A DNA stretch of 64,000 nucleotides from Sphaerimonospora thailandensis (lineage in GTDB: Bacteria > Actinomycetota > Actinomycetes > Streptosporangiales > Streptosporangiaceae), in NCBI RefSeq assembly GCF_016863115.1, contig NZ_BOOG01000008.1:124001-188000 (forward strand), in the 5' to 3' direction. How positions within the stretch are numbered: position 1 is the first letter of the stretch; each line of letters begins with the position of its first letter. Below are positions 1 through 64,000 of this stretch, piece by piece. Under the pieces are notes generated by a model, which worked only from the letters and a program-made list of their open reading frames with translations, did not search any database and was not told the DNA's origin. Made by a program: the position numbers and the translations under genes.

Positions 1-89
1 GCCGCCGGGAGGAACTTCCTCACCCGGACGTGTGTCCTCGGCGTGGAGGGTATGGAGATTAGTTCTTCACCAAGGACAGGAGGTTTCCG

Positions 90-506
90 ATGGCACAGAC
101 CGTGGCGGACGTGATGACGGCCAATCCGGCGACGGTGGAGGCGAATGACACGGTGTCGACCGCCGCCCGGCTCATGCGCGAAAAGGACGCCGGTGGCATC
201 GTCGTCACCGACGGCGGACATGTGCGCGGCATCATCACCGACCGTGACATAGCCATCCGCGTCATGGCCGACGGGAAAGGGCCGGACACCCCGGTGAGGG
301 AGGCCAGCAGCGAGGAGCTCACGACGGTGTCTCCGGACGCCACCGTGGACGAGGTCGTCCGGCTCATGCGTGAGCGGGCCATCCGCCGGGTGCCGGTCGT
401 ACGGGACGACCAGGCCGTCGGCATCGTCAGCCTCGGGGATCTCGCGATGGAACGGGACTCCCGGTCGGCTCTGGGAGGCATCTCGGCCGCGCCGCCCAAC
501 CAGTGA
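90..506 (+). CDS. CBS-domain pair protein
   Basis: A 138-residue protein made of two CBS domains (about residues 8-60 and 75-125), with the typical DIMT-like opening (ADVMTANPATV) and two ITDRD / VSLGD repeats. Paired CBS domains bind adenine nucleotides and act as energy or redox sensors. Stand-alone actinobacterial members are often induced under hypoxia or stress. The ATG start follows a strong AGGAGG six bases upstream. A perfect hairpin terminator follows at 527-550, so the gene is probably monocistronic. The partner protein is unknown; the neighbouring hemerythrin gene suggests a general stress context (inference). Confidence 0.9.
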   Translation: MAQTVADVMTANPATVEANDTVSTAARLMREKDAGGIVVTDGGHVRGIITDRDIAIRVMADGKGPDTPVREASSEELTTVSPDATVDEVVRLMRERAIRRVPVVRDDQAVGIVSLGDLAMERDSRSALGGISAAPPNQ

Positions 507-526
507 AACCGACGCCACCGAACAGG

Positions 527-550
527 AAACGGGCGGACCTCCGCCCGTTT
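527..550 (+). terminator. Rho-independent terminator after CBS gene
   Basis: An 11-bp perfect stem, AAACGGGCGGA / TCCGCCCGTTT with a 2-nt loop, begins 21 nt after the stop codon and runs into TTCGC. It has A-rich and T-rich ends typical of an intrinsic terminator. Confidence 0.8.
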
Positions 551-582
551 TCGCTCCCCCTCTCCCCATGATCTTGCAGGCG
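551..582 (+). repeat. Solo, degenerate copy of the 53-bp array unit
   Basis: A C-rich tract (CTCCCCCTCTCCCC) is followed by ATGATCTTGCAGGCG. This matches the left edge of the repeat arrays at 10865, 40569 and 59510 (C-tract, then GTGATCTTGC). No further unit follows 53 bp later and no reverse unit is present, so it is at most a remnant. Confidence 0.4.
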
Positions 583-725
583 TGATGCCGAACGCGGGAG
601 GGTACGGATTCCACGGTGCCTGTTCGCGGGCCTGGTTCAGGTGCCTGATTCGCGGGCGCGCGGGGGCATCGCGGCCCGAATCGGGTTGGGTACGGGCATG
701 GCGTCGGACCCGAAGGGAGAGTCCC

Positions 726-1313
726 ATGACCGATGTACAACATCCGGTTCCTGAGCTGATGAGGGAGAACGACGTCGTCGATCTGCTCATTCATCAGCAT
801 TCGATGATCAGGGACATGCTCGACGAGGTGGCGAAGGCGCCGGAAGACGGGCGGGCGGAGGCGTTCCGGCGGCTGGTGCGGATGCTCGCGGTGCACGAGA
901 CGGCCGAGGAGGAGATCGTGCACCCCTACGCGCGGCGCAAGCTGGACGGCGGAAACGCGGTGGTCGCCGATCGTCTTGCGGAGGAACGCGAGGCCAAGCG
1001 GCTGGTCGTGGTGATGGACCGGAACGGGCCGCGGCATCCGGACTTCCTCGCCAACCTCGACATGCTGCGGGTCGCCGTGCTGGCGCACGCGCGCGCGGAG
1101 GAACGGTACGAGTTCCCGCGACTCCGGGCCCGCACCTCGGCGATGGAACGCCGGGCGATGGCGCTGGGCGTGCGGGCGGCGGAGGCGATGGCACCCACCC
1201 GTCCACGCCCCGGGGTGGAGTCGGCGATGCGGAACCTGCTGCTCGGACCGCCGGTAGCGATCATGGACAGGGCCCGCGACCTGATCGCGATGGCGGTCGG
1301 CAGGAAGGACTGA
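726..1313 (+). CDS. Hemerythrin-domain protein
   Basis: A 195-residue protein. Residues 15-140 form a hemerythrin HHE helical bundle with the expected His/Glu ligands: HQHS in helix 1, HETAEEEIVHPYAR in helix 2 and AHARAEERYEFPRL in the last helix. Such proteins bind a non-haem di-iron centre and sense or carry O2 or NO. The start ATG at 726 was chosen because GGGAGA lies just upstream; the open frame reaches further upstream, but that part has no coding character. The gene converges on the ferritin-like gene, with a strong bidirectional terminator between them. Confidence 0.88.
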   Translation: MTDVQHPVPELMRENDVVDLLIHQHSMIRDMLDEVAKAPEDGRAEAFRRLVRMLAVHETAEEEIVHPYARRKLDGGNAVVADRLAEEREAKRLVVVMDRNGPRHPDFLANLDMLRVAVLAHARAEERYEFPRLRARTSAMERRAMALGVRAAEAMAPTRPRPGVESAMRNLLLGPPVAIMDRARDLIAMAVGRKD

Positions 1314-1333
1314 CGGGCCGACGGCCACCGCTC

Positions 1334-1373
1334 GGCGGTACGGCCCACGCCCCGGGGCGTGGGCCGTACCGCC
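1334..1373. terminator. Bidirectional terminator (perfect palindrome)
   Basis: Perfect inverted repeat with 18-bp arms GGCGGTACGGCCCACGCC and a CCGG centre, between the convergent hemerythrin and ferritin-like genes. Both arms contain the octamer-like GTACGGCC that is frequent across the window. Confidence 0.8.
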
Positions 1374-1383
1374 GGCGGGGTGC

Positions 1384-2583
1384 TCAATGGGTCCGCAGGC
1401 TGTACATCGGGTGGGCGCCCTCGGTCTCCAGGCGGTATTCCCGGCCGGACTTGGCGCGGTTCTCGTCGATGACGCGTTCGCTCGGCGGCTCCTGGTCTCC
1501 GTGGATCTGTTCCTGCCAGCGCTGGAAGCGCTCATGGGCCTCCTGGACGTACCCGGTGCCCAGCGTGGTGTAGTCGATCTGGGTGGCGATCACCTCGCGG
1601 ATGTAGCTCTTGTTCGGCTCGAACCTCACCGGTGCGGGCAGCCGTGGGGCGAGGATCTCCTGCGGTTCCCGCCCGTCGTGCCGGCGCATCATGTCCGCCG
1701 CGATACGCAGGTGTTCGAGTTCCATGTTCAGATGCAGCTCCCAGATCGCCCGCACCTTCGGATCGGTCTCGGTCTCCATGAACGAGTGGTAGAGGTAGCA
1801 CTCGTTGTACTCGTGGTTGACCAGTTGCTCCCACCACGTCTCGCCCGGATCCACCAGGGACTCGTAATGCGTGACGTGCTCCTCCTCGATCAGACTGATC
1901 TCCTGGTAGAGCTGCCGGGCGATCGGCTCCATGTACATCGGCCCGACGTTCATGTAGAAGTTCATCGTCTGCTGCTCGGCCGACATGATGGTCAGCGCGT
2001 GCAGTTTGGAGATCGGAGCGGCGGTGTTCCGGTCGTAGGGCTCGCGCACGTTGTCGACCGGGTGCCGCTGGTGCAGCCTGGTCGGCCGGGCCGGGATCAC
2101 CTCGGTGAGCTGGTCGACGATCTTCTCGGCCTTCCGGTGCTCGATCATCTCGAACAGGTTGGCGTATCGATACAGGTGATCGAAGTCCTCCAGCAGCCCG
2201 AACTGGTAGGCCTGCTTGAGGTAGGGATCGGGTTCCATCCGGGCGACCCACGCGGTCAGGTCGGTCGCCACCTGCTCGTAGGCCAGCGTGGTCTCCAGCA
2301 CCGAGGCCAGCCCCGGCAGCAGCCAGTTGACCACCCTCTGCTGCTGCGCTTCGATGAACCGCGTCTCTGCCAGCTGCTGCCTGTCCTCCAGGTCGGGGCA
2401 GTGCCGGGCGAGATGACGATTGAACATGATCGCTTCACTCTCGATGCCGTTCATCGTGATGATCCGGCACCGGGTGTACGGATCGGCGTGATCCGGGTCG
2501 ATCGGGGTCACGTTCAGCTCGCGCCAGTTGCGCAGCTGACGGTCCAGAGGAATCCCCCGTTCCTCCAGCGGATTGAACGTCAT
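1384..2583 (-). CDS. Ferritin-like domain protein (probable di-iron)
   Basis: A 399-residue, mostly helical soluble protein. Repeated acidic/His motifs of the ferritin type are visible: EDFDHLYR, SLIEEEHVTHYE and NMELEHLRIA, each ExxH-like, plus isolated helical Glu residues (NGIESEAI, AYEQVA, SAEQQT). This suggests two ferritin-like four-helix units that could bind iron. The ATG at 2583 is preceded by AAGGAG at a good distance. No substrate or partner is evident. It faces the hemerythrin gene, so an oxidative or iron-related role is plausible but inferred. Confidence 0.6.
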   Translation of the reverse strand: MTFNPLEERGIPLDRQLRNWRELNVTPIDPDHADPYTRCRIITMNGIESEAIMFNRHLARHCPDLEDRQQLAETRFIEAQQQRVVNWLLPGLASVLETTLAYEQVATDLTAWVARMEPDPYLKQAYQFGLLEDFDHLYRYANLFEMIEHRKAEKIVDQLTEVIPARPTRLHQRHPVDNVREPYDRNTAAPISKLHALTIMSAEQQTMNFYMNVGPMYMEPIARQLYQEISLIEEEHVTHYESLVDPGETWWEQLVNHEYNECYLYHSFMETETDPKVRAIWELHLNMELEHLRIAADMMRRHDGREPQEILAPRLPAPVRFEPNKSYIREVIATQIDYTTLGTGYVQEAHERFQRWQEQIHGDQEPPSERVIDENRAKSGREYRLETEGAHPMYSLRTH

Positions 2584-2902
2584 CTCGCCTGCTCCTTCCC
2601 CCGATTCCGCTGAGCGTCGCGCAGGGCTTACCCAGCGGCGAAAGGACAGCAAACGTCCGCCTTCCATGCTCATGGCCGCAGCTGGTCAGGCTTTACGCCC
2701 GATGTCACCCCCCGTCGTCGTTGTCCGGGGCGTACATGGCAACGGCCGGCGAAGCCCGCGGGCGCGCGCCCAGGGCGCCCCCAGCGGTACGGCGTCACCG
2801 GCGGCACCGGCGGAACCAGCCGGTGCCGCCCGCAGGACACCGGCCCGCCCGCAGGACACCGGCCCGTCAGCGGGAGTCGGCCAGTCAGCAGGAGTCGGCC
2901 AG
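2584..2902. other. Intergenic region: tex terminator, tandem repeats, ferritin-like promoter
   Basis: This 319-nt gap lies between two minus-strand genes. It holds the tex terminator hairpin (2800-2830), two tandem repeat sets (2831-2919) and, in its left part, the presumed promoter of the ferritin-like gene. No small gene is visible. Confidence 0.6.
2800..2830 (-). terminator. Terminator downstream of tex
   Basis: Perfect 12-bp arms GGCGGCACCGGC / GCCGGTGCCGCC with a 7-nt loop, about 72 nt past the tex stop codon. Confidence 0.65.

Positions 2903-2919
<17 letters not shown>
2831..2919. repeat. Tandem repeats at the tex 3' end (19 bp x2, 18 bp x3)
   Basis: Two copies of a 19-bp unit (CGCAGGACACCGGCCCGCC) at 2831-2866 are followed by three copies of an 18-bp unit (GTCAGCGGGAGTCGGCCA, one substitution in copy 2, last copy diverging at its end) from 2866. 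The tex stop codon (2903-2905) lies inside the third copy, so the array duplicates the gene's terminal codons into the spacer. Confidence 0.9.
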
Positions 2920-5302
<2,383 letters not shown>

Positions 5303-5642
5303 GATCCTGATCCGCCTTCACGTTGAGGTTCGGGGAAAGATTGTGCACGCTGCGCGCTCCGAGTGTCGCGCCCATCCCCTCAGTTGCTTCGATCAGGCGA
5401 CGCCCGGGTCGGCCGTACGGCTGCCGCGACCCCTCGCGCTCGCCGTACGGATGCACAGGAGACTATGCCGTGTCTGACTGACAAATGGCCGCCAACTGGG
5501 AGGACGGCCGTCGGTGAAAGCGCATCGCGATGCCGGGCCGGGCGGGGACGATGTGCTCGGGGCCTGGCGACCGTGCCCGGGACGGGCGGAATGCCGAGAT
5601 TCCGCGCCGTCGAAGGCACGGACGCCGCCGACGCACGGAGAT
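5303..5642. other. Intergenic region upstream of tex
   Basis: This 340-nt gap presumably contains the tex promoter. Two CGTACGG sites (5414 and 5444) are the only pattern that stands out. Frames through it lack actinobacterial codon bias, and I see no gene. Confidence 0.5.
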
Positions 5643-5984
5643 CTACGCCTCCGCGGGCAGCCCGGATGCGGCGGAGGCGGATTCGGCCGGAACCCGCGTG
5701 AACGGGACGGGCACGGCCGGTTCGGCCCTGCGGACGATCTCGGCGTGATGGCCGAGGTAGCCCGTGGGGAAGGTGGTGACACTGCCGCAGCCGCAGGAGG
5801 GGCAGCTCATCCCCGACCACGGGGGCTGGACGGGTGTGCCCTCACGAGTCCACACCACCATGTCGTTACCGTGACCGTCCGACAGACGCCGGACCAGGTA
5901 CTCCTCCTCCCAGACGAGCAGGCAGCGCAGGCATTCGAACGGCCACGTCTCGTAGGTGCTGAACCCTTCCTGCACCCGACTCAC
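5643..5984 (-). CDS. Small putative zinc-ribbon protein
   Basis: A 113-residue protein with two Cys pairs, CLRC (about residue 18) and CPSCGCG (about 60), spaced as in a zinc ribbon. Between them lie an acidic stretch (WEEEYLVRRL) and the segment TREGTPVQPPWSG. Function is not recognisable. The GTG start at 5984 has AGGGGG immediately upstream, so spacing is short and the start is uncertain. Similar small Cys-pair proteins are common in actinobacteria (family knowledge). Confidence 0.6.
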   Translation of the reverse strand: MSRVQEGFSTYETWPFECLRCLLVWEEEYLVRRLSDGHGNDMVVWTREGTPVQPPWSGMSCPSCGCGSVTTFPTGYLGHHAEIVRRAEPAVPVPFTRVPAESASAASGLPAEA

Positions 5985-6104
5985 CCCCTAGAGTGTGATA
6001 AATCCCCCTTTTGAGTGTCCTCCCAGGTGGGAACGCCCGCAAGACGGACAGATGTCACGGTCCGTAATGTTTGCATTGCGCAGCGGAATCGGATCGCCGG
6101 CTGT

Positions 6105-6944
6105 TCAGGCCGGGGGGAACACCGGGCCACCGCCGAAGGCGGCGCGGTGCGAGGCGGGACGGCGGCCGTCCTTCTCCGTCACGCCGTATTCGAGCGCGAC
6201 CTCGGCCGAGATGAGCGTCTGCCCGCTGCGGGAGCCGATCTCGGGGTCGGCGGCGAGCGCGGCGATCACCCGGCCCTCGAACTCGGGGGTCTCGGCCTGG
6301 GCGATGGGGAAGCCGGCGATGTTGTCGATCCCCTTGGACAGCACTTTCTCGGTCTGCACGAGCCCCAGCCAGAGCGACAGGACCGTTACGTCGTGTCCGG
6401 CCAGTTCATGGGCCATGTCACAGGTCATCTTGTCGAGCGCCGCCTTGGACATGCCGTACAGCACAGAGTGCAGATGACGCCGGGTGCCGAAGGAGGAGAT
6501 GTTGACGATCAGGCCGCTGTCGCGCTCGACCATCCGCGACGTCGCGGCGGCACTGGCGACGAAGTGCGCCCGCAGCCCCACGTCGATGAGGGTCTCCCAG
6601 TCGCTGAGCGGCCGCTTCCAGAACGGATCGGCCGCGTTGTCGTAATTCGGCCCGGCCCACACGTTGTTGACCAGCAGATCGATCCGCCCGTGCCCGGTGT
6701 CGACGCGATCGAACAGCGCCATGATCTGGGCGTCGTCCCGGTGGTCGCACACGACGGCGATCCCGGTGCCGCCGCGTTCGGTCACCCCCTCGGCCGTACG
6801 CGTCAGCGGACTGGCGTCGTCGGCCGGGCCGCGCCCGGTGACGTACACGGTCCAGCCCTCCTCGCCGAGAGCGAGCGCGACGCCCTTGCCCACCCCTCTG
6901 CTCGCGCCGGTGACGACCGCGACCTTCCCGGTGCCGCGCCCCAT
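6105..6944 (-). CDS. SDR family NAD(P)-dependent oxidoreductase
   Basis: A 279-residue short-chain dehydrogenase/reductase. It has the cofactor motif TGASRGVGKG (12-21), LVNNVWAG (91-98), a catalytic Ser in NISSF (149-152) and YGMSK (Tyr163, Lys167). The long insertion after the NNxxAG-like motif (NYDNAADPFWKRPL) resembles DHRS1-type enzymes. The substrate is unknown. The ATG at 6944 begins within two bases of the stop of the SnoaL-like gene upstream, so the two are co-transcribed and probably act on one pathway, likely catabolism of an aromatic or polyketide-like compound (inference). Confidence 0.88.
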   Translation of the reverse strand: MGRGTGKVAVVTGASRGVGKGVALALGEEGWTVYVTGRGPADDASPLTRTAEGVTERGGTGIAVVCDHRDDAQIMALFDRVDTGHGRIDLLVNNVWAGPNYDNAADPFWKRPLSDWETLIDVGLRAHFVASAAATSRMVERDSGLIVNISSFGTRRHLHSVLYGMSKAALDKMTCDMAHELAGHDVTVLSLWLGLVQTEKVLSKGIDNIAGFPIAQAETPEFEGRVIAALAADPEIGSRSGQTLISAEVALEYGVTEKDGRRPASHRAAFGGGPVFPPA

Positions 6945-6945
6945 G

Positions 6946-7449
6946 TCAGAACCCCTCCTTGACGACGGTTCCCTCAGGCAGTGGCCGTACCATCGACCAG
7001 AGCTCGCGGACGTGGCAGCTGGACTTCTTCCAGCGTCCGTCCTCGATGACGTACGTGTCGTCGTACTCGACGCTCGCGAGCCTCTCGGTGTTGTCGAGCA
7101 GGTTGATCTGCCGGAAGCGGAGCGTCCACTGGCCGACGGCCTCGGCGTCGGACAGCAGCGTGATCACGGGATGGATGCCGTGGTGCATGTCCAGGATCAC
7201 GTGCCGCCCGTCCTCCTCGCGGAGCGCGATCTTCGTGAAGATCTCCACCAGCCCCGAGACGTCGTCGTAGTCGCCCATCCGGCCGAAACGGATCGACGCG
7301 CCCTCCCGGATGAAGCAGTCGCGGAACGCCTCCGGGTCCTTGTTGTCGCAGGCCCGCCAGTAGCGGTACTTCAGCGTCTTGATCGCCTCCACCCGCTCCA
7401 GATCGGCGATCCGCTGCTCGGGGGTGCGCTGCGCCCCGGCCATGATCAT
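6946..7449 (-). CDS. SnoaL-like / NTF2-fold protein
   Basis: A 167-residue protein with the cone-shaped NTF2/SnoaL_4 pattern: helix ADLERVEAIKTLKYRYWRACDNKD, then alternating strands ending in a His/Arg-rich face (VILDMHHGIHPVI, SCHVRELW). Family members are isomerases, dehydratases or hydroxylases of small polycyclic substrates. The start ATG at 7449 has AGGAAGGGA at ideal spacing. It is the first gene of a two-gene unit with the SDR. Confidence 0.8.
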   Translation of the reverse strand: MIMAGAQRTPEQRIADLERVEAIKTLKYRYWRACDNKDPEAFRDCFIREGASIRFGRMGDYDDVSGLVEIFTKIALREEDGRHVILDMHHGIHPVITLLSDAEAVGQWTLRFRQINLLDNTERLASVEYDDTYVIEDGRWKKSSCHVRELWSMVRPLPEGTVVKEGF

Positions 7450-7584
7450 CAGTCCCTTCCTGTCGCGACACAGGCGAACCGGAGTCGCGCGGTCGCCGCT
7501 GATCGTAAGAACAGGCGGCGGAGGGGCGGCACCGCGGTTCCCGGTCACCGGGACGGGCCCGGAGGGACGCGCGGCGGCAGCGGG

Positions 7585-9330
7585 TCAGGCGAGGCCGAGG
7601 ATGCCCTCCACCGCGCCGAGCGCCAGGGTCTTGTAGCCCACCGAGTCGAACAGCACGGTGATCCGGTCCGGCTCGCGGCTCATCACGATCCCGGGGCCCC
7701 ACTCGGCGTGCCGTACGCCCGCGTGCAGCGGGTAGGGCCCCTCGTCGCCGGTGACGGCGGGGGCGGTCGCCTCGCCAGAACGGCAGGTGTCGCACGCGCC
7801 GCACACCCGCTCGTACGGCTCGCCGAAGTACTCCAGCAGGAAACGGCGGCGGCAGCCGGTGGTCTCGGCGTAGCCCCGCATCATCTCCAGACGGGAGTCG
7901 TCGAGACGGTGCCGCATGTCGTCGAGCTCCATCGCGCGGTCGGCCGCCTCGTCCGGCGGCGGGCCGTCCGGCGCGTAGCTGAGCCCGCCGCCGTGGGCGA
8001 CCGCCACGGCGCCGGCCCGCTCCAGGAGGTTCACCTGCGAGGCCAGCTTGACCGGGCCGACCTCCAGCAGCTCGCGCAGCCGCGCCGGGGGCACCTCGCC
8101 GCCGTCGTCCAGTTCGCGGACGATCTCGGCGATGCGCTCCATCGTGGCCCGGTCGGCCCGTCCGCCGCCGAAGAACTTCCGCAGGCCGAGATCCTCGGGC
8201 CGGTAGAACAGCACCGCGGCGGCCGGCTCGCCGTCCCGGCCGGCCCGCCCGATCTCCTGGTAGTAGGCGTCCAGGGACTCCGGCGGGGCGGCGTGCAGTA
8301 CGAACCGGACGTCCGGCTTGTCGATGCCCATTCCGAAGGCCGACGTCGCGACGACGACGTCCAGGCCGTCACCCTGGAACAGCTCGTGGATCCTGCGGCG
8401 GTCCTTCGCCTTCATCCCCGCGTGGTACGGCTCGGCCCGGCGGCCGCCGTCCGACAGCAGCGCGGCGTACTCCTCGGCCTGGCGCCGAGTGGCGACGTAG
8501 ACCAGGCCGAGGCCGTCCATCGGGTGCTCCGCGAGCGCCCGGCGCTTGTCGTCCTCACAGGTGAACCGGCGGACCTCGAGATAGATGCCGGGCCGGTCGA
8601 AGCCCCGGACGAGCTGCTGGGCGGAGGTCATCCCCAGCGACCGGACGATCTCGTCGCGCACGGTCGGCGCGGCCGTCGCCGTCATCGCGATCACGGGCGG
8701 ATGGCCGAGCCGCTCGATCACCTTGCCGAGCCGCAGATACTCGGGACGGAAGTCGTGACCCCAGGCGGAGACGCAGTGCGCCTCGTCCACCGCGATCAGC
8801 GAGGGCCGGGCCTCGGCCAGCCGGTCGACGACCTCAGGCTTGGCGAGCTGCTCGGGCGACAGGAACACGTATTCGGCCCGGCCCGCGATGACCTGATCGA
8901 GGCCCGCCTCGACCGACCCCGCCGAGTTCACCGCCACCGCCCCGCCCGCGTCGGCGGTCAGCAGGCTCATGACCTGGTCGCGCTGGAGCGCGATGAGCGG
9001 CGAGATCACGACGGTCGGGCCGTCCAGGAGGAGACCGGGCACCTGGTAGACGGCCGACTTCCCGCCGCCGGTCGGCATCACCAGCAGCACGTCGCGCCCG
9101 GCCAGCAGGTGCTCCATCGCCTCCCGCTGGCCCGGCCGCAGCCGCTCCCAGCCGAAGGCGTCGCGGGCGGTGGCGCGCAGCCGTCCACCCCGCGCGCGCG
9201 GCCTGCGTCGTGGTCCACGCCATGGCCGCCCGCCGAGCTGACAGCCGGGCCGGCGCACCGACCAGCGCGCCGCCCGGTGTGCCGACCAGTACCCGGACCG
9301 GCGGCGGCCCGATCCGCTTCTGAAGATCAT
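7585..9330 (-). CDS. recQ: RecQ family ATP-dependent DNA helicase
   Basis: Superfamily 2 helicase. It has Walker A PTGGGKS, DEAH box DEAHCVSAWGHDFRPEY, motif VI QEIGRAGRDGEP and the RecQ zinc-binding Cys set (C-RRRFLLEYF...VCGACDTC). Instead of RQC winged-helix and HRDC domains, the C-terminus (last 50 residues) is a small beta domain (VRHAEWGPGIV...ITVLFDSVGYKTL), as in other actinobacterial short RecQ proteins. The first 50 codons in this frame are abnormally Arg/Gly-rich and probably not translated. A better N-terminus (MAWTTTQAARAG) begins at 9223 in another frame and would join after a one-base shift near 9190-9200. The true start is unresolved. Confidence 0.9.
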   Translation of the reverse strand: MIFRSGSGRRRSGYWSAHRAARWSVRRPGCQLGGRPWRGPRRRPRARGGRLRATARDAFGWERLRPGQREAMEHLLAGRDVLLVMPTGGGKSAVYQVPGLLLDGPTVVISPLIALQRDQVMSLLTADAGGAVAVNSAGSVEAGLDQVIAGRAEYVFLSPEQLAKPEVVDRLAEARPSLIAVDEAHCVSAWGHDFRPEYLRLGKVIERLGHPPVIAMTATAAPTVRDEIVRSLGMTSAQQLVRGFDRPGIYLEVRRFTCEDDKRRALAEHPMDGLGLVYVATRRQAEEYAALLSDGGRRAEPYHAGMKAKDRRRIHELFQGDGLDVVVATSAFGMGIDKPDVRFVLHAAPPESLDAYYQEIGRAGRDGEPAAAVLFYRPEDLGLRKFFGGGRADRATMERIAEIVRELDDGGEVPPARLRELLEVGPVKLASQVNLLERAGAVAVAHGGGLSYAPDGPPPDEAADRAMELDDMRHRLDDSRLEMMRGYAETTGCRRRFLLEYFGEPYERVCGACDTCRSGEATAPAVTGDEGPYPLHAGVRHAEWGPGIVMSREPDRITVLFDSVGYKTLALGAVEGILGLA

Positions 9331-9513
9331 GAGCCCACCGCTTCCTCGGCTTCCTCAGCAGATCAGCCCAGCCGTACCCGGGGTGCGGGGGTCGAATCCG
9401 CGCGAATGCGAGAGAGTGCCCGCGAAGCCCCGGGCGGTAGAGTATGACTCTTTTACGGCAAGGCACTCATATCCGGCAATCTCCCATGGCGAGGGGCGAT
9501 CTCGGGAGGGCAT

Positions 9514-9738
9514 GTGGCGGAGCTGCTGGGAGCAGCCGTCTCCCTGGCGGCCATGGCGGTGCTCGTGACGCTGGCGCTGCTGGCGATCTCGATCGTCGTG
9601 CTGGCCGGGCTGGGCACGATGGTCGCCGTGACGGCATTGGAACGACGTTCCCATCGAAGGACGATCGGCGGGCGGACGATCGGCGACCGTCCGGCCCCCG
9701 GCATCCGGACACTGACCACTCCGCGATCACCACAATGA
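9514..9738 (+). CDS. Small single-span membrane protein (hypothetical)
   Basis: A 74-residue open frame starting at GTG 9514 with GGGAGG five bases upstream. Residues 5-42 form one long hydrophobic segment rich in Ala/Leu/Val, followed by a basic tail (ERRSHRRTIGG). No family is recognised. The stop codon falls in the first copy of a 13-bp tandem repeat. Real coding status is probable but unproven. Confidence 0.5.
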   Translation: MAELLGAAVSLAAMAVLVTLALLAISIVVLAGLGTMVAVTALERRSHRRTIGGRTIGDRPAPGIRTLTTPRSPQ

Positions 9739-9772
9739 CGTACGGCAATGACGTACGGCAATGACGTACGGC
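9734..9772. repeat. 13-bp tandem triplication
   Basis: Three perfect copies of AATGACGTACGGC at 9734, 9747 and 9760. The stop codon of the small membrane protein gene (9736-9738) lies in copy 1. Each copy carries CGTACGG. Confidence 0.95.
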
Positions 9773-9846
9773 CCGCCGGAGGGTTGCGGCGAGCCGTACG
9801 GGGATGCTCTGTTAGGGCCTGGGTCGGCGGGCTCCGTCTGCTCCCG

Positions 9847-10242
9847 TCAGACCGGCACCTCGGGCTGCCGTGCCTCCTCGTCCACCTCCGCCGGCCCCTT
9901 GCGCGGCGACCGTTGCGGGTGCTTCCTGGAGTGCCGTCCGGTCAGCCGCTCCAGGCCGGAGCGCAGCCGCTCCTGGACGCCGGCGATCGCGCCGTGCATG
10001 GTCTCGGCCCGCGCCTCGGCGTGCAGGGCGTACCCGTTGACGTCGAGGACGGCCCGGGCCCGGCAGCGCTCCTCCGGAATGCGGGAGGGCGAGTCGCCCA
10101 GGACGACCCTGGCGTAGAGGATCGGCCTGCCGGTGAAGCGGGTCAGCGCCGAGATGCGCTCCCGCGCCTCCGTCACGGCCCCCGCCGGGACCTTTCCGTT
10201 CGTCTCCACCAGGACTGCTTCCGGCTTGAGTGTCTCGTTCAT
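9847..10242 (-). CDS. HPF/RaiA-like ribosome-associated protein
   Basis: A 131-residue protein with the sigma-54-modulation/HPF fold signature: N-terminal strand-helix (AVTEARERISALTRF), strand pair (ILYARVVLGDSP) and the diagnostic segment RARAVLDVNGYALHAEARAETMHGAI followed by a helix LQERLRSGLERL-like. It lacks the long-HPF C-terminal dimerisation domain and ends in a basic/acidic tail. It likely binds the small subunit and stabilises idle ribosomes, but a divergent dormancy protein is possible. The ATG at 10242 has no clear ribosome site; the frame is open further upstream. Confidence 0.65.
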   Translation of the reverse strand: MNETLKPEAVLVETNGKVPAGAVTEARERISALTRFTGRPILYARVVLGDSPSRIPEERCRARAVLDVNGYALHAEARAETMHGAIAGVQERLRSGLERLTGRHSRKHPQRSPRKGPAEVDEEARQPEVPV

Positions 10243-10355
10243 GAGGCCAGTCTGGTGATCACCGCCATCCCACTGCCAGGGCCGTACGTCCCGCCCGGAA
10301 GGTCCTTCCTCGAGGGGGAGCGGGGACCCAGGACCCTGGCGGAGAGAATGGAAAT

Positions 10356-10847
10356 GTGAAAGTGGTCGTGCTGGCGGACACACACGCGCCACGCCGGTGG
10401 AAGTCGTGCCCGCCCAGAGTGGCCGAGCAGCTCCGGCAGGCGGACGTGATCCTCCACGCGGGAGACGTCTGCACGGCCGACGTCCTGGTCGAACTGTCGG
10501 CCTACGCGCCCGTCCACGCGGTGCTCGGCAACAACGACGGCCCCGACGTGGCGGACTGGGGCGCCCCGGAGACCCTGGAGCTCAATCTGGACGGCCTCAA
10601 GGTCGCCATGATCCACGATAGCGGCCCGAAGGAGGGCAGGACCGCCCGGATGCGCCGCCGGTTCCCCGAGGCCGACCTGGTCGTGTTCGGCCACTCCCAC
10701 ATCCCGATGGATCTGACGGGCGACGGGGTGCGCGTCTTCAACCCCGGATCGCCCACCGATCGCCGTCGCCAGCCCCACGGCACCCTCGGCGTACTGGAAA
10801 TCGAGAACGGCCGCCTGCGAGAGGCCCGGATCATCCCGGTGACCTGA
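10356..10847 (+). CDS. YfcE/MJ0936-type metallophosphoesterase
   Basis: A 163-residue single-domain calcineurin-like phosphodiesterase. The metal ligands are all present: LADTHAP (8-11), HAGDVC (about 35), GNNDGP (about 58), the IHDSG loop and GHSHIP (about 112). It hydrolyses phosphodiester model substrates with Mn2+ in characterised relatives; the natural substrate is unknown. It starts at GTG 10356 after GGAGAG. It converges with the GerMN gene, with repeat array 1 in between. Confidence 0.88.
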   Translation: MKVVVLADTHAPRRWKSCPPRVAEQLRQADVILHAGDVCTADVLVELSAYAPVHAVLGNNDGPDVADWGAPETLELNLDGLKVAMIHDSGPKEGRTARMRRRFPEADLVVFGHSHIPMDLTGDGVRVFNPGSPTDRRRQPHGTLGVLEIENGRLREARIIPVT

Positions 10848-10856
10848 CCACGAAAC

Positions 10857-11080
10857 CCCCAGCCGTGATCTTGCGAATTCTCACAGCAGAGCGCCGTGAG
10901 CAGGGATTTCTCGCGCCGTGATCTTGCAGTTTCTCGCAGATGTGTGCCCTGACCAGCGAAAACGTTGTTCATGATCTTGCGGTTCACAGTAAGTGCAAGA
11001 TCATGAAACCCGTATACCAGGTCGGGTGGCTTAGGTGTGAGAAACTGCAAGATCACGGGGGTGGGGGTGGGGTGCGGTGG
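10857..11080. repeat. 53-bp symmetric repeat array 1
   Basis: Three forward units begin at 10865, 10918 and 10971, exactly 53 bp apart. Each opens GTGATCTTGC (ATGATCTTGC at 10971); the first two close with CTCRCAG. Two reverse-complement units end at 11004 and 11056. The two innermost units face each other as a perfect 13-bp stem (10968-10980 / 10995-11007, TTCATGATCTTGC). Spacers keep GA(C/G)C(A/T)G at their nt 12-17. A C-tract precedes (10856-10861) and a GGGGGTGGGGGTGGGG tract follows. The array fills the gap between two convergent genes. The expected sixth unit (ending near 11109) is missing where the GerMN gene ends. Confidence 0.9.
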
Positions 11081-11081
11081 G

Positions 11082-12014
11082 TTACGGTTCCAGGCTGCTG
11101 GGGATGGAGTCGGACCGGCCGGTGGGGTGCTGGGTGCGGCCGAAGCGGTCGTAGATCTTCACCCAGCGGATGCCGGGGAACTGCTTGAGGGTGGGGGTGA
11201 TCTGGTCGGCGATCGTGTACGTGGATCCTCCGCTCGTGATCTTCCCGGTGAGGCGGACCCGGGCGACCCCGTCACGTACGGTCAGCGAACTGAAACCGGT
11301 GGCCTTGGAGTTGACGAAGCGCAGCCCCCTGGCGTATTCGGCCCGGGTCGGTCCGGCGAACAGCCGCTGGAGGGCGCCGCGTGCGGTGGCGGGCGGGATC
11401 ACCGGGCGGCGCACCGCCACCGTGTACGGCTCACGCCCCGCCGCGTAGGCGCGCGAGTTGTGCAGGAAGGTCTTCACCGGCACGGTCCGGAACGGCGTCT
11501 TGATGTCGATGACGACCCGGTTGGGGTGGGTGAGGGTGTACATCCGGTACGGCGTGCGCCGCGACAGCCCGACGCCGAAGCTGAGCACCCCCTCGAAGTC
11601 GCCCGCGTTGACGACCTGGATCACCCCGGGGAGGGGATAGGTCTCGCGGGTGGGCCCGTAGGTGCCCGCACCGCGGCTGTCGTGCCCCACCGCGTGGCCG
11701 AAGCGGACCTGCAGGATCGCGTCGCCGGCCACCTGGACCCGATTGCCCGAGCCGTCGGCGATCAGGGAGGAGACGTAGGAAGCGCGGCGGGTGGCCGGAA
11801 GCGGCCCGCGGAACTCGAAGACCAGGCGGTCCAGCCCGCGATGGTGGGCGGCTCGGATGTCGACCAGGGTCGACACGGGACGGGCGGCGCCGGTCCGCGC
11901 CGTGCTGGGAATCGGGACGGCGGCGGGGACGGGAGCCGCGGCGGCGGGTGCCGCCAGGATCGTGGCGGTCATCAGCGGGACGGCCAGCGCGGCCAGGGGG
12001 CGTGCTCGGGACAT
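11082..12014 (-). CDS. Secreted AMIN-like / GerMN-domain protein
   Basis: A 310-residue exported protein. An Ala-rich signal peptide (residues 1-27, cleavage near AAAAPVP) is followed by an AMIN-like domain (about 50-185; ARGHRGLDRLVFEF-type start, HPNRVVIDIK end) and a C-terminal GerMN domain (about 205-300; PPATARGALQRLFAGPT, ADQITPTLKQFPGIRWVKIY). In actinobacteria this pair occurs in envelope proteins thought to bind peptidoglycan or spore-wall components. The ATG at 12014 has GAGGAG upstream. No lipobox is seen, so it is probably released or wall-bound. It diverges from the PH-domain gene. Confidence 0.85.
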   Translation of the reverse strand: MSRARPLAALAVPLMTATILAAPAAAAPVPAAVPIPSTARTGAARPVSTLVDIRAAHHRGLDRLVFEFRGPLPATRRASYVSSLIADGSGNRVQVAGDAILQVRFGHAVGHDSRGAGTYGPTRETYPLPGVIQVVNAGDFEGVLSFGVGLSRRTPYRMYTLTHPNRVVIDIKTPFRTVPVKTFLHNSRAYAAGREPYTVAVRRPVIPPATARGALQRLFAGPTRAEYARGLRFVNSKATGFSSLTVRDGVARVRLTGKITSGGSTYTIADQITPTLKQFPGIRWVKIYDRFGRTQHPTGRSDSIPSSLEP

Positions 12015-12232
12015 CGTTACTCCTCGGAGGTTTCCCTGCGGGCGAGGGCGTCCCGCGAGGGTGGCGCCGGTCTGGCACCTGTTTCGATAGTGCGCCCAGA
12101 GGCGGGCCGTGTTGGAGCGGTCCAGGGTCACATTCCGGTGACTGAAGGTCCCCCCGGTGGTAACCGTCGGAGGCGCGGAGGATCGGAACACGGACGGCGT
12201 CGTGACGCTCTGGGCGTTGTTACGCTGCCACC

Positions 12233-12646
12233 GTGGCTGCTGTTGAGGGGCCGCGGCACGAATGGCGGGTGCCGCGACAGGTCGTCATGGCCAAGATCGC
12301 CGGAGCCGTCCTGTTCGGAGTGCTGGCGACGATCGGCGATCATCACCAGCTCTTCCTCGCCGGGGTCGTGGCCCTCGGGCTCGCCGTGGTGGCGATGCGC
12401 GATTTGGTCATCCCCGTACGACTGTCCGCGAGCGCCGACGGGCTGGTCGTCGCCGGCCTGGCCGGCAGGGAACGGATCTCCTGGAACGACGTGGACCGCA
12501 TCCGGGTGGACTCCCGCCGCCGCTACGGACTGACCACTGAACTGCTGGAGATCGAGGCGGGGGATCAGGTACACCTTTTCAGCCGGTTCGACCTCGGCTC
12601 CTCGGTGTTCGACGTCGCCGACGCGCTGATGAAGCTGCGCCCCTGA
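12233..12646 (+). CDS. Membrane-anchored PH-domain protein
   Basis: A 137-residue protein. Two hydrophobic helices (about 20-38 and 42-56) are followed by a bacterial PH-like domain (LVIPVRLSASADGLVVAGL...RERISWNDVDRIRV) of the low-molecular-weight antigen CFP2 / bPH_6 type. Function is unknown. The GTG start at 12233 lacks a strong ribosome site, suggesting leaderless or weak initiation. A tandem repeat lies just past the stop. Confidence 0.75.
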   Translation: MAAVEGPRHEWRVPRQVVMAKIAGAVLFGVLATIGDHHQLFLAGVVALGLAVVAMRDLVIPVRLSASADGLVVAGLAGRERISWNDVDRIRVDSRRRYGLTTELLEIEAGDQVHLFSRFDLGSSVFDVADALMKLRP

Positions 12647-12657
12647 TCGGCGGCAGG

Positions 12658-12696
12658 GCCCATCGGCCATGCCCATCGGCCATGCCCATCGGCCGA
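12658..12696. repeat. 13-bp tandem triplication
   Basis: GCCCATCGGCCAT repeated at 12658, 12671 and 12684 (last copy 11 of 13). It begins 12 bp after the stop of the PH-domain gene. Confidence 0.9.
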
Positions 12697-12767
12697 GCAG
12701 GCCGTGCCGTTCAGGGTGAACGATGTTCCAGGGCGGTGTCCGGGCGGTTTCGGGGCAGTTTGTAGGC

Positions 12768-14231
12768 ATGGGACAGCAGCTCAGCCCGTTCGACGCACAG
12801 TTCCTCAACTTCGAGACCGTCACCAACCTCGCGCACATCGCGGGGCTGACGATCCTCGACCCGTCCGACGCACCCGGCGGCACGATCAACCGGGAGCACC
12901 TGGTGACGCTGCTGCGCGGCCGGCTCCACCTCGCCCCGCCCCTGCGCCGCCGTCTGGTCGGGGTGCCGCTGGGACTCGACCATCCGTACTGGGCGGAGGA
13001 TCGGGAGGTCGACTTCGACTACCACGTCCGCGAGCTCGCGCTGCCGCCGCCCGGTGACGACCACAAGCTCGCCGAGCAGGTCGCCCGGTTGCACGGCAGA
13101 GCCCTCGACCGGCGGCGGCCGCTGTGGGAGCTGTACGTGATCCAGGGAGTGGCCGGCGGTCTGGTCGCCCTGTACACCAAGGTCCACCACGCCGCGATCG
13201 ACGGGGTGACCGGGGTCGAGGTGATGGCGGCGCTGATGGACTTCGAGTCGCGGCCGTGCGACGCCCCGGCCGCCGAGCCGCCGAAGCCCGATGAGGCGGC
13301 GACGGCCCCCGGCCCGCTGGAGATGACCGTCAGGGGCGTCACCCGGGTCCTGGACAACCCGCTGGCCCTGCTGCGCTTCCTCGCCGACGCGGTGCCGAGG
13401 CTGGACGAGATGCCGGTGATCTCCCAGGTTTCGGGCGCCGGGCTGGTCTCGCGGCTGATCCGTGGAATCGGCGTCCGGGGGATCGGCGCCGAGCGGCTGC
13501 CCGGCCTGCCCCGCATGCCGGTGCCGCGTACCCCGCTGTCCGGTCCGGTCTCCCAGCACCGCCGGTTCGCGTTCGGGACGCTGCCGCTCGACGAGATCAA
13601 ACACGTGAAGAACGCCTTCGGCCGTACGGTGAACGACGTGGTGCTGACGCTGTGCGCGGCCGCGCTGCGGCGGTGGCTGGCCAAGCGGGACGAGCTGCCG
13701 CGCCTGCCGCTCGTCGTCGGCATCCCGATATCCACCAGGGGCCGATCACCTGGGGGCGGACCGGCCAACGAGGTGATCCCGGCGATCACCACGCTGCCGA
13801 CGCACCTCGCCGACCCGCTGGACCGGCTGCGCGCCGTCGGCGACTCGATGACCCTGGTCAAGGAGCGGTTCTCCGCCGCGCCGGCGACCTGGCTGATCGA
13901 GTTCAGCCAGGCCATGCCCGCCGCGCTGAACGCGCTGGCCGCCCGGTCCGGGTTCCGGCTGGCCTCGCGCCGGGCCCCCGCCATGAATCTGCTGATCTCC
14001 AACGTGCCGGGGCCGCAGATCCCGCTGTACGTCTGCGGCGCGCGTGTCGTCGCCCAGTATCCGATCTCGGTGATCACCGATGTCAGCGGCGGCATCAACA
14101 TCACCGTCTTCTCGTACGACGGCCGCGTCGACTTCGGGATCATCGCCGACCGCGACATGGTCCCCGATGTGTGGGACCTGATCGACTACCTGCGTGACGC
14201 GCTGGACGAGCTGATGAAGCTCGCCGGGTGA
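12768..14231 (+). CDS. Wax ester synthase / diacylglycerol acyltransferase
   Basis: A 487-residue WS/DGAT enzyme that acylates diacylglycerol or fatty alcohols from acyl-CoA to make storage lipids. The N-terminal condensation-like domain carries the catalytic motif HHAAIDG (within KVHHAAIDGVTG, about 143-149). The C-terminal DUF1298 part has the PLW-like PLWELYVIQG and NVPGPQIPLYVCGA motifs. The chosen ATG at 12768 gives the normal opening MGQQLSPFDAQFLNFE. It is followed by strong hairpins, so it is a single-gene unit converging on mctP. Confidence 0.92.
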   Translation: MGQQLSPFDAQFLNFETVTNLAHIAGLTILDPSDAPGGTINREHLVTLLRGRLHLAPPLRRRLVGVPLGLDHPYWAEDREVDFDYHVRELALPPPGDDHKLAEQVARLHGRALDRRRPLWELYVIQGVAGGLVALYTKVHHAAIDGVTGVEVMAALMDFESRPCDAPAAEPPKPDEAATAPGPLEMTVRGVTRVLDNPLALLRFLADAVPRLDEMPVISQVSGAGLVSRLIRGIGVRGIGAERLPGLPRMPVPRTPLSGPVSQHRRFAFGTLPLDEIKHVKNAFGRTVNDVVLTLCAAALRRWLAKRDELPRLPLVVGIPISTRGRSPGGGPANEVIPAITTLPTHLADPLDRLRAVGDSMTLVKERFSAAPATWLIEFSQAMPAALNALAARSGFRLASRRAPAMNLLISNVPGPQIPLYVCGARVVAQYPISVITDVSGGINITVFSYDGRVDFGIIADRDMVPDVWDLIDYLRDALDELMKLAG

Positions 14232-14255
14232 GCGCGGTCCGCCCATGGGCGGCGG

Positions 14256-14316
14256 CCCGCCCGGGGCCGCGTGGGGCCGCCGGGCGGGATTCGCACCCGC
14301 CGGGCAGGGCGGGTGC
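14256..14316. terminator. Paired hairpins between convergent genes
   Basis: Two consecutive stem-loops: CCCGCCCGG / CCGGGCGGG (14256-14264 / 14280-14288), then GCACCCGCC / GGCGGGTGC (14293-14301 / 14308-14316). They probably terminate the WS/DGAT transcript, and perhaps mctP from the other side. Confidence 0.65.
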
Positions 14317-14323
14317 AGCGGGC

Positions 14324-14371
14324 CGGCTCCCGGGGGATCCGGCTCCTGGAGGATGCGGCTCCTGGGGGATC
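14324..14371. repeat. 16-bp tandem triplication at mctP 3' end
   Basis: Three copies of CGGCTCCTGGGGGATC (one or two substitutions) at 14324, 14340 and 14356. The mctP stop codon (14370-14372) overlaps the edge of copy 3. Confidence 0.9.
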
Positions 14372-15950
14372 AGGTGGAGCCGGAGGTCTCCACTTCGTGG
14401 ACGCGGGGGTCGTCCTTGTCCGCCGTGTAGTCGTCCGGACGGGTCGCGTCCGGTCCGTCGGCCGCCCTGAGCGCGCGGGCGAGGAACGTCCCGAGCACGG
14501 CGACGACCAGGTTGACGATCAGCGCCAGGAACCCGGCGTAGATCGTCATCTTGGTGTCCAGGCCGAGCTGGGACAGCGGGAATCCCGACCCGGCGAAGTG
14601 GGCGTGGGTGGGGCTGGAGATGTTGTAGAGCATCACCATGCCCGCGCCCATTCCGCCGACCCACCCGGCGATCAGGCCGGCCCGGTGGAACCAGCGGGTG
14701 AACAGCCCGAGCGCGACCGACGGGAGCGTCTGCAGGATGATCACACCGCCGATGAGCTGCAGGTCGATGGAGAACTGCGGATCGATGAGCAGGATGCACA
14801 GCACGGCGCCGACCTTCACGACCAGGGATGTGATCTTGCTGACCCTGGCCTCCTGGGCGTCGGTCGCGTCCCGCCGCAGATATTCGCGGTAGATGTTGCG
14901 GGTGAACAGGTTGGCCGCGGCGATCGACATGATCGCGGCGGGCACCAGCGCGCCGATCCCGATCGCGGCGAAGGCCACCCCGGCGAACCAGTCGGGGAAC
15001 ATCTTGTCGAACAGCAGCGGAACGACCGTGTTGGAGTCCTTGCCGATCGGGGTGACCCCGGCCGCGATCGCCATGTAGCCGAGCAGCGCGATCAGGCCCA
15101 GCAGGAAGCTGTAGGCGGGCAGCGCCGACATGTTGCGCTTGATCACGTTGCGGTCCCGCGACGCCAGCACGCCGGTGACGCTGTGCGGGTAGAGGAACAG
15201 CGCCAGCGCCGAGCCGAGCGCGAGCGTGACGTACTGCAGTTGGTTGCCGGCGTTCAGTAGAACGCCGTCGCCGGGCGCGGGCGTGGCCTCGAACTTGGCC
15301 TGGGCCGCAGCGAAGATCGAGCTCCAGCCGCCGAGCTTCGCCGGGATGTAGATGACCGCCGCGAGGATCACGATGTAGATCAGTGAGTCCTTGACGAAGG
15401 CGATCAGCGCCGGCGCACGCAGGCCGGACTGGTAGGTGTAGGCCGCGAGGATCGCGAAGGCGATGATCAGCGGCAGGTCGCCGGTCACGCCCATCGTCTT
15501 GAGCACCGCCTCGATGCCGACGAGCTGCAGCGCGATGTACGGCATGGTCGCGACGATGCCGGTGATCGCGACCAGCAGCGCCAGCGTCGGCGAGCCGAAC
15601 CTGGCCCGCACGAAGTCGGCGGGCGTGACCAGCCCGTGCACGTGCGAGACCGACCACAGCCGGATCAGCACGAGCATCACCAGGGGATAGACGACCACCG
15701 TGTACGGCACGGCGAAGAAGCCCATGGCGCCGGCGCCGAACAGCAGGGCCGGGACGGCCACGAACGTGTAGGCGGTGTAGAGGTCGCCGCCCACCAGGAA
15801 CCAGGTGATCCAGGAGCCGAAGCTGCGCCCGCCGAGACCCCACTCGTGCAGGCTGGCGAGGTCGTCGGCGCGCCGCCAGCGGGCCGCGACGAAGCCCATG
15901 CCGCTGACGAGTAGGAACAGGATCGTGAAGATGACGATCTCGGTGGTCAT
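14370..15950 (-). CDS. mctP: Sodium:solute symporter, monocarboxylate permease (MctP type)
   Basis: A 526-residue sodium/solute symporter family protein with about 13 membrane spans. Signature segments are GGRSFGSWITWFLVGGDLYTAYTFVAVPALLFGAG near the N-terminus (given in part) and SVTGVLASRDRNVIKRNMSALP in the middle. MctP-type carriers take up lactate, pyruvate, acetate or alanine. The C-terminal 40 residues are hydrophilic and cytoplasmic. ATG at 15950 overlaps the DUF3311 stop by 4 nt, the usual two-gene arrangement; the small partner is thought to assist the permease. A CRP-like site upstream suggests carbon-status control. Confidence 0.9.
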   Translation of the reverse strand: MTTEIVIFTILFLLVSGMGFVAARWRRADDLASLHEWGLGGRSFGSWITWFLVGGDLYTAYTFVAVPALLFGAGAMGFFAVPYTVVVYPLVMLVLIRLWSVSHVHGLVTPADFVRARFGSPTLALLVAITGIVATMPYIALQLVGIEAVLKTMGVTGDLPLIIAFAILAAYTYQSGLRAPALIAFVKDSLIYIVILAAVIYIPAKLGGWSSIFAAAQAKFEATPAPGDGVLLNAGNQLQYVTLALGSALALFLYPHSVTGVLASRDRNVIKRNMSALPAYSFLLGLIALLGYMAIAAGVTPIGKDSNTVVPLLFDKMFPDWFAGVAFAAIGIGALVPAAIMSIAAANLFTRNIYREYLRRDATDAQEARVSKITSLVVKVGAVLCILLIDPQFSIDLQLIGGVIILQTLPSVALGLFTRWFHRAGLIAGWVGGMGAGMVMLYNISSPTHAHFAGSGFPLSQLGLDTKMTIYAGFLALIVNLVVAVLGTFLARALRAADGPDATRPDDYTADKDDPRVHEVETSGST

Positions 15951-16186
15951 CGGCCCCTCCGCGTCATGCGGTAGACGACCGTCGTGGTCGTGACGCCGAG
16001 GACGATGAAGGCGAGTTGCAGCCAGTAGAAGAGCGGGATGCCGAAAAGGCGGGGTTCGACGGCGTTGAACAGGGGTGTGATCAGCGGGATCACGATGGGG
16101 ATCGGAAGCAGCCAGTACCAGTTGCTGCGGTCGGTGCGGGGCGTGGTCAACGACTCTCCAAACCGATCAGACACCTTGTGTGTCAC
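15947..16186 (-). CDS. DUF3311 small membrane partner of MctP
   Basis: A 79-residue protein with two hydrophobic helices and the DUF3311 pattern WYWLLPIPIVIPLITPLFN...LFGIPLFYWLQLAFI. It is almost always encoded immediately before an SSS-family permease, as here (4-nt overlap). The N-terminal 20 residues before the first helix are unusual and the GTG at 16186 has a weak ribosome site, so a later start is possible. Confidence 0.85.
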   Translation of the reverse strand: MTHKVSDRFGESLTTPRTDRSNWYWLLPIPIVIPLITPLFNAVEPRLFGIPLFYWLQLAFIVLGVTTTTVVYRMTRRGR

Positions 16187-16193
16187 CCGGTTG

Positions 16194-16230
16194 AGTGACG
16201 TGGATCACAGTAAATACGCGTAGATCACAG
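16194..16230 (-). promoter_or_regulatory. CRP-like operator pair upstream of the DUF3311-mctP operon
   Basis: Reading the minus strand, TGTGA-TCCACG-TCAC at 16194-16209 fits the CRP consensus TGTGA-N6-TCACA. A second half-match, CTGTGATCTACG, lies 20 bp away (16219-16230) as a direct repeat of CTGTGATCCACG. The 20-bp spacing equals two helix turns. Both lie 10-45 bp upstream of the predicted GTG start, so they overlap the promoter or leader. Confidence 0.55.
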
Positions 16231-16277
16231 CGTCGTCACCGATCGCTGAACGGTCGGGTCGGCGCGCCGAACGACGG

Positions 16278-17978
16278 CTATCGCGCCGCGATGTGGGGGA
16301 GCACGACGGCCGAGGGGTGCCCGGGGTCGTGCAGGACCTCATGGTCCGACGGCACCATCGGGCTGCCCGCGGTCAGCGCCGCCCCGGTGCCCGGATTGCG
16401 GGCGATCCGGGGATAGGCCCCGCTCGCCACATGCACCCGGATCCGGTGGCCCCGGCGGAAGCGGTGCCCCATCGGCCACAGTTCGACCTCCACCCGGCGC
16501 ACGCCGTCGGCGCCGACCGGCAGGGCCGGGGTGAGCCGGCGGACGCCCTCGCAGACGTTCATCGACGCGCCGCCGGGGTGGACGTCGCACACCCGCACGA
16601 CCACGTCGGCGTGGTCGTTGGTCGACCGCAGGAACAGGTCGGCGGTGACCGGCCCGATCATCTCGATGTCCTCGGCCAGGGCGTCGGAGGTGTAGACGAG
16701 CACGTCCCGCCGGGCCTCCAGCCGCCTGTTGTCCCGCGGGGAGGAGTCGCCGATCAGCACCGGGCCGCCGAGGACCGGGGTGGGATGCGCGGGATCGTAG
16801 CGGTACCGGTCCGGCTCGGAGGGGGCCGGGTTGCCGGTGGACAGCGCGAAGCCCGGCTGCAGGTGCCAGCGCACCGGCCGCGTCCCCGGCGGCGGCCAGT
16901 CGGGGTGGTCGCGCCACTCGTCGGCGCCGGTCACGAACAGCCGTACGGGGGAGGCACGCAGCCCGGACGGGTCGTCGAGCAGGTGCGCACGGAACCAGGC
17001 CAGCGCGTCGTTGTTGGCGGCCCGCCCGTGCCGTACGTCGGTGTGATGCCACGGCCCGATCGTCAGGTACGGCTGCCGCCCGGCGGCGCGCATCGCGGCG
17101 TAGTCCTTCAGCTGCCACGGCAGGAACACGTCGTACCAGCCGCCGGTCATCGTGACCTCGGCCGTCACCCTGTCGACCGTGCCGGAGAAGTCCCTCTTCT
17201 GCCAGTACGACGAGGCCGGGTCGGCGTGATTGGCGAGCAGTTCGCGGAAGAAGGGCAGCGGGCGGCCCGCCGCCAGCAGGTCGAGCTCGGTGATCGGCCC
17301 TCCCCACGACTCCGGCGCCCCGTCGGGTCCGGCCGGTCCCGGCAGTGCGGACAGCGCGGAAAGTAAGGCCCGGCGTGCCCTGCGCGGGACGAACAGCGGG
17401 GCCATCCCGGGCAGCCGCCCGTCCAGGTGGGCGGTGAGCGTAGTCCAGATCAGCGACGACTCCAGGGCGAACGCGCCGCCGACGTAGGCCGCGTCGCGGA
17501 AGCAGGAGGCGGTGACCTGCGTCGCCATCGCCTTCAGGTCCGGCGTCTCGGCCGCGATGGCCCACTGGGTGTAGCCGAGGTAGGAGGGCCCGTGCATGGC
17601 GAGGCTTCCGCCGTACCACGGCTGCCGGCGCAGCCACTCGACCGTGGCCAGGCCGTCGGCGTGCTCGTCGGCGAGCGGGTCGAGCAGGCCGCCGGAGCCG
17701 AATCCGCCGCGACAGCTCTGCAGGACGACCTGGAAGCCGTGCCGCGCGAACGCCCAGCCGTACATCCAGCCGAAGGGGCCGCCCCGGCCGTAGGGCGTGC
17801 GGATCAGGATGATGGGCGGGCGGGTGGCGCCGAGCGGGATGTAGTGGTCGGCCAGGAGGATCACGCCGTCCGGCATGGGCACGGGAAGGTTGCGCCTGAC
17901 CCGCACCCGGTGGGCGGGGCGGCGTCCCGGCCGCTGGACTGTCCAGGAAATCGGCAGCCGGACCGGCAGATCGACCAT
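16278..17978 (-). CDS. CocE/NonD family hydrolase (X-Pro dipeptidyl-peptidase-like)
   Basis: A 566-residue cytoplasmic serine hydrolase. An alpha/beta hydrolase domain (about 30-310) has oxyanion-loop IRTPYGRGGPFGW, nucleophile elbow GPSYLGYTQW (Ser in GxSYxG), acid in TGGWYDVFLPW and His in GPWHHTD. A C-terminal jelly-roll domain (PepX_C, about 330-560) follows. Members cleave acyl esters or N-acyl amides such as cocaine, glutaryl-7-ACA or peptides; the substrate here is unknown. ATG 17978 follows AAGGAG. It stands alone between the mctP and trp regions. Confidence 0.88.
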   Translation of the reverse strand: MVDLPVRLPISWTVQRPGRRPAHRVRVRRNLPVPMPDGVILLADHYIPLGATRPPIILIRTPYGRGGPFGWMYGWAFARHGFQVVLQSCRGGFGSGGLLDPLADEHADGLATVEWLRRQPWYGGSLAMHGPSYLGYTQWAIAAETPDLKAMATQVTASCFRDAAYVGGAFALESSLIWTTLTAHLDGRLPGMAPLFVPRRARRALLSALSALPGPAGPDGAPESWGGPITELDLLAAGRPLPFFRELLANHADPASSYWQKRDFSGTVDRVTAEVTMTGGWYDVFLPWQLKDYAAMRAAGRQPYLTIGPWHHTDVRHGRAANNDALAWFRAHLLDDPSGLRASPVRLFVTGADEWRDHPDWPPPGTRPVRWHLQPGFALSTGNPAPSEPDRYRYDPAHPTPVLGGPVLIGDSSPRDNRRLEARRDVLVYTSDALAEDIEMIGPVTADLFLRSTNDHADVVVRVCDVHPGGASMNVCEGVRRLTPALPVGADGVRRVEVELWPMGHRFRRGHRIRVHVASGAYPRIARNPGTGAALTAGSPMVPSDHEVLHDPGHPSAVVLPHIAAR

Positions 17979-18095
17979 GCGGACTCCTTCGCGCTCCTCC
18001 TTTTTACCTACTGGTAACAGAATATCTATCCGCACGGCCATTCGGCCAGCGTGTCCCGTTGCATGATCGCGGTCACCGCCGCTACCCTTCATTCC

Positions 18096-18134
18096 ATGCG
18101 AGTTCCCGCGACCCTTCAGTGGTGGCGCCGCTAA
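18096..18134 (+). CDS. trpL: trp leader peptide
   Basis: A 12-codon open frame, MRVPATLQWWRR, with tandem Trp codons (TGG TGG at residues 9-10) three codons before the stop. Its stop region overlaps the first hairpin of an attenuator that ends 49 nt before the anthranilate synthase start. This is the classical arrangement in which stalling at Trp codons prevents terminator formation. It is too short for ordinary gene finders. Confidence 0.85.
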   Translation: MRVPATLQWWRR

Positions 18135-18205
18135 CAGGCGGCGTGGGTTTCGCATTCGTAAGCGTAAACGGACCGGCCGCCCCGAGAGGCGGCCTTCTGC
18201 GTTGT
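18125..18205 (+). promoter_or_regulatory. trp transcription attenuator
   Basis: Four mutually exclusive segments are visible. Segment 1 is CGCCGC (18126-18131) and pairs with segment 2, GCGGCG (18138-18143). Segment 2 (GGCGGC, 18137-18142) can pair with segment 3, GCCGCC (18176-18181), as antiterminator. Segment 3 (GGCCGCC, 18175-18181) also pairs with segment 4, GGCGGCC (18188-18194), as terminator, followed by TTCTGCGTT. The leader Trp codons cover segment 1. Low tryptophan should therefore favour read-through. Confidence 0.8.
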
Positions 18206-18252
18206 CCGCCCTGGGGCATTCGACGGGCTTCGGCCAAAAGGGGCATGGACAA

Positions 18253-20382
18253 GTGGAGATCAGCCGATATACCACCGCAGGCGGCGTCACCGTGGAACGC
18301 GGGGTGCGCGACGTGTCGGAGGCGGCGCTCGAGGAGATCGTGACGGCGCTCGGCGAGCACCGCGGCGGCGCCTTCTCCTCCGGCATGGACTACCCCGGCC
18401 GCTACAGCCGATGGGCCTTCGGATACGTCGATCCCTGCCTGGAGTTCGTCGTCAGAGGGCGGCGGATCTCCGCCCGGGCGCTGAACGACCGCGGCCTGGT
18501 CGTCCTCCCCGTGGTCGCGTCCTGCCTGCTCGCCGCGGGCAAGCCGGTCACCGAGCCCAGCGACGGGTTCGTCGAGGTGCACGTGCCGGAGTCCGAGGAC
18601 CTGCTGCCGGAGGAGCAGCGCACCCGCCGGCCGACCGTCTTCACCGCGATTCGTGAGGTGATCGCGGCCTTCCGCGGCGACGACCCGCACCTCGGCCTGT
18701 ACGGCGCGTTCGGCTACGACCTGGCCTTCCAGTTCGAGCCGATCCGCTACCGGCTGACCCGGCCGGACGACCAGCGCGACCTGGTCCTCCACCTGCCCGA
18801 TCGGCTCGTCGTGATCGACCGGGTGCGCGAGACCAGCGTGGAGCACCTCTACGAGTTCACCGTCGACGGGGCCTCCACCCACGGCCTGCCGCGCACCGGC
18901 GAGGCGATCCCGCTCGTCACGCCGGACCGGATCCCGGACGATCCGCGCCGGGGCGGGTACGCGGAGGTCGTCGCGAAGGCCAAGGAGAAGTTCACCCGGG
19001 GAGACCTGTTCGAGGTCGTCCCCGGCCAGGTCTTCCACGGGGCCTGCACCGACCCCGCCGCCTTCTACCGCATGCTCCGCACGAGCAACCCCGCGCCGTA
19101 CGAGTTCCTGCTCAACCTCGGCGGCGAGCACCTGGTCGGAGCGTCGCCCGAGATGTACGTGCGGGTGACCGGCGACCGGGTGGAGACCTGTCCGATCTCC
19201 GGCACGATCGCCCGCGGGGCCGACCCGGTCGAGGACGCCGAGGCGATCCGGACGCTCCTGTCCAGCGTCAAGGAGGAGTCCGAGCTCACCATGTGCACCG
19301 ACGTGGACCGCAACGACAAGTCGCGCGTCTGCGTCCCCGGCAGCGTCCGCGTCATCGGCCGTCGCCAGATCGAGATGTACTCCCGGCTGATCCACACCGT
19401 CGACCACATCGAGGGCAGGCTGCGCCCCGAGTTCGACGCGCTGGACGCCTTCCTCACCCACATGTGGGCCGTCACCGTCACCGGCGCCCCGAAAACCTGG
19501 GCGATGCAGTTCATCGAGGACCACGAGGAGACGACCCGGCGCTGGTACGGCGGGGCCGTCGGCTTCATCGGCTTCGACGGCTCGATGAACACCGGCCTGA
19601 CGCTGCGCACCGCCCAGATCCGCGACGGCGTCGCCGCCGTGCGGGCCGGGGCGACCCTGCTGTTCGACTCCGACCCCGAGGCCGAGGAACGGGAGACAGA
19701 GCTCAAGGCCAGCGCGCTGCTCGGCGCCCTCGCCGCGGCCGGCCGCACGCAGGAGCAGACGGAGCCCGCCCGGGCCGCCGACCTGCCCGGTGAGGGCCAC
19801 ACCGTGCTGCTGGTCGACCACGAGGACTCGTTCGTCAACACCCTCGCCGACTACTTCCGCAGGCAGGGCGCCTCGGTGGTGACGCTGCGGCACGGCTTCC
19901 CGCTGGAGATGATCGACGACATCGCGCCCACGCTGGTCGTGCTCTCGCCCGGCCCCGGCTGGCCGTCCGACTTCGGCTGCGCGGCCCTGCTCGACGCGGT
20001 GTACGCGAAGGGGCTGCCGGTGTTCGGCGTCTGCCTGGGACTGCAGGCCATGGTCGAGCAGGCGGGAGGCACACTCGAGCTGCTGCCGTACCCGGAGCAC
20101 GGCAAGCGCGGCCGGGTCCGCCGCGAGGGGGACAGCGGCCTGCTCGACGGCCTGCCCGGCGAGTTCGTCGCCGCGCGGTACCACTCGCTGCACGCCAAGC
20201 GGCCGGGCGTGCCGGGCGGCTTCACGGTCACCGCGTGCACTCCGGACGGGGCGGTGATGGCGATCGAGGACATCGACAACCGGCGCTTCGCCGTGCAGTT
20301 CCACCCCGAGTCGATCCTCACCACCCAGGGTGGCTCCGGCGAAATGATCATCGCGAACATCCTGCGCCTCACCTCGGCGTAG
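18253..20382 (+). CDS. trpE(G): Fused anthranilate synthase TrpE(G)
   Basis: A 709-residue fusion of both anthranilate synthase subunits, making anthranilate from chorismate and glutamine. Residues 1-500 are the chorismate-binding TrpE domain (CPISGTIARGADP, MCTDVDRNDKSRVC, GAPKTWAMQ, FIGFDGSMNTGLTLRT). Residues 520-705 are a class I glutamine amidotransferase with catalytic Cys in GVCLGLQAM and His/Glu in FHPESI. Length and order match the rhizobial-type TrpE(G). GTG 18253 was chosen because AAAAGGGG precedes it; the frame is open back to a TTG at 18202 inside the attenuator. No other trp gene is nearby. Confidence 0.93.
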   Translation: MEISRYTTAGGVTVERGVRDVSEAALEEIVTALGEHRGGAFSSGMDYPGRYSRWAFGYVDPCLEFVVRGRRISARALNDRGLVVLPVVASCLLAAGKPVTEPSDGFVEVHVPESEDLLPEEQRTRRPTVFTAIREVIAAFRGDDPHLGLYGAFGYDLAFQFEPIRYRLTRPDDQRDLVLHLPDRLVVIDRVRETSVEHLYEFTVDGASTHGLPRTGEAIPLVTPDRIPDDPRRGGYAEVVAKAKEKFTRGDLFEVVPGQVFHGACTDPAAFYRMLRTSNPAPYEFLLNLGGEHLVGASPEMYVRVTGDRVETCPISGTIARGADPVEDAEAIRTLLSSVKEESELTMCTDVDRNDKSRVCVPGSVRVIGRRQIEMYSRLIHTVDHIEGRLRPEFDALDAFLTHMWAVTVTGAPKTWAMQFIEDHEETTRRWYGGAVGFIGFDGSMNTGLTLRTAQIRDGVAAVRAGATLLFDSDPEAEERETELKASALLGALAAAGRTQEQTEPARAADLPGEGHTVLLVDHEDSFVNTLADYFRRQGASVVTLRHGFPLEMIDDIAPTLVVLSPGPGWPSDFGCAALLDAVYAKGLPVFGVCLGLQAMVEQAGGTLELLPYPEHGKRGRVRREGDSGLLDGLPGEFVAARYHSLHAKRPGVPGGFTVTACTPDGAVMAIEDIDNRRFAVQFHPESILTTQGGSGEMIIANILRLTSA

Positions 20383-20389
20383 CTCCCCT

Positions 20390-20446
20390 GCGAAATCCCG
20401 CACGGGACACCGAAATCCCGCATGGGACGCCCGTGCGGGATTTCGC
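20390..20446 (+). terminator. Terminator after trpE(G), with nested direct repeat
   Basis: Perfect 17-bp arms GCGAAATCCCGCACGGG / CCCGTGCGGGATTTCGC (20390-20406 / 20430-20446). The loop contains a second near-copy of the left arm (20411-20426, CGAAATCCCGCATGGG), so two alternative stems are possible. Confidence 0.8.
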
Positions 20447-20553
20447 ATCTCCGCAGGCTGAGAGGTTGAGAGATCCTCCTCCCAGGGGGAGTGCCTAAGA
20501 TCCTCATAAAGGATGAGAAAAGGGCAGTTCTTGGGGCGAGATAATCAGACCTG

Positions 20554-21444
20554 ATGACTGCCATAGAGATCAAAAATCTAGTTAAGTCGTTCGGGGCCGT
20601 GAAGGCCGTCGACGACGTGTCGTTCAGCGTGGAGGCGGGATCCGTCACCGGATTCCTCGGCCCCAACGGGGCCGGCAAGACGACCACGCTCCGCAGCCTG
20701 CTCGGCCTGGTCACGCCCGACTCGGGCGAGGCGCTGGTCAACGGCAGGCCCTACACCTCACTCGCCGCGCCCCTGACCGAGGTCGGGGCCGTGCTCGAGG
20801 CCACCAGCTTCCACCCCGGCCGCACCGCCCGCAACCATCTGCGGATCATGTGCACCGCCGCCGGGCTGCCCGCGAAGCGGGCCGACGAGGCACTCGACCA
20901 GGTCGGCCTCGCCGATGCCGCCAACAAGCGGGTGCTCGGTTTCTCGCTGGGCATGCGGCAGCGGCTCGCGCTCGCCTCCGCGCTGCTCGGCAGCCCGAAG
21001 GTGTACATCCTCGACGAGCCGGCCAACGGCCTCGACCCCGCGGGGATCGAATGGCTCCGCGGCTTCCTGCGCCACCTCGCGCACGACGATGGCGCGGCGG
21101 TGCTGGTCTCCAGCCATGTCCTGTCCGAGGTCGAGCAGACCGTCGACAACGTGGTGATCATCGCCAAGGGCCGTCTCGTACGGCAGGGCAGCCTGGCCGA
21201 GCTGACCACGAACGGCGGGGAGGTGATCAGGGTCCGCACGGTGAAGGCGGCGGAGCTCGCCCCCGCCCTCGAGGCGGCCGGAGCCCAGGTCGAGAGCGTC
21301 GACGACGGGGTGCTGCGCGTGCGCGGCCTGGACACCGAGGCCATCGGGCAGGTGGCGCTCGACCAGCGCATCGTGCTGACCGAGGTCGCACAGGAGCGGT
21401 CGGACCTTCAGAAGGTCTTCCTTGAGCTGACGGAGGGACGATGA
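20554..21444 (+). CDS. ABC transporter ATP-binding protein
   Basis: A 296-residue ATPase of the ABC-2/DrrA-like type. It has Walker A GPNGAGKTT (about 37-45), signature LGFSLGMRQRLALA (about 130), Walker B VYILDEPANGLDP and the switch His in SSHVLSEVEQ. A C-terminal extension (about 220-296) precedes the stop. It pairs with the permease whose ATG overlaps its stop by 4 nt. The exported substrate is not identifiable. Confidence 0.92.
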   Translation: MTAIEIKNLVKSFGAVKAVDDVSFSVEAGSVTGFLGPNGAGKTTTLRSLLGLVTPDSGEALVNGRPYTSLAAPLTEVGAVLEATSFHPGRTARNHLRIMCTAAGLPAKRADEALDQVGLADAANKRVLGFSLGMRQRLALASALLGSPKVYILDEPANGLDPAGIEWLRGFLRHLAHDDGAAVLVSSHVLSEVEQTVDNVVIIAKGRLVRQGSLAELTTNGGEVIRVRTVKAAELAPALEAAGAQVESVDDGVLRVRGLDTEAIGQVALDQRIVLTEVAQERSDLQKVFLELTEGR

Positions 21445-22226
21445 CCAATCTCGTCAAGGCGGAGCTGCAGAAGCTGTTCACCACCAGGCTCTGGTGGATC
21501 CTGCTGATCGTGCTGCTCCTGCTGACCGGGGTGTTCCTGGCCTTCTTCATCGGGTTCGCCGGAGTCGAGAACAACGGCGCCGCGGGCATCCCCGCCACGG
21601 ATGACCCGAAGTGGGCGCAGCTCGCCTGGACCACCGGCGCGCAGATGAGCTGGATCATGGTGATGATCCTCGGAGTCATCATGATGACCTCCGAGTTCCG
21701 CTACCAGACGATCACCGGCACCTTCCTGACCACCCCGCGCCGCAGCCAGGTGATCGTCGCCAAGCTCGTCTCCGGTCTGGTGGTCGGCGCGCTGTACGCC
21801 CTGGCCGTGCTGGTGTTCCAGGCGCTGGTGGTGATTCCCACGGTGCTGATCTCGGGGGGAGAGCTCTCCCTGGCCGAATCCCGCATCCCGCAGATCAGCC
21901 TCGGCATCCTGGTGTCCACGGCCCTCTACGCGGTGTTCGGCATCGGCCTGGGCGCTCTGGTGCGCAACCAGATCGCCGGCATTGTCGGCGCGATCGTGTG
22001 GACGTACATCATCGAGTCGATCTTCACCGCGATCCCCGCCCTGCAGGGCGTCGGCAAGTGGCTGCCCGGCGGTGCCTCGAACGCGCTGATGAGCATCGAC
22101 ATCGACACCGGGCTCGGCGTGCCCCACTGGCTCCCCGCCTGGGGTGGGGCACTGGTCCTGGTCGGGTACGGCCTGCTGTTCGCGGCCGTGGCCTCGGCCA
22201 CGACAGTCCGCCGCGACATCACCTGA
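21441..22226 (+). CDS. ABC-2 type permease
   Basis: A 261-residue integral membrane protein with about six spans, an ABC2_membrane-like transporter subunit. It opens with a cytoplasmic stretch (MTNLVKAELQKLFTTRLWW) typical of this family. It is translationally coupled to the ATPase gene (ATGA overlap). The pair forms a half-size exporter; the substrate is unknown. Confidence 0.88.
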   Translation: MTNLVKAELQKLFTTRLWWILLIVLLLLTGVFLAFFIGFAGVENNGAAGIPATDDPKWAQLAWTTGAQMSWIMVMILGVIMMTSEFRYQTITGTFLTTPRRSQVIVAKLVSGLVVGALYALAVLVFQALVVIPTVLISGGELSLAESRIPQISLGILVSTALYAVFGIGLGALVRNQIAGIVGAIVWTYIIESIFTAIPALQGVGKWLPGGASNALMSIDIDTGLGVPHWLPAWGGALVLVGYGLLFAAVASATTVRRDIT

Positions 22227-22321
22227 ACCCGCACTTCGCCTACCGGGCCGGGGCGTGCGTCCCGGCCCGGTAACGTGTGCAGGAACGGTCACCCAAGCAC
22301 CGAACAACGGGGAAAAGGTAC

Positions 22322-23104
22322 ATGCGCAGCGTCGAACCCGAGGTCTTCCTCGTCGCCAGGCCCGAGCTGGACTACGACGAACTCGCCCGCTATCTCCAGG
22401 AGATCGGCGGCGAGCGCTGGCTGGATCGGCTGGAGCGGGGCGAGTTCGACGCGCAGAACCTCGCCGAGTTCGCCGGCCGCCTGTGCTACCGGTCGTACGA
22501 GCCCGGGCTGAACCCGAACGTGGTCCGCGTGCGCAAGGACCAGGACACCTACCTGCGCAACATCCTGGCCAGCGCCCACGGCTCGGTCCTCGAACACCTC
22601 AACTTCAGCTTCGTCCTGCACAACGTCAGCCGGGTGTTCACCCATGAGCTGGCGAGGCACCGCCCCGGGGTGGCGATCTCGCAGGAGTCGCTGCGGTTCG
22701 TCCGGCTCACCGAGATCCCGTTCTGGTTCCCCGAATGGGCACGCGAGGACGCCGAGTTGATGAAGCGGGCCACCGAACTGCTCGACCGGATGGAGGAGTT
22801 CCAGACCTGGGCAGCCGGGCATTTCCAGCTGGACGCGGACGGCGTGCCGTTCGCCGAGAAGAAGCACCGCACCTCGTTCATGCGCCGGTTCGCCCCCGAG
22901 GGCGTCGCGACCGGCCTGGTGTGGACGGCCAACGTGCGCACGCTCCGCCACACGATCGAGGCCCGTACGGCCGCGGGCGCGGAGGAGGAGATCCGCCTGG
23001 TCTTCGGCAAGATCGGTGAGATCATGCGGACGGAGGCCCCGGCCCTGTTCGGCGACTACGCGATCGAGGACGGCGCCTGGATCCCCAGCTGGCGCAAGGT
23101 CTGA
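22322..23104 (+). CDS. thyX: Flavin-dependent thymidylate synthase
   Basis: A 260-residue ThyX, converting dUMP to dTMP with methylene-THF and FAD. The diagnostic RHR motif is seen as ELARHRPGVAISQESLRF. Further flavin and substrate residues lie in HGSVLEHLNFSF and RTLRHTIEART. ATG 22322 lies behind a purine-rich GGGGAAAAGG leader. No dapA or dapB gene (a common actinobacterial neighbour) is present in this window. Confidence 0.95.
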   Translation: MRSVEPEVFLVARPELDYDELARYLQEIGGERWLDRLERGEFDAQNLAEFAGRLCYRSYEPGLNPNVVRVRKDQDTYLRNILASAHGSVLEHLNFSFVLHNVSRVFTHELARHRPGVAISQESLRFVRLTEIPFWFPEWAREDAELMKRATELLDRMEEFQTWAAGHFQLDADGVPFAEKKHRTSFMRRFAPEGVATGLVWTANVRTLRHTIEARTAAGAEEEIRLVFGKIGEIMRTEAPALFGDYAIEDGAWIPSWRKV

Positions 23105-23114
23105 TCGTCGGCCG

Positions 23115-23147
23115 GCCGCGCGGGTGGGCCGCCCACACCCGCACGGC
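23115..23147. terminator. Terminator between convergent thyX and secreted-protein genes
   Basis: Arms GCCGCGCGGGTG / CACCCGCACGGC pair over 11 of 12 positions with a 9-nt loop. Confidence 0.6.
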
Positions 23148-23167
23148 GGCCCCGAACCACGTCCCGG

Positions 23168-23692
23168 TCAGGGAACGTAGATCTCCTGGAACTTGACGAT
23201 CTTTCCCCGATACACGGTGATGAGCGCCGGATGCCGGTCCTTGAGGCGGGAGAAGAACTCCTTGCGGGAGCAACGCTTGTCGCCCACGCCACGGTTGTCC
23301 ACCGTCACGCCGCCGTCGCCGCCCCTGCAGCCGTAGGAGCTGTAGAACGCGACGTTCTTGGAGATGGGCGAGGCGTAACGGGTGACGTCGCCCTCGGGCG
23401 GGCCGACGAAACGCCCCTGCGTGTGCTTGCCCTTCGCCCATTTGATGGGCTCGTACTCCGCGATCCCACCGCGGTGATGCGTGATCCAGCCGCGCAGCAC
23501 GCCGTCATGCCGCGGGCTGATCCTCTTGGTGAAGTCGTGCTTGGGGTCCTTCTGGAAGGACGTGCCGAAAACCTTGGGCTGTTTGAACTTCGGGATGGCG
23601 GCGGCGTTCGCGGGGGATGTCGTCGCGGCGGTCAGCGTAACGGCGACCGCGGTGGCGGAGAGAAGGGCGGTGAGCGAGGTCCTGAGTCTCAT
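23168..23692 (-). CDS. Secreted protein of unknown function
   Basis: A 174-residue protein with a clear Sec signal peptide (MRLRTSLTALL...TSPANAAA, cleavage near residue 31). The mature part is basic, has no recognised domain and contains two Cys (CRGGDGG, KRCSRKEF) that could form a disulfide. It ends in a short strand-rich segment (ITVYRGKIVKFQEIYVP). Possibly a small extracellular enzyme or inhibitor; unassigned. Confidence 0.7.
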   Translation of the reverse strand: MRLRTSLTALLSATAVAVTLTAATTSPANAAAIPKFKQPKVFGTSFQKDPKHDFTKRISPRHDGVLRGWITHHRGGIAEYEPIKWAKGKHTQGRFVGPPEGDVTRYASPISKNVAFYSSYGCRGGDGGVTVDNRGVGDKRCSRKEFFSRLKDRHPALITVYRGKIVKFQEIYVP

Positions 23693-23812
23693 GCCCTATA
23701 AGAGTGCGGGCCACGCCGGTTGGTTCGCGCTCCTTCGCGAATTCCGCGGGATACCGACCTGGCGGTGCCACGGTGCGGACCGCCGGTCGGTGAACTGACA
23801 GGAGGCCGCGGC

Positions 23813-24889
23813 TCAGATCACGGCGGCGCGGACGCACAGGACGTCGGGCAGGTGCCCGGCGATCCGCGTCCAGGTCTCGCCGCCGTCGCGGGAGCCGTAC
23901 ACCTCGCCGTCGCGCGTGCCGAAGAAGACGCCCGCCTCGCCGGCGCACATCGCGTCCCTGAGCACCGACGAGTACACGGGCTCGTTCGGCAGCCCCACCG
24001 GAAGTCCCTGCCAGGTGGCTCCGGCGTCGTCGCTGCGGTACACGGTGTACTCGTGGCCGACGGGCGTGCGGTCCATGTCCGCGTGCAGCGGGAACACGTA
24101 CACCGTGTCCGGACGCTCCGGATGGACGGCGACCGGGAAGCCGAAGTCGGACGGCAGGCCGGCGCCGATGTCGGTCCAGGTCCCGCCGAAGTCGTCCGAC
24201 CGGTACACGCCGAAATGGTGCTGGAGGTAGAGCCGCTCGGGCCGCGCCGGATGCTGGGCGACCTTGTGCACGCACTGCCCGAACTCGGGATACTGAGCCC
24301 CTTCGGGCAGGAACGGCGCCCGGATGTTCTTGTTGGCGGGCTCCCAGGAGGCCCCGGCGTCGAAGCTGCGGAAGAAGCCGACCGCCGAGGCGGCGATCGC
24401 GATCCGCGCCGGGTCCACCGGGTGCGGGAGGATCGTGTGGAGGCACAGCCCGCCCCCGCCCGGCTGCCACCGCGGCCGCGTCGGGTGGTCCCACAGCCCC
24501 TCGACCAGCGAGTAGGTGATCCCGCCGTCCTCCGATCGGAACAGCGCGGCGGGCTCGGCCCCGGCCCAGACGACGTCCGGTTCGGACGGCGAGGGCTGGA
24601 GTTGCCAGACCCGGGTCAGCGAGGCGCCCGTGTGCTCGGGGAAGGCCACCGGCGGCGCCTCGGCCTCCTCCCAGGTCTTCCCCAGGTCGTCGGACCACAT
24701 GACGCCCGGCCCGAAGTGGCCGTACTCGATGCCGGCCAGCAGCCGCGGCGTCTCCGTCCTGGTGTCGACGGCCACGGACGGCACCGCGATGGTCGAGAAC
24801 CGCACGGACTCCACCTCGAACGGGCCGCCCCCGACGGAGCGGGCGAGGAAGAGCCCCTTGCGGGTCCCGATCGCGAGCAGGGCTTCCAT
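23813..24889 (-). CDS. BNR/WD40-like beta-propeller protein
   Basis: A 358-residue cytoplasmic protein without signal peptide, built of six or seven propeller blades. Asp-box motifs of the BNR type recur: SDDLGKTWEE, SEDGGITYS, SFDAGASWEP, SDDFGGTWTD, SDDAGATWQG, SRDGGETWTR. It belongs to the WD40/YVTN/BNR exo-alpha-sialidase-like superfamily, but sialidase activity should not be assumed. ATG 24889 follows GAGGGAGA. It is 36 nt downstream of the flavohemoglobin gene on the same strand and may share its transcript. Confidence 0.8.
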   Translation of the reverse strand: MEALLAIGTRKGLFLARSVGGGPFEVESVRFSTIAVPSVAVDTRTETPRLLAGIEYGHFGPGVMWSDDLGKTWEEAEAPPVAFPEHTGASLTRVWQLQPSPSEPDVVWAGAEPAALFRSEDGGITYSLVEGLWDHPTRPRWQPGGGGLCLHTILPHPVDPARIAIAASAVGFFRSFDAGASWEPANKNIRAPFLPEGAQYPEFGQCVHKVAQHPARPERLYLQHHFGVYRSDDFGGTWTDIGAGLPSDFGFPVAVHPERPDTVYVFPLHADMDRTPVGHEYTVYRSDDAGATWQGLPVGLPNEPVYSSVLRDAMCAGEAGVFFGTRDGEVYGSRDGGETWTRIAGHLPDVLCVRAAVI

Positions 24890-24925
24890 CGTGTCTCCCT
24901 CACTGTCGGTTGCTGTCGGCTGTGG

Positions 24926-26089
24926 TCATGGTGTCAGGCTGACGGCAGGTGCGCCCGGAGTTCCGGAAGGGTGTCCCAGATCACCTGGGGTCCCATCGCA
25001 GTGGATGCGGGACGGCGGCACGCCCGCCGTCCGCAGGCGCCGTACGGCCTCGTTCACCATCGCGGCGGGCCCGCACACGTAGGCCTCGTGATCCGGCCAG
25101 GACTCGAGCCGCTCCATGATCTCCGGCAGCCTGCCCCGGGTCCCGGAGAAGCCGGGATCGTCGGAGACCACGGGGAGCACCCGCAGCCGCGGGAAGTCCG
25201 AGGCCATGCGGGCGAGGTCCGGCAGGTCGTACAGATCTCCGGCGTGGCGGGCGCCGAACAGCAGATGGATGCGCGGACGGCGACCCGAGCCGATGACGTG
25301 CTCGATGACGGCCTTGATCGGTGCCAGACCGGTGCCGCCCGCGACGCACAGCATGTCCCTGTCGGTGTCGGCCGGGGTCATCGTGCCCGACGGCGGGCCG
25401 AGCATGACCTGGTCGCCGACCCGGGTGTGCCGCACCAGCGCCGAGCTCACCCAGCCGCCGGGGACCGCGCGCACGTGCAGGCACAGGGTGCCGTCCTCGC
25501 GCGGGGCGTTGGCGATCGAGAACGGGCGCCACACTCGCGGCCACCGCGGCGTCTGCACCGTCACGTGCTGCCCGGGGGTGAAGTCCAGCCGCTGCGCCGG
25601 GCGCAGGGTGACGACCGCGATGTCAGGGGCGCGCAGCTCGTGGCCGACGACCTCGGCGAGCCACCACGGGGGACGGGTCCTCGCCTCGGCCCGCGCGGCG
25701 TTGATCATCGCGTCCGCCACCATGGCGTACGCCTCGGTCCAGGCGGCCTCGACCTCGGAGGTCCAGGCGTCCGCGGCGAAGTGCCGGATCGTGGCGAGCA
25801 GGGCGCTGCCGACGGCCTCATAGTGCTCGGCGACGACGCCGTACCTGCGGTGGCCGCGGCCGAGCCGCGCGAGGAAGACGGAGAGCCCGGCGGGGTCGTC
25901 GAGCATCCGGACGATCGTCGCGAGAGCCTCGAAGACGCGATCGTCGTGTATGCCCATGGTGGCCGGGAACAGTGCCCGCAGGCTCGGATGCTCGGCGAAC
26001 AGCCGTCCGTGGAAGTACGCCGCGGCCTTCCCGGCGACGGGCTCGACGAGCGAGAAGCTCTCCTTGACGAGGCGCGCGTTCGGCGACAT
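24926..26089 (-). CDS. Flavohemoglobin-like NO dioxygenase
   Basis: A 387-residue fusion of a globin domain (about 1-135; LRALFPATM at the CD corner, proximal His in AEHYEAVGSALL) and a ferredoxin-reductase module (about 145-370; FAD motif RPFSIANAP, NAD(P)H motif GGTGLAPIKA, CGPAAMVNEAV). Family members oxidise NO to nitrate or act as O2-dependent reductases. The C-terminus runs about 20 residues beyond the usual IHxD end with a Pro/Gly-rich tail. ATG 26089 has AGGGGTGGGA upstream. Dyads in its promoter region suggest dedicated control. Confidence 0.85.
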   Translation of the reverse strand: MSPNARLVKESFSLVEPVAGKAAAYFHGRLFAEHPSLRALFPATMGIHDDRVFEALATIVRMLDDPAGLSVFLARLGRGHRRYGVVAEHYEAVGSALLATIRHFAADAWTSEVEAAWTEAYAMVADAMINAARAEARTRPPWWLAEVVGHELRAPDIAVVTLRPAQRLDFTPGQHVTVQTPRWPRVWRPFSIANAPREDGTLCLHVRAVPGGWVSSALVRHTRVGDQVMLGPPSGTMTPADTDRDMLCVAGGTGLAPIKAVIEHVIGSGRRPRIHLLFGARHAGDLYDLPDLARMASDFPRLRVLPVVSDDPGFSGTRGRLPEIMERLESWPDHEAYVCGPAAMVNEAVRRLRTAGVPPSRIHCDGTPGDLGHPSGTPGAPAVSLTP

Positions 26090-26187
26090 GAGATCGTGTC
26101 CCACCCCTGGTCGTGTTCGGTACACCTCCCTGACGTTCCGGGTGACGAGCGTCGGCGGCCCCGGCCCGCTCCAACGCTCACGGTGAG

Positions 26188-26266
26188 TGTGACATCCGCG
26201 ACGTGGGGTCACAACCGGTTCGCCCTAATTGCTCGGCGAATATCCATTGATTGCCCGCAAATCAAT
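26188..26266. promoter_or_regulatory. Dyad-rich divergent promoter region (flavohemoglobin / pgsA2)
   Basis: Two inverted repeats lie between the divergent genes. One is TGTGAC-N14-GTCACA (26188-26213); the other is a perfect ATTGATT-N7-AATCAAT (26246-26266). The second sits in a 35-bp AT-rich patch that is striking for this GC-rich sequence. Either could be a repressor operator for the flavohemoglobin gene. Confidence 0.4.
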
Positions 26267-26276
26267 ATTTCCCCGT

Positions 26277-26312
26277 GTGCCTGGACAGGTGCCTGGACAG
26301 GTGCCCGGAGAG
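26277..26312. repeat. 12-bp tandem triplication
   Basis: GTGCCTGGACAG at 26277 and 26289, then GTGCCCGGAGAG at 26301, immediately upstream of pgsA2. Confidence 0.85.
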
Positions 26313-26345
26313 GCGTGGAACCGGCGGAAAGGTAGGGTCTGGGGC

Positions 26346-26951
26346 GTGAACGCTGCCGAGGACCGGATCTGGACGCTGCCCAACCTGCTGAGCGCGCTCA
26401 GGCTGCTCGGTGTTCCCGTCTTCCTCTGGCTCGTGCTGGGCCCCAGGGCCGACGGCTGGGCCATCGGGCTGCTCATCCTCGCCGGGTTCAGCGACTGGCT
26501 CGACGGCAAGATCGCCCGGGCCTGGAACCAGATGAGCAGGCTCGGCCGGCTGATCGACCCGCTCGCCGACCGGCTCTACATCCTCGCCACCCTCGTCGGG
26601 CTGGTCCTGCGCGATGCCGTCCCCTGGTGGCTGGCGCTGGCCGTGCCGCTGCGGGACGTGCTGCTGCTGTGGGTCCCGCCGGTGCTGCGCCGCCACGGGT
26701 ACGGCCCGGCCCTGCCGGTGCACTTCCTCGGCAAGGCCGGCACAGCGGCCCTCATGTACGCGTTTCCGCTGCTGTTCCTCGCCTCCCACGAGGGTTGGTA
26801 CGCCGATATCTGCGCGATCTCCGGATGGGCTTTCGCCATCTGGGGAACTGGTCTGTATTGGTGGGCGGGGGTGTTGTACGTCGTCCAGGTTCGCCAGCTG
26901 ATCAGCCCGCGCGTCAGCCGACCGGTTGGGCGCGCCGGCTGGAAGGGGTGA
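26346..26951 (+). CDS. CDP-alcohol phosphatidyltransferase (PgsA2-like)
   Basis: A 201-residue membrane enzyme with about five spans. It carries the family's metal-binding motif D-G-x2-A-R-x8-G-x3-D-x3-D, seen as DGKIARAWNQMSRLGRLIDPLADR (shown split: DGKIARAW, GRLIDPLADR). It transfers a phosphatidyl group from CDP-diacylglycerol to an alcohol. The position a few genes before garA matches mycobacterial pgsA2 (Rv1822). GTG 26346 follows AAGGTAGGG. It sits four bases before the next gene. Confidence 0.87.
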   Translation: MNAAEDRIWTLPNLLSALRLLGVPVFLWLVLGPRADGWAIGLLILAGFSDWLDGKIARAWNQMSRLGRLIDPLADRLYILATLVGLVLRDAVPWWLALAVPLRDVLLLWVPPVLRRHGYGPALPVHFLGKAGTAALMYAFPLLFLASHEGWYADICAISGWAFAIWGTGLYWWAGVLYVVQVRQLISPRVSRPVGRAGWKG

Positions 26952-26954
26952 GGC

Positions 26955-29459
26955 GTGAAGGCCGTCGTGATGGCGGGCGGGGAGGGGACTCGGCTGCGGC
27001 CGATGACCGCCAACCAGCCCAAGCCGATGCTCCCCATCATCAACCGGCCAATCATGGAGCATGTGCTGCGGCTGCTGAAACGGCACGGCTTCACCGAGAC
27101 CGTGGTCACCGTGCAGTTCCTGGCCGCGCTCATCCGCAACTACTTCGGCGACGGCGACGAGCTGGGCATGACCCTGCACTACGCCACCGAGGAGGTGCCG
27201 CTCGGCACCGCCGGGAGCGTGAAGAACGCCGCGGACAGGCTGCGCGACGAGCGGTTCCTGGTGATCTCCGGCGACGCGCTCACCGACATCGACCTGACCG
27301 ACATGCTCCGCTTCCACCGGGAGAACCGCGCACTGGTCACGATCGGGCTCAAGCGGGTGCCCAACCCGCTCGAGTTCGGGATCATCATCGTGGACGAGGA
27401 CGGGCGGATCCAGCGCTTCCTGGAGAAGCCCACCTGGGGGCAGGTGTTCTCCGACACCGTGAACACCGGCATCTACATCATGGAGCCGTCGGTGCTCGAC
27501 GAGATCGCCCCCGGGCAGCCCGTCGACTGGTCGGCCGAGGTCTTCCCCAAGCTGCTCGACCGGGGCAGCCGGCTGTTCGGCTACGTCGCCGAGGGCTACT
27601 GGGAGGACGTGGGCACCCATGAGAGCTACCTGAAGGCGCACGCCGACGTCCTGGAAGGCAAGGTCAAGGTCGACTTCGACGCGTTCGAACTGGCGCCCGG
27701 AGTGTGGGCGGCCGAGGGCGCCTCGGTCGACCCGGAGGCGGTGCTCAAGGGGCCGCTCTACATCGGCGGCTACGCGAAGGTCGAGGCCGGCGCCGAGCTG
27801 CGGGAGTACACCGTGCTCGGCAGCAACGCGGTCGTCAAGGAGGGCGCGTTCCTGCACCGCGCGGTCGTCAGCGACAACGTCTACGTCGGTCCCGCCGCCC
27901 ACCTGCGCGGATGCGTGATCGGCAAGAACACCGACGTGATGACCGGGGCCCGCATCGAGGAGAACGCCGTCGTCGGAGACGAGTGCGTCATCGAGGCGGA
28001 GGCGTACGTCTCCTCCGGTGTGAAGATCTACCCGTTCAAGACGATCGAGGCGGGCACGGTCGTCAACACCAGCGTCATCTGGGAGTCGCGCGGCCAGCGC
28101 AGCCTGTTCGGCCCGCGTGGCGTCTCCGGGCTGGTCAACGTGGAGATCACTCCCGAGCTGTGCGTACGGCTGGCCGGCGCCTACGCCACCACGCTGCGCA
28201 AGGGCGACACGGTCGTCACGTCCCGTGACGTCTCCCGCGCGGCCCGGGCGCTGAAGCGGGCGGTGATCAGCGCGCTCAACTCCAGCGCGATCAACGTGAT
28301 CGACCTGGAGGCCGCGGCCCTGCCGGTCGCCCGCTTCCACACCTCGCGCGAGCACGTCAAGGGCGGGGTGGCCCTGCGGACCACGCCGGGCGACCCGCAG
28401 AGCGTCGACATCGTGTTCATGGACGAGGCGGGGGCCGACCTGTCCCAGGCCGCCCAGCGGAAGCTGGAGCGGGTCTTCTCGCGGCAGGAGTACCGCAGGG
28501 CGTTCCCCGGCGAGATCGCCGAGCTCACCTTCCCGGCCAGGACCGTCGACACCTACACCCGGGAACTGCTGCGCTGCGTCGACATGAGCGGGGTCAAGGA
28601 CGCCGAGATGAAGGTCGTGGTCGACTGCGCCGGCGGCACGGCCTCGCTCGTGCTGCCCAGCCTGCTCGGCCGGGCGGGCGTCGACGTGCTGACCGTCAAC
28701 GGCCGGCTCGACGACGCCTCGCCGACCGAGACCCTCGCCGAGCGCCGCCGGGACCTGCAGCGCCTCGCCGAACTGGTGGCCTCGTCCCGGGCCGCCTTCG
28801 GCGTGCGGTTCGACCCGGTGGGCGAGCGGATCTCCCTGGTGGACGAGCTGGGCCGGCTGATCAGCGAGGAGCGGGCGCTGCTGGTGGTCCTCGATCTGGT
28901 CGCCGCCGAGCGCCGGGGCGGCCGGGTGGCCCTGCCGGTCACCACGACCCGGGTGGCCGAGATGGTCTGCCGGTTCCACGGAGTCCAGGTCGACTGGACG
29001 GCGACCAGCCTGGACACGCTGACCCGTGCGGCGCGCCATCCCGACACGGTCTTCGCCGGCGACGGCCGCGGCGGTTTCATCGTCCCCGAGTTCGCCCCCA
29101 CGCTGGACGGCCCGGCGGTGTTCCTGCGCCTGCTCGGCCTGGTCGCGCGGACCCGGCTGTCGCTCAGCCAGATCGACGCCCGCATCCCGGAGGCCAGGTT
29201 GCTCAAGCGCACGGTCCCCACCCCGTGGGCGCACAAGGGGACCGTGATGCGCTCGGTGGTCGAGGCGGCCGAGGACCGGAGCCTGGACACCACGGACGGC
29301 GTGCGGATCGTGGAGGACGACGGGAGCTGGGCCCTCGTGCTGCCCGACCCGGCCGAGGCCGTCACCCACCTGTGGGCCGAGAGCCACGACATGGACACCG
29401 CCCAGGCTCTGCTGGAGCGCTGGGCCGCCGTCGTCGAGCGGGCGGCCGGCGCCCCGTGA
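26955..29459 (+). CDS. Mannose-1-phosphate guanylyltransferase with degenerate phosphomannomutase domain
   Basis: An 834-residue fusion. Residues 1-235 are a nucleotidyltransferase ([37 protein letters not shown]), making GDP-mannose or a related NDP-sugar. Residues 245-370 are a left-handed beta-helix of hexapeptide repeats. Residues 380-830 follow the alpha-D-phosphohexomutase fold. The usual TASHNP serine loop is replaced by [10 protein letters not shown] and the DGDxDR metal loop by FDPVGERI, so mutase activity is unlikely. GTG 26955 sits 3 nt after the pgsA2 stop. The same fusion is common in actinobacteria next to pgsA2. Confidence 0.88.
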
Positions 29460-29627
29460 GGGAGGGCGGGCGGGTGGTCCGTGTGTGGCGGGATGGACCT
29501 TGAACGTATGCTGGCTGTAGCGTTGGTCAGTCCACGCCCCAGCCATGCTTCTTGACCTTGATCCTTGATCAGCGTAAGTTGCGGCATTCGCAGTCCGAGC
29601 AAGTCGTGAGAGAGGCCGAGCCGATCG

Positions 29628-30131
29628 ATGCCCAGCGTCTACTGCACGCAGTGCGGTCATGCCAACCCCGAGGATGCCCGTTTCTGTTCACGATGCGGTT
29701 CGCCGCTGAGCGCACCGGCGCCCGTCGCAGCCGACACCACCTCCACGATCTCGCTTGAGGCGCTGGAGGCCGAGGCGGGGCAGACCCTGCTGCCGGACAG
29801 GACGGCGGTGGAACGGCTCCCGCCGGGCACCGCGCTGCTCGTCGTCATGCGCGGGCCCAACGCGGGGAGTCGTTTTCTGCTGGACAGCGATCTCACTACG
29901 GCGGGTCGTCACCCGGAAAGCGACATTTTCCTGGACGATGTAACCGTGTCCAGGAGGCACGTGGAGTTCTACCGGCGCGGCGGCCAGTTCACCGTGCGTG
30001 ACGTCGGCAGCCTCAACGGCACCTACGTCAACCGGGAGCGCATCGAGGAGTCCCCGCTCACGGGCGGCGACGAGGTGCAGATCGGCAAGTTCCGGCTGGT
30101 GTTCCTCACGCGTGGCTCTGGAGGGCTGTGA
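29628..30131 (+). CDS. garA: GarA-like FHA-domain regulator
   Basis: A 167-residue protein. A zinc ribbon (CTQCGH...CSRCGS, residues 6-24) precedes a Thr-rich segment DTTSTISLEALE that corresponds to the kinase-phosphorylated ETTSVF motif of GarA/OdhI. A FHA domain (about 75-150; GRHPESDIFLDD, VSRRHVEF, LNGTYVN) follows. Phosphorylated GarA binds its own FHA domain and stops inhibiting 2-oxoglutarate dehydrogenase and glutamate dehydrogenase. It is the first gene of the garA-ftsR-DUF151-merR run. The ATG at 29628 has a distant GAGAGAGG. Confidence 0.87.
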   Translation: MPSVYCTQCGHANPEDARFCSRCGSPLSAPAPVAADTTSTISLEALEAEAGQTLLPDRTAVERLPPGTALLVVMRGPNAGSRFLLDSDLTTAGRHPESDIFLDDVTVSRRHVEFYRRGGQFTVRDVGSLNGTYVNRERIEESPLTGGDEVQIGKFRLVFLTRGSGGL

Positions 30132-30150
30132 TCGCTGAGGAGGGGGGATC

Positions 30151-30816
30151 ATGGGCGCGCAGGCCATAAGGGCGTTCATGAGCATCGGGGAGGTGCTCGC
30201 CCTGCTGCAGGGGGAGTTCCCCGACATCACCATCTCCAAGATCCGCTTCCTGGAGGGTGAGGGGCTCATCGAGCCGCAGCGGAGCCCGTCGGGCTACCGC
30301 AAGTTCACGCGTCTCGACGTCGAGCGGCTGCGCTACATCCTCACCGCGCAGCGCGACCACTACCTGCCCCTCCGCGTGATCAAGGATCATCTGGACGAGC
30401 AGGCCGCCCGCCCGCGCCCGGTGCCCGCCGGGACCGCCGGGGCGCCTCCCGTACGGCTGAGCCGGGAGGAACTGATCGAGGCGGCGGGCATCGACGAGGA
30501 GACGCTCGCCGAGATGGAGAGCTTCGGTCTCGTCGCCTCCGTCGCCCGTCACTACGACGGGGAGGCGCTGGAGGTGGCCCGCAGCGTGGCGGCGCTGGCG
30601 AAGTTCGGCCTGCACCCCAGGCACCTTCGGGCCGTCAGAGCCGCGGTGGAGCGGGAGGCGGGCCTGATCGAGCAGGCGGTGGCCCCGTTGATGCGCCGCC
30701 GGGCGCCCGGCGCGATCGCGCAGGCGGACGAGACCGCCAGGGAGATCTCCGGACTTCTTCAAGAATTACACAACGCGTTACTTCGTGGCAGTGTTCGCGG
30801 CATTCAGGGGCGGTGA
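30151..30816 (+). CDS. ftsR: MerR-family regulator FtsR
   Basis: A 221-residue protein with an N-terminal MerR winged helix (about 10-80; LLQGEFPDITISKIRFLEGEGLIEPQR, SGYRKF) and a long C-terminal helical region instead of a ligand domain. Orthologues (Rv1828, corynebacterial FtsR) activate ftsZ and other cell-division genes. The start ATG at 30151 has GGAGGGG upstream; the gene follows garA by 19 nt. Family assignment rests on sequence and on the conserved neighbourhood. Confidence 0.87.
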   Translation: MGAQAIRAFMSIGEVLALLQGEFPDITISKIRFLEGEGLIEPQRSPSGYRKFTRLDVERLRYILTAQRDHYLPLRVIKDHLDEQAARPRPVPAGTAGAPPVRLSREELIEAAGIDEETLAEMESFGLVASVARHYDGEALEVARSVAALAKFGLHPRHLRAVRAAVEREAGLIEQAVAPLMRRRAPGAIAQADETAREISGLLQELHNALLRGSVRGIQGR

Positions 30817-30892
30817 CCGGCATATGCGGTCGGTCCCGGGTGTTACGTTGAATGCCTGGTGATATGTCGCGACGCTTGAGACGGAGCCGCCC

Positions 30893-31363
30893 GTGTTGCA
30901 GATGGAGGTCGTGGGGGTTCGCGTTGAGATGCCCACCAACCAGCCGATTGTCCTGTTGAAGGAGACGAGCGGCGATCGGTATCTACCGATCTGGATAGGC
31001 ATGACCGAGGCGACCGCCATCGCATTGGCTCAGGCGGAGGAGCCGCCGCCGAGGCCGCTCACCCATGACTTGTTCCGTGACGTGCTCGAGGCCCTGGGGG
31101 TGCGGCTGCGCACCGTCAACATCGTCGCGCTCCGTGACGGGATCTTCTTCGCCGATCTGGTGTTCTCCAACGGCGTGGAGGTGAGCGCCCGGCCGTCGGA
31201 CTCGATCGCGCTGGCGCTGCGCACGGGGGCGACGATCTACGCCAGCGAGGACGTGGTTCAGGAGGCGGGTGTGAGCATGCCCGACGACCAGGAGGACGAG
31301 GTCGAGAAGTTCCGCCAGTTCCTGGACAAAATCACTCCCGAAGACTTCGGCCGGGCGGGCTGA
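30893..31363 (+). CDS. Bifunctional nuclease (DUF151) domain protein
   Basis: A 156-residue protein with the DUF151/BFN domain over residues 1-125 (MEVVGVRVEMPTNQPIVLLKE, RYLPIWIGMTEATAIALAQ, RPSDSIALALRT). It is the orthologue of Rv1829. Plant and Thermotoga relatives have nuclease activity, but the bacterial role is unclear. GTG 30893 is the most likely start. It lies between the two MerR genes, as in mycobacteria. Confidence 0.87.
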   Translation: MLQMEVVGVRVEMPTNQPIVLLKETSGDRYLPIWIGMTEATAIALAQAEEPPPRPLTHDLFRDVLEALGVRLRTVNIVALRDGIFFADLVFSNGVEVSARPSDSIALALRTGATIYASEDVVQEAGVSMPDDQEDEVEKFRQFLDKITPEDFGRAG

Positions 31364-31518
31364 CGTGCCGGTCGATTTCGGGAGATTACGCTTTACGACG
31401 CGCCGGACGGGGTCGTTGACTGACGATGCCCCCAGTCCTACGGTGCAAGGGAAACCACGGTTGTAATTCACGAACCCCCAGATCAGACCGTGGGATGAGA
31501 GAAAGCCGGAGGTCCGCA

Positions 31519-32136
31519 GTGGCGGTCAGCAGCGGCGAGGGTAAGTCGGCCGGCCAGCACGACCCGGTCCGGCAGTCGGCGCGGGAGCGCGCCGGCGAGC
31601 AGGGTCTGCTGTTCGACGAGCGGCCGACCGCGCTGCCCGATGACATCGGATACCGCGGTCCCACGGCATGCGCCGCGGCCGGGATCACCTACCGGCAACT
31701 CGACTACTGGGCGCGTACCGAGCTCGTCCTGCCGACGATAAGAGCCGCCCAGGGATCGGGGTCGCAGCGACTGTACAGCTTCCGCGACATCCTCGTCCTG
31801 AAAGTCGTCAAACGCCTCCTCGACACCGGCGTCTCGCTGCAGCAGATACGCACCGCCGTACGGCACCTGCGGGACCGGGGGGTCAACGACCTGGCCCAGA
31901 TCACGTTGATGAGCGACGGGGTGAGCGTCTATGAGTGCACCTCGGCCGACGAGGTGATCGACCTGCTGCAGGGCGGGCAGGGCGTGTTCGGCATCGCGCT
32001 GGGCCGGGTCTGGCGTGAGGTGGAGGGGTCGCTCGCCGAGCTGCCGGGCGAGCGGGCGGAAGCCGCCTCCGATGCGGAGGGTGACCATCCGGCGGACGAA
32101 CTGGCCCGGCGTCGTAAGGCTCGCAAGACCGGATGA
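31519..32136 (+). CDS. MerR-family transcriptional regulator (Rv1830-like)
   Basis: A 205-residue protein with a MerR helix-turn-helix (about 40-110; TACAAAGITYRQLDYWARTELVLPTI, GSQRLYSF, ILVLKVVKRLLDTGVSLQQI) and a C-terminal region of the type found in Rv1830, linked there to cell division and drug tolerance. GTG 31519 was chosen because GGAGG lies six bases upstream; the open frame starts earlier without a ribosome site. The glycine riboswitch begins about 80 nt downstream. Confidence 0.85.
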   Translation: MAVSSGEGKSAGQHDPVRQSARERAGEQGLLFDERPTALPDDIGYRGPTACAAAGITYRQLDYWARTELVLPTIRAAQGSGSQRLYSFRDILVLKVVKRLLDTGVSLQQIRTAVRHLRDRGVNDLAQITLMSDGVSVYECTSADEVIDLLQGGQGVFGIALGRVWREVEGSLAELPGERAEAASDAEGDHPADELARRRKARKTG

Positions 32137-32217
32137 ACAAGACCGGATAACAAGATCGGATAAAGGGACCGCGGATGGTGGTCCGGATTCCGGGTAACGG
32201 TAGAGTGAATACGGCCG

Positions 32218-32425
32218 ACGACCACGTGCGGGAGAGACCCCTGGCGGCAGGGGCGCCGAAGGAGCAACCTCCCCGGAATCTCTCAGGCATCCGTACCGCA
32301 CGGACGAGGCGACTCTGAAAAGCGGGCGCACCAGCCAGGTGGGCCTCACCGAAGGGGAAAGCCGGGACCGGATCGGCCCGGTGAAGCTCTCAGGTCCGAT
32401 GACAGAGGGGGAGACCGCACACGCC
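32218..32425 (+). ncRNA. Tandem glycine riboswitch
   Basis: Two adjacent glycine aptamers. Aptamer 1 (about 32226-32312) shows GCGGGAGAGACC, GCGCCGAAGGAGCAA, GAATCTCTCAGGC and GACTCTGAAAAGC. Aptamer 2 (about 32320-32420) shows CTCACCGAAGGGGAAAGCC, GAAGCTCTCAGG and ATGACAGAGGGG. These are the conserved J and P3a elements of the family. The element ends about 30 nt before the gcvP start, so glycine should switch expression of the cleavage-system P protein. Confidence 0.93.
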
Positions 32426-32455
32426 TGGTCTCGACCCGCCCGGGAGGCCCCTGTC

Positions 32456-35320
<2,865 letters not shown>

Positions 35321-35419
35321 GTCCGTACGGCTTGGCGCATGTCGGTCCCGCCCGGTGGTCGCCCGCACTAGGATCCTGGTGATCGTTTCCTGTCCCCAGA
35401 TCCGATGCGAGGCCCCTCG

Positions 35420-35992
35420 ATGACGGCCATCGACCCCGGGCGGCTCGACCATGCCCACCGGCTTGCCCAGGCCCACCAGTTGACGCGGTCCGGCGACCTG
35501 GACGGCGCCGCCGCGATCTTCGCGGAGCTGGCCGAGGACGAGGCGTCGCCGGACCGGACTGAGGCGGGCGCCGGACTGTCGGCCGTCGCCGAGCGGATGG
35601 CGGAGCTGCTGCTGGAGGAGGGCGATCCGGGGCAGGCGGCGGACGTTCTGGTCCGGGCGCTGTCCGTCGACGCCGTGGCCGACGTGGCCGACGCGGCACG
35701 CCTGCGGGTGCTGCTCGGCATAGCCCACCTCGAACTGGCGTGTGCCGAGTTCGCCGCCGCGGTCGAGGACGGCCGCGGCGAGGGCGCCGACGCCGACACC
35801 GGCGCCCTCGCCATCGAACTGCTGGCCAGGACGCTGCCGCTGCGCGGCCGCGACGCCGACGCCGAGACCGTCTGGCGCTACGGCCTGGACCACCCGGACC
35901 AGGCCCTGGCCGAGCAGGTGCGGCTCCGCCTCGGCCGGGACGTCCGGCCCGCCGTGTCGGCGACCCCGAAATCCCCCGAGAGCACTCCCTGA
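35420..35992 (+). CDS. TPR-like hypothetical protein
   Basis: A 190-residue, Ala/Glu-rich, fully helical protein. Repeating helix pairs (AHRLAQAHQLTRSGDLDGAAAIFAELAED; ADVLVRALSVDAVADVADAARLRVLLGIAHLEL, shown in part) fit tetratricopeptide-type repeats. No catalytic motif or signal peptide is seen. The ATG at 35420 has only a weak GAGG; an in-frame ATG at 35405 is an alternative. Likely a protein-interaction scaffold; role unknown. Confidence 0.65.
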   Translation: MTAIDPGRLDHAHRLAQAHQLTRSGDLDGAAAIFAELAEDEASPDRTEAGAGLSAVAERMAELLLEEGDPGQAADVLVRALSVDAVADVADAARLRVLLGIAHLELACAEFAAAVEDGRGEGADADTGALAIELLARTLPLRGRDADAETVWRYGLDHPDQALAEQVRLRLGRDVRPAVSATPKSPESTP

Positions 35993-35993
35993 G

Positions 35994-36494
35994 TCAGCGC
36001 TGCCTGCGCCGGCCCAGGGCGTAGGCCAGGTTGACGGCGACGATGCCGCCCCAGGCCAGCAGCAGCCCGGGGGTCCCGGCGCTGCCCACGGCGATCCCCG
36101 TGAGCGGGATCCCCAGGGCGAGTGACCCCATCGCCACGCCCACCCCACTGTCCTTCTTCTGGGGAGGCGGCGTCTGCTGCTGGTGAGGCCCCAGCTGATA
36201 GTGCGCCTGGGCCGCCACCTCGTTGCGTACCCGTGCCCCGATCTCCACGTCGAGCTTGTCGAGGAACGAGTCGACCAGGGCGTCCTCGTACTCCGGCCCC
36301 AGGTCCCGCCGCGCGGCCAGGACGGCGCGAAGATCCTCGCGCGTCGACGGGGCGACGGGCTGCGGCGGGTGGGCCTGCGGGGGGTAGGGCTGCTGAGGCT
36401 GCGGCCAGGCGGGCGTGGGCTGGGCCGTCGTGGGATGGCCAGCGTTGGGGTGGCCCGTTCCGGGCGGCTGCGATGCTGTTTCCGGCACCTTCAC
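35994..36494 (-). CDS. Pro/Gln-rich membrane-anchored hypothetical protein
   Basis: A 166-residue protein. Residues 1-50 are Pro/Gln/Ala low-complexity. Residues 52-92 form a helical domain (REDLRAVLAARRDLGPEYEDALVDSFLDKLDVEIGARV, shown in part) resembling the DUF1707-like segment of actinobacterial membrane proteins. Two hydrophobic helices close the protein (GSLALGIPLTGIAVG, GLLLAWGGIVAVNLAYAL). GTG 36494 was chosen to give a compact protein. It diverges from the hydrolase gene at 36582. Confidence 0.7.
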   Translation of the reverse strand: MKVPETASQPPGTGHPNAGHPTTAQPTPAWPQPQQPYPPQAHPPQPVAPSTREDLRAVLAARRDLGPEYEDALVDSFLDKLDVEIGARVRNEVAAQAHYQLGPHQQQTPPPQKKDSGVGVAMGSLALGIPLTGIAVGSAGTPGLLLAWGGIVAVNLAYALGRRRQR

Positions 36495-36581
36495 ATTCTG
36501 CCTCTTGCGCGGGCGGGGCGGTGTCCTCCGTTGGTAGGGGCGGTCGTTCCTGCTGAAGGCGGAGGCGATACGGTCATCCTC

Positions 36582-37202
36582 GTGGAGATCGAGACCCCGT
36601 ACGGCCCGGCGCTGGCCGAGGTGGACGAGGTGCCCGATCCCAGGCTGCTGCTGGTGCTGACCCACGGCTCGGCCGGCGGGGTCGACGCCCCCGACCTGGT
36701 GGCCGTACGGGACGCCGTGCTGGAGATCGGCGGCACCGTGGCCCGGGTCGTCCAGCCGTTCCGGATGCGCGGCGCCCGGGCTCCCGGCTCGGCGGCCAAG
36801 CAGGATGAGGCGTGGCTGGCGGTCGTGGCCGCGCTGCGCGAGCGCCACCCCGGACTGACGCTTGTCCAGGGCGGGCGGAGCAACGGGGCGAGGGTGGCCT
36901 GCCGTACGGCACGGGCCGCCGGAGCGGCAGGGGTGATCGCATTGGCGTTCCCGCTGCACCCCCCGGGCAGGCCGGAACGCTCACGTGCGGAGGAGCTCAG
37001 GCAGGCGGGAACACCCGTACTGGTGATCAATGGAGATCGCGACCCGTTCGGCGTCCCGGACGAGGCGGACGCCGAACGTCTGGTGATCCTGCCGGGGGAG
37101 GCGCACGATCTGAAGAAGGACCCCGCGCGGGTGGGCGCTGAGGCCGCGCGGTGGCTGCTGGGGCTGCGGGAACCGCTGAGGCTGCCGGGGGAGCGGCCGT
37201 GA
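36582..37202 (+). CDS. Alpha/beta hydrolase family protein (KANL3/Tex30-like)
   Basis: A 206-residue small alpha/beta hydrolase. It has oxyanion strand LLVLTHGSAGGVD, nucleophile elbow QGGRSNGARVA (Ser in GRSNG), acid in INGDRDPFG and catalytic His in LPGEAHDLK. This matches the dienelactone-hydrolase-like KANL3/Tex30 group, whose substrates are unknown. GTG 36582 was chosen by domain boundary; GGAGG lies 17 nt upstream, further than usual. Confidence 0.78.
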   Translation: MEIETPYGPALAEVDEVPDPRLLLVLTHGSAGGVDAPDLVAVRDAVLEIGGTVARVVQPFRMRGARAPGSAAKQDEAWLAVVAALRERHPGLTLVQGGRSNGARVACRTARAAGAAGVIALAFPLHPPGRPERSRAEELRQAGTPVLVINGDRDPFGVPDEADAERLVILPGEAHDLKKDPARVGAEAARWLLGLREPLRLPGERP

Positions 37203-37207
37203 GGGGC

Positions 37208-37408
37208 TCAGGCGGCGTTGGCGGTCATGTCGGTGGGGCGATGCGGGGCGATGACGCCGCCGTCGGGCAGCAGCTCACCGGTGTCCTCGAACAGCACGAC
37301 ACCGTTGCAGAGCAGGCTCCAACCCTGCTCCGGATGGATCGCTATCGTACGCGCGGCTTCGCGGTCCTTCGCTTCAGCGCTGGGACAGGCCGGTTCATGA
37401 GGGCACAT
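37208..37408 (-). CDS. DUF5999 family small protein
   Basis: A 66-residue protein strongly conserved in actinobacteria. It opens MCPHEPACPSAEAKDREAA with three Cys/His that could bind a metal, then HPEQGWSLLCNGVVLFEDTG and ELLPDGGVIAPHRP. Function is unknown. It converges closely (5 nt) with the hydrolase gene. Confidence 0.88.
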   Translation of the reverse strand: MCPHEPACPSAEAKDREAARTIAIHPEQGWSLLCNGVVLFEDTGELLPDGGVIAPHRPTDMTANAA

Positions 37409-37731
37409 CGCCGGGGCTCCGTGTCTTTCTCGTTCGCTCGCTGGTTCGGGAGAACGAGCGTATGGGGTTGACGTTGTGACAGCCGAACACTGGACTACAC
37501 CAGTCTGCGGCGTGGCCGCATCAAAGTGACATAGTCCGTTCGGGCGGTTTCCGCCGGTCGGGGGCTCGCGCCGCTACCGGATCGCGACCCGAGCAGACGG
37601 ATGACTGGCCCCGTCTGGCCGGACCGCTCCCGAACAGGCTGTGGCACACCTGATGTGACCCAGTACGCAAGAGTGCCTCACGGACGATAACGGTCCAACT
37701 TCGACACGCCGACCGTCCGGTAACTGAGTTG
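37409..37731. other. Intergenic region, promoter of DUF5999 gene
   Basis: This 323-nt gap between two minus-strand genes must contain the DUF5999 promoter. A weak dyad ACTGG-N6-CCAGT (about 37492-37507) is the only pattern noted. No credible small gene. Confidence 0.45.
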
Positions 37732-38331
37732 TTATCCGCCGAGCCCGGCGATGAGGGCGTCGAGACCCTGCTCGAACTCCCGCTCGCCCTCGGCCGTACG
37801 CGCGTCCCTGACGTCGGCGTCGGGGTCGGCCCAGCCGGACTGCTGGACCTCGACGGCGACGCTGCCGAAGACGTAGGCGCGCAGGGCACGCACCGCGGCC
37901 GGCGCCGCGTCGCCGAGCCCGGCCTCCCGCAACTGCTCGATCTGCTCGCCGATGGAGAGCAGCGCCGCCCCCTTTGGCGGTTTGACCAGGGCCAGCGACA
38001 GAACCCCCGGATGCGCCAGCAGTGCCGTACGGCTCGCGCCGGCCCAGGCCCGGGCCAGCTCCTGCCAGGAGAACGCGGCGCTGGATCCGTCGGCGCCGGA
38101 TCCGTCCGGGCCGGGCGCGACCTGAACGGCGGTGACGTGCTCGGCGAGCGCGTCCATCAGTGCCTCCTTGCCGCGGGGGAGGTGATGGTAGATGGCCATG
38201 GCCTCCACCTGGAGGGCGTCGCCGAGTCTGCGCATGGTCAGCCTGCGCAGCCCCTGTCCGTCGGCGATGTGCAGGGCGGCGTCGATGATGCGTTCCCGGG
38301 ACAGCGGGACGGGAGGGCGTTTGGCGGGCAT
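37732..38331 (-). CDS. TetR/AcrR-family transcriptional regulator
   Basis: A 199-residue repressor. The N-terminal helix-turn-helix (about 12-58) reads SRERIIDAALHIADGQGLRRLTMRRLGDALQVEAMAIYHHLPRGKEALMDAL (shown as SRERIIDAALHIA, LTMRRLGDALQV, AIYHHLPRGKEAL). The C-terminal helical domain is of the TetR_C_1 type and binds an unknown ligand. The start ATG at 38331 has a weak ribosome site. No efflux pump or enzyme gene flanks it divergently, so its target is not evident; the 38464 gene lies upstream in the opposite direction. Confidence 0.87.
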   Translation of the reverse strand: MPAKRPPVPLSRERIIDAALHIADGQGLRRLTMRRLGDALQVEAMAIYHHLPRGKEALMDALAEHVTAVQVAPGPDGSGADGSSAAFSWQELARAWAGASRTALLAHPGVLSLALVKPPKGAALLSIGEQIEQLREAGLGDAAPAAVRALRAYVFGSVAVEVQQSGWADPDADVRDARTAEGEREFEQGLDALIAGLGG

Positions 38332-38463
38332 GAGCCCCACGCTGCCACAGGTGACCTTACTTTGTAAACAGGGTGGGCTCGGTGTCCGCGATGTGCGGTG
38401 TCCACCGGGCAGCGCGTACCCTACCCAAGGGCGATGCGTTCGCCGGATCTGGAGGAGCTGACG

Positions 38464-38859
38464 ATGGCGTTTTTCCGTCCGCGGGTGAGCCGGGAGGCGG
38501 AAGTCCGCTACCACGCGGACCAGGAGATCGGGAAGGGCTTCACCGCCCTGCTGGAGAAGGCCCGGGAGGCCCAGAGGCACCTGCGTGCCGTGGAGGCCGC
38601 GGGCGGGTCCGTGGCGGAGCGGCGTGCAGCCGGGCTGGCGCTCGACCACGCACTCACCGCGGCGCTGCGGGCCGCCGAGGCCGGACAGCGGGCCACGCTC
38701 GGGATCAGGGGCTACGACAACCGCATCGCGCGGCGCAAGGCCAGGGCCACTCCTGACGGGGCGCTGTGGACGACGGAGGTCAGCCGCCTGCGCACGCTGC
38801 GGGAGGAGAACAAGCTGAACCTCCCGAGGATTCCCCAGGTCTACGCGGTGGCCCGCTGA
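38464..38859 (+). CDS. Hypothetical helical protein
   Basis: A 131-residue, charged, all-helical protein (EAEVRYHADQEIGKGFTALLEKAREAQ in part; Arg-rich middle; TTEVSRLRTLREENKLNLPRI). No domain is recognised. ATG 38464 follows GGAGG. It diverges from tetR and ends in a shared terminator with the sigma factor gene. Confidence 0.6.
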   Translation: MAFFRPRVSREAEVRYHADQEIGKGFTALLEKAREAQRHLRAVEAAGGSVAERRAAGLALDHALTAALRAAEAGQRATLGIRGYDNRIARRKARATPDGALWTTEVSRLRTLREENKLNLPRIPQVYAVAR

Positions 38860-38876
38860 GCGCGCATACCTAGACG

Positions 38877-38911
38877 CGTACGGCCCGCGCCGGGATGGCG
38901 CGGGCCGTACG
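38877..38911. terminator. Bidirectional terminator
   Basis: Perfect 15-bp arms CGTACGGCCCGCGCC / GGCGCGGGCCGTACG with a 5-nt loop, between convergent genes. Again both arms carry the GGCCGTACG motif. Confidence 0.82.
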
Positions 38912-38931
38912 TTCGACGTCGTTCCCGGGGA

Positions 38932-40431
38932 TCAGCTCGCCCAGTCGAGGAGGGGGCGCGTGTTGCTCGGGTGGCGGAGCTTGGACAGCGACTCCTTCTC
39001 GAGCTGGCGGATCCGCTCCCGGGTGAGGCCCAGGTGCTTGCCGATCTCGTCGAGCGTGTGCGGCTTGCCGTCGGTCAGCCCGAAGCGCAGGCTCATGATC
39101 TTCGCCTCGCGCGGCGACAGGTTGCCCAGCACACCCTTGAGCTGCTCGGCCAGCAGCTGCCGGTCCACGACCTCGGAGGCCTCGGGGGAGTCCACGTCCT
39201 CGATCAGGTCGCCGATTCGCGTCTCGCCGTCCTCGCCGATCGTGGAGTCGAGGCTGATCGGCTGCCTGCTCGTACGCAGCAGCTCCTCGATCTGGTCCGG
39301 AGTCTTGTCCAGCTCGACCGCCAGCTCCTCCGGGGTGGGTTCCCGGCCGAGCCGCTGGTGCATGTCGCGCTCGACACGCGACAGCTTCGACAGCATCTCC
39401 AGCACGTGGACGGGCAGGCGGATCGTACGAGCCGAGTCGGCGAAGCCGCGCTGGATGGCCTGCCTGATCCACCACATGGCGTACGTGGAGAACTTGTAGC
39501 CCTTGGTGTAGTCGAACTTCTCCACCGCGCGGATCAGGCCGAGGTTGCCCTCCTGCACGACGTCGAGCAGGGACATGCCGCGGTCGGTGTACTTCTTGGC
39601 CACCGACACGACCAGACGGAGGTTCGCCTCCAGCATGTGGTCCTTGGCCCGCCTGCCGTCCTCGATGACCCACTCGAGGTCGTCGCGCACGCCCGGCGGC
39701 ATCCGCCGGCCGTCCTCCAGGGCGGTCTCCAGCTTGTACTCGGCGTACAGCCCGGCCTCTATGCGCTTGGCCAGCTCGACTTCCTGCGCGGCGGTCAGCA
39801 GCGTCCGGCGGCCGATCGACTTCAGGTAGGTGTGGACGGAGTCGCCCATCACCGAGGTGTTGTCGTCGAGGTCCATGCCGTCGGCGTCCTCGGCCCCGGT
39901 GTCGATGCCGGCGGCGGCTTCGGCGGCCGTCTCCGGGTCGAGGTCGGTCGGCGGCTCGGCCTCCTCCGGCCCGGCGCTCAGGTCGGCTTCGGCGGCCTTG
40001 CGGGTCTTACGTGCCTTGGTGGTCTTCGTGGCCTTGACGGTTTCACCGTCGGCCTTCGTCGACGTGGTGGTCTGCGCTGCCGAGGGCTGCGTTGTCGAGG
40101 GCTGTGCTGTCGAGGGCTGGGGGCTCTCCTCGGCCGGTTGCGCCGAGGCCTTGGTCCTGCGGGTCTTCCCGGCGGGAGCCGCCTTCTTGGCGGAGGTCAT
40201 CCGCGCGGGCGCCGTCTTCGGTCCCTCCTCGGCGGCCAGTTCGACACCCGCCTCGGCCAGCTCTCGGAGAATCGTACGGCCCTCGGCAGGGCCGACGCCG
40301 GCCTTCGTGAATGCCTCGCGCAGCTCCGGCAGGGAAAGGTGACCCTGAGCGCGCCCCCGCTCCAGCAGCTGGTCGAGAGTCGTCGGGATCACCTCGCGCC
40401 CGAGCGAGGTCGCCACGGAGGTCCGGGGCAT
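38932..40431 (-). CDS. RpoD-family RNA polymerase sigma factor
   Basis: A 499-residue group 1/2 sigma-70 factor. Region 1.2 is DSVHTYLKSIGRRTLLTAAQE. Region 2 is EANLRLVVSVAKKYTDRG through YAMWWIRQAIQRGFAD with the -10 recognition helix. Region 3 and region 4 follow (LSPREAKIMSLRFGLTDG, GLTRERIRQLEKESLSKLRHPS). The N-terminal 215 residues are Ala/Thr/Pro/Lys-rich with repeats (AQPSTAQPSTTQPSAAQ). Region 2 and the C-terminal end (SNTRPLLDWAS instead of the usual SRSQVLRDYLD) differ from HrdB/SigA, so it may be an alternative principal-like factor. ATG 40431 has AAGGAGGAGG. Repeat array 2 lies in its upstream region. Confidence 0.9.
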   Translation of the reverse strand: MPRTSVATSLGREVIPTTLDQLLERGRAQGHLSLPELREAFTKAGVGPAEGRTILRELAEAGVELAAEEGPKTAPARMTSAKKAAPAGKTRRTKASAQPAEESPQPSTAQPSTTQPSAAQTTTSTKADGETVKATKTTKARKTRKAAEADLSAGPEEAEPPTDLDPETAAEAAAGIDTGAEDADGMDLDDNTSVMGDSVHTYLKSIGRRTLLTAAQEVELAKRIEAGLYAEYKLETALEDGRRMPPGVRDDLEWVIEDGRRAKDHMLEANLRLVVSVAKKYTDRGMSLLDVVQEGNLGLIRAVEKFDYTKGYKFSTYAMWWIRQAIQRGFADSARTIRLPVHVLEMLSKLSRVERDMHQRLGREPTPEELAVELDKTPDQIEELLRTSRQPISLDSTIGEDGETRIGDLIEDVDSPEASEVVDRQLLAEQLKGVLGNLSPREAKIMSLRFGLTDGKPHTLDEIGKHLGLTRERIRQLEKESLSKLRHPSNTRPLLDWAS

Positions 40432-40768
40432 AGGACACCTCCTCCTTGACGGAGTTCGTTGTTGTGGGTGCTGACGATGGGGCGCGGCGGTCTCTCGGCG
40501 GCTCAGCGCACCAGTAGCAATAACGCCACCGCGCCCAGTTTGTTCCCTCCCCCCACCCCCTCCCGCGCGTGATCTTGCGAAAACTCGCAGGCATAGCCGC
40601 TGACCAGGCATGACATTGTCGGTGATCTTGCAGTTGCTCGCAGGTGTGCCTGGTCAGAGCGGACGGCTGTGAGTTTCTGCGAGATCACAAACGGAAGAAG
40701 GGCAGGTGGGCGGGCATCTCTGCGAGAAACTGCAAGATCACGCGCGGTGGGGTGGGGGAGGGGAGGGG
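40432..40768. other. Upstream region of sigma factor gene
   Basis: This 337-nt gap holds the sigma gene promoter and leader (40432-40545) and repeat array 2 with its C- and G-rich flanks (40545-40768). No coding frame is credible. Confidence 0.6.
40545..40768. repeat. 53-bp symmetric repeat array 2
   Basis: Two forward units start at 40569 and 40622 (53 bp apart) and two reverse units end at 40741 and 40688 (53 bp apart). The pairs 40569/40741 and 40622/40688 share one exact dyad centre at 40655. Inside, TGACCAGGCA (40601-40610) and TGCCTGGTCA (40647-40656) are complementary. A C-tract (CCCTCCCCCCACCCCCTCCC) precedes and a G-tract (GGTGGGGTGGGGGAGGGG) follows. Units share GTGAT-CT-(T/C)GC at the left and CTC(G/A)CAG at the right. 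Confidence 0.9.
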
Positions 40769-41125
40769 TCAGTCGGTGGGGGTGGGGATGATGAGGCTGA
40801 CCTGCGGGCCGGGCATGGGGTCGGCGTCCTGCATGCGTTGCGTGGTCCAGTAGTCGGACGCGTCCTCGGGATCGATGTCGAGATCCTTCGACACCACGTC
40901 CGGGTCCGGGTCGATTGGCGTGATCGTACGCGGGCTCGCCGGGTTCTCGGTCTCCCCGCGGGGGGCCGACGGAGCGGGGTCGCCGAGGCCGGGGTGGCGG
41001 GCGGTCATCTGGGTCGCGGCCTCCTGCAACCGGTTCGCCGAGGCGGCCGCGGTGACGGTGACCCCACCGATGAGGACGGCGCCGACGACGCCTGTGGAGA
41101 TCAGCATCTTCCGGGTCGGCTTCAT
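40769..41125 (-). CDS. Exported or membrane-anchored hypothetical protein
   Basis: About 118 residues from ATG 41125. A basic N-terminus and hydrophobic helix (MKPTRKMLISTGVVGAVLIGG...TVTAAASA) form a signal peptide or anchor. The rest is acidic and Pro/Asp-rich (ITPIDPDPDVVSKDLDIDPED) and without known domains. AGGGGG lies six bases before 41125; ATG codons at 41131 and 41176 are alternatives. The 3' end abuts the G-tract of array 2. Confidence 0.6.
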   Translation of the reverse strand: MKPTRKMLISTGVVGAVLIGGVTVTAAASANRLQEAATQMTARHPGLGDPAPSAPRGETENPASPRTITPIDPDPDVVSKDLDIDPEDASDYWTTQRMQDADPMPGPQVSLIIPTPTD

Positions 41126-41224
41126 CGACATCCCCCTTTCCCGGGTCCGTTCCTGGGTCTGCGGTTCAGAAGTCATCCGGACGGCTCTCTTGAACCACTC
41201 CCTGACCCTATAGACGCGCTATGG

Positions 41225-42433
41225 TCATTTTTGGTTCCGCAGGGCGACCATATCCGGTTTTCCGTTCGGCAGCAGCGGAATGCGGGGCAAAACGCGCATC
41301 GCGCGTGGCGCGGCGTACGCCGGCAACCGCTCCTTGGCGAAGGCCCGCAGGTCGGCGAGCGTCACCTCCCCGGCTCCGCCGTCCCGGCCGACCACCACCG
41401 CCTCGACGATCTCGCCCCATTCCGGATCGGGGCGGCCGACCACCACGACGTCCCTCACCCCGGGATGACCGGACAGGACCTCGGCGACCGCACCCGCGAC
41501 CACCTTCCGGCCCCCGGTGTTGATCACGTCGTCGGCGCGGCCCAGCACCCTCAGCCGGCCGTCCTCCATCGTTCCCAGATCCGAGGTGACGAACCAGCCG
41601 TCATCGAACGGCCGTTCGTCGCGCAGCCGATATCCGGCGAAGAGTACCGGCCCGCGGACCCGCACCCGGCCGTCCTCCCCGATCTCGAGATCTACATTGT
41701 CAAGGGGCATGCCGTCGTACACACAACCGCCACTCGTCTCGCTCATGCCGTACGTCGTGACGACCCGCGCGCCGGCGGCGCGGACCTCGTCGAGCAGGCC
41801 CGGGGGAGCGGCGGCGCCGCCCAGCAGGATGGTACGGAACGCCGCGACGTCGGCCCCCGCGTCGACCATGCGGCGGATCTGGGTCGGGACCAGCGACACG
41901 TGGTCCGCGCCGGAGGCGGCGACGTCATCGGGGGAGAAGCGCGGGTGGATCACCGGCTCGGTCCCGCACAGCAGGGATCGTACGAGCACCTGCATGCCGG
42001 AGATGTGCGACGGCGGCAGGCAGCACAGCCACCGATCGCCCTCCCGGGCGTCGAGGCGGGTCAGCGAGGCACGAGCCGATGCGGTCAGCGCCTCAGCCGG
42101 CAGCTCGACGCCCTTGGGCACGCCGGTGGACCCGGATGTGGCGATGATCACAGCGGCGGAGGTGGGCTCCCCGTGCGGCAGGTGCCGTACGCCGTCGGGG
42201 GTCACGACGTGGGTCGGGCGCAGCGCGGCGAGCGCCGCGTCGAGGGCGGGCCGGGGCAGATCGGGCGACAGCGGCAGCACGGCCGGCCCCTCGCCCGACA
42301 GCGCGAGCCGTACGGCGTCGAACAGAGCCGGTCCGGGCGGGACGAGCAGGGCGTGCACGGGCCGCTGATCCGGCCGCTGGTCGGGCCGCTGATCCCTGCG
42401 ATGCGCCGGGTGATGTCCGGGACGGGTGAGCAC
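41225..42433 (-). CDS. menE: o-Succinylbenzoate-CoA ligase (MenE)
   Basis: About 402 residues of the acyl-adenylate family. It has the ATP loop TSGSTGVPKG, TYGMSETSGG (A5), DLGTMEDG, GRADDVINTGGRKV (A8) and the C-terminal lysine in PNGKPDMV. It activates o-succinylbenzoate with CoA in menaquinone synthesis. The short length and the position divergent from menB-menD support MenE over a general AMP-ligase. The N-terminus is unclear: GTG 42433 is used, but a 12-bp repeat (RPDQ repeats) follows and GTG 42358 may be the real start. Confidence 0.82.
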   Translation of the reverse strand: MLTRPGHHPAHRRDQRPDQRPDQRPVHALLVPPGPALFDAVRLALSGEGPAVLPLSPDLPRPALDAALAALRPTHVVTPDGVRHLPHGEPTSAAVIIATSGSTGVPKGVELPAEALTASARASLTRLDAREGDRWLCCLPPSHISGMQVLVRSLLCGTEPVIHPRFSPDDVAASGADHVSLVPTQIRRMVDAGADVAAFRTILLGGAAAPPGLLDEVRAAGARVVTTYGMSETSGGCVYDGMPLDNVDLEIGEDGRVRVRGPVLFAGYRLRDERPFDDGWFVTSDLGTMEDGRLRVLGRADDVINTGGRKVVAGAVAEVLSGHPGVRDVVVVGRPDPEWGEIVEAVVVGRDGGAGEVTLADLRAFAKERLPAYAAPRAMRVLPRIPLLPNGKPDMVALRNQK

Positions 42434-42505
42434 GGTCGTAAGGTTAGTGCGGGCATGGCCACCCGACGGTGACCGGCCGGTAGGTGACGCGACTGAGGAG
42501 CGAGT

Positions 42506-43336
42506 GTGACGAGCGGGGTCGAGTGGAAGCGGTCGGGCGAGTACGAGGACATCATCTACGAGACCGCCGAGGGCATCGCGAAAATCACGATCAACCGGCC
42601 GGAGCGGCACAACGCGTTCCGCCCCACGACCCTGTTCGAGCTGCGTGAGGCGTTCAACCTCGCGCAGGAGGACACCGAGATCGGCGTGATCATCTTCACC
42701 GGTGCCGGTGACAAGGCGTTCTGCTCCGGAGGCGACCAGAAGATCCGCGGCGACGACGGCTACGTCGACGACAAGACCCACGGCATCGGCCGGCTGAACG
42801 TGCTCGACCTGCAGGTGCAGATGCGGCGCTGCCCCAAGCCGATCATCGCGATGGTCGCGGGATACGCGATCGGCGGCGGCCACGTCCTGCACGTGTGCTG
42901 CGACCTGACGATCGCCGCCGACAACGCCAGGTTCGGCCAGACCGGCCCCAAGGTCGGCTCGTTCGACGGCGGCTACGGCTCCTGGCTGCTGGCCGAGACG
43001 GTCGGGCTCAAGCGGGCCAGGGAGATCTGGTACCTGTGCCGCCAGTACGACGCGCAGACCGCCCTGCAGTGGGGGCTCGTCAACGCCGTCGTCCCGCTGG
43101 AGCGGCTGGAGGAGGAGACCGTCCAGTGGGCCCGCGAGCTGCTGGAGAAGTCGCCGATCGCGCTGCGCATGCTCAAGGGCGCGCTCAACGCGGTCACCGA
43201 CGGCGCGGCCGGCATGCAGCAGTTCGCCGGTGACGCCACGCTCATCTACTACATGAGCGAGGAGGCACAGGAGGGCCGCGACGCGTTCAAGGAGAAGCGC
43301 AAGCCGGACTTCGCGAAGTTCCCCCGCCGCCCGTGA
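42506..43336 (+). CDS. menB: 1,4-Dihydroxy-2-naphthoyl-CoA synthase
   Basis: A 276-residue crotonase-fold enzyme that closes the naphthoquinone ring of menaquinone. Key segments are FSGGDQK-like [29 protein letters not shown] (oxyanion region), [16 protein letters not shown] and [21 protein letters not shown] at the C-terminus, all diagnostic of MenB. It starts at GTG 42506 after GAGGAGCGAG. Its stop overlaps the menD GTG start by 4 nt. Confidence 0.96.
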
Positions 43337-44997
43337 ACCCCGCCACCGCGCTGGCGACCGTCCTGGTCGACGAGCTGGTGCGCTGCGGGATGACCGATCT
43401 GGTGCTCGCCCCCGGCTCCCGTTCCGCGCCGCTCGCGCTCGCCGCGCACGCGCAGCCCAGGCTGCGCCTGCACGTCCGCATCGACGAGCGGTCCGCCTCC
43501 TACCTCGCGCTCGGGCTCGCCAAGCGCTCCGAGCGGCCGGTCGCCCTCGTCTGCACGTCGGGCACGGCGGCCGCCAACTTCCATCCCGCCGTCATCGAGG
43601 CGTCGGAGTCAGGCGTTCCGCTGCTCGTGCTGACGGCCGACCGGCCGCCGGAACTGCGCGACACCGGCGCCAACCAGACGATCGACCAGATCAAGCTGTA
43701 CGGCTCGGCCGTGCGGTGGTTCACCGAGATCGGGACCCCGGAGGAGCGGCCCGGCCAGGTGGCGTACTGGCGGTCGCTCGTCTGCCGGGCCTACCAGCGG
43801 GCGGCCGGGCCGTACGACCCGGGGCCCGTGCACCTGAACGCGGCCTTCCGCGAGCCGCTCATCCCGGACGGGGACGCGCACTGGTGCGAGCCGCTGCCCG
43901 CCGTCGACGAGGGCCGCCCCAAGGTCAGGGCGAGGGTCGCGCCGCCGGCGCCGGCGTTGCACATCCCGCCGACCCGCCGCGGCGTGCTCGTGGTGGGCGA
44001 CGGCGCGGTCAACGTCAGGAGGTACGTCGCCGCGGCCGGGATGGCCGGCTGGCCGGTGCTGTCGGAGCCCAACGGCGGCGGCAGGTACGGCGACCACGCC
44101 ATCTCGACCTACCACTTCCTGCTGGGCGACGAGGAGTTCGCCGCCGCCCACCGGCCGGACGTCGTGGTCACCCTCGGCCGTCCCGGGCTGTCACGGCCGC
44201 TGCTGTCGTGGCTGGGCCGGACAGCGGAGCACATCGTGGTCGCGGGTGACCTGACCCGCTGGCCCGACCCCACCCGCTCGGCCACCCAGGTCGCCCAGGC
44301 CGTGGAGATCCCGATCGCCTCGGGCGACGACACCTGGCTGCGCTCCTGGCGACACGCGGACCACCTGGCCCGTGAGGCGATCGACCGGGTGCTCGACTCG
44401 TCCGGGCTGAGCGAGCCCCGGCTGGCCCGGGACCTCGCCGAGGCCCTGCCCAACGGCGCGCTGCTGCTGTGCGGGTCGTCGATGCCGGTCAGGGACCTCG
44501 ACCAGGCCATGCGGCCGCGCCGCGGCCTGCGGCTGATGGCCTCCAGGGGCGCCTCGGGGATCGACGGCCTGGTCTCCACGGCCGTCGGCGCCGCGCTCGC
44601 CCACAACGGCCCCGCCTACGCGCTGATCGGCGACCTGACGCTGCTGCACGACCAGAACGGGCTGATCCTCGGCCCGCGCGAGCCCCGGCCGGACCTGTGC
44701 CTGGTCGTGGTGAACAACGACGGCGGCGGGATCTTCTCGATGCTGCCCCAGGCCGCGCTGGCCGAGCCGTTCGAGCGGGTCTTCGGCACGCCGCACGGTG
44801 TGGACCTGGGCTACCTCGCGGCCGCCGCCGGCGTGCCGTATACGCTGCTAGAAGACACCGATGAGCTACCGAAGGCCATCAATGGGGCCATCAGGGGGGA
44901 CGGTCTGCGGATGGTCGAGGTCCGCACCGACCGCGAGCGCAATGCCGAGGTGCACGCCGCGATGCGCGACGCCGTACGTGCGACGATGCGGAAGTGA
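43333..44997 (+). CDS. menD: SEPHCHC synthase (MenD)
   Basis: A 554-residue thiamine-diphosphate enzyme joining isochorismate and 2-oxoglutarate. The catalytic Glu region is [15 protein letters not shown], the substrate-binding loops PGSRSAPL and [19 protein letters not shown], and the ThDP/Mg motif [12 protein letters not shown]...[12 protein letters not shown]. It is coupled to menB by a 4-nt overlap (GTGA). A tandem repeat follows 49 nt after the stop. Confidence 0.96.
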
Positions 44998-45045
44998 CCC
45001 TCCGGGGACCTCCGTCTTGATGCGGGGTCATCCCGTGGTCGTCCT

Positions 45046-45089
45046 GTGGTCCGGCTGTAGTCCGACTGTGGTCCGACTGCGGTCCGACC
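45046..45089. repeat. 11-bp tandem repeat, four copies
   Basis: GTGGTCCGGCT, GTAGTCCGACT, GTGGTCCGACT and GCGGTCCGACC lie head to tail between menD and the DedA gene. Confidence 0.88.
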
Positions 45090-45169
45090 CGGCCTGGTCC
45101 TGAAGGGGGATGTCGCGTGCCCGGGGCGACGGCACAATAGGTCTTGTTTACCCCCGGCAGAGGAGTGGC

Positions 45170-45808
45170 ATGCACGTCGAGGAGTGGTTGCAGACGATCC
45201 CCGCGCTGTGGGTCTACGTGCTCGTGGGCGCGGTCGTCGGCCTCGAGAGCCTGGGGATCCCCCTTCCCGGGGAGATCGTCCTGGTCAGCTCGGCCCTGCT
45301 GTCGGCCAAGGGCGTGGTGAGTCCGCTCATCGTCGGCGTCTGCGCGAGCACCGGGGCCATCGTGGGGGACTCGATCGGTTACCTCATCGGGCGTAAGGGT
45401 GGCAGGCCGCTGTTCGACCGGCTCGGGCGGCGCTTCCCCAAGCATTTCGGCCCCCATCACATCGCCAGGGCCGAGCGATTGTTCCAGCGCTGGGGAGTAT
45501 GGGCCGTTTTCTTCGGCCGGTTCGTGGCCCTGCTGCGCATCCTCGCCGGCCCGCTCGCGGGGGCGCTGCACATGTCGTACTGGCGGTTCCTGGTGGCCAA
45601 CGTGTCGGGCGGCATCGTCTGGGCGGGCGGCACCACCGCGGCCGTCTACTACCTGGGCATGGTGGCCGAGCGGTGGCTGAAGGGCTTTTCCTGGGTGGGG
45701 CTCGTGATCGCCGTCCTGTTCGGCGTCGGCGGCACGATCTGGCTGAAGCGCAGAGCCGCCAAGGCCTTCGCCGAGGAGGAGACGCCCGAGACGGTCAGCG
45801 CCCGCTGA
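45170..45808 (+). CDS. DedA family membrane protein
   Basis: A 212-residue DedA/SNARE-associated (VTT) protein with about five hydrophobic segments. Signature features are GLESLGIPLPGEIVL, GDSIGYLIGRKGGRPLF, FFGRFVALLRILAGPLAGALHMSYWRF (in part) and NVSGGIVW. DedA proteins are thought to flip or handle undecaprenyl phosphate or phospholipids. ATG 45170 follows GAGGAG. Its presence between menaquinone genes probably has no pathway meaning. Confidence 0.9.
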   Translation: MHVEEWLQTIPALWVYVLVGAVVGLESLGIPLPGEIVLVSSALLSAKGVVSPLIVGVCASTGAIVGDSIGYLIGRKGGRPLFDRLGRRFPKHFGPHHIARAERLFQRWGVWAVFFGRFVALLRILAGPLAGALHMSYWRFLVANVSGGIVWAGGTTAAVYYLGMVAERWLKGFSWVGLVIAVLFGVGGTIWLKRRAAKAFAEEETPETVSAR

Positions 45809-45901
45809 CCCTCGGATCTCAAGTCGGATCTCAAGCCTCCTGAATCTACAAGGTAAAGGCCGCCGGTTGGTGCGCATCCGAGTCCCAGTAGCCTGGGCGT
45901 C

Positions 45902-46522
45902 GTGGCCGCGCCGTACCTGACGATCAAAGACATCACCGAACACGAGACCGAGGTCCGCCGCTCGCGGTTCATCTGCGCGATGGCGCCGGTGGGCACCGAG
46001 GAGGCCGCGCGGGAGTTCATCGCCGGGCGCAGGCGACTTCACGCGGATGCCACGCACAACTGCACCGCATACGTCATCGGCACAGATCTGCGCAAGGCCG
46101 ACGACGACGGCGAGCCCGGGGGGACGGCGGGCACACCGATGCTCGAGATGCTCACCCGGCGCGGCTTCGCCGACGTCGTGGCCGTGGTCACCCGCTACTT
46201 CGGCGGGGTGCTGCTGGGCGCCGGGGGACTGGCCCGCGCGTACGGCGGTGCGGTCGGGGAGACGCTCGACCGGGCCGAGACCGTCGAGATGATTCCGGCG
46301 ACCATCGCGAAGGTGACGATCGACCACGCGCACGCCGGCCGGCTGGAGAACGATCTGCGCGCTTCGCATTACCCGCTGCGCGGCGTGGACTACGGCGCGC
46401 GCGTCACCTTCGAGGTCGCCGTGGCCTGCGACGCGGCGTCCGGCTTCGAGGAGTGGCTGGCCACCGCGACCGCCGGCCGTGCCACCACCCGTTTCGGCGG
46501 CACGACCTACCTGAGCCGCTGA
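45902..46522 (+). CDS. YigZ/IMPACT family protein
   Basis: A 206-residue protein. The IMPACT N-terminal domain (about 10-120) shows EVRRSRFICAMAPV, ADATHNCTAYVIG, DDGEPGGTAGTPMLEML and VTRYFGGVLLGAGGLARAY. A DUF1949 ferredoxin-like domain (about 135-195) follows. Role is uncertain; the eukaryotic relative modulates translation. It starts at GTG 45902. Confidence 0.92.
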   Translation: MAAPYLTIKDITEHETEVRRSRFICAMAPVGTEEAAREFIAGRRRLHADATHNCTAYVIGTDLRKADDDGEPGGTAGTPMLEMLTRRGFADVVAVVTRYFGGVLLGAGGLARAYGGAVGETLDRAETVEMIPATIAKVTIDHAHAGRLENDLRASHYPLRGVDYGARVTFEVAVACDAASGFEEWLATATAGRATTRFGGTTYLSR

Positions 46523-46604
46523 CCCGTGGGCCGCTTGAGCCGTCGCCCGCCGAACCGTGGGCCGCTCCTCGCCGGCGCCGCGATCGCGCCGCTCACCCCT
46601 CGGG

Positions 46605-47828
46605 TCACCCCTCGAGGGCGTACTGCATGACGCGGAACTTCGCCTGAGCCTCGGCGAGCTCGGCGACGGGGTCGGACCCGGCCATGATGCCGCACCCGGC
46701 GAACAGCCGGGCGCGGCGGCCGGAGATCTGGGCGCAGCGCAGCGCGATGCCCCACTCGCCGTCGCCTCGGGAGTCGATCCAGCCGACCGGACCGGCGTAG
46801 CCGCCGCGCGCCATGCCCTCCAACTCCCGGATGACACGCAGGGCCGTGCCCGTGGGGGTGCCGCCGACGGCCGCGGTCGGGTGCATGGCGGCCACCACGT
46901 CGAGCACGGACGCGCCGTCCGACAGCCGCCCGCTGACCCGGCTGGCCAGGTGCTGCACGTTCGGCAGCACCAGCAGCTCCGGCCGGGCGGGCACGTCCAG
47001 CGTCGAACACAGGGGAGCCAGGGCCTCCTGGACGGAGGCGACGGCGCAGGCGTGCTCGTGGCGGTCCTTGCCCGAGGCGTACAGCGCGACGCCGCGGGCG
47101 GCGTCCTCGGCCGGTCCGGCGCCGCGTGGCGTCGTGCCCGCCAGGACCAGCGACTCGATCGACCGGCCGGTGTGCCGGACCAGCAGTTCGGGGGTCGCCC
47201 CGGTCAGTCCGTCCACGGAGAACGTGTAGCACTCGGGATAGCGGACGGCCAGCCGGGACAGCAGCACCCGCGTGTCGATGTCACGCTCGGCGGTGGCTGT
47301 GAGATCACGGGCGAGCACGACCTTGTCCAGGGTGCCGCTCCTGATCCTGCGTACGGCCCTGGCCACGGCCTGCTCCCACTCCGGAGCGGTCAGCGTGCCG
47401 TCGCCGTACCGGATGCGCCCGGGCTCGACGGGCGAGGTCACCGGAACGGATCCGGCCTCACCGATCGTGGTGAGCCAGGCCCGGCCACCTCTACGGGCGA
47501 GCACGGTGCGCGGGACGACCAGCGTGGAACCGGCGGCGTCGCCGTCGAAGGTGAACGAGCCGAACGCGACCGGTCCCGAGCCGGGCGCCTCGACCTCGTC
47601 GTCGATGCGCGCCCCGTCGAAGAGTGAGCCGAGCCACTCCCGGGCCCGGTCGAAACGGTCCGGGCCGGGCGGAATGACGATGCGCGCCGCCTCTCCCCAG
47701 CCCACCAGGCCCTCGCCGTGCCTGATCCAGGCGTACGGCATCGCATCCGGCAGGCGCGACAGGAGATCGCCGGGGTCGCTCACCGCGACCGTGCGAACCG
47801 CGAGGGGGCGGATAAGAACGACACTCAC
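46605..47828 (-). CDS. menF: Isochorismate synthase (MenF)
   Basis: A 407-residue chorismate-binding enzyme. The catalytic core holds GTLDKVVLARDL, LAGTTPRGAG, KDRHEHACAV, HPTAAVGGTPTG and FAGCGIMAGSDP, as in MenF/EntC. In this neighbourhood it supplies isochorismate to MenD. Siderophore or salicylate use cannot be excluded from sequence alone, but no such genes are near. GTG 47828 is the start. It points toward the yigZ gene. Confidence 0.92.
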   Translation of the reverse strand: MSVVLIRPLAVRTVAVSDPGDLLSRLPDAMPYAWIRHGEGLVGWGEAARIVIPPGPDRFDRAREWLGSLFDGARIDDEVEAPGSGPVAFGSFTFDGDAAGSTLVVPRTVLARRGGRAWLTTIGEAGSVPVTSPVEPGRIRYGDGTLTAPEWEQAVARAVRRIRSGTLDKVVLARDLTATAERDIDTRVLLSRLAVRYPECYTFSVDGLTGATPELLVRHTGRSIESLVLAGTTPRGAGPAEDAARGVALYASGKDRHEHACAVASVQEALAPLCSTLDVPARPELLVLPNVQHLASRVSGRLSDGASVLDVVAAMHPTAAVGGTPTGTALRVIRELEGMARGGYAGPVGWIDSRGDGEWGIALRCAQISGRRARLFAGCGIMAGSDPVAELAEAQAKFRVMQYALEG

Positions 47829-48013
47829 TCAATTCACTTTACGCAAGATCCGTACCTGGTTCGGCAGGGACCCCCGTTGCCCGGACCGCAGGCGGTAGCT
47901 GATGCCCTTCTGTCAAGCGGCGATAGGAACTTGGTCAGGGAAGCGGCGCATTCCGCCGTGGAGATGGAGCTCGCCCCCGGGTGATCCCTACCTTTGGTCA
48001 CCCGGAGGTGTTC

Positions 48014-48868
48014 ATGATCAAGAAGATCACGTCGGTCCTGGCCTTTTCCGTTCTGCTCACACCCGGGACGCTGCTCGCGGCCGGACCGGCCCGCGCGCAC
48101 CGTCTGACGGCGGCGCCGCGCGCACTGCCAACCGTGCTGGCGGCGCTGGGCGACTCGATCAGCGCCGGGTTCAACGCGTGCGGCTGGTACGTCTCGTGCA
48201 CCTCGAGATCATGGTCGGCCGGGGACAACCCCGAAGTGAGCAGCCACTATCTGCGCCTGCTGGCGCTCGCGCCGGCCCTGAAGGGGCACAACCTCAACTT
48301 CGCGGTCCCCGGCGCGACCAGCGCCGACCTGGCCGCACAGGCCCGGCAGGCCGTCGAGGGCGGGGCCGACTACGTCACGATCCTCGTGGGAGCTCAGGAC
48401 GCGTGCACCCGGTCGCCGAAGCTCATGACTCCGGTGGTCACCTATCGGCGCCGGATCGAGGCCGCCCTCGACGTGCTCCGGCCGACGGGCGCGAGGGTCT
48501 TCGTCGCCAGCATTCCCGATCTGAAGCGGCTCTGGCGGATCGGGAAGGACAACCGCTGGGCCCGCGCGTTCTGGACGATCGGCCGCACCTGCCAGTCGAT
48601 GCTGGCCAACCCCGGGTCCACGGCGAAGGCGGACGAGACCAGGCGTGTGGAGGTCCGCGAGCGGGTGATGGACTACAACGAGCAACTCCGGACGGCCTGC
48701 CTACGGTACGGCCCGGCCTGCCGTTATGACGGCGGTGCGGTCTTCGGCTACCCCTTCTCGCTGAAGATGGTCAGCCCGTGGGACTTCTTCCACCCCAACG
48801 AGGCCGGCCAGCGGGCCCTCGCCCAGGTCACCTTCGCCGCCGGATTCTTCGCCGAGACACAGCCGTGA
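48014..48868 (+). CDS. Secreted SGNH/GDSL hydrolase
   Basis: A 284-residue exported hydrolase. A Sec signal peptide (MIKKITSVLAFSVLL...PARAHR) is followed by the SGNH fold: nucleophile ALGDSISAGFNACG (block I), a Gly in GATSADL (block II), VGAQDACT in place of the usual GxND (block III) and DFFHPNEAG with catalytic Asp/His (block V). Six Cys fit disulfides, as in Streptomyces SGNH lipases. Substrate is probably an acyl ester. ATG 48014 has CGGAGG upstream. Confidence 0.88.
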   Translation: MIKKITSVLAFSVLLTPGTLLAAGPARAHRLTAAPRALPTVLAALGDSISAGFNACGWYVSCTSRSWSAGDNPEVSSHYLRLLALAPALKGHNLNFAVPGATSADLAAQARQAVEGGADYVTILVGAQDACTRSPKLMTPVVTYRRRIEAALDVLRPTGARVFVASIPDLKRLWRIGKDNRWARAFWTIGRTCQSMLANPGSTAKADETRRVEVRERVMDYNEQLRTACLRYGPACRYDGGAVFGYPFSLKMVSPWDFFHPNEAGQRALAQVTFAAGFFAETQP

Positions 48869-48869
48869 C

Positions 48870-48902
48870 GGCCCGATTCAGACCCGATTCAGACCCGATT
48901 CA
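48870..48902. repeat. 11-bp tandem triplication between convergent stops
   Basis: GGCCCGATTCA, GACCCGATTCA, GACCCGATTCA. It starts two bases after the SGNH gene stop and its last copy contains the stop codon of the opposite HxlR gene (48900-48902). Confidence 0.92.
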
Positions 48903-49829
48903 GGCCGGTGAGTGCGCGTCGGGGCGGATCGTGAAGATCTCGACGAAGCGGTCCAGCAGGCCGGCGTCGCCGGTGAGACGCACCATGCCTTCGGCGACGG
49001 CCTCGGCCGGACTGACCTCGCCCGACATCAGGGACGTGAGCACGGGGCCCGGCTCGATGACGAGGTCGGCGCCGGGAAGGTGCCCGGCGGCCACCTTGAC
49101 CGTGCCGTCGTCGACCTGTGCGTTGAGGACGATCTCGCCGATGCGCACCTCGAAGCTCGCCCGGAGGTCGCGGGCCGCCTCGGGACGGAACGTTGTGCGA
49201 AGCGCCATGATCATGGAGTCGACGGTGACGATGTCCTCCGGCCGGGGCTGGTCGAGGACCTGCGCACCCCAGCGGGAGAGCTGGATGACCGCGTCCTCGA
49301 TGCGGCTGCCGTACTCGGTGAGCTCGTACACCACCACCTCGGCGCCGGGCCCCCGCACGAGCCGGTGGCTGACCACCCCGGTCCGTTCGAGCTCCTTGAG
49401 GCGGGCGGCCAGCGTGTCGGCGGGGATCCGGGGCAGGCCCTCGCGCAGGTCGGCGAAGCTCTTGGGGCCGACAAGAAGGTCACGGATGATGAACAGGGCC
49501 CAGCGTTCGCCGACCATCTCGAGCGCACGCGCCAGGCCGCAGAACTGCCCGTAGGTCCGCCTGGTAACGCTGTGCAGCTCGGAGAGGATGGCCTCCATTT
49601 CGCCGGAGTCCATTGCGTCCAGCAACGTCCTCTCCGGAAACAGGTCGTCGTCCTCGGCGTGCGATCCGACGGCCGTGAGCCGGAAACGGTCGCTGGCGAT
49701 TGTCACGCCTTCGTGATCGACGATCAGCTTCCATCGGGCCTCGATGCCCGCCGAGTCGTGCGGACGGTCGTCCGGCATGGTCCCCTGGGTCAGTGTGTCC
49801 ACGATCTGGTGCCCGGTCACGGTTTTCAT
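48900..49829 (-). CDS. HxlR-type regulator with SCP2-like domain
   Basis: The recognisable protein is a HxlR winged helix (YGQFCGLARALEMVGERWALFIIRDLLVGPKSF in part; ADTLAARLKELERTGVV; VYELTEYG) followed by a SCP2/sterol-carrier-like domain (about the last 100 residues). Such fusions are common actinobacterial regulators. From ATG 49829 it has an 89-residue N-terminal extension, rich in Asp/Glu, that is not part of the family. ATG at about 49595 (MEAILSELHS) would give the normal length. A decayed kinase gene lies directly upstream in frame. Confidence 0.75.
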   Translation of the reverse strand: MKTVTGHQIVDTLTQGTMPDDRPHDSAGIEARWKLIVDHEGVTIASDRFRLTAVGSHAEDDDLFPERTLLDAMDSGEMEAILSELHSVTRRTYGQFCGLARALEMVGERWALFIIRDLLVGPKSFADLREGLPRIPADTLAARLKELERTGVVSHRLVRGPGAEVVVYELTEYGSRIEDAVIQLSRWGAQVLDQPRPEDIVTVDSMIMALRTTFRPEAARDLRASFEVRIGEIVLNAQVDDGTVKVAAGHLPGADLVIEPGPVLTSLMSGEVSPAEAVAEGMVRLTGDAGLLDRFVEIFTIRPDAHSPA

Positions 49830-49969
49830 CACCTTGCCCTTGCCGAAGTCGGTCCCTTGTCGCCGGCGGCTCGCCCGGTGTTCCCGGTCGACGATCCGGA
49901 GCAGGTGTCGCTGCTGTTCATGGTGCTGTCCCACCAGGGCGGGCCGCATCTCCCGTATTGCGACACCGG

Positions 49970-50405
49970 GAACAGCCAGCCCGTTGCCCCGGGCTCCGCC
50001 CTGGCCAGGGGCAGGCCCGACGGCCGCGCCGTCGTCGCGGATCTCCAGTACGAGACCGTCGCCCTCGCGTAGTTCGACTTCACCGTTGACGCCGCCGCTG
50101 TGCCGGATGACATTGGTGACGCCCTCCCGTACGGCCCAGCCCAGCAGGGCGTCGGTCTCCGGCGCGAGCCGTACGGAAGGGACGCGGAGGGCGGCGGCGA
50201 TGCCGGCGTCGGCGAGCGCCGTGCGGGCGGTCTCGAGCTCGATGGCCAGGCCACGCCCCCGGTAGCCGGTGACCGCGGCCCGGACCTCGGTGAGGGCCTG
50301 CCGTCCGATCCGCACGATGTCCCACACCGGACCGGCCGCGAGAACCGCCAGCCAGTACATGCCCTTGGCGTCCGGGCCCTGCTCGCCCTCCCGCAGGGGA
50401 TTCAT
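49970..50405 (-). pseudogene. Remnant of a NarL/DesK-type sensor histidine kinase
   Basis: About 145 codons match the C-terminal half of actinobacterial DesK-like kinases: RIGRQALTEVRAAVTGYRG, LAPETDALLGWAVREGVTN (N box), NVIRHSGG, LVLEIRDDG (G1) and GGARGNGLA (G2). The membrane domain and the phospho-acceptor His region are absent, and after GNGLA the family sequence stops abruptly (VPGVAIREMRP). No response regulator is adjacent. It is truncated at both ends and reads in frame toward the HxlR gene. Confidence 0.8.
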
Positions 50406-50578
50406 CCGTCCGTCGTGATCCATCGTCTGCGAGGATCTCACGCCGGGTACGCACCCATTGCCCGATCTTCAGGAGTTCGGTTGAACTATCTTGAATCTTG
50501 ATCGGTGGCCCATGCCCGCTCGATGATTTCAGGGCCTGCCGCATCTTCGCCAGATCGCCGTCGCCCTTGGGAGGGCCC

Positions 50579-51334
50579 GTGACCGCTGCGCTGGAAATAA
50601 CGGGATTGGTCAAGAGGTTCGGAGAAAAGGTCGCCGTCGACGGGGTCGATCTGAACGTTCCGCAAGGTTCGTTCTATGGTCTGGTCGGACAGAACGGCGC
50701 GGGCAAGACCACGACGCTGTCGATGGCCGTGGGCCTGCTCCGGCCCGATGGCGGGACCGCCCAGATCTTCGGCGCCGACGTCTGGGCGGACCCGACGCGG
50801 GCCAAGGCGCTGGTCGGAGTGCTTCCCGACGGCCTGGCCATGCCGGAGCGGCTGACGGGCCGGGAGGTGCTGACCTATCTCGGCCTGTTACGCGGGCTGC
50901 CGCCGGAGGTGGTGGCCGAGCGGGCCGAGGAGCTCCTGGCGGTGCTCGAGCTGGACCAGGCGGAGAAGACCCTGGTGATCGAGTATTCGACCGGCATGCG
51001 CAAGAAGATCGGCCTGGCCACCGCCTTGCTGCACGCCCCCCGGCTGCTCGTGCTGGACGAGCCGTTCGAAGCCGTCGACCCGGTGTCCGCGGCGACGATC
51101 AAGACGATCCTGCGGGGATTCGTCGCGGGCGGGGGATCCATCGTGCTGTCCAGCCACGTGATGGCGCTGGTGGAGCAGCTCTGCGACCACGTCGCGGTGA
51201 TCGACAAGGGCGGGGTCGCGGCTGCCGGGACCCTGTCGCAGGTGCGGGGTTCGCAGACGCTGGAGGACAGGTTCGTTGAGCTGGTCGGCGCGGACGACGG
51301 CGAGGCGAAGGAGCTGTCGTGGCTGTCGCGCTGA
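50579..51334 (+). CDS. ABC transporter ATP-binding protein
   Basis: A 251-residue BcrA-like ATPase. It has Walker A GQNGAGKTT, signature YSTGMRKKIGLATAL, Walker B LLVLDEPFEAVDP and SSHVMALVEQL. GTG 50579 follows GGGAGGG. It overlaps the permease gene by 16 nt, and the upstream kinase remnant suggests it was once controlled by a two-component pair (inference). Confidence 0.92.
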   Translation: MTAALEITGLVKRFGEKVAVDGVDLNVPQGSFYGLVGQNGAGKTTTLSMAVGLLRPDGGTAQIFGADVWADPTRAKALVGVLPDGLAMPERLTGREVLTYLGLLRGLPPEVVAERAEELLAVLELDQAEKTLVIEYSTGMRKKIGLATALLHAPRLLVLDEPFEAVDPVSAATIKTILRGFVAGGGSIVLSSHVMALVEQLCDHVAVIDKGGVAAAGTLSQVRGSQTLEDRFVELVGADDGEAKELSWLSR

Positions 51335-53133
51335 CCATGGCGCGGATGAAGATCGCTATCATCCGCAACTCGATGACCGGCCAGCGGGCCGGCCTGATCA
51401 CCCTCGGCGGCCTGCTCGGCGTGGCGCTGGCGGTCGGCACGATCGCGCTGTCGCTGACCGGGCCGGAGCTGCTCGGCCCCGCCTACGCGGTGTGGATGCT
51501 CGGGTGGATCCTCGGCCCGGTCTTCGCGGGCGGCGGCGACGAGACGATCAGGCCGGAGTTCTTCGCACCGCTGGGCCTGCCGCCCCGGCGGTTGGCCGCC
51601 GGGCTGCTGGCGGCCGCGTTCGTCGGAATCGCGCCCGTGATCAGTCTGCTGGCGCTGACGGGGCTGGCGGTTTTCGGGATACGGCAGGGCGTCGCGGCCG
51701 GCCTGGTGGCGCTGCCCGCCCTGCTGCTGCAGTTGGTGGTGTTCGTCCTGCTGTCGAAGGTCGCGGTCGCGGTGTTCGGCCTCGCGCTGCGCTCGCGGGT
51801 GAGTGCGATCGCCGCCGGACTGATCAACGGCATGGTGCTGGCGCTGCTCGGGCAGGGCTGGGTGTTCGCCGTCGCCTACAGCGAAGCAGGCGGGGTGCCG
51901 CCCGTGGTGGCCGACGTGGTGCGCGCCGTCCCGTCCGGGTGGGGCCTCGTCGCGGTCGAGTCCGCGGCCGCTGGCAGGTGGGGACGGGTCGCCGCCGCAC
52001 TCGCCGCCCTGGCCCTACTGGCCGTGCTGCTGCTCGCGGCGTGGGCGGTGCTGCTGACCCGGCGAGTGGGACGCGCACGGGCCGCCACCGGAGGGCGCAG
52101 GCCGATGCGCGCCACCACGGCGACCGGCGCCGTGCTGGGCAAGGAGACACGCACCTGGTCACGTGATCTGGTCCGGACCCACCAGCTGACGTTCGCCCTG
52201 GCCTACGGGGTGTTCTTCGCGGCGATCCCACTGCTGATGGGCTGGGACCAGATGCTGCCGTGGGCGGGTCCGATCTTCATCCTGATGGCCGCCGCGATGT
52301 CGGCCAACATCTACGGCACCGACGGGACCGCGCTCTGGCTCACGCTGCTCACCCCGCGAGCCGGCGACGTGCGCGGCCGCCAGCTCGCCTGGCTGCTGTT
52401 CGTCACACCCGTGGCGCTCGCGCTGACGCTCCCGCTCACCGCGCTCGTCGACGGTCCGTGGCCGCTGGTGCTGTCGATCATGTTCGCGCTGCTCGGCGGC
52501 GGAGCCGGGCTGGTGCCGCTGGTCTCGGTGTATGGGCTCGTGCCGGGAATCGATCCGCACAAGCGCGGCGGCAACCCCCTGCGCACCACGGAAGACGACG
52601 GCTCGGCGACGGGCATGATGTACGCCATGCTGGCGCTGGGGCTGCTCACGGCGCTGCCCGCCGGCATCGTGGCGCTCCGGTACGGCTGGGCCGGGGTGCC
52701 CGTCGGCCTGGCGACGGGGGTGCTGTGCTGGTGGGGCCTGGGCGCGTTGGCCGCGCGCAGGTTGCGCGGTCACGGCCCGGAGTTGCTTCACCTGATGCGC
52801 ACGGGCCGACGCGACACCGGCGCCGGCACGATGGCCAGGTACGAAGATCTGCCCAGGCGCGACCAGGCCATCGTCGGCCTGTGCATGACGCTCTGCCCGA
52901 TCGCGCTGTTCCCCCAGGGCATCGTGCCGGGCGTCTTCAAGATCACAGGGGTGGACAGCCGAGCGTGGTTCCTCGCCCTGTACCTGCCGTCGTGGGCGCA
53001 GTGGCCGACGATCATCCTCATGGTCCTGCTGGGCGTCGCCCTGGGCGCGGCCTCGATCCACCTCCTCCAGAAGTACCGGCGACGCCCGGATCACGCCGAG
53101 ATGATCGAACGTGCGCGGCATTCGCCCGATTAG
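51319..53133 (+). CDS. Large ABC transporter permease
   Basis: A 604-residue polytopic membrane protein with about 12-14 hydrophobic segments in two halves separated by a basic loop (RRVGRARAATGGRRPMRA), so one chain probably provides both membrane domains. No sequence family beyond ABC-2-like permease is recognised. GTG 51319 has AAGGAG at good spacing and overlaps the ATPase stop; ATG 51337 is an alternative. Substrate unknown; BcrA-type partners often export peptides or antibiotics. Confidence 0.8.
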   Translation: MAVALTMARMKIAIIRNSMTGQRAGLITLGGLLGVALAVGTIALSLTGPELLGPAYAVWMLGWILGPVFAGGGDETIRPEFFAPLGLPPRRLAAGLLAAAFVGIAPVISLLALTGLAVFGIRQGVAAGLVALPALLLQLVVFVLLSKVAVAVFGLALRSRVSAIAAGLINGMVLALLGQGWVFAVAYSEAGGVPPVVADVVRAVPSGWGLVAVESAAAGRWGRVAAALAALALLAVLLLAAWAVLLTRRVGRARAATGGRRPMRATTATGAVLGKETRTWSRDLVRTHQLTFALAYGVFFAAIPLLMGWDQMLPWAGPIFILMAAAMSANIYGTDGTALWLTLLTPRAGDVRGRQLAWLLFVTPVALALTLPLTALVDGPWPLVLSIMFALLGGGAGLVPLVSVYGLVPGIDPHKRGGNPLRTTEDDGSATGMMYAMLALGLLTALPAGIVALRYGWAGVPVGLATGVLCWWGLGALAARRLRGHGPELLHLMRTGRRDTGAGTMARYEDLPRRDQAIVGLCMTLCPIALFPQGIVPGVFKITGVDSRAWFLALYLPSWAQWPTIILMVLLGVALGAASIHLLQKYRRRPDHAEMIERARHSPD

Positions 53134-53181
53134 TCTTGGGTCGTGACAGATCATCGTGGTGTATGGGGGGAGCTGCGCGGC

Positions 53182-53724
53182 ATGGGTGGGACAGTGACGG
53201 CGGTCAGCAGCAACGGCGAATACTCCTTCACCAAGCCGAACCGGAGCAGCATCACCTTGCTCGCGGGGCTCGGCGTGGAGGGGGACGTGCACGCCGGCGT
53301 CACGGTCAAGCACCGCTCGCGCGTGGCGCAGGACCCCACCCGGCCCAACCTCCGTCAGGTCCACCTCATTCATGAGGAGCTCTTCGCGGAGGTCGGCCAG
53401 AAGGGCTTCCGGGTGGCACCCGGCGAGCTCGGGGAGAACATCACCACCAGCGGGATCGACCTGCTCGGCCTGCCCGTGGGCACGCTGCTGCGCTTCGGGG
53501 ACGGCGCGATCGTGGAGGTCACGGGTCTGCGCAATCCCTGCGTGCAGATCGACAATTTCCAGGACGGACTGCTGAAGGAGGTCGTCGCCCGGGACGAGGA
53601 CGGCAACCTCGTGCGCAAAGCCGGGATCATGGGCGTCGTGAAGGAAGGCGGCGTGGTACGGCCCGGTGATCCGATCAAGGTTGAGCTGCCGCCGGAACCG
53701 CATCGGCCCCTCGACCGGGTCTGA
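53182..53724 (+). CDS. MOSC domain protein
   Basis: About 180 residues with a MOSC domain: GVEGDVHAG, PGELGENITTSGIDLLGLPVG and the conserved Cys in RNPCVQID, which in relatives binds the molybdenum-cofactor sulfur. It may sulfurate a molybdoenzyme or reduce N-hydroxylated compounds. ATG 53182 follows GGGGGAG; GTG 53143 is possible. Confidence 0.87.
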   Translation: MGGTVTAVSSNGEYSFTKPNRSSITLLAGLGVEGDVHAGVTVKHRSRVAQDPTRPNLRQVHLIHEELFAEVGQKGFRVAPGELGENITTSGIDLLGLPVGTLLRFGDGAIVEVTGLRNPCVQIDNFQDGLLKEVVARDEDGNLVRKAGIMGVVKEGGVVRPGDPIKVELPPEPHRPLDRV

Positions 53725-53734
53725 CCGGCACCCG

Positions 53735-53809
53735 TCACGCCGTACGGCCGGCGCGGCGGTAGCCGTACCCGGCGTAGAGGCCGAAGGCCAGCAGCCAGGC
53801 GGTGAGCAC
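53735..53809 (-). CDS. Possible tiny membrane peptide
   Basis: A 24-codon frame, GTG start at 53809, reading VLTAWLLAFGLYAGYGYRRA then GRTA. It is one hydrophobic span with a basic end, similar in style to CcmD-like or other tiny anchors. There is no ribosome site, but it lies 37 nt after the BNR lipoprotein gene on the same strand and its bias is good. Could equally be the 3' scrap of a lost membrane protein gene. Confidence 0.3.
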   Translation of the reverse strand: MLTAWLLAFGLYAGYGYRRAGRTA

Positions 53810-53846
53810 GAAATCTACATTGTAAAGACGGACGCTGGAAGGTCAT

Positions 53847-54779
53847 TCACGCTTGATGGATGACGGCGAAGCCGGTTCCTCCGTCCGTCGACTCGTAAAC
53901 CGTGCCGTCCATGGCGGCGGCGAGCAGGTGCCGGGCGGAGACGGCGGTGAAGGCGACGGCGTGCGCGGGCAGGCGACCCCGGGCGCGCCAGGTCGCACCG
54001 CCGTCCGCGCTGGCGTGGACCCCGCCGTCGGGAGCCACGCCGATGAGTTCGCCCTCATCCGTCACGTCGAGGAACGACAGCAGGGGAGCGCCGGTCAGCG
54101 GCCGGAACGTCTCGCCCCCGTCCACGCTGACCTTCACCCCCTCAGGCGTGGTGGCATAGACGGTGTCCGGGGTGCGCGCTCCGGCGGCGAGGTCGAGTAG
54201 GTCGAGCCGGGCCGCCGAGGTGAGCTTTCCGCTCTCGCCCCGCCAGACCCGGCCGGTCTGCGCGTCGTAGCCGTAGACCCTGGCCCCCGCGACCTGCAGG
54301 GCGTGGAAGTCGGCCTTACCGGCCAGGGCCACCTGTTCCCAGGTCGTGCCCGCGTCCGTGGAGCGGATCAGGCCCAGGTGCGGGGCCTGACCGGCGGCGA
54401 TGTCGGCGGCCGAGGGATGGCCGCTGGCGTAGAACGTGCCGGGCCCGGCGACCGTGAAGCCCATGTGGTCGGCGTCGCGGTCGCCGACGCGGACCAGTTG
54501 GCCGCCCTCGACGGTGAACAGCCCGAAGTGTCCCGCCACGTAAACCTTGCCGGTGGCGGGGTCGACGCCCAGCCCGTGCACGTGGCCGACGCCCTGATCG
54601 GCCGGCACAGCGGAGGTGGTCGGGCCGGTGCCGTACGGCACGGCAGCCTCGTCGGCGCTCCCGCCGCAGGCGGCCAGGGTGGTCGTCAGCAGGAGCCCGC
54701 CGACCACCCGCATTCCTCGCCTGCCGAGCCTTCCGAACCTGCCGTGGCGATCCCGGACCGGGCCGAAGATGTCCGTCAT
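53847..54779 (-). CDS. BNR-repeat lipoprotein (F510_1955 family)
   Basis: A 310-residue lipoprotein. The signal peptide ends in the lipobox TLAAC (Cys about 38). The mature part is a beta-propeller with repeats HVHGLGVDPATGKVYVAGH, IRSTDAGTTWEQ, VSVDGGETFRPL, ASADGGATWRA and ESTDGGTGFAV. It matches the F510_1955 glycosylhydrolase-like family, for which no enzyme activity is established. ATG 54779 follows AAGGAGG. It lies 13 nt after the multicopper oxidase gene and is surely co-transcribed with it. Confidence 0.85.
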   Translation of the reverse strand: MTDIFGPVRDRHGRFGRLGRRGMRVVGGLLLTTTLAACGGSADEAAVPYGTGPTTSAVPADQGVGHVHGLGVDPATGKVYVAGHFGLFTVEGGQLVRVGDRDADHMGFTVAGPGTFYASGHPSAADIAAGQAPHLGLIRSTDAGTTWEQVALAGKADFHALQVAGARVYGYDAQTGRVWRGESGKLTSAARLDLLDLAAGARTPDTVYATTPEGVKVSVDGGETFRPLTGAPLLSFLDVTDEGELIGVAPDGGVHASADGGATWRARGRLPAHAVAFTAVSARHLLAAAMDGTVYESTDGGTGFAVIHQA

Positions 54780-54792
54780 CTGAGCTCCTCCT

Positions 54793-56361
54793 TCAGGCCC
54801 GGTAGCCGAGCAGGGTCATCATCCCGGCCGCCCCGTGGTAGATGTTGTGGCAGTGGATCATCCAGATGCCGGGGTTGTCGGCGTCGAAGTCGGCGTTCAC
54901 CGTCGCTCCGGGCAGCACGATCGCGGTGTCCTTGCGTAGGCCGCTCGCCCCGAGGGCGAAGGTGTGGCCGTGCAGATGCATGGGATGCCACATGAGGGTC
55001 CGGTTGACGAAGGACAGCCGCACCCGTTCGCCGGACTTCACGGGTTCGATCACCTCGGGGTCGTACTTTCTGCCGTTGATCGCCCAGTCATACCTAGCCA
55101 TGCTCCCGGTGAGCATCAGCTTGATCGTGCGATCCGGCGCCCTGGCCGGCAGCCGTACGGCGTCCGCGGGGGTGAGCCGGTCATAGGAGGCGAGACGGCC
55201 GTCCAGCTCGGCCGGCCAGACGTCTGCCTTCGGCGCGCGGGCGCCGGGGGCGGTGCGGACCAGGGCCCGGGCCACGGCACGCTTGCCCTCGGCCAGTGCC
55301 GCCAGGGGGAACACCCCATCTTTGAGGGTGACCAGCACGTCGTACCGCTCGCCCATGCCGAGCAGCAGCGCGTCGGTCTCGACCGGCACGACGGGGAAGC
55401 CGTCGGCGTGGGTCACGGTCATGGCGTGACCGGCCAGTGCGACCCGGAACGCGGTGTCGCCGCCGGCGTTGATGATCCTGATCCGCAGCCGGGCGCCCGG
55501 ATTGGCGGCGAAGGTCTGCGGGGCCGTCGCGGTCCTGCCGTTGACCAGGAAGTGGGGGTAGTAGACGTCTCCGGCGTCGCCGCCGAGGAGGTCGCTTTCC
55601 GCGTTCATCATCATGTGCGGCCACGAGGCCCCCGGGGATGCCGTCGAGTCCGGCATCGACATCCCCTCATGGCCGTGACCACCGCCATGGCCGCCGCCCC
55701 CCGACATCGACGTGATCTCGGCCAGCACCTCATCCGGTGTGCCGGTGACGCCGTCCAGCCAGTCGTCGAGGACGACGGTCCACTCGTCGTCATAGTCATA
55801 CGGCTCGGCCGGATCCTCCACGATGATCGGCGCGTACAGTCCGCGATCCAGTTGCGTGCCGTGATGGGGATGGAACCAGTACGTCCCGGGATGGGACGCG
55901 GTGAACTCGTAGACCATCTCCCCACCCGGGGGGATGGGCGGCTGGGTGACCCCCGGTACGCCGTCGGCGTCGTTGCGCAGGGCGAGGCCGTGCCAGTGGA
56001 CGGTGGTCTCCTGAGGGAGCCGGTTGGTCAGCCGGGCCCGGACGACCTCGCCGGCCCGGACGCGGATCGGCTCCCCGGGCAGGCGGTCGCCGTACATCCA
56101 GGTCCGGACCACGGGACCGCCGAGGTCGGCGCGGCCTTCCCGGGCGATCAGGTGGAACTCGCGCACCTGGCCGGGCCGGCGCGCCGCCTCCGCGGCGCCG
56201 ACCTCGGGGCCCGACGGCCGTACAAGGGCGCCGCTCCCGGGCCGGGGATCCGCTGATCGGCGTGCTGATTCACTCCGGGCGGGGGAGCAGGCGGTGGCGA
56301 GGGCGCCTCCGGCGGCGGCCAGACCGGCGCGCAGGAAGAGCCGTCGATCGATCGATGACAT
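54793..56361 (-). CDS. Tat-exported multicopper oxidase lipoprotein
   Basis: A 522-residue three-domain multicopper oxidase. The signal has a twin-arginine motif (RRLFLRAG) and a lipobox-like ATAC. All four copper-binding segments are present: HWHGLALR, WFHPHHGTQ, HPMHLHGHTF and MIHCHNIYHGAAGMM (type 1 Cys plus type 3 His). A His/Met-rich loop (GGGGHGGGHGHEGMSMP, then HMMMN) resembles the copper-sensing insert of CueO. Likely role: periplasm-side oxidation of Cu(I) or phenolics. ATG 56361 was chosen by signal-peptide position; the ribosome site is weak. Confidence 0.92.
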   Translation of the reverse strand: MSSIDRRLFLRAGLAAAGGALATACSPARSESARRSADPRPGSGALVRPSGPEVGAAEAARRPGQVREFHLIAREGRADLGGPVVRTWMYGDRLPGEPIRVRAGEVVRARLTNRLPQETTVHWHGLALRNDADGVPGVTQPPIPPGGEMVYEFTASHPGTYWFHPHHGTQLDRGLYAPIIVEDPAEPYDYDDEWTVVLDDWLDGVTGTPDEVLAEITSMSGGGGHGGGHGHEGMSMPDSTASPGASWPHMMMNAESDLLGGDAGDVYYPHFLVNGRTATAPQTFAANPGARLRIRIINAGGDTAFRVALAGHAMTVTHADGFPVVPVETDALLLGMGERYDVLVTLKDGVFPLAALAEGKRAVARALVRTAPGARAPKADVWPAELDGRLASYDRLTPADAVRLPARAPDRTIKLMLTGSMARYDWAINGRKYDPEVIEPVKSGERVRLSFVNRTLMWHPMHLHGHTFALGASGLRKDTAIVLPGATVNADFDADNPGIWMIHCHNIYHGAAGMMTLLGYRA

Positions 56362-56445
56362 GATGATTCGCTCACAGTTCACGTACGGAAAGGGCACACG
56401 GAGAACCGGGTGAGGCGAAGACGTGCCTGACCTGGCCGGGAGCCT

Positions 56446-56946
56446 CTATACGCGCAGAACCGCGACGCGTCGTAGCGACAGCGCGAACGGCGGAGCCGGC
56501 GAACCGCGCGCCGGAGGAAGGCGGGTCGGCCGCTCACCTGGGCCGCGTACGCCTTTGGGGAGGCGGCCGGCCCCCAGCAGACGCAGCACCAAGGTCACAA
56601 GGATCGCGGCGACCGCGGTCAGGCAGAAGACGATCGGGTTCGGCTGATCCGAATCCGGGCCGGAAGCCGTGACCGGCGGCGCCAGGTCCGCCGCCGTGTG
56701 CCCGGCCGGTGTGCCGTGCCCGGCGAGCCCGTCCTCCCCGTTGCCGCCGGGTGCGGCATCGCAGTGGGCGCACAGCGCGGGCATCGAGGGGGCGGGGCCG
56801 CAGAGGTGGGCGGCGATGTGACCGAGGCTCACGGCCAGCAGCGCGGCCACGAGCAGCAGGAGCCGCGGCAGCATCGCCTCCGTCGCGATCCCTCTGATCT
56901 TTCTGGGCGTCGCGGTCCCCGCGATCGCCGCGCTCCCCATGCGCAC
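56446..56946 (-). CDS. Small membrane protein, DUF6153-like
   Basis: Up to 166 residues. An N-terminal hydrophobic helix (LPRLLLLVAALLAVSLGHIAAHL), a His/Cys loop (LCAHCDAAPGG) and a second helix (IVFCLTAVAAILVTLVLRLL) are followed by a basic tail ending SLRRVAVLRV, as in the DUF6153 group. The His/Cys loop could bind copper, in line with the multicopper oxidase gene downstream. The start is uncertain (GTG 56946, ATG 56940 or ATG 56874). Confidence 0.65.
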   Translation of the reverse strand: MRMGSAAIAGTATPRKIRGIATEAMLPRLLLLVAALLAVSLGHIAAHLCGPAPSMPALCAHCDAAPGGNGEDGLAGHGTPAGHTAADLAPPVTASGPDSDQPNPIVFCLTAVAAILVTLVLRLLGAGRLPKGVRGPGERPTRLPPARGSPAPPFALSLRRVAVLRV

Positions 56947-57006
56947 GGCATCACCCTATCGGCGGCGCCTCCCGGTCGGTCCTCCAGTGGGCGCCGCCGG
57001 TCGCTG

Positions 57007-58293
57007 TCAGAGCTCGGCCGGGAAATCAGCGAGATCCGTGGAACGGGGAGAGTGCCTGTCGGTGAGCCGGTCGGGGGAGAGCCCGCGGCGGAGCGCGCCC
57101 AGATCGGCGAGGAGCCGCTCCCACCGTGGGCCGATCACGTCGATGTCATAGCGGGCGGCGGTCGGCGGCCCCTGGGCGGCCAGCCTGGCGCGCAGCTCCT
57201 CGTCCTCGATGACCGCGCAGATCGCGTCGGCCAGAGCGTGGATCTTCTCGGGCTTGACCAGCAGCCCGTTCACGCCGTCGGTGATCAGCTCGGGCGGTCC
57301 GGTAGGGCAGGCGTAGCTGACGACCGGGAGCCCCTTGCTCATCGCCTCCAGGACCACCATGGGCCCGCCCTCGCGGCGTGAGCTGAGCACGAACATCGAC
57401 GCCTTGACCAGGTCGGCGCCGACGTCCTGGACAGGCCCCGCCAACAGCACCTGATCGGTCAGGCCGCGCTTGTCGATGGCGGCCTGCAACTTCTCCTGGC
57501 GCGGTCCGGAGCCGAAGATCAGCAGCGTCCAGTCCGGGTGCCGGGCCGCGACGTGCGCCCAGGCGCGGATCAGCAGGTCATAGCCCTTGACATGGGTGAG
57601 GCGGCCGACCGTGACCGCCGTCTTCGCGGTGAGCGGAGACAGACCGCCCTCCAGCCGGGGCACCGCGTTCGGAATCCGGGCCAGCACGCCCGGTCGCGGC
57701 CTGCCGGCGCGCTCGAAGGCGCGTTCGTAGGCCTTGAGATCGGCCTCGGTGAGCGTGACGACCGCGTCGAGCCTGCCGTACCCCCGGGTGATCCGGGAGC
57801 GTACCGAGGGCCGGTGCCCGACGAGATTGCCATGCTCCTGCCCGATCGTGATGATCTCCGGAGGGGCGAACCTGGCGGCGATCAGGTTGAGGCCCGGCCG
57901 GGTGCCGATGAGCACGCCGCCGCGCCGCGACCGGAGGTAGCGGACCAGCTTGAGATCGGTCCTCAGCGTGAACCAGTGATAGGCCGCCTCGTCCTTGGGG
58001 ACCAGCCGACTCGGGAATCGGGACAGCAGGCCCCGGCGCCGCGGCAGCCGATCGTCCAGATAGCGGATGCGGACGCCGGGGGGAACCGGGAAGAACGGCG
58101 CCTCGCGTTGCCTGACCACGCTGACGATCTCGACGTCGTGCGTGCGGGCCAGGTGCCCGGCGAGGTTGAACGCCGTACGGATCGTGCCGCCCATGCCGTT
58201 GGCGTGCAGCAGCAGAATGCGCACCTCGTGGACGTCGGGCGGCGAAGCCGATCGGGAACGCTGCCGGTCACGCGCCTCGATCGCCTTCACCAT
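57007..58293 (-). CDS. Glycosyltransferase family 4 protein
   Basis: About 428 residues of GT-B fold, retaining type. The N-terminal acceptor domain holds ILLLHANGMGGTIRTAFNLAGHL. The donor domain holds VGRLTHVKGYDLLIRAW, LLIFGSGPRQEKL, VQDVGADLVKASMFVLSSRREGGPMVVLEAMSKGLPVVSY (in part) and TDGVNGLLV, with the E-x7-E nucleotide-sugar motif. It probably builds a cell-surface polysaccharide or teichoic-type glycan. ATG 58293 is preferred; the frame extends to a TTG at 58356 through a TTACGCGGAT direct repeat. Confidence 0.88.
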   Translation of the reverse strand: MVKAIEARDRQRSRSASPPDVHEVRILLLHANGMGGTIRTAFNLAGHLARTHDVEIVSVVRQREAPFFPVPPGVRIRYLDDRLPRRRGLLSRFPSRLVPKDEAAYHWFTLRTDLKLVRYLRSRRGGVLIGTRPGLNLIAARFAPPEIITIGQEHGNLVGHRPSVRSRITRGYGRLDAVVTLTEADLKAYERAFERAGRPRPGVLARIPNAVPRLEGGLSPLTAKTAVTVGRLTHVKGYDLLIRAWAHVAARHPDWTLLIFGSGPRQEKLQAAIDKRGLTDQVLLAGPVQDVGADLVKASMFVLSSRREGGPMVVLEAMSKGLPVVSYACPTGPPELITDGVNGLLVKPEKIHALADAICAVIEDEELRARLAAQGPPTAARYDIDVIGPRWERLLADLGALRRGLSPDRLTDRHSPRSTDLADFPAEL

Positions 58294-58638
58294 CGCCTTG
58301 GCGGCGGTGCGGCGTAATGAAGATCCGCGTAACGAAAATCCGCGTAACAAGGACAAGACATGCCCCGTTCATGTCGACTGATGATCCCCTCTTCCCTGAG
58401 ACGTATCCGACAGCGCCGATGGTTGATGTGATTCAGGTCACATCACCGTGGTTTCCTCGATCGTCAGGCCCTTGATCGTCAAGGCGCAGATTGTCCCAGC
58501 GCACGACTACATTAGAACAGAATTTCGAGACCTGTCGCAACTTTCAACGCGCGGTAAATACCGGCCCTGGAAACGGCTAACGATCTTGATCGATGGGCAG
58601 AAAGTCGGCACACACCTCGCGTTCTGGAGAGTTGCGCC
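58294..58638. other. Divergent promoter region (GT4 / DUF3040)
   Basis: A 345-nt gap. It contains a duplicated ATCCGCGTAAC (about 58324 and 58339), a CRP-consensus palindrome (58425-58444) and an AT-richer stretch near 58500-58560 that could hold the DUF3040 promoter. No gene is credible. Confidence 0.5.
58425..58444. promoter_or_regulatory. CRP-consensus palindrome
   Basis: GATGTGATTCAGGTCACATC contains an exact TGTGA-N6-TCACA. It lies between divergent genes, about 130 nt from the GT4 start and 195 nt from the DUF3040 start. Confidence 0.6.
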
Positions 58639-58923
58639 ATGGCCTGGTCGCAGGACGAAGAGCGAATGCTTACGATGATCGAGCGGCATCTCACCGACGA
58701 AGACCCCAAGCTGGCTGCCAGGATCGAGTCCTTCAACCAGAGGGTGGAGCGGAGGGAGCACGGCCGGCGGCGGACGGCCGATCGTGCCGCCGGCGGGGCA
58801 GGGGCCCGCTGGCCACGCCGATCCACCATGATCATCACGTTGAGCTGGATGCTGATCGTGGTGCTGATCACGGCTCTGCTGATCATGGCTCTCCAGCACA
58901 ACGCGGCCGCCCTCCCGATCTGA
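58639..58923 (+). CDS. DUF3040-like membrane protein
   Basis: A 94-residue protein. The N-terminal helix WSQDEERMLTMIERHLTDEDPKLAARI is the DUF3040 hallmark. A basic linker and one hydrophobic span (IITLSWMLIVVLITALLIMAL) follow. Function unknown; very common in actinobacteria. ATG 58639 follows GGAGAG. Confidence 0.82.
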   Translation: MAWSQDEERMLTMIERHLTDEDPKLAARIESFNQRVERREHGRRRTADRAAGGAGARWPRRSTMIITLSWMLIVVLITALLIMALQHNAAALPI

Positions 58924-59009
58924 GCACGAGCTGTTACGCAGCCAGGCACCGACCACGATGACCGGTTTCCGCCAGCGTCCGTCGGGGACGGGGGCCGACG
59001 ATTGGAGGC

Positions 59010-59513
59010 ATGGCTTACGAGATCCGGGCTATCGAGCCCGCTGTAGTGGATCAACTCAGGAGAGTGGACGACGCGGGCCGGGAGCCGCGACAGGTCGCCG
59101 ACACCGAGGGCGGCAGCCCGCTGCGCTGCTGTCTGCGGCGGTCGGAGCCGGGGGAGGATACCCTGCTGGTCTCCTATTCGCCGCTGCGCCGCTGGATGGC
59201 CGAGACCGGCGCCGATCCCGGTCCGTATGAGGAACTGGGGCCGGTGTTCATCCACGCGGGACCGTGTGCGGGGCCGCGACCGGGCTACCCGGAGGCGATG
59301 GGTGGGCCTCGGCGCGTGTTCCGCGCCTACCGGGCCGACGGCTCCATCCTCGGTGGGCACCTGCTTGAGGAGCACCGCTCGACCGATCCCGCGATGGCGT
59401 CCGCGCTGCTGGAATCACTCCTGGACAACCCGGAGGTCGCGTTGATCCACGTTCGCGCGGTGGAGTTCGGCTGCTTCCTGTTCGAAGCACGTCGCCCCGC
59501 CCCCACTCCGTGA
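59010..59513 (+). CDS. DUF1203 family protein
   Basis: A 167-residue protein with the DUF1203 pattern PLRCCLRRSEPGEDTLLVSYSPL, GPVFIHAGPCAG and VRAVEFGCFLFEA. Function unknown. ATG 59010 has TTGGAGG upstream. Its stop abuts the C-tract of repeat array 3. Confidence 0.85.
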   Translation: MAYEIRAIEPAVVDQLRRVDDAGREPRQVADTEGGSPLRCCLRRSEPGEDTLLVSYSPLRRWMAETGADPGPYEELGPVFIHAGPCAGPRPGYPEAMGGPRRVFRAYRADGSILGGHLLEEHRSTDPAMASALLESLLDNPEVALIHVRAVEFGCFLFEARRPAPTP

Positions 59514-59770
59514 TCTTGCGAATTCTCGCACGAAAGCCTCCCGACCTGCGCGGATCCATTCCGTGATCTTGCAGATAATCGCAGGCACGCCGTACGACCT
59601 GCGTCTATGTATTAGCTGATCTTGCGGTCGCCGGGAAGTGCAAGATCACCGACAGTGTTTTCGCTGGTCAGTGGGTAGGCCTGCGAGAAACTGCAAGAAC
59701 ATGGACGTGAAGTGCCTGCTCATGGCGCCGACTGCGAGAATTCGCAAGATCACGGCAGGGGGAGGCTCTG
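59491..59770. repeat. 53-bp symmetric repeat array 3 (most complete)
   Basis: Three forward units start at 59510, 59563 and 59616 (53 bp each). Three reverse units end at 59649, 59702 and 59753. Pair sums (59510+59753, 59563+59702, 59616+59649) agree within 2, giving one dyad centre near 59632.5. The outermost units are reverse complements at 21 of 22 bases. Spacers carry GACC(A/T)GCG or GAGCAGGC at the same offset. A C-tract (CGCCCCGCCCCCAC) precedes and GGGGGAGG follows. Confidence 0.92.
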
Positions 59771-59802
59771 GGCTCGTCTTGGTCTGGCTCTGTCCGATGG
59801 CC

Positions 59803-61425
59803 TTATCCGAGGGCCTTGAGGAAGGTGGCCGCGATCGGGGCGGCGACCGCGCCACCTCCGCCGCCGCCCTCGACCACGACGGCGAAGGCGAGATCGCCTC
59901 GGTAGCCGACGAACCAGGCATGCGAGTCGAGCTCGGGGCCGGTGCCGAACTCGGCGGTCCCGGTCTTGCCCGCGGTCCCGGCCGGCAGGCCGGCGGTGCG
60001 TGCCGTGCCCTTGGTCACCACGGCCTTCATCATCGCGCGGAGCTGCTCGGCCACCCCGTCGGGCAGCGGCGCGGGCGAGGCCTTCTGCTTGAGAGACGGC
60101 ACCAGCGTGGGCGGGCGCCACGACCCGTCGGCCACGGTGGCGGCGACCCCCGCCATCACCAGCGGGCTGGCGGTGATCTCGGCCTGACCGAAGGACTCGG
60201 CCGCCAGCTCGGCGTCGCTGGTCGCCTTGGGCATGCTGCCCGTCGTCGCCGGCACGCCGATGTTGAGCGGCCGGTTGAACCCGAAATCGCCCGCCAGGTC
60301 GTACAGCTTCTGCGCACCCAGCTTCTCGGCGGTCATCGGAGCGAACGTGGTGTTGCAGGAATGGGCGTAGGAGTCCAGGAACGACAGCGAACCGAACGAC
60401 TCGTGGTCGGAGTTTCGGATCTTCAGGCCGCCGACGTTCGCTTCCGGAGGGCAGGTCACCGTCGAGGACGGGGTGACGCCGGTGGCCAGCAGCCCGGCGG
60501 CGGTGATGGTCTTGAACGTCGAACCCGGCGGATAGCGGCCGTCCAGGGCCCGGTTGAAGCCGCCCTGGCTGTTGACGACCGCGAGGATCTCACCGGACGA
60601 GGGCCGGACGGCCACCAGGGAGGTGGGTTTGGGCAGGTCGCGTACGGCATCGGCCGCGGCCTTCTGCACCCGCGGATCGAGGCTGGTCCGCACGTCCTCG
60701 CCCCGCTTGCCCTTGATCGTGTGCAGTGTCTCGCTCTCGCTGCCGACGACCTGGATCTCGGTGGTCGGGGTGCCGGCGAGCCGCCTCTCGAAGGTCTCCT
60801 GCAGGCCACCGCGTCCCACCGCGCCGCCCACACGATAGGCCGCGCCCAGCTTCTTGACGTCCTTGGCGGTGGCCTTGTCCAGAAATCCGACGAGTTGCTG
60901 CACCGAACCGCCGTCGTCGCCGTCATCGATGCGGGCGCCGCCGGCATCCATGATCGCGGCCCTGGCCGGCCAGGTCGTCTTGATCGCCAAATGGTTGGCA
61001 CCGCTCAGCGCGGGATGGACGGCGGCCGGAGACCAGTCCACCTTCCAGTGACGGTCCTTGACCACGAGCTGCAACTTGCCCTTATAGGTCCACTCGCCCA
61101 CGTTCTTGAGGGACGCGGTCGCGGTGTAGGAGGCGGTGGAGCGGTCGTCGACAGGGTCGCTCACGCGCATGCCGGTGACGGTGACCTTGGTCGCGCCCAG
61201 GTTCTTCGTGAGCTCGGCATAGGCCGCCTCGAAGCCGGCGGCCGGGGCCGCGAGTTCGGCTTTCATGGCCGTGAGGTCCCCGCGTGACCATGCGGCCGTG
61301 AAGCGCTGGGCCGTCTCCAGCGGCGTTCCCCTGGTGTGCAGCAGGTAGTAGGCACCCCCCGCCCCGGCCGCCGCGGCCACCACGACCGCGGCAGATATGA
61401 TCACGACCGTACGTCCTCGCGGCAC
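59803..61425 (-). CDS. Penicillin-binding transpeptidase with NTF2-like domain
   Basis: A 540-residue class B-type penicillin-binding protein. A membrane anchor (6-28) precedes an NTF2-like MecA_N domain (35-145), a short dimerisation-like domain and the transpeptidase domain (245-540) with Ser302 in STFK, SCN (356-358) and KTG (487-489). It cross-links peptidoglycan outside the membrane and resembles the mycobacterial PbpA/PBP-lipo group. GTG 61425 is the start. It converges with the DUF1203 gene across repeat array 3. Confidence 0.92.
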   Translation of the reverse strand: MPRGRTVVIISAAVVVAAAAGAGGAYYLLHTRGTPLETAQRFTAAWSRGDLTAMKAELAAPAAGFEAAYAELTKNLGATKVTVTGMRVSDPVDDRSTASYTATASLKNVGEWTYKGKLQLVVKDRHWKVDWSPAAVHPALSGANHLAIKTTWPARAAIMDAGGARIDDGDDGGSVQQLVGFLDKATAKDVKKLGAAYRVGGAVGRGGLQETFERRLAGTPTTEIQVVGSESETLHTIKGKRGEDVRTSLDPRVQKAAADAVRDLPKPTSLVAVRPSSGEILAVVNSQGGFNRALDGRYPPGSTFKTITAAGLLATGVTPSSTVTCPPEANVGGLKIRNSDHESFGSLSFLDSYAHSCNTTFAPMTAEKLGAQKLYDLAGDFGFNRPLNIGVPATTGSMPKATSDAELAAESFGQAEITASPLVMAGVAATVADGSWRPPTLVPSLKQKASPAPLPDGVAEQLRAMMKAVVTKGTARTAGLPAGTAGKTGTAEFGTGPELDSHAWFVGYRGDLAFAVVVEGGGGGGAVAAPIAATFLKALG

Positions 61426-61518
61426 CGTGTGACACCCCCTGAGGTCCGGATCGATCCCAGAGCCTAACGTGATCAGATGGAGATCCGCATCCCGGCTGCG
61501 TGCCGGCCCCCACAGCGA

Positions 61519-62169
61519 TCAGGTGGCCGCTTTGACGCTCGCCGCGTACTTCGGGACGTACTCCTGGCCTGACAGCCGCTGGACGGCCTCCATCACCTGA
61601 TCGGTGACCTCGCGCCGGTCGCGCGCCCGCCCGGGATCGCCGGCGAACGTCATCGGCTCGCCGATCCGGATGCCGATCCGGTACAGGCGCGGCACCGTGG
61701 CCCCCGGCGGCAGCACCTTGTCGACGCCCATCATCGCGACCGGGATCACCGGCGCGTGGGTGGTCAGCGCGAGCCAGGCGACACCGATCTTGCCGCGGTA
61801 CAGGCGGCCGTCGGGAGAGCGGGTGCCCTCGGGGTAGATGCCGAACAGTTCGCCGGCCTTCAGCACCTCCACGGCCGAGTCGAGCATGGCCTGGGCGGCC
61901 GACGCGTTCTCCCGGTCGATCGACACCGTCCCCATGCCGCGCATCCACAGGGCGGTCAGCGGGTTGCCGGTGAAGTACTCGTTCTTGGCCACGAACCGCA
62001 CCGGCCGGGGCAGCACCGCGGGCAGGATGAAGGAGTCGAGCACGGACAGGTGGTTGGAGGCGAGGATCGCCGGCCCGCTCGCGGGGACGTTGCCCCTGCC
62101 CTCGACCTTCGGTCGCCACAGCAGGCGCATCAACGGAACACTGATGATCTTGCTGGCGCGGTAAAGCAC
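61519..62169 (-). CDS. plsC: 1-Acylglycerol-3-phosphate acyltransferase (PlsC-like)
   Basis: A 216-residue lysophospholipid acyltransferase. The catalytic NHLSVLDS (HX4D) lies near residue 40, FVAKNEYF near 63, FGIYPEGTRSPDG (EGTR) near 110 and VIPVAMMG near 143. It acylates lysophosphatidate or a related acceptor at the membrane. GTG 62169 has GGAGG at ideal spacing, better than the in-frame ATG 62190. Confidence 0.92.
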   Translation of the reverse strand: MLYRASKIISVPLMRLLWRPKVEGRGNVPASGPAILASNHLSVLDSFILPAVLPRPVRFVAKNEYFTGNPLTALWMRGMGTVSIDRENASAAQAMLDSAVEVLKAGELFGIYPEGTRSPDGRLYRGKIGVAWLALTTHAPVIPVAMMGVDKVLPPGATVPRLYRIGIRIGEPMTFAGDPGRARDRREVTDQVMEAVQRLSGQEYVPKYAASVKAAT

Positions 62170-62518
62170 GGACTCTCCTCCATCGGGCACGTGCGATCAA
62201 CCTTAGGCCGCCGCGCACGTGATTGTGCCGTCGCCACGTGTGGCGTGCTCAGGTTTTGTACGGCACAGCCAACCGGGTGGAGGTGATACGCGGACGCCCC
62301 ACGAGAACGAGTCTCGCGGGGCGCCCACGCGAAGGCCGATGTGGCGGTCGCCTCCTCGGCGAGAGGCACAACACGGCTCCAGCCGAACGGTATTCCGTGA
62401 AGGCGATAATTGCGGCCCGGGGGACACAGACCACATCGACCGGTACCGACTCTAACCGACTCTCGGCCCTTGTTATTCCATCGGTCCCCCATGTCCTGGC
62501 ATAGCCCCGGAACAGGGA
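62170..62518. other. Intergenic region with hairpin
   Basis: A 349-nt gap with no credible gene; frames through it lack codon bias. It holds the plsC promoter and a hairpin at 62295-62323 that may end the DUF2809 transcript. Confidence 0.5.
62295..62323. terminator. Hairpin, probable terminator
   Basis: CGCCCCACGAGA / TCTCGCGGGGCG pair over 11 of 12 positions with a 5-nt loop. It lies about 200 nt beyond the DUF2809 stop and 126 nt upstream of plsC, so its assignment is uncertain. Confidence 0.45.
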
Positions 62519-62917
62519 TCAGCCTGGCCGGGCCGTACGGCAGGTCAGGCGATGTGCCGTCCAGCCCACGCCTGCGCCGATGGCGTACCAGAACAGGTCG
62601 GGCGGGTTGAACGAGGTGCCGAACACCAGGCGGGCGAGCACGCTGCGCGCGGCGAGTTCCTCCGGGACGCCGGTCAGCTGGAAGAACTCCACCGCCCAGC
62701 TCGCCGCGAGCGCCACCGAGGCGGCGCGGGCGGGCCGCGTACGGGGAGCGGCCGCCAGGACCAGCGCGTACAGCAGCAGCGTGTAAAGGGCGTCCCCGCC
62801 GTACTTGGCGACCGGCCCGTCGGCCACGGCCCGGATCCCGAGCCCGGCGGCGACGGTGAGCAGGGCGGCGAGCACCGCGACCGGGCGAGCGACCGGGCGT
62901 GGCTCCGAAGCAGACAT
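62519..62917 (-). CDS. DUF2809 membrane protein
   Basis: About 132 residues with four hydrophobic segments. It has the DUF2809 pattern KYGGDALYTLLLYALV and SWAVEFFQLTGVPEELAARSVLARLVFGTSFNPPDLFWYAIG (in part). Function unknown. The start is uncertain among ATG 62917, 62926 and 62941. Confidence 0.8.
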   Translation of the reverse strand: MSASEPRPVARPVAVLAALLTVAAGLGIRAVADGPVAKYGGDALYTLLLYALVLAAAPRTRPARAASVALAASWAVEFFQLTGVPEELAARSVLARLVFGTSFNPPDLFWYAIGAGVGWTAHRLTCRTARPG

Positions 62918-62970
62918 GACCGCCATTTTCCCCACGATCATGCCCGGCGGCGCCGTCCGGCATGATCGGG

Positions 62971-64000
62971 TCAGCGTAGCTTCTGGAAGAACTCGCGGAC
63001 GTCGCAGACCAGTAGATCGGGGGCCTCCATCGCGAGGAAGTGGCCGCCCCTGTCGAGTTCGGTCCAGCGTGCGACGTCGTGGTCGCGCTCGGCCCATCGG
63101 CGGATGGTCACGTCATGGGCGGAGACCAGCACGCCGGTCGGCACCGTCCGGCGCTGGACCACCGCCCAGTCGCCCGCGCCCCATTCCCCACCGTCCTCGG
63201 CGCCAGTCTGGCCCCAGTCGTTCGCGGAGATCTCCTCGTAGTAGATCTGTGCGGCCGATCCGGCCGTGCCGGTCAGCCAGTACAGCGAGACGTCGGTCAG
63301 GATGCGGTCGCGATCGATGCTGTCCTCGGGCAGCCCCTCCTCCGGGTCGGTGAGCTCCTTGAACTTCTCCACGATCCAGGCGAGCTGGCCGACGGGCGAG
63401 TCGTGCAGGCCGTACGTCACGGTCTGCGGCCGTTTGGAGTTGCACTGCAGGTAGCCGTCGTTGAAGTTCTGCATCCGGTCCCAGCGTCTCTGCTCCACAT
63501 CCGACAGGCCGTCCATCTCGCCTTCCTCACCGACCGGGAAGGTGAGCAGGGCGTTGATGTGGACGCCGATGACATGATCCGGGGCCTGCCGGCCCATCTG
63601 CGGGGCCACCCACGCGCCGGTGTCGTAGCCCTGCACGCCGTACCGCTCGTAACCGAGCAGCGCCATCAGTCGCGTGAGCACAGCGGCCATCTTGGCCGCG
63701 TTCATGCCCGGGCCGGCCAGCGGTGTGGAGAATCCGAATCCCGGAAGTGACGGGATCACCAGGTGGAAGGCGGTGGCGGGGTCGGCGCCGTGCCCGCGGG
63801 GGTCGCTGAGCGGGCCGATGACGTCGAGGAAGTCCACTACGCCGCCCGGCCAGCCGTGCAGCAGCAGCAACGGCGTGGCGTCGGGCTCGGGAGAGCGTAT
63901 GTGCAGGAAGTGGACGCTCTGCCCATCGATGGCGGTGAGGTACTGCGGGTGCTCGTTGAGCGCGGCCTCGTGCGCCCGCCAGTCGTAGCCCGTACGCCAG
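62971..64000 (-). CDS. Epoxide hydrolase, N-terminus beyond window
   Basis: At least 343 residues, partial at the 5' end. It belongs to the epoxide hydrolase N-terminal (EHN) family of alpha/beta hydrolases. It has [18 protein letters not shown], oxyanion [14 protein letters not shown], nucleophile Asp in VQGYDTGAW, lid Tyr residues in [12 protein letters not shown] and catalytic His near [14 protein letters not shown]. It hydrolyses epoxides to diols; the substrate is unknown. The C-terminus is complete. Confidence 0.9.

Follow-up and report, generated by a model that had tools for sequence, protein, structure and literature searches.

Mycobacterial interspersed repetitive units (MIRUs) are actinobacterial repeats of about 50-100 bp that lie between genes and have a stop codon at the edge, features that recall the arrays described here; unlike these arrays, they are direct repeats without mirrored arms or a central hairpin. 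REP and BIME elements occur in E. coli, Pseudomonas and other bacteria. Gyrase or IHF reportedly binds to BIMEs, REPs reportedly help Rho to terminate transcription, and REP units carry a GTAG or GTGG head (available part of PMC2817692). The arrays resemble REPs and BIMEs in being extragenic (one of 59 Sphaerimonospora thailandensis arrays lies in a gene) and present in many copies (up to 712 tandem pairs per genome), and in consisting of short conserved units in both orientations. Their location, and perhaps their role, is that of BIMEs. However, the unit starts with GTGATC instead of the REP head and is not an imperfect palindrome (pair 10-17 is A-C in 210 of 368 units), and the arrays have a strict 53-bp period, a C-rich leader and one reversal at a central hairpin. 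Intrinsic terminators of Streptomyces are long, stable, strong hairpins after genes with few Us (available part of PMC12207403). The likeness extends to a hairpin behind the gene that shows compensatory change, but here only the centre is hairpin-like, the arms consist of phased repeats with conserved sequence, and the single T-run is placed without regard to the direction of the gene. No description of such arrays was found in the literature searched, which had subscription papers outside its reach, and the available parts of PMC12306157, PMC12207403, PMC2817692 and PMC6379681 describe none.

Array 3 of the S. thailandensis window (the whole 64-kb stretch of DNA analysed) is confirmed as a real array of three forward and three reverse units (Table 1). 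Their starts and ends agree with those in the preliminary description, as does the six-unit form, the innermost two units being weak matches to the core (4 and 3 mismatches). At up to three mismatches, the unit pattern matches the window 18 times, where shuffles give an expectation of 1.99. As had been claimed, the outermost 22-mers correspond at all but one base (21 of 22), and the extended outer arms are 90% complementary over 30 nt. The mirror symmetry had been called perfect around 59632.5; this holds for the two inner pairs, but the outer pair is centred one base off, at 59631.5, since the two outermost units on the right are spaced by 51 instead of 53.

Table 1. Array 3, its neighbouring genes and the related arrays of the window.
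Feature	Position	Strand	Basis or remark
Array 1, same family	10865..11056	.	orthologous array in S. mesophila
Array 2, same family, 4 units	40569..40741	.	orthologous array in S. mesophila
DUF1203 gene	59010..59513	+	ORF and PF06718, E 1.5e-33
C-rich leader, left arm	59490..59509	+	still within the DUF1203 frame
Left arm unit 1 (block A and tail)	59510..59530	+	
Block B of left repeat 1, GACCTGC	59543..59549	+	sequence and family consensus
Left arm unit 2	59563..59583	+	
Block B of left repeat 2, GACCTGC	59596..59602	+	sequence and family consensus
Left arm unit 3, 5' side of central hairpin	59616..59636	+	4 mismatches
Central hairpin TGATCTTGC / GCAAGATCA, loop 59626-59639	59617..59648	.	family-wide compensatory changes
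Right arm unit 3, 3' side of central hairpin	59629..59649	-	
Block B of right repeat 2, GACCAGC (- strand)	59663..59669	-	
Right arm unit 2	59682..59702	-	
Block B of right repeat 1, GAGCAGG (- strand)	59715..59721	-	
Right arm unit 1, outermost	59733..59753	-	
C-rich leader, right arm (+ strand: G-rich)	59754..59770	-	sequence and family-wide composition
Convergent penicillin-binding transpeptidase gene	59803..61425	-	ORF and PF00905, E 5.3e-45; also PF05223

The neighbours are, as first described, a DUF1203 gene (PF06718) and a transpeptidase gene (PF00905 with PF05223) that converge on the array. The DUF1203 stop codon (TGA, 59511-59513) lies within the first unit. Among convergent or tandem arrays, 9 of 51 in S. 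thailandensis and 12 of 58 in its congener overlap a stop in this way, at a distance of -4. Array 3 had been said to fill the whole gap between the two genes; it nearly does so, its last unit ending 49 nt short of the transpeptidase stop. Array 1 does sit in a convergent gap, with flanking stops 17 and 25 nt away. A glycine riboswitch (RF00504, 68 bits; window positions 32219-32308, + strand) upstream of a 993-aa frame (32339-35320) is the only feature of the 64-kb window above the Rfam gathering score, the arrays being unmatched.

The family is large. In the S. thailandensis genome (G000), the unit has 410 matches at up to three mismatches, against 87 for a reversed-pattern control; at up to one mismatch there are 108 matches, against none for the control, and 350 in the congener S. 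mesophila NBRC 14179 (G001). We delimited 59 arrays in S. thailandensis, from 51 stretches around unit matches plus the window (part of the genome), and 63 in S. mesophila, from 60 stretches around matches; 38 full copies are alignable over about 245 bp. Of 297 genomes sampled from the family, 2 have exact Sphaerimonospora units, and the 53-bp period pattern (two copies of block A spaced 52 or 53) is found in 15 of 297, from 6 of 68 genera, with none for the reversed-pattern control. Sphaerimonospora and Microbispora both belong to the Streptosporangiaceae. Tandem pairs number 656, 712, 134, 641 and 559 in five genomes of genus g23, 501 in g80, 180 and 39 in Sphaerimonospora, 87, 34, 21, 15 and 2 in Microbispora (g86), 2 in g72 and 1 in g67. 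Across a sample of the phylum, the pattern appears in 2 of 396 genomes, S. thailandensis and G380 (two pairs). In G380, from another family of the class, two C-rich stretches (C1:83880 and 2770630) lie between GTGATCATGC copies 52 apart. G026, from another genus, instead has compact hairpins at loci L271 and L291, in which the same core forms a single stem made of GTGATCATGCGGTTTTGAGCA, 7 nt and then the reverse unit.

Read towards the centre, an arm consists of a C-rich leader of about 20-25 nt and then, usually, two or three 53-bp repeats; units run the same way within an arm, with a single reversal at the central hairpin. The start-to-start distance is 53 for 189 of 239 neighbours and 51 or 52 for 42 more. 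In four genomes of three genera, same-strand neighbours are 53 apart in 67/91, 171/213, 56/86 and 101/125 cases. Each repeat comprises, in order, block A, a lineage-specific tail, a poorly kept middle and block B. Block A, GTGATC[T/A]TGC, is nearly invariant (GTGATCTTGC; in the third genus, G023, GTGATCATGC), its low change rate being partly due to row selection. The tail is CTCGCA, GTCGCA or, in G023, TTCG, and block B is GASCWGS in a fixed phase, around offset 33-39. Differences in block B are chiefly exchanges of C with G and A with T (0.63, 0.70 and 0.65 in three genera, where base composition predicts roughly 0.4 to 0.5 by our estimate), with transitions at 0.16, 0.15 and 0.20. Within the repeat, the top period of helical A/T phasing is about 10 bp in three genera, with 551, 770 and 494 of 5000 permutations as high. 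At G023 loci L306-L321, extra core 10-mers lie 18 and 35 nt apart, six of each (18 + 35 = 53), as if some G023 repeats held a second site inside the spacer.

The leader has a C content of 0.61-0.66 and a G content of 0.11-0.14 on the arms of convergent arrays (n=86) and on the proximal (n=35) and distal (n=35) arms of tandem arrays, compared with C 0.36 and G 0.33 at 398 array-free gene ends. A Rut-like leader that is part of the gene 3' end was considered and rejected, with C at 0.66 on the tandem distal arm (n=35) and 0.61 on the proximal one (n=35). Since the C-tract is equally strong on distal arms, the leader belongs to the arm, and Rho could possibly be involved there. Half arrays, such as L180, L165 and L198, also occur; they stop about halfway through the hairpin. 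Their leading side (n=15, n=5) is equally C-rich, and the other end is control-like.

The preliminary description proposed that the array could fold into a single hairpin of about 240 nt, and named compensatory changes as the test. Part of this is borne out: the predicted RNA fold of array 3 is stable (z-scores -8.29 / -7.24 on the two strands) and the central hairpin co-varies, but the outer arms do not. The central hairpin is present in 71 of 122 arrays. Beyond its invariant core, at 2, 3 and 4 bases outside GATC, Watson-Crick pairs are formed in 55, 48 and 47 of the 71, against shuffled means of 44.8, 37.1 and 30.5; of 2000 shuffles, 0, 2 and 0 reached these counts. Values as high occurred in 20 of 2000 shuffles for base 5 and 87 of 2000 for bases 1 and 6, and there was no pairing excess over shuffles at bases 7 and 9-12. 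The orthologous pair L161/L234 is an example: one species has TTGC/GCAA and the other TCGC/GCGA.

Compensatory change is confined to this centre. For the outermost units of 75 arrays, pairing in the flank (586/1125 versus 567.9), AT centre (198/375 versus 203.3), tail (419/450 versus 419.0) and inside (426/1125 versus 436.2) was as in shuffles, and the flanking C- and G-tracts of 84 arrays showed no co-variation. Repeats 2 and 3 from the centre, in 70 two-arm arrays, gave no regional excess apart from the tail of repeat 2, which had a nominal excess in Sphaerimonospora (z 2.75, 4 of 1000 shuffles). Other nominal excesses, which likewise count against this reading, were found for the repeat 3 tail and block B in G023 (4 and 22 of 1000; 13 arrays), unit position 18 (72/75 versus 70.1; 34 of 1000) and flank or inner positions -13, -12, 22 and 24 (13-34 of 1000). 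In the arm comparison, k=1 rows beyond block A, in which a palindrome is compared with itself, were excluded. Double changes were also in weak excess when the 38 full copies were scored on their RNAalifold structure (9 versus 4.6, 8 of 500 shuffles). A single co-evolving 240-nt hairpin is rejected for the outer arms (outermost units, repeats 2-3 and C/G tracts), and the mirror consists of two polar arms round a small hairpin. A hairpin within each unit or each 53-bp repeat was likewise unsupported by the pairing tests; within units, changes at pairs 9-18 and 7-20 are single-sided. At unit position 14 the two arms match less often than expected (15/75 versus 28.3), which shows that the element has a fixed polarity.

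In the two Sphaerimonospora species, the arrays lie at the 3' ends of genes. Such a location would suit the suggestion in the preliminary description that transcripts coming from the two sides may end inside the array. Gaps are convergent for 23 arrays, tandem for 28 and divergent for 4 in S. thailandensis (contig edge 3, within a called gene 1), and convergent for 31, tandem for 27 and divergent for 2 in S. mesophila (edge 3). Background pairs without arrays number 69 convergent, 390 tandem and 94 divergent in the former, and 37, 210 and 74 in the latter. In tandem gaps, 22 of 28 arrays and 25 of 27 are closer to the stop of the upstream gene, at median distances of 27 and 21 nt. Genes were called with our own codon-usage script, so single placement cases may be wrong. 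The samples from Microbispora and G023 are small, and the gene caller was trained on Sphaerimonospora. Microbispora H11081 has 6 convergent, 16 tandem and no divergent arrays (edge 1), with 11 of 16 nearer the stop; G023 has 6 convergent, 10 tandem and 5 divergent (inside 1, edge 1), with 8 of 10 nearer the stop and, in this small sample, no shortage of divergent gaps. Of the 71 arrays with a central hairpin, 42 have a T-run of at least three after it on one side and 29 on neither side; none has one on both. Its direction agrees with that of the gene in 14 of 28 tandem arrays and is opposite in 12, with 2 ties (p 0.85). This argues against termination at a U-tract and in favour of an element placed in either orientation; polarity that is random relative to the preceding gene is as for an inserted repeat.

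Both flanks of 19 S. thailandensis arrays were found in the fetched S. mesophila stretches, and 18 of these loci share the array. Array 3 is the exception, its S. mesophila site lacking both the array and the DUF1203 gene. In the reverse search, 16 of 19 S. mesophila arrays were present in the fetched S. thailandensis stretches and three absent. These sharing rates are inflated, because both sets of stretches were fetched for holding arrays. At the 18 shared loci, fewer units were detected in S. thailandensis at 15, equal numbers at 2 and more at 1. At L257/L193, S. mesophila has a full array (L257) and the array-free S. thailandensis site has stops about 4 nt apart; at this one clean empty site there is no target duplication. 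Between orthologous arrays, identity is 495/605 in the tail and 234/302 in block B, compared with 402/590 in the middle and 311/485 in the post spacer (21 pairings, of which two are mismatched neighbours without a common unit). That tail and block B are better kept than the spacers points to selection in place, and such unequal conservation speaks for recognition by a protein.

We tentatively read the arrays as two-armed boundary elements that end transcription at gene 3' ends, a role that is possible but short of probable. What counts for it is that the sequence of the arms, not their pairing, is kept, together with the phase, the placement, the exchanges in block B, the better conservation of tail and block B at orthologous loci, the leader's belonging to the arm and the co-varying central hairpin. 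Each arm would be a polar array of putative sites for a sequence-specific DNA-binding protein, with about three 53-bp repeats (five helical turns) holding blocks A and B on a fixed phase and the two arms facing each other across the short hairpin. The bound protein and the central hairpin, perhaps with Rho at the C-rich leader, could stop RNA polymerase from either side, and this block would keep convergent and tandem genes apart. Here we infer both the binding of protein and that transcription is the process blocked. The divergent arrays of G023, the random polarity relative to the gene, the dispensability at some places and the failure of the A/T periodicity, which a wrapped protein should produce, to reach significance count against such an element. 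A more specific form, which seems somewhat unlikely, is a lineage-specific bidirectional roadblock to transcription or chromosome boundary: in several Streptosporangiaceae genera, a dedicated putative protein would coat phased 53-bp repeats behind genes, each genome would have hundreds of such sites, and every array would hold a cruciform or RNA hairpin in its middle. Placement at 3' ends and in convergent gaps, and phased repeats of five turns, would also suit a topological sink that binds gyrase or a nucleoid protein and absorbs positive supercoils behind genes, as BIME-2 reportedly does with gyrase in E. coli; gyrase is reported to be enriched downstream of transcribed units and in BIME-2 (available part of PMC6379681). 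The helical A/T period in the repeat is not significant, however, and the specificity of block A presumably exceeds what gyrase needs, so that we regard this sink as unlikely.

The hundreds of dispersed copies could instead belong to a palindromic repeat that is mobile but non-autonomous, or copies itself, and that serves no function for the host and is tolerated chiefly after genes. The presence or absence of arrays between congeners (L257), the fixed internal polarity with orientation random relative to the gene, and the erosion in S. thailandensis agree with this. We nevertheless find it rather improbable given the unequal decay at orthologous loci, where tail and block B outlast the spacer, the presence of the array in both species at 18 of 19 loci (a set biased by having been fetched for arrays) and the absence of target duplication at the one clean empty site. 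Nor is there a RAYT-type transposase (PF01797) in G023, G026 or G320. Least probable, and in our judgement very unlikely, is action at the RNA level, as an intrinsic bidirectional terminator or a stabiliser of RNA 3' ends. Such a role would fit the stable predicted fold, the central compensatory changes, the weak excess of double changes and the Streptomyces terminators cited above, and central stems also occur in 12 G023 and 13 Microbispora arrays, counted with no control. Against it stand a T-run that is found on at most one side and is random relative to the gene, outer arms without co-variation, units that are not themselves hairpins, and half arrays that have no second arm.

If the arrays are boundary elements, GC-rich actinomycetes, which are poor in U-tract terminators, would have in them a genome-wide means to end transcription or insulate it, and hundreds of natural sites would be available for finding the binding protein. 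Even as a mobile repeat, they would form a large family, strictly phased at 53 bp and present in four or more well-populated genera, of which we found no description.

PF01797 (Y1 transposase) has one match each in S. thailandensis and S. mesophila. The former is an IS200-like Y1 transposase gene (G000:C17:72352-72714, 156 bits), and each of the two loci has one core 10-mer (at most one mismatch) and no array. A RAYT/REP origin was rejected, since G023, G026 and G320, which have no PF01797, all carry arrays or compact relatives. At L264 of S. mesophila, about 400 bp of other, coding-like DNA (about 3460-3880) separates the two arms; the matching S. thailandensis site holds a GTGATCT relic alone, between C- and G-rich tracts. 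At L177 (7018-7045) of S. thailandensis, the full array of the congener has shrunk to a perfect small hairpin, GTGATCTTGCGAATTCTCGCAAGATCAC.
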